From the NCBI GenBank assembly GCA_027083665.1, contig JALWNV010000246.1, forward strand, positions 1 through 11,980: a stretch of 11,980 nt of DNA, written 5' to 3'. Positions 1 through 11,980 of the stretch are shown here, piece after piece. Under the pieces are notes generated by a model, which was given only the letters and a program-made list of their open reading frames with translations, ran no database searches and had not been told where the DNA came from. Each line of letters begins with the position of its first letter. Within the stretch, counting starts at the first letter, position 1. A program made the position numbers and the translations under genes. Origin of the DNA: Helicobacteraceae bacterium. Lineage in GTDB: Bacteria; Campylobacterota; Campylobacteria; Campylobacterales; Sulfurimonadaceae.

Positions 1-1
1 T

Positions 2-97
2 GAAGAGAACACACAAACCTTCATGGAATCACTTCAAAAGACCCCTGAAAGAGTTGCAGGTTATTTCAGGCATCCAAAAGTTGCTTATGCAGCTTGA
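2..97 (+). CDS. Possible C-terminal tail of an upstream gene (partial)
   Basis: Reading from base 2 gives 31 residues beginning EENTQTFMESL and ending RHPKVAYAA before a TGA at 95-97. The stretch is AT-richer than the rest of the window (51 G/C in the first 130 bases against 75 in bases 141-270), and its residue mix looks like an ordinary protein tail. The overlapping frame starting at 54 is also open here but reads less convincingly until about base 140. I do not recognise the family. If this reading is right, the modular gene that follows has lost its own 5' end, perhaps through insertion of foreign DNA. The alternative is that this is only noncoding AT-rich sequence. Confidence 0.35.
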   Translation, partial: EENTQTFMESLQKTPERVAGYFRHPKVAYAA

Positions 98-1517
98 GAT
101 TCGGAATATTTTTTGGTGGAGTAATAACAGCAACGAGACAAGTACACGCCCGACCCTCGGCTTTGCGGACAACCGGCTTTTCGCAACGTTCGCACACTAT
201 CCACTTGGTCACACAGACACTGTCAGCCTGAGCCTGCTCTTCCTCGACTACGATTTCCCCGCGGGAAAACCCGACCTCGTCGTCTCGGCCGCCGGGGTCT
301 CGCAGGACCCGCAACCCTTCGCGACACCGGGGTACGATACCGATCTCAACATCACCGTCGCCAACCGCGGCGAGGCGGCGAGCGGAGCGGGATCACTGCA
401 GCTGGACTATCTCGGTACGCGCTACACCGCTTCGTACGGCCCGCTGCAGCCGGGTGAGTCCGCCGACTTGCTCTTCACGATTCCGCAGCCGCCGTACCTG
501 ACATCCCTGCCGCAGCTTGACGGCAACCTGACCGGGGGCGACAGCTGGACGGAAAACAACCGTTTCACCGCGCAGATCTATTTTACCCCGCTGACACCGG
601 TTTATCCGCCGGGCAGCCGGCTGTATCACTGGCAGATCGTCGACGGGGGCGATTCGTACCCGATCGCGAACGCGGAGGTGCTTTATACGCTTACCGGCAC
701 CAAAACCGTCAGCGGCACCTCCAACGACGTCACGATGTCGCACTACAGCGACAGCGAGGGACGCTTCGACACGGTCCTGCCTGACGGCGGATATACTTTC
801 ACCTTCTTCAAATACGGCTACCCGCACATGAAACTGCCGGTGACAGCCGGCGGCAGCCCCGAACCCGCCGACGGCATTTTCCATCTGCCGCCGCCGGGCG
901 ACCTGCAACTGTATTTCGGCGGCGACGACGGAAACGACAGCCTGCACCCCGTCCCGCTGCGTGTCACTACCGAAGCGGCGCACCGTGAAGACACGTCACT
1001 GTATGAATGGCAAAGCTACCGCTACAGCGGACTCGGCAGCGAAAGCGGTCTGCGGATACGCGACATGATGCCCGGTGAATACGACGCAAACGTCACCGTC
1101 TTCGGCTACTATCCCCACAGTTTCACCCCTTACATCGAGGGCGGCAGGCTCAACGAGTACAACCTGACACTGGCGGCGAAACCGCGCGGCACGATCACCG
1201 GAACCGTCGTCAGCGGAGGCAACCCTGTCAGCGGTGCCACGGTCTCGGTCATGGGAATCGGCACGGGAGTGACGACAGCGGGTGACGGCACGTTCACCAT
1301 CGGCGACCTGCCCGTCGACAGCGAGGCAACCTACCGCCTGCTGGTGCACAAGGACGGTTACGTCGACCTGACCTATCCTTCTCCGGGTCACTTCCGAAAA
1401 CAACGATCTCTCCGACATCCCCGTCAGGCAGATCTATACCGACACCGCCGACATCGACGCGTGCCGGTATGCGGCATGGGTACAGGACGCGCAGTGGAAT
1501 GTCAAGAACAGCTATGA
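54..1517 (+). CDS. Secreted modular protein, CARDB and carboxypeptidase-regulatory-like domains (5' part, frameshifted)
   Basis: The frame is open from the left edge; the first possible start is TTG at 54, but no start has a Shine-Dalgarno and no signal peptide is visible, so the true N-terminus is missing. Numbered from 54, residues 72-180 look like a CARDB adhesion domain (KPDLVVSAAG, then NITVANRGEAASG and LQPGES, the typical core of that fold). Residues 190-265 and 378-440 look like carboxypeptidase-regulatory-like beta-sandwiches (PIANAEVLY..DSEGRF; GTITGTVVSGGNPVSGATV..GDGTFTI). Such domains are non-catalytic and common in bacterial surface proteins. Coding sense stops at about residue 448: after YPSPGHFR the frame turns into an Arg/His-rich out-of-frame tail, while the adjacent frame continues well to 2301. 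This is therefore the 5' part of one gene with the next entry. An adhesive or structural cell-surface role is an inference. Confidence 0.75.
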   Translation: MQVISGIQKLLMQLEIRNIFWWSNNSNETSTRPTLGFADNRLFATFAHYPLGHTDTVSLSLLFLDYDFPAGKPDLVVSAAGVSQDPQPFATPGYDTDLNITVANRGEAASGAGSLQLDYLGTRYTASYGPLQPGESADLLFTIPQPPYLTSLPQLDGNLTGGDSWTENNRFTAQIYFTPLTPVYPPGSRLYHWQIVDGGDSYPIANAEVLYTLTGTKTVSGTSNDVTMSHYSDSEGRFDTVLPDGGYTFTFFKYGYPHMKLPVTAGGSPEPADGIFHLPPPGDLQLYFGGDDGNDSLHPVPLRVTTEAAHREDTSLYEWQSYRYSGLGSESGLRIRDMMPGEYDANVTVFGYYPHSFTPYIEGGRLNEYNLTLAAKPRGTITGTVVSGGNPVSGATVSVMGIGTGVTTAGDGTFTIGDLPVDSEATYRLLVHKDGYVDLTYPSPGHFRKQRSLRHPRQADLYRHRRHRRVPVCGMGTGRAVECQEQL

Positions 1518-2301
1518 AGTCAAAACCATCTACGGCGTCTGGGACCTGTCGGGGAAAGTCCATTACCGCCATATCTCCGGCGACAGCACAACCGATATCG
1601 ACCAGATCGACCTCGACCTGGCAGGCCTGCGCTGGAACTACGCCGATCTCGACGGCCATGTTATCGAGGCCTTCGCCTCCTGGGCGGCGAGCGAACTGGC
1701 CAGCGGGCTGGCGGCGGGGAACAAGATCGTCGGTTACTTTTTCGATGCCTTCGCCTCCTCGCTCGTCGCCGCGGTACAGGGAGAATTGACGCCGAAGCAG
1801 TTCATCGACGCATTTTTTGAATCGGGCGATCCCGTCTTTCACGACGTCAAGAATGTACTGACGACGATGGATGATCTCTCCGACCCGATGGGAACCGTCC
1901 GCGGTTCCGTCGCCGACTGCGGCGACCTCGACGCACTCGACGGCCTCGCGGCATACGACCCTGCCTACCCCGACGACGAGACGATCGTACGCATCGACGA
2001 TCTTAAAGTCTACGAAGGCAATAATACGCGATTCCGGCTGCACGACGGAGGGCATATCCAGTACTACAGCGACCGCTACCGCGGCGAAACGATCCGTATC
2101 CCGGTCACGCTGGATCAGGAGCTCTCTTCCATGGACGACCTCAGGGTCAGCGTCTACCTGCGGATACAAAACGCTCACCATTCGACCGGGCCGCTCAGCC
2201 TAGTCGGCAGCGACAAGGTCCGGATCGATTTCCGGTACGACGGCGGCAAGCTATGGTTTAACGGTATCTTGTCCAATCCGTTCGATTATCCGACGTTTTA
2301 G
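1401..2301 (+). CDS. Secreted modular protein (3' part after frameshift)
   Basis: From about 1401 the coding frame is offset by one base from the previous entry and runs to TAG at 2299-2301, starting NNDLSDIPVRQIY. Removing one A from the AAAA run at 1397-1400 would join the halves as YPSPGHFRNNDLSDIPV. The frame has no ATG or GTG before 1786 (a TTG without a good Shine-Dalgarno), so it is not an independent gene. The product has a Trp/Tyr/Asp-rich stretch, then a probable helical, small-residue-rich segment (SWAASELASGLAAG, DAFASSLVAAVQG), then a beta-rich C-terminal domain (IRIPVTLDQEL, LRVSVYLRIQNA, VRIDFRYDGGKLWFNG). It ends FDYPTF and lacks the MYLL-type tail of its neighbours. I do not recognise a family. 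The stop codon touches the ribosome binding site of the next gene, so the two are co-transcribed. Confidence 0.7.
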
Positions 2302-2304
2302 GAG
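2300..2304 (+). promoter_or_regulatory. Ribosome binding site that decides the start of the Cys-rich gene
   Basis: AGGAG overlaps the upstream stop codon. It lies directly against the ATG at 2305 (too close) but six bases before the ATG at 2311, so the second ATG is preferred. The overlap suggests translational coupling to the upstream gene. Confidence 0.65.
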
Positions 2305-2310
2305 ATGAGG

Positions 2311-2607
2311 ATGAAACGTTTACGCGACTGCTTTTTGACATTGGCGATACTGCTGCTACCGGGCCTCCCGGCTTCGGCCTACGAATTCACCTGCACACAG
2401 CAGGTCCAAAATGCCTGCGGGGCGGACCTGCTGTGCCAGCTGCAGTACTTCACCTGCTGCCCCGCCGCCGACGTCCATCGCAAACAAGACTGCGAGATGT
2501 GCTCGGGCTACTGGATAGAAGACAGCGGCAGCTGCAGCGAAAACGACCCCGGTGCCGGCAAAGGCACCGACGCCCTTCCGGCAATCATCATGTATCTGCT
2601 GGGGTAA
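2311..2607 (+). CDS. Small secreted cysteine-rich protein with MYLL-type C-terminal tail
   Basis: 98 residues from the ATG at 2311. A clear Sec signal peptide (basic MKRLR, hydrophobic LTLAILLLPGLP, cut after PASA) leaves a mature protein of about 75 residues. The mature part has eight cysteines, spaced C-7-C-5-C-6-CC-10-C-2-C-10-C, enough for four disulfides in the periplasm or outside the cell. A flexible Gly/Asp linker (NDPGAGKGTD) then leads to LPAIIMYLLG at the very end. There is no lipobox, so it is not a lipoprotein. I do not recognise the family; a structural, binding or peptide-like role is possible. The gene follows the large modular gene without a gap and precedes the FG-GAP gene by 88 bases. 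Its tail matches those of the FG-GAP and TSP3/cadherin-like proteins, which implies a common sorting or assembly route (inference). Confidence 0.8.
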   Translation: MKRLRDCFLTLAILLLPGLPASAYEFTCTQQVQNACGADLLCQLQYFTCCPAADVHRKQDCEMCSGYWIEDSGSCSENDPGAGKGTDALPAIIMYLLG

Positions 2608-2626
2608 CCGGAATAAGGAAAAGAAA

Positions 2627-2646
2627 TTTGCAACGTTTTTGCAACG
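2627..2646 (+). repeat. 9-bp direct repeat TTTGCAACG in the gap before the FG-GAP gene
   Basis: TTTGCAACG occurs at 2627-2635 and 2638-2646, an 11-bp period, about one DNA turn apart. It sits in the 88-bp gap between the Cys-rich and FG-GAP genes. Weak -10-like words follow (CATAAT 2656-2661, TAAAAT 2673-2678) without a correctly spaced -35. It could be an operator for a separate promoter, or chance. Confidence 0.4.
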
Positions 2647-2695
2647 CCGAGGATGCATAATCGACTGAAGGATAAAATATGCCGAAAGGAAAAAC

Positions 2696-4129
2696 ATGAG
2701 ACGTTTGAAAAACATCATAGCCATCAGTGCGGCGGCGGTCGCGCTGCATGGGAACTGGAGCGAAGCGGGAAAAGTGGCGGGGGACCCTTCTTCCGCCGTA
2801 TCGTTCGGCTACAGTGTCGATACCGACGGGCAGTACGCGGCAGTCGGCGATCCCGGGGAGAACGCCGTCTACGTTTTCAAAGCCGATGCAAACGGAACAT
2901 GGCAGCCTTTCGACAAAATCGTCTCTCCGATGGTAGCGGTCTCTCTCTACGATGAGTTTCATTTTTTCGAGATCGGAACGGACCTCGCCATCGACGATCA
3001 AAGCGATGTCCATGGCAACGATGTGGTGTTGGCCATCGGCTCACCGAAAATCGACGAGTACGCCATAGGACAGACTTCTCCTCATAGCGGCATCCTCGTC
3101 TATCGCCTCAACAATACCGGCGACGGGTTCGACAAGAATACCACCTTCCTCACGGACGATTACAATACGAGCGGAAGGGCGGTCGATCTCGACTCCTACG
3201 CCAAAGCGACAGTACAAAATTTGAAATTCATCTGGCATGTCACCGAAATACTGGTTTCGGGCAAACCGGCAAGCGGAGAGGTCGAGCTGCACTACTATAG
3301 CGATCAGACGGACTGGAACGGGACGGTTGTCACCCCGAGTGCCGGAAACGGCGTTCGATTTGGCGAAAGCGTCGCGCTTTCGATCGAAGGCGCCCAATGG
3401 TACCTTGCCGTCGGAGCACCGGGTGAGGATGTGACCCATACGAACAGGGACGGCACTACAAGCACCTATCAGGGCAAAGGCGCCGCCTATCTGTACCGGC
3501 TCGACGAAGGTACCGATCCCGGTGAGCCCTGGATAACCGTAAACGACGAATACCGTCTGCACCAATCCATACCGATATTCCTGACACTCGATGAGGGCAT
3601 CGTGGAAGACTCCGCTTTCGGGACCGCCGTCGATCTCGAGAACAACGACACGACCTACGACACCGTGCGCCTGATCGTCGGCGCAGAAAAAGAGAATGTC
3701 GGCTACAGGGACAGGCTGGGCAACATCACTGCCGACGAAGGGGAAGCCGCCGTCTTCGCCATGACCGCTCCCCCACCCTCCTGGGCATGGGAACAGATGG
3801 GATATTCGCTGAAAGGCTCGACCGTCTCCTCCGTCGCCAACGGTTACGGTTCACATGTCGCCGTCAACGGCAATCTCGCCGTCGTCTCCGCACCCGATAT
3901 CGACAGCGGCAAAGGTGCCGTTTTCGCCTACGACTACAACGGAACGGCATGGACGGAACGCCCGCCGCTTCAGCCATTGAACGCGGACAGCTTCGGCAGC
4001 GATGTCGCCATCACGAACAGCCGGGTTGTCAGCGGCAACAAGAATGCCAAAGAAGTATCCATTTTCGACTACTCCCCCGACCAGCTGACGAACACCAGCC
4101 CCGCCTTGCTGATGTTCCTGCTGAACTGA
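2696..4129 (+). CDS. Secreted FG-GAP repeat (beta-propeller-like) protein with MYLL-type C-terminal tail
   Basis: 477 residues; the ATG at 2696 has AAAGGA five bases upstream. The N-terminus (MRRLKNIIAISAAAVAL) is a short Sec signal peptide, cut around residues 19-25. I count seven FG-GAP-like repeats, each of the form FGxxVxxx..VAVGAPxxxxxGxVxVF: roughly residues 37-61, 92-136, 159-200, 222-268, 308-355, 384-413 and 433-459. Seven is the blade number of integrin-alpha-type propellers, so the whole mature chain is probably one closed propeller. FG-GAP proteins are non-catalytic binding modules; partner and ligand are unknown here. The calcium loops usual between FG and GAP in integrins are not well conserved. 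After the last blade comes a short linker (SPDQLTNT) and then SPALLMFLLN. The gene is the last of the plus-strand block and faces the TSP3/cadherin-like gene. Confidence 0.85.
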   Translation: MRRLKNIIAISAAAVALHGNWSEAGKVAGDPSSAVSFGYSVDTDGQYAAVGDPGENAVYVFKADANGTWQPFDKIVSPMVAVSLYDEFHFFEIGTDLAIDDQSDVHGNDVVLAIGSPKIDEYAIGQTSPHSGILVYRLNNTGDGFDKNTTFLTDDYNTSGRAVDLDSYAKATVQNLKFIWHVTEILVSGKPASGEVELHYYSDQTDWNGTVVTPSAGNGVRFGESVALSIEGAQWYLAVGAPGEDVTHTNRDGTTSTYQGKGAAYLYRLDEGTDPGEPWITVNDEYRLHQSIPIFLTLDEGIVEDSAFGTAVDLENNDTTYDTVRLIVGAEKENVGYRDRLGNITADEGEAAVFAMTAPPPSWAWEQMGYSLKGSTVSSVANGYGSHVAVNGNLAVVSAPDIDSGKGAVFAYDYNGTAWTERPPLQPLNADSFGSDVAITNSRVVSGNKNAKEVSIFDYSPDQLTNTSPALLMFLLN

Positions 4130-4147
4130 GGCTGTTTCGGTCAGTTC
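4123..4147 (+). other. Inverted repeat over the stop codon of the FG-GAP gene
   Basis: GAACTGA (4123-4129) and TCAGTTC (4141-4147) pair perfectly around an 11-base loop, and the first arm contains the TGA stop. No T-run follows, so it is not a classical intrinsic terminator. It may stabilise the mRNA 3' end or be coincidental. Confidence 0.35.
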
Positions 4148-4488
4148 CGCAAAAGGTAGCAGGCAGGGGCAGCTTCGCAGCCGGGCATTGTCGTCAGTGC
4201 GGCTGTGTTTCATTTTATCCTGAAAGGTGCCACCCGTACCGGAATGCTTAGGCCGGGTCGCGAGCTTTGCGGCGTACCGGAGCTCAGGTCCCGATCGAAA
4301 ACGGCGACAACGCGACAAAAGCGGAGCGTATCTCCATCTGCTCTTTTGTTTACTGCAGGTATCGACAATATCTCAAAACATACCTATCCGATAAATATCA
4401 TCTATCCTTATTGCAGCACTTTGATTTTCTTGACGCACCACCCTGAAGGGTGATTTTTGAAGCCTCGGCGGAGAAACGTATCCGTTTC
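4130..4488. other. Convergent intergenic region, no gene seen
   Basis: This 359-bp stretch lies between the stop codons of two convergent genes. Its left two thirds (to about 4330) are GC-rich and do not read as protein in any frame; they contain CGTACCGGA twice (4234-4242, 4272-4280) and GAGCT/AGCTC-type self-complementary arms (4261-4284). Bases 4340-4436 are AT-rich. A plus-strand terminator-like hairpin (4439-4458) and a hairpin overlapping the minus-strand stop (4471-4490) close the region. The short frame at 4205-4453 lacks a ribosome binding site and coding character. Confidence 0.6.
4439..4458 (+). terminator. Probable rho-independent terminator, plus strand
   Basis: CACCC (4439-4443) pairs with GGGTG (4448-4452) around TGAA and is followed by ATTTTT. 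The stem is short but GC-rich, and the T-run makes it plus-strand specific. It would end transcripts of the plus-strand block about 310 bases after the FG-GAP stop codon, giving a long 3' UTR, or end a small RNA from the intergenic region. Confidence 0.5.
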
Positions 4489-4490
4489 TC
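4471..4490 (-). terminator. Hairpin over the stop codon of the TSP3/cadherin-like gene
   Basis: GAGAAACG and CGTTTCTC form a perfect 8-bp stem with a four-base loop. On the minus strand it begins inside the TGA stop (4489-4491). No T-run follows in that direction, so it is an mRNA-end hairpin and only possibly a terminator. Confidence 0.35.
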
Positions 4491-7389
4491 AGTCGAGCAG
4501 ATACATGATGATCGGAGCCATTACCGGAGCGGTCTGCGGATAATCGTTCGGATCGCTCGGATCGGTGCCTTCGGCATATTCGGTGCCGTTGTCGAAACCG
4601 TCTCCGTCGGCATCGAGTGCGGCGTCCGCCGTGTTCGGGTCGAGATAGCCCGGATACTGCATCTCGTAGGTATCGGGCATGCCGTCGCCGTCGCTGTCGT
4701 GGTCGTAACGGTAGAGATGGACCGTGGCGACACCCGAATAGTCCTTGCCGTCGTAGGCACGGTAGGTAAACGAATCGTCCGCATAGGCCGCATCGCGCGT
4801 ATAGCTGAAACTGCCGTCGGCCTGCAGGGTGAACGACGCCGCGTGCACCGGGGCGCTGACCAGCACCGCCGAGAGCGGATCTTCGTCACCGTCGCTGTCG
4901 TTCGAAAGCACCCCGTTCGACGCGCCGACGGTAAGCGAAGCACCCGAGGCGACATAATAGGCATCGTCGCCGGCGAGCGGCGCGGTGGAGTTCATCACGA
5001 CGATCCTGACATCGCGCGATTCGGAATGGACCGGGGTGCCGTTTTCGAATACCGTCAGGTAAAGACGATAGCTTCCTTCCCCGCCCAGCGTCACGAAGCC
5101 CGGGGCGAGATCCGTGGAGAGCACCGTCGCGTTGAGATCCCATTCGTAGGAGAGGTCGCTGTAGCTGCCGCCGCTTTGCACCCCCTCGAGCCAGACCGGC
5201 GTACCGGAGAGAATCGTCAGATTCGTCGTCGGACGGCGAATGTGAAAATCCGCGGCACAGGCATCGCCGAAACCGTCACCGTCGCTGTCGGCCTGATCGG
5301 GATTGGGAACCTGCAGGCAGTTGTCGAGGAAGTCCTCCACGCCGTCGCCGTCGCTGTCGCCATGCAGATCCGGCAGCATCAGGCAGCTGTTCGCTCTGTC
5401 GGCGGGGCAGGGATCGTTGATATCCACCAAACCGTCGCCGTCGCTGTCGACGGCCTGCGGAGTGGAGAACAGGATATACGGCTGCATCATTTCGACATCA
5501 TTCGGGATGAGATCGCTGTCGAAGTCCCCTGCGGGATTGAGCAGCTGCGCATCCACTTCGCGCAGCAGCTTCGGCTCAACCGTATACTGCAGCCGCGCCC
5601 GGTAGACGGCATCGGGATCGTACCTGACGGGCAGCGAGGCATTGGTATCCGCTTTTTGCAAAATCGCGGCCAGCGCATGGGTCGCCGTCGCGAGATTGGT
5701 CAGATTGGCATCGGGAAGGTACAGGGCGTTCGATTGTGCGAGAAACGGATCGAAATAGCCGTCTTCCATATCCGTCCGCAGATGCGTATGCAGCGCGTTC
5801 ATCGTCGATCCGTTGATATCCAGACGGTTGCGCATGATCGCCGCCGCCCCCGCTGCATTGCGCGACGCCCGGTCACCCAGCAGTACCATCGGACCGCTGT
5901 CGCCGCCGTCCACCCAGGCGATCACCGCCTCGGTCAGGGCGACATCCATGGAGCTGTACGGTGTCAACAGAACCTCCTTGCTGACGACAAGATGGTCGTG
6001 CAGGTAGCGGACAAAGGCGTTTTCCCACTCCGCCGCGCTTTCCCAGCCGTAACCGTTGGCTTCGGTCAGCTCGGGCAGCACCGCTTTGGGCAGCAGATCA
6101 CCGCTGCTGTCGACCCATGCCTTGGCCGCCCATTTGTTTGTCCGGCTCGCATTGTCCTCGACGGCATAGACCACGGCGGGATTTCCGGCCGGAATCCGCA
6201 GTCCCATCGGCAGCGCTCCTGATTGCAGATACCCTTCGGCGATCGGAGCCTGAAAGCGTACCGGCAGATCCGTCAGGCTGTAGCTGCTGTCGTATGCCTT
6301 GACCGTCGCTTCGTCGGGCAGCTCGTCATAGGCGTACAGCGTCGTCCACTGCGTATCGAGGATACTTAACGTCGCCGTCGGTACGAACGGTCCGCTCTCG
6401 TCCGATTTCGATATCCTTCCGCCGAGCAGATACTCCACCTCGTACAGCCGTGTCGCCGAAGGGCGGTCAACCCACGGAAAACGGGTCGCGTCATACTTGA
6501 GCGTATCGTTCTTGTTCGTCTGCCGCAGGTTCTCCTCGTCGAAATCCGACCAGCCGTCATTGTCACTGTCAAGCGGTGCGTCGCCCGCCGAAGACGGATC
6601 GCTGCCGCGCAGCGCCTCGTCGAAATCCGACCAGCCGTCGCCGTCGCTATCTTGCGCGAGATTGTCCGAAAACGGATCGAGCCCGTGTTCGATTTCCCAG
6701 CTGTCGGGCACGCCGTCGCCGTCGCTGTCGCGCATGGGGTCGGAACCCTGAATGCGGATCACCGAGCGTACCGCATCGGCGCTGTTGCCGTCGTAGCCGA
6801 CACGAAAATCGATCGTGTAATCCCCATCTTCGTAAAGATAGAACGACACGAGAAAGCCGTCGTTTTCATCCCAGCTCACCGTCTTGCTGTAATGCGTACC
6901 GTTGATCCACCAGGTAAAATCGGCCGGATGGGTCTGCGGATCCGCGGTTCGAGACGGGACGGCGCGCAAATCGACCTTGACCGTTTTGTCGAACACGCTG
7001 CTTGCGGGTGAAATGTACGCTTCGGGCTGTGTCCCGGCCGCGCTGCCGCCTCCGATATCGAGGCCGCTCACCGAGCAGCCCGCCGCGAATGCTGCAGACG
7101 GCAGACTCCCCGACAGCCGGTTGACCAGCACACTCTGCTTGGCGAGGTCCACCAGGTTAACCGTTTCACTCGCGCCGCTGTCAAACAGCACATCGACGCT
7201 TCCGCCGCCCGCATCGGAAGCCCCGACGCTCCAGTCGCCGCCGAGCGTCATCGACGACACCATCTGGCCGGTCAGGTCATCCAGCAGCCACGCGTTCGCA
7301 CGGGTGCCGTCGAAAACGGGCGACGCCGAAAGCAGCGACGCCGCAACTACCGAGAACATCCCTATCCATCCGGATCTTTTCGTTTTCAT
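4489..7389 (-). CDS. Large secreted calcium-loop protein: TSP3 repeats, PKD-like and cadherin-like domains, MYLL-type tail
   Basis: 966 residues from the ATG at 7389, chosen because AAGGAG lies six bases upstream and a proper signal peptide follows (MKTKRSGW, then MFSVVAASLLSA). An ATG at 7410 overlaps the previous stop as ATGA but adds only MRAKERT. A beta-rich PKD-like region spans about 130-210 (FTWWINGTHYSK..DGDYTIDFRVG). Thrombospondin type 3 loops (DSDGDG) cluster at 217-290 and 621-708, the latter with the canonical DNCLQVPNPDQADSDGDG form. An unrecognised region covers 290-620. A second PKD-like domain is at about 721-793, and a cadherin-like (Big_9 type) domain at 803-891 (GDDAYYVASG..GVLSNDSDGDEDPL..ADGSFSYT..DSFTYRAYDG). 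Two more calcium loops (DSDGDGMPD, DADGDGFDN) precede APIIMYLLD. TSP3 loops bind Ca2+ and stiffen extracellular rods, so a surface stalk or adhesin is likely (inference). Confidence 0.85.
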   Translation of the reverse strand: MKTKRSGWIGMFSVVAASLLSASPVFDGTRANAWLLDDLTGQMVSSMTLGGDWSVGASDAGGGSVDVLFDSGASETVNLVDLAKQSVLVNRLSGSLPSAAFAAGCSVSGLDIGGGSAAGTQPEAYISPASSVFDKTVKVDLRAVPSRTADPQTHPADFTWWINGTHYSKTVSWDENDGFLVSFYLYEDGDYTIDFRVGYDGNSADAVRSVIRIQGSDPMRDSDGDGVPDSWEIEHGLDPFSDNLAQDSDGDGWSDFDEALRGSDPSSAGDAPLDSDNDGWSDFDEENLRQTNKNDTLKYDATRFPWVDRPSATRLYEVEYLLGGRISKSDESGPFVPTATLSILDTQWTTLYAYDELPDEATVKAYDSSYSLTDLPVRFQAPIAEGYLQSGALPMGLRIPAGNPAVVYAVEDNASRTNKWAAKAWVDSSGDLLPKAVLPELTEANGYGWESAAEWENAFVRYLHDHLVVSKEVLLTPYSSMDVALTEAVIAWVDGGDSGPMVLLGDRASRNAAGAAAIMRNRLDINGSTMNALHTHLRTDMEDGYFDPFLAQSNALYLPDANLTNLATATHALAAILQKADTNASLPVRYDPDAVYRARLQYTVEPKLLREVDAQLLNPAGDFDSDLIPNDVEMMQPYILFSTPQAVDSDGDGLVDINDPCPADRANSCLMLPDLHGDSDGDGVEDFLDNCLQVPNPDQADSDGDGFGDACAADFHIRRPTTNLTILSGTPVWLEGVQSGGSYSDLSYEWDLNATVLSTDLAPGFVTLGGEGSYRLYLTVFENGTPVHSESRDVRIVVMNSTAPLAGDDAYYVASGASLTVGASNGVLSNDSDGDEDPLSAVLVSAPVHAASFTLQADGSFSYTRDAAYADDSFTYRAYDGKDYSGVATVHLYRYDHDSDGDGMPDTYEMQYPGYLDPNTADAALDADGDGFDNGTEYAEGTDPSDPNDYPQTAPVMAPIIMYLLD
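6534..6639 (-). repeat. 25-nt direct repeat coding for a duplicated TSP3 loop
   Basis: The same 25 bases, beginning CCTCGTCGAAATCC and ending CAGCCGTC, occur at 6534-6558 and 6615-6639, 81 bases (27 codons) apart and in frame. Each encodes DGWSDFDE inside a calcium loop. This looks like a fairly recent in-frame duplication of one repeat unit. Confidence 0.7.
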
Positions 7390-7395
7390 TGTTCG

Positions 7396-7401
7396 CTCCT
7401 T
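7396..7401 (-). promoter_or_regulatory. Ribosome binding site deciding the TSP3/cadherin-like gene start
   Basis: AAGGAG on the minus strand is six bases before the ATG at 7389. It lies 3' of the overlapping ATG at 7410, which has no comparable site, so 7389 is the better start. The preceding gene stops 17 bases upstream, consistent with an operon. Confidence 0.7.
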
Positions 7402-7406
7402 CGCTC

Positions 7407-9779
7407 TCATGGCGCCACCGCCTGAACCCAGCCGGTCTGTTTGTAGCCCGTAATCTCGCCCTTGCGGTCGAAATACACGATCTGATAGCGGTAATATTTT
7501 CCGATCTCGTGTGCGAAGAGATCGCGGTACACCATCTTGTACTCGTCGACAACATCGTCACCCACACGGTAATGCACCAGCGTCACAAAAGGATCTTCCA
7601 CCCGCGATGCGCTGCTGCAATAGAGCCGGTCGATCAGCGGCGAAACCTGATAATACGCCGATGCGCCCGCCGCACCCGGCTCGTCCGCCTCCTGGCGGTA
7701 AACGACGAAAGCGAAACTGTCGCCCAGCGCGTCGCGCAGCAGTTTGCACAGGCGGCAGTCTCCCTGGATAGGCCCGTTGACGAGACAGTGATTCGCGCCG
7801 TACAGACAGTCAGGCACGATGCCGCGGCCGCACCCTTCTCCTTCCACATCGATGGTATCCGTCAGCTCGATGATCGGTAAACCGTCATATCTGAAATAAC
7901 CTGCGTTCAGACTGCCGTCGTTTTCGGGCAGAGCGATCTTGGGCCAGGGGATATACTGCGGAAGTACCGCCGCTTCGGGCTGACGGATCGCACATACCTC
8001 GTCCGACCACTCCGAATACGCCTCTTCGGGCGCTCCGCCGGTCTTGCCCAGCGTGCGGGCGTGAAAACACCACTCCTCCTGCCACTCGCTGCCCGGGGGC
8101 GGTGCCGTGATCGATACCTGCAGACTCTGCGTTCCGTCGGCCGAAAGGTTTTGCTTGTCATATGGCACCAGATCACTGTGATAGGACGATCCGTCCTTGC
8201 GGTACCACTCCAGCATCGTCGCCACGATCGTCTGCTTCGGCGGCGCCCACACGATCGTCGCCGACGGCTCCGTCGCCGACGGCACGATGGAAACGGCCTG
8301 CGGTGCGAACACTTTCATCGTGAAAGGCCGGATGACGCACGGCGCGCGAAAGCGCATCGAACTCTCGGCGTTGTCGTTTTGCAGCTCATACTCTACGCAG
8401 AGCTCACCCCCGCCGAATTGCGGCGTCTCGATGGGCACCAGACCCCCAAACGGAGGACAATGTGTCCCTTCGAGATAGTAGACCCCGTTGACACGGTAGC
8501 CGACCTTGATACAGTCATCGATACCCGACGGATCGAGATAAATCGGTTCGTCCGTGACCGTGCCGTCTTCGGGCGGCTCGACCTCTCCGCCGCACTCCGC
8601 GGTGAGCTCCGCCGTATCCGAAGGCTCGGAGAGGTTGGAGTCGCTCTGCTCGTCGTAGACGAAGCTGCACAGCCAGCGCGAAACGGTCGTCTCGGCCAGT
8701 TTCGTGCCGTCGGCTTTGTAGAAACGGGCTGCGACTTCACTCGAACAGCGGGTATTGATATCGTTGAGGCGGCGGCACTCCGCGGCATCGAGATAGGCCG
8801 TTTTCGCCTGCGCGGCGAAATAGCCCTCGGCACGAAGCGTTTTCGTCATCAGCACTCTTTCGTCCGAAGCGCAGCCGATCGTTCCGTAGTCCGCTTTTTT
8901 CGAAAAGTCCAGAAACACCGGGTGCGGAATACCGCCTTCGACGTTCGACGTACTCTCCGAGCCGGCGGAGTACCAGCACCGCTTCGTACCGATCCGGTCC
9001 GCCGGCCGGTCGGGCAGCGCGCGTTTCGGAAAAAAGGCCCGCACCGGCTGGCTCAGCTCGCTGAGCTGCCCGTTGGCGTCTCGCGTGGCGATGCGGTACC
9101 AGAAATACTTCCCTTTGTGCAGCGGCACCTCCGTATCGGTGAACGTCACGACGGATTTGCCGCCGATACGCGCCGCAGGTACCGCAGCGACCCGCGCCGC
9201 GAGATAGTTCGGATACGGCAGCGTTCCGGCGGCGTCGTATTTGCAGGCGGTTCCCGGCAGGCGCAGCAGCGCCGCTCCCGCGACGGGTGCCGACTCGTCA
9301 CTGTCGCTGTAGCCGTCACCGTCGCTGTCTTTGAAGTTTTGCGCCGCCGCCACGCTGTCGAAACGGTAGACGAGGTACTCCTGCGGATCGAGCGCGATAC
9401 GTCGCGTCGTGTTGGCGTCGCAGCTTTGATCCGCGCCGACCCACTCCAGATCCTTGTCGAGCCGCGCCGTCGGCAGGTTGCAGTATTTCCGTCCGCGGGT
9501 ATGTTCGGCATAATAGTTCGCGACGTCGGTATTGAGCCACTCCAGTCTGAATGTGTCGTCATGGGTATATTTCGTCGTCCAGACATTCCACGGCGCCGGC
9601 GGCGGGGTCATATCGGGGACCGTGACGTTGAGTTCGTCGGAAGTCTGCGAATAGTTACCCGTGAAATCGCGTGCGACGGCGAAACAGTAGCGGCGGTCTC
9701 CCGGCCCCATGCCTTTTTCCCGCAAATCATCCGGCAGCAGCATTAGCTGCGAAAAGGGCGGATTCCATCCTTTGTAGCG
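7407..9779 (-). CDS. Secreted fibronectin-III-like protein, 3' part after frameshift
   Basis: The reading frame makes sense from at least codon 9779 (RYKGWNPPFSQLM), continues through the first ATG at 9743 and ends AVAP-TGA at 7407-7409. It has no signal peptide and no ribosome binding site of its own, and it starts in the middle of a fibronectin-III-like domain, so it is the continuation of the next entry. Domain-like stretches with FN3-style ends recur: RRYCFAVARDFTGNYS, KYFWYRIATRDANGQLS, EWCFHARTLGKTGGAP, KYYRYQIVYFDRKGEI. One TSP3-type calcium loop (KDSDGDGYSDSDE) lies near residue 455 of the joined protein. Many cysteines, including a cluster near the end (GCGRGIVPDCLYGANHC, GDCRLC), suggest disulfides outside the cytoplasm. 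It ends GWVQAVAP with no MYLL-type tail. FN3 modules are spacers or binding domains; the ligand is unknown. Confidence 0.75.
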   Translation of the reverse strand, partial: RYKGWNPPFSQLMLLPDDLREKGMGPGDRRYCFAVARDFTGNYSQTSDELNVTVPDMTPPPAPWNVWTTKYTHDDTFRLEWLNTDVANYYAEHTRGRKYCNLPTARLDKDLEWVGADQSCDANTTRRIALDPQEYLVYRFDSVAAAQNFKDSDGDGYSDSDESAPVAGAALLRLPGTACKYDAAGTLPYPNYLAARVAAVPAARIGGKSVVTFTDTEVPLHKGKYFWYRIATRDANGQLSELSQPVRAFFPKRALPDRPADRIGTKRCWYSAGSESTSNVEGGIPHPVFLDFSKKADYGTIGCASDERVLMTKTLRAEGYFAAQAKTAYLDAAECRRLNDINTRCSSEVAARFYKADGTKLAETTVSRWLCSFVYDEQSDSNLSEPSDTAELTAECGGEVEPPEDGTVTDEPIYLDPSGIDDCIKVGYRVNGVYYLEGTHCPPFGGLVPIETPQFGGGELCVEYELQNDNAESSMRFRAPCVIRPFTMKVFAPQAVSIVPSATEPSATIVWAPPKQTIVATMLEWYRKDGSSYHSDLVPYDKQNLSADGTQSLQVSITAPPPGSEWQEEWCFHARTLGKTGGAPEEAYSEWSDEVCAIRQPEAAVLPQYIPWPKIALPENDGSLNAGYFRYDGLPIIELTDTIDVEGEGCGRGIVPDCLYGANHCLVNGPIQGDCRLCKLLRDALGDSFAFVVYRQEADEPGAAGASAYYQVSPLIDRLYCSSASRVEDPFVTLVHYRVGDDVVDEYKMVYRDLFAHEIGKYYRYQIVYFDRKGEITGYKQTGWVQAVAP

Positions 9780-10698
9780 CCGCGCTGATCGTCACCGGGC
9801 GGTCGTTGAGTTTCACCAGCCACGACGGCATGATCGGCTCCCCCCGGCTGTCGTATCCGCCTGCGGAGGCCAGCGCCGCGATATCGACCGGCGAAGCGGG
9901 CGGTGTGTCGGTCGTCGTACAGTACAGATCGTATCCCGAAATCATCAGGGCGTTGCCGTACTTCTCGACTTTGTTCGTACCGGGATGGCTCCAGTTGAGA
10001 TAGAGCGTGCCGTGCTCCTTGAAGCGTTCGGGTGCGTCACATCGTCCGACACCGTGCACCTGCTCGAAATCGGTGACTTTCGGCAGCGGCTGCACGGAGC
10101 CGACCGCCACACTCGCTTCCCCCATCCGTACATATTGCGGTGTTCCGCTGGCATTGTTTTCCGCCAGCAACTCATAACGGTAGGTATGCCCGCCCGCCAC
10201 GGAAGCGTCGATCATTCCCCGGTACCTCGCCCGCGCGATATTGAAGTCGTTCCGGCCGGCGAGCATTCCCCACATCGGAGCGTTTTCATCGTGCAGATGA
10301 TCGTAGATAACCTGTGCAAAGTTCGAGGCATCGACACGGTAAGGCGGGTCGCTCTGCGCGCCTTCATCGTCGAGCCAGGCAATCGTCTCGGCTTTGCGCC
10401 GGGCCTGCTCCGCCGGAGCGTAGAGTGCGGCGATCGCCTCCGCCGTCATCGTCGTCCGCGCCGGAAACGCCGCGATCTGCGTTCCGTCGCGCTTGACGAC
10501 AAACCGGTCGATATCCGCCGGAAGACTCCCTTCGACCACGTCCCAGCGGAGATAGACGACTTCGGGCGCCTGTGCCGTCATGGAATCCGCCGGAGCGCTT
10601 CTGGCCAGAAAATAGAACTGGTCGCTTTCCGCGGCATGCAGCACGGCAGCCGTCAGCACCCCCGCCATCATCGTCAAGATCCATTGAATCGTTCGCAT
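9727..10698 (-). CDS. Secreted fibronectin-III-like protein, 5' part (frameshifted)
   Basis: The ATG at 10698 has AGGAG six bases upstream (10706-10710), overlapping the stop of the previous gene. A clear Sec signal peptide (MRTIQW, then ILTMMAGVLTAAVLHA) is followed by an FN3-like domain with a large helical insert (PEVVYLRWDVVEG..DRFVVKRDG; insert with YAPAEQARRKAE; then HTYRYELLAEN) and the start of a second (GTLYLNWSHPG..ISGYDLYC). Near 9780-9790 (around KLNDRPVTISA) the frame fails: its last ~17 residues (LQRMESALFAANAAAG) are out-of-frame sequence, while the overlapping frame continues the FN3 domain. One extra base in the GCGCGGCGC stretch would explain it. Joined, the two parts encode about 1096 residues. 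The gene sits between two other secreted-protein genes in the minus-strand operon, which supports a shared surface assembly. Confidence 0.75.
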   Translation of the reverse strand: MRTIQWILTMMAGVLTAAVLHAAESDQFYFLARSAPADSMTAQAPEVVYLRWDVVEGSLPADIDRFVVKRDGTQIAAFPARTTMTAEAIAALYAPAEQARRKAETIAWLDDEGAQSDPPYRVDASNFAQVIYDHLHDENAPMWGMLAGRNDFNIARARYRGMIDASVAGGHTYRYELLAENNASGTPQYVRMGEASVAVGSVQPLPKVTDFEQVHGVGRCDAPERFKEHGTLYLNWSHPGTNKVEKYGNALMISGYDLYCTTTDTPPASPVDIAALASAGGYDSRGEPIMPSWLVKLNDRPVTISAALQRMESALFAANAAAG

Positions 10699-10708
10699 CG
10701 TTCTCTCC

Positions 10709-11980
10709 TTAATGAATGGCCGAGGTCGAAAGATCTTCGATCGACCAGCCCGATTTGTAGACCGCCCTGAAAGAGGCGTCTCCCGTACCGCACCAACTGT
10801 CCTCGCGGCTGCGCGACACCGAGGTCCACGTCACCGGGTCACAGTCGAAACCGACACCCGCGACGCCGAAGCCCTCGCCGCTGAAGCTGTACGAATCTCC
10901 GGACTTCTGTCCCATCGCCAGCACCTGTCCGCGCAGTGAAGCGATACAGAGCGCCTTGCCGTAGGCGCCGCCGCCCATCAGTCCCCCGATCGTCAGCGGC
11001 GGCCCGATCAGGACCCACATTCCGACATCGGCACTGACACCGACGGTGAGCGCACAGCCGTTGACCCAGACCGGCACGCTGGCCGACCCGCGGGCGTAGA
11101 CGCCGTTGAAGACCCCTCCGGGAAGCTCGATGAACTCCGCCACCTGCGGATCGAGTGCCGTCAGCACGTCGGCATTACAGGTCTTTCCGACCAGGAAAAC
11201 CGCCGCCATCTGGACATCGCCAAGGATCGCCCCTGCCGAGGCCCCGATATAGTTCTCCACGCTGCCCGTTCCCGCGGCGTATGCCAGATCGTACAGCTGG
11301 AGTGCCTGAAACTCGATGGTACCGTCGACGGTGATGCCGCCAAACACGCCGCCGGGCACCATGTGCTCGAGCATGAAGCCCAGATAGATCTCGCGGATCG
11401 TCGCATCCGAACCGCCGATGGAGATGGGCAGGCCCATCGCCGAAATCTTCGCGTCGAGCGTACTGTTGGCATCCGCCACGCCGCAAGCCGCCCCTTTGCC
11501 GTTGGCGCTCCAGCTCGTCACGTCGAGCGCGGCACCGTAGGTCGTACTGCTGTCGTCACTGTCGCCGGACATCGTCCACTCCGCACCGATATGCAGCCGC
11601 TCAAGGTTGTTTCCGGCGATCGTGGCGTATCCGTCCACCTTGGCCGATTTGAGCGGTATATCGGCCGTCAGGTCTCCCGTCGCCGACTGCAGCGCCTCGT
11701 TCGCCTGCGCACTCACCGCCTCGATGCTGTCCTGTATGACGGCGTTGACCTGATCAAACGCGATCTGCGCGACCGAATTGACCTGCTCGACCGCTTCGGA
11801 CATCATCGCATAGAGTTTACGGTTGACCTCTTCGACCACCGGCGAGTTCATGATCATGTCGACCGCCATCCACTTGAGCTGCTCAGCATCGTACTGCGCG
11901 AAAATCGCGACATCGCCGCCAAGCCCCGTCGCGATCTTCGTCGCCGTATTGGCGATCGCCTGATCGACCGGTGCCTTGAG
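10709..11980 (-). CDS. Large secreted or surface protein, C-terminal 423 residues (partial)
   Basis: The frame is open through the right edge of the window; the internal ATG at 11869 is not the start, because KIATGLGGDVAIFAQYDAEQ continues upstream in good coding sequence. The first ~110 visible residues are predicted helical and rich in Ala, Val, Gln and Glu (EEVNRKLYAMMSEAVEQVN, IQDSIEAVSAQANEALQS), coiled-coil-like. The remaining ~310 are Gly/Val-rich and beta-like (LPGGVFNGVYARGSASVPV, IGPPLTIGGLMGGGAYGK), with about six cysteines. The end is STSAIH with neither a MYLL-type tail nor the terminal aromatic residue typical of outer-membrane barrels. I do not recognise the family. The stop codon carries the ribosome binding site of the FN3-like gene 10 bases on, so this is the upstream member of the same operon. 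Export is inferred from its neighbours because the N-terminus is outside the window. Confidence 0.7.
   Translation of the reverse strand, partial: LKAPVDQAIANTATKIATGLGGDVAIFAQYDAEQLKWMAVDMIMNSPVVEEVNRKLYAMMSEAVEQVNSVAQIAFDQVNAVIQDSIEAVSAQANEALQSATGDLTADIPLKSAKVDGYATIAGNNLERLHIGAEWTMSGDSDDSSTTYGAALDVTSWSANGKGAACGVADANSTLDAKISAMGLPISIGGSDATIREIYLGFMLEHMVPGGVFGGITVDGTIEFQALQLYDLAYAAGTGSVENYIGASAGAILGDVQMAAVFLVGKTCNADVLTALDPQVAEFIELPGGVFNGVYARGSASVPVWVNGCALTVGVSADVGMWVLIGPPLTIGGLMGGGAYGKALCIASLRGQVLAMGQKSGDSYSFSGEGFGVAGVGFDCDPVTWTSVSRSREDSWCGTGDASFRAVYKSGWSIEDLSTSAIH

What the first reader, a model, noticed from the sequence alone, without database searches (positions are those of the whole stretch)
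2575..4518. Shared C-terminal tail on three unrelated secreted proteins: candidate new sorting or assembly tag
Seen: the Cys-rich protein ends LPAIIMYLLG, the FG-GAP protein SPALLMFLLN, and the TSP3/cadherin-like protein APIIMYLLD, each directly before the stop. The pattern is P-(A)-[IL]-[IL]-M-[YF]-L-L-[GND]-stop, preceded by a flexible Pro/Asp/Thr/Gly linker. The three folds are unrelated, so common ancestry of whole proteins does not explain it. Known: C-terminal sorting signals such as LPXTG, PEP-CTERM, GlyGly-CTERM, type IX CTDs and the outer-membrane barrel terminal Phe look different (longer, with a basic end, or a folded domain). Inference: a short tag read after Sec export by a dedicated sorting, anchoring or polymerising factor.
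Basis: partly seen in the sequence, partly recalled or inferred. Interest (0 to 1): 0.78.

Follow-up and report, generated by a model that had tools for sequence, protein, structure and literature searches.

The report
Short C-terminal tag on secreted proteins
A handful of bacteria related to Sulfurovum end many quite different exported proteins with the same nine-residue, greasy tail, which looks like a new kind of address label read after export, although the protein that reads it has not been found.

Summary
The window tails are APIIMYLLD, PALLMFLLN and PAIIMYLLG. Five more genes of this genome end alike: 8 in-frame hits, 0 in the reversed-pattern control. I collected 26 tagged genes in 8 genomes of Sulfurovum-like Campylobacterales. 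Their bodies are unrelated: FG-GAP, beta-helix, trypsin, Lcl_C, cadherin/Big_9 and TSP3, DUF285, Cys-rich. A crude signal-peptide rule is positive for 19 of 24. Consensus: P-[AS]-[LIV]-[LIM]-M-Y-L-L-[NDQG]-stop. In the 18 best FG-GAP relatives the tail is far more conserved than the linker before it (0.35 against 1.77 bits), and its codons vary, so selection acts on the peptide. AlphaFold draws it on two folds as a short helix after a linker. It lacks the membrane helix and basic end of CTERM signals. Eight trypsin relatives carry four residues after the motif, so a free C-terminus may not be needed. Best reading: a docking tag for post-Sec sorting; receptor and destination unknown.

The parts
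2305..2607 (+). Cys-rich secreted protein (100 aa); signal-like N-terminus by eye (missed by the crude rule)
   Evidence: 4 homologues found, all 4 keep the tail; no Pfam match at E 0.01 and no NCBIfam match at E 1
2578..2604 (+). tail PAIIMYLLG
2696..4129 (+). FG-GAP_2 protein (477 aa) with predicted signal peptide
   Evidence: PF14312, 1.2e-9; model mean pLDDT 85.6
4100..4126 (+). tail PALLMFLLN; modelled as helix 469-476 after the beta-rich body
4489..7410 (-). TSP3/cadherin-like (Big_9) protein (973 aa) with predicted signal peptide
   Evidence: PF17963 6.9e-12; PF18884 4.5e-7
4492..4518 (-). tail APIIMYLLD

Best explanation
The tail is a genuine, independently selected C-terminal docking tag carried by Sec-exported proteins of unrelated fold. 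After export through Sec, the passenger folds in the periplasm, and the last nine residues (Pro cap, then a hydrophobic M-Y-L-L core that probably forms a two-turn helix, then a small polar residue) stay exposed on a flexible linker. A receptor of the cell envelope binds this peptide in solution and passes the passenger to its place, most likely across or onto the outer membrane. Shown: the sequence pattern, its recurrence, the passenger diversity, peptide-level conservation, and the lack of a transmembrane segment and basic end. Predicted: signal peptides and the helix. Inferred: exposure, receptor, destination. A type II secretion pseudopilin (GspG) is over cut-off in 7 of 8 tagged genomes but also in 12 of 16 untagged ones, so T2SS is a possible export route and not a demonstrated one.
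For: 8 in-frame hits in the own genome, control 0. 26 tagged genes in 8 genomes with about eight unrelated passenger types. Tagged ORFs have a predicted signal peptide in 19 of 24, against 31 of 196 untagged ORFs of the fetched loci that have one and no further TM (Fisher 5e-10), or 59 of 196 if TM proteins are allowed (5e-6); a first, stricter rule gave 16 of 22 against 19 of 182. In the 18 best FG-GAP hits, not picked by tail, the nine tail columns average 0.35 bits of entropy against 1.77 for the 25 columns before and 1.60 elsewhere; the only 9-column window as conserved overlaps the tail. Invariant residues are spelt with several codons (Leu -2 with 6, Leu -3 with 4), and outside related genes there is little shared DNA around the tails. 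The tag follows choice-of-anchor Q domains in three proteins, domains that NCBI names for preceding various anchoring signals (recalled). In trypsins a variable linker separates domain and motif. Models place an 8-residue helix after a linker on both an FG-GAP protein and a trypsin.
Against: No receptor was identified; localisation is unknown. Eight of the 120 listed trypsin relatives carry four residues after the motif (P0130, P0133, P0134, P0135, P0137, P0140, P0141, P0143). Looser tails (LPAITNYLLN, VPIISILLG) in trypsin relatives suggest a graded family rather than a crisp code. The helix is modelled with modest confidence (last blocks pLDDT 63 and 72). The tag is sporadic (5 of 228 family genomes by my patterns), and the patterns miss variants. 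The profile that found the FG-GAP hits was built from tagged proteins, tail included.
Confidence: 0.6

Rival explanations
1. The tail is a miniature recognition sequence of the XrtH-like exosortase (with its XrtH-associated membrane protein): a PEP-CTERM-like signal that lost its transmembrane part.
For: A close XrtH-like gene is in 4 of the 5 tagged family genomes (G000, G009, G012, G029) and in 5 of 223 untagged ones, G005 counted although only a 36-residue piece at a contig end is seen (hypergeometric 6e-6, genus level only 0.02). G026, an untagged genome of G009's genus, keeps only a 58-residue piece of a close copy, as if the gene decayed there; counted as a sixth, the figure is 9e-6. Cys, Arg and His are invariant. 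XrtH is the best NCBIfam match for 3 of 4 copies scanned, above cut-off only for this genome's; XrtX is best for G001's; the neighbour matches XrtH_assoc below cut-off.
Against: Conventional VPL...TM...RR proteins, recognised by eye among weak profile hits, occur in this genome (L222) and in G009 (L215), and directly beside the enzyme in G070 and G071; none was recognised in G012 or G029, where few or no hits arose. G001 has the enzyme, is 99% complete, and shows no tag by three patterns (its one hit lies antisense to another gene). Tagged G251 and G252 show no exosortase (completeness not told), G253 only a distant one beside its own TM-bearing protein. G018 shows none, but is 65% complete. 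The tail is too short to span a membrane.
Confidence: 0.12
2. The tail is an assembly element: it docks into a neighbouring surface protein (for example the beta-helix family encoded directly downstream) so that the passengers build a shared extracellular layer.
For: A secreted FYVIP beta-helix-like gene follows a tagged gene directly in 5 loci of 4 genomes. Many passengers are adhesin- or matrix-like.
Against: That neighbour was not seen beside the tagged genes fetched from G251-G253. Tagged trypsins need no such role.
Confidence: 0.12
3. The tail is read by a C-terminal or PDZ-type periplasmic protease and controls processing or turnover.
For: Such proteases read nonpolar C-termini (recalled, not tested in any call).
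Against: The position-specific M-Y-L-L pattern is stricter than such proteases are thought to need, and four residues follow it in eight trypsins.
Confidence: 0.1
4. The tails are shared by inheritance or gene conversion without function.
For: Six of the eight own-genome cases are FG-GAP relatives; related genes share DNA around the tail, and one unrelated pair shares 25 bases downstream.
Against: Unrelated passengers, diverse codons, and a tail much more conserved than its linker.
Confidence: 0.05

Closest known systems
PEP-CTERM/exosortase (PMC1569441, passages seen), including XrtH-type variants
   Same: C-terminal, on unrelated Sec-exported proteins of one genome, sporadic between genomes
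   Different: no transmembrane helix, no basic cluster; the exosortase present seems to have conventional substrates
GlyGly-CTERM/rhombosortase (PMC3237569, passages seen)
   Same: one C-terminal signal on many passengers; VesB, a serine protease, carries it in Vibrio cholerae (PMC6219818, start of abstract seen), and one beta-helix passenger here weakly matches the GlyGly protein rhombotarget A
   Different: no Gly/Ser motif, no TM, no basic end; rhombosortase not searched
MYXO-CTERM/myxosortase (PMC11980579, start of abstract seen)
   Same: C-terminal tag on diverse surface proteins
   Different: no Cys, no TM, no basic end
Type IX secretion C-terminal domain (Por_Secre_tail, PF18962)
   Same: some distant FG-GAP relatives carry it where these carry the tag
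   Different: a folded domain of about 80 residues (recalled) against nine residues
Short C-terminal docking peptides such as peroxisomal PTS1 or encapsulin cargo peptides (recalled)
   Same: a few residues at the C-terminus, read by a soluble or shell receptor
   Different: those act on cytosolic proteins; these passengers bear Sec signals

Membership tests
CTERM class of exosortase, rhombosortase or sortase substrates | signature motif near the C-terminus shared by unrelated secreted proteins | tested here: met
CTERM class of exosortase, rhombosortase or sortase substrates | transmembrane helix after the motif | tested here: not met
   six to seven hydrophobic residues, then one residue and the stop
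[quoted passage not shown]
   last residue N, D, Q or G in all 26 tails
CTERM class of exosortase, rhombosortase or sortase substrates | match to a curated CTERM model of NCBIfam | tested here: not met
   no CTERM model matched the tail of the 13 tagged proteins scanned of 26, at E up to 1
CTERM class of exosortase, rhombosortase or sortase substrates | sorting enzyme present wherever the signal is | tested here: inconclusive
   close XrtH-like gene in 4 of 5 tagged family genomes; none detected in G018, G251, G252; only a distant one in G253
GlyGly-CTERM | rhombosortase in the genome | not tested
Type IX secretion substrate | C-terminal domain PF18962 | tested here: not met
   no such match at E 0.01 in the 13 tagged proteins scanned with Pfam
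Type II secretion substrate | T2SS in the genome | tested here: inconclusive
   only GspG was sought: over cut-off in 7 of 8 tagged and 12 of 16 untagged genomes; not discriminating

The most novel reading that the evidence does not exclude
A sorting system of the Gram-negative envelope in which a nine-residue, transmembrane-free C-terminal helix is read after Sec export by a dedicated, still unknown receptor that serves many unrelated passengers, in parallel with an ordinary exosortase system of the same cell.
Probability: 0.5. Interest if true: 0.86.

Novelty: new variant of a known kind. Interest (0 to 1): 0.72.

Why it matters
The C-terminal sorting signals of diderm bacteria that I compared keep a membrane helix that presents the motif to a membrane enzyme, or are folded domains. 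A nine-residue soluble tag would need another reading principle, closer to peroxisomal import than to sortases. It would help to annotate unknown surface proteins of Sulfurovum-like bacteria, and its shortness makes it easy to test by fusion.

Tried and rejected
Exosortase as reader: looked strong, weakened. In one search I opened only 5 of the returned loci (L215, L216, L217, L219, L222); the two VPL proteins among them were recognised by eye at E 0.0018 and 0.4, and genomes without exosortase also gave weak hits, of which only L217 (G008) was opened and is not such a protein. T2SS GspG as discriminating partner: no contrast. A loose pattern in 60 relatives: outside the tagged genomes hits were about as common as in the reversed control. 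The looser pattern hit 53 of 228 genomes; of its loci, the 25 outside tagged genomes (L110-L112, L116-L137) have at most 37 in-frame residues before the motif, so they are not gene ends; hits without a locus were not opened. Recurrent IIIYL[LF][ND] hits in genus g2 are of this kind in those opened. This search added G018 as one tagged genome. Relatives of the TSP3 protein in genome contigs: 69 pattern matches, none confirmed. Papers: seven searches (searches list 20 of 46 and 12 of 3,892); no listed title or abstract start describes such a tag; the string MYLLN gave 2 unrelated papers. Only listings and, for PMC1569441 and PMC3237569, found passages were seen.
Full report
What was checked. The window is contig C246 of a 1.77 Mb, 76% complete assembly. 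The named MAGs that share the tag are called Sulfurovum sp. or Helicobacteraceae, and G009 of the same family is one of them (same contigs as G254), so I place the window among Sulfurovum-like Campylobacterales (inference).

Recurrence. Eight in-frame hits of the strict tail lie in this genome, none for the reversed pattern: the Cys-rich protein, the TSP3/cadherin protein and six FG-GAP proteins (one interrupted by an assembly gap, L100). With a Pro added, the genome has 7 hits, while the 223 family genomes other than the five tagged ones have 26 together, about the level of the reversed control (29 in 228; Poisson 5e-11). A scan of the 257 Gb collection with PA[LI][LI]MYLLN-stop found 7 places; 6 are gene ends in Sulfurovum/Helicobacteraceae MAGs.

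The set. From stretches around these hits I collected 26 tagged genes: 8 in G000 (own), 4 in G012, 4 in G009, 3 in G029, 3 in G251, 2 in G252, 1 in G253, 1 in G018. Two of them (L096:2217-3695, L104:9586-11439) depart at the Met or Pro position and were taken in by a looser expression beside strict ones. Passengers: FG-GAP 9; beta-helix 4 (three with a choice-of-anchor Q match; L096:2217-3695 by eye); an unnamed 673-675 aa family 3 (one scanned, no family); DUF285 2 (one scanned); Lcl_C 2; TSP3 2 (L109 by eye); trypsin 1; Big_9/cadherin 1; weak SBBP propeller 1; Cys-rich 1. L109 and L094 lack their 5' ends.

Selection on the peptide. Over the 24 tails whose frame starts inside the locus, Leu at -3 and -2 is invariant, Tyr/Phe at -4 is 23/1, Met at -5 is 22 of 24, Pro at -9 is 21 of 24. 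Leu -2 uses six codons. In an alignment of 24 FG-GAP proteins (7 from tag-found loci, 16 of the 18 best database hits, and P0053, taken because it bears the tail) the tail columns average 0.42 bits against 2.12 for the 25 columns before and 1.80 elsewhere. On the 18 best hits alone, not picked by tail, the figures are 0.35, 1.77 and 1.60; the only 9-column window as conserved overlaps the tail. The four Cys-rich relatives keep the tail (one with Thr for Met), while the linker changes. Of the 120 FG-GAP relatives listed out of 1450, 20 carry the tail by regular expression: the 18 best, P0053 and P0064. The others do not, and some of these carry the type IX domain PF18962.

Secretion. A crude signal-peptide rule is positive for 19 of 24 tagged and for 31 of 196 untagged ORFs of the fetched loci (without further TM), or 59 of 196 with TM allowed; the first, stricter rule gave 16 of 22 and 19 of 182. 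The five tagged misses are the Cys-rich protein and three members of one family, all with signal-like N-termini by eye, and the gap-truncated L100. The untagged set is mechanical ORFs of 90 aa or more from the fetched loci, including stretches of the untagged genomes G014, G001 and G019; it is not a whole proteome.

Trypsins show the edges of the motif. For the trypsin of G012, 120 of 7162 relatives are listed. Regular expressions put 9 in the strict class, 15 in a looser class, 33 in a different tail (W-x-P-I-M-M-D-N-I-I-x-F-V-P type, loosely defined), and 63 in none; seven of the last are tag-like by eye, such as NSAVMMYLLHSSSL. Eight relatives carry four residues after the motif. So the reader of the tag, if there is one, may not need the free carboxylate. 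The alignment holds 33 chosen sequences (the query and 32 of the 120) and is not a random sample.

Structure. The AlphaFold model of the window FG-GAP protein (mean pLDDT 85.6) has strands to residue 459 and a separate helix 469-476; that of the trypsin (88.4) has a linker from 247 and a helix 260-267. Confidence at the tails is modest (63 and 72). I did not inspect contacts of the helix.

Partner search. GspG of type II secretion is over cut-off in 19 of 24 genomes tested, 7 of 8 tagged and 12 of 16 untagged. The exosortase model PF09721 matched 6 of 24: four tagged, plus G001 and G019. With a profile of the five close copies, 17 of 228 family genomes match: 8 full-length strong matches, a 36-residue piece at a contig end in G005, a 58-residue piece in G026, and 7 distant ones. 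Four of the five tagged family genomes are among the strong matches; the fifth, G018, is 65% complete. The gene pair (exosortase most like XrtH, plus a membrane protein weakly matching XrtH_assoc) has no adjacent TM-bearing substrate that I could recognise in the tagged genomes (this genome's contig is only 4.8 kb). But in G070 and G071 a VPL...TM...basic protein is its neighbour, and such proteins exist in this genome (L222, ends VPLSRNTLALILLLFALSSVWGISRRSA) and in G009 (L215). G251 and G252 have no detected exosortase; G253 has a distant one beside its own substrate. I therefore think that the exosortase and the tag are two parallel sorting classes, though the co-occurrence leaves the link open. 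Exosortase-type CTERMs have motif, TM helix and basic cluster (PMC1569441, PMC3237569, passages seen); the tag has only the first.

Conclusion. The tag is real, selected and attached to proteins with predicted signal peptides, and it lies where sorting signals lie. A docking tag read after Sec is the simplest account. Receptor, route and destination are inferred. I rate it a new variant of a known kind (C-terminal sorting signals) with an unusual design that lacks a membrane anchor.

Noticed in passing
L092:10494-12332, L093:1-887, L096:1112-2203, L097:8995-9981, L100:903-1991: A secreted beta-helix-like family beginning with a signal peptide and (D/N)FYVIP...VA(K/Q) lies directly downstream of a tagged gene in 5 loci of 4 genomes, itself without the tag where its end is seen; possible co-assembled partner.
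   Followed up: partly
trypsin relatives P0132-P0239: A second conserved tail, roughly W-[VA]-P-I-M-M-[DG]-[DN]-I-[IT]-x-F-[VI]-P, ends 33 of 120 listed trypsin relatives by a loose expression, two of them (P0132, P0148) with a PPC domain; may be another tag of Campylobacterota.
   Followed up: partly
L167, L168, L169, L171, L172, L215, L222: Sulfurovum relatives carry a VPL-type CTERM (motif, TM, basic end), in five of these seven loci beside an exosortase gene.
   Followed up: partly
L173 (G026): A 58-residue piece of a close XrtH-like exosortase remains beside the mnmG-like gene in this untagged genome, where the full gene sits in tagged G009 and G012; looks like a decayed copy.
   Followed up: no
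L174, L175, L176: Another exosortase type in three genomes of genus g14 sits beside a protein ending in a Gly/Ser-containing motif, TM and RR.
   Followed up: no
window 7410-9743 and 9730-10698 (-); 3-1517 and 1786-2301 (+): Each pair may be one gene interrupted by a frame change or assembly error.
   Followed up: no
L092, L093, L096, L103, L104: Two-component sensor kinases and/or response regulators (by eye) lie near the tagged genes in five loci.
   Followed up: no
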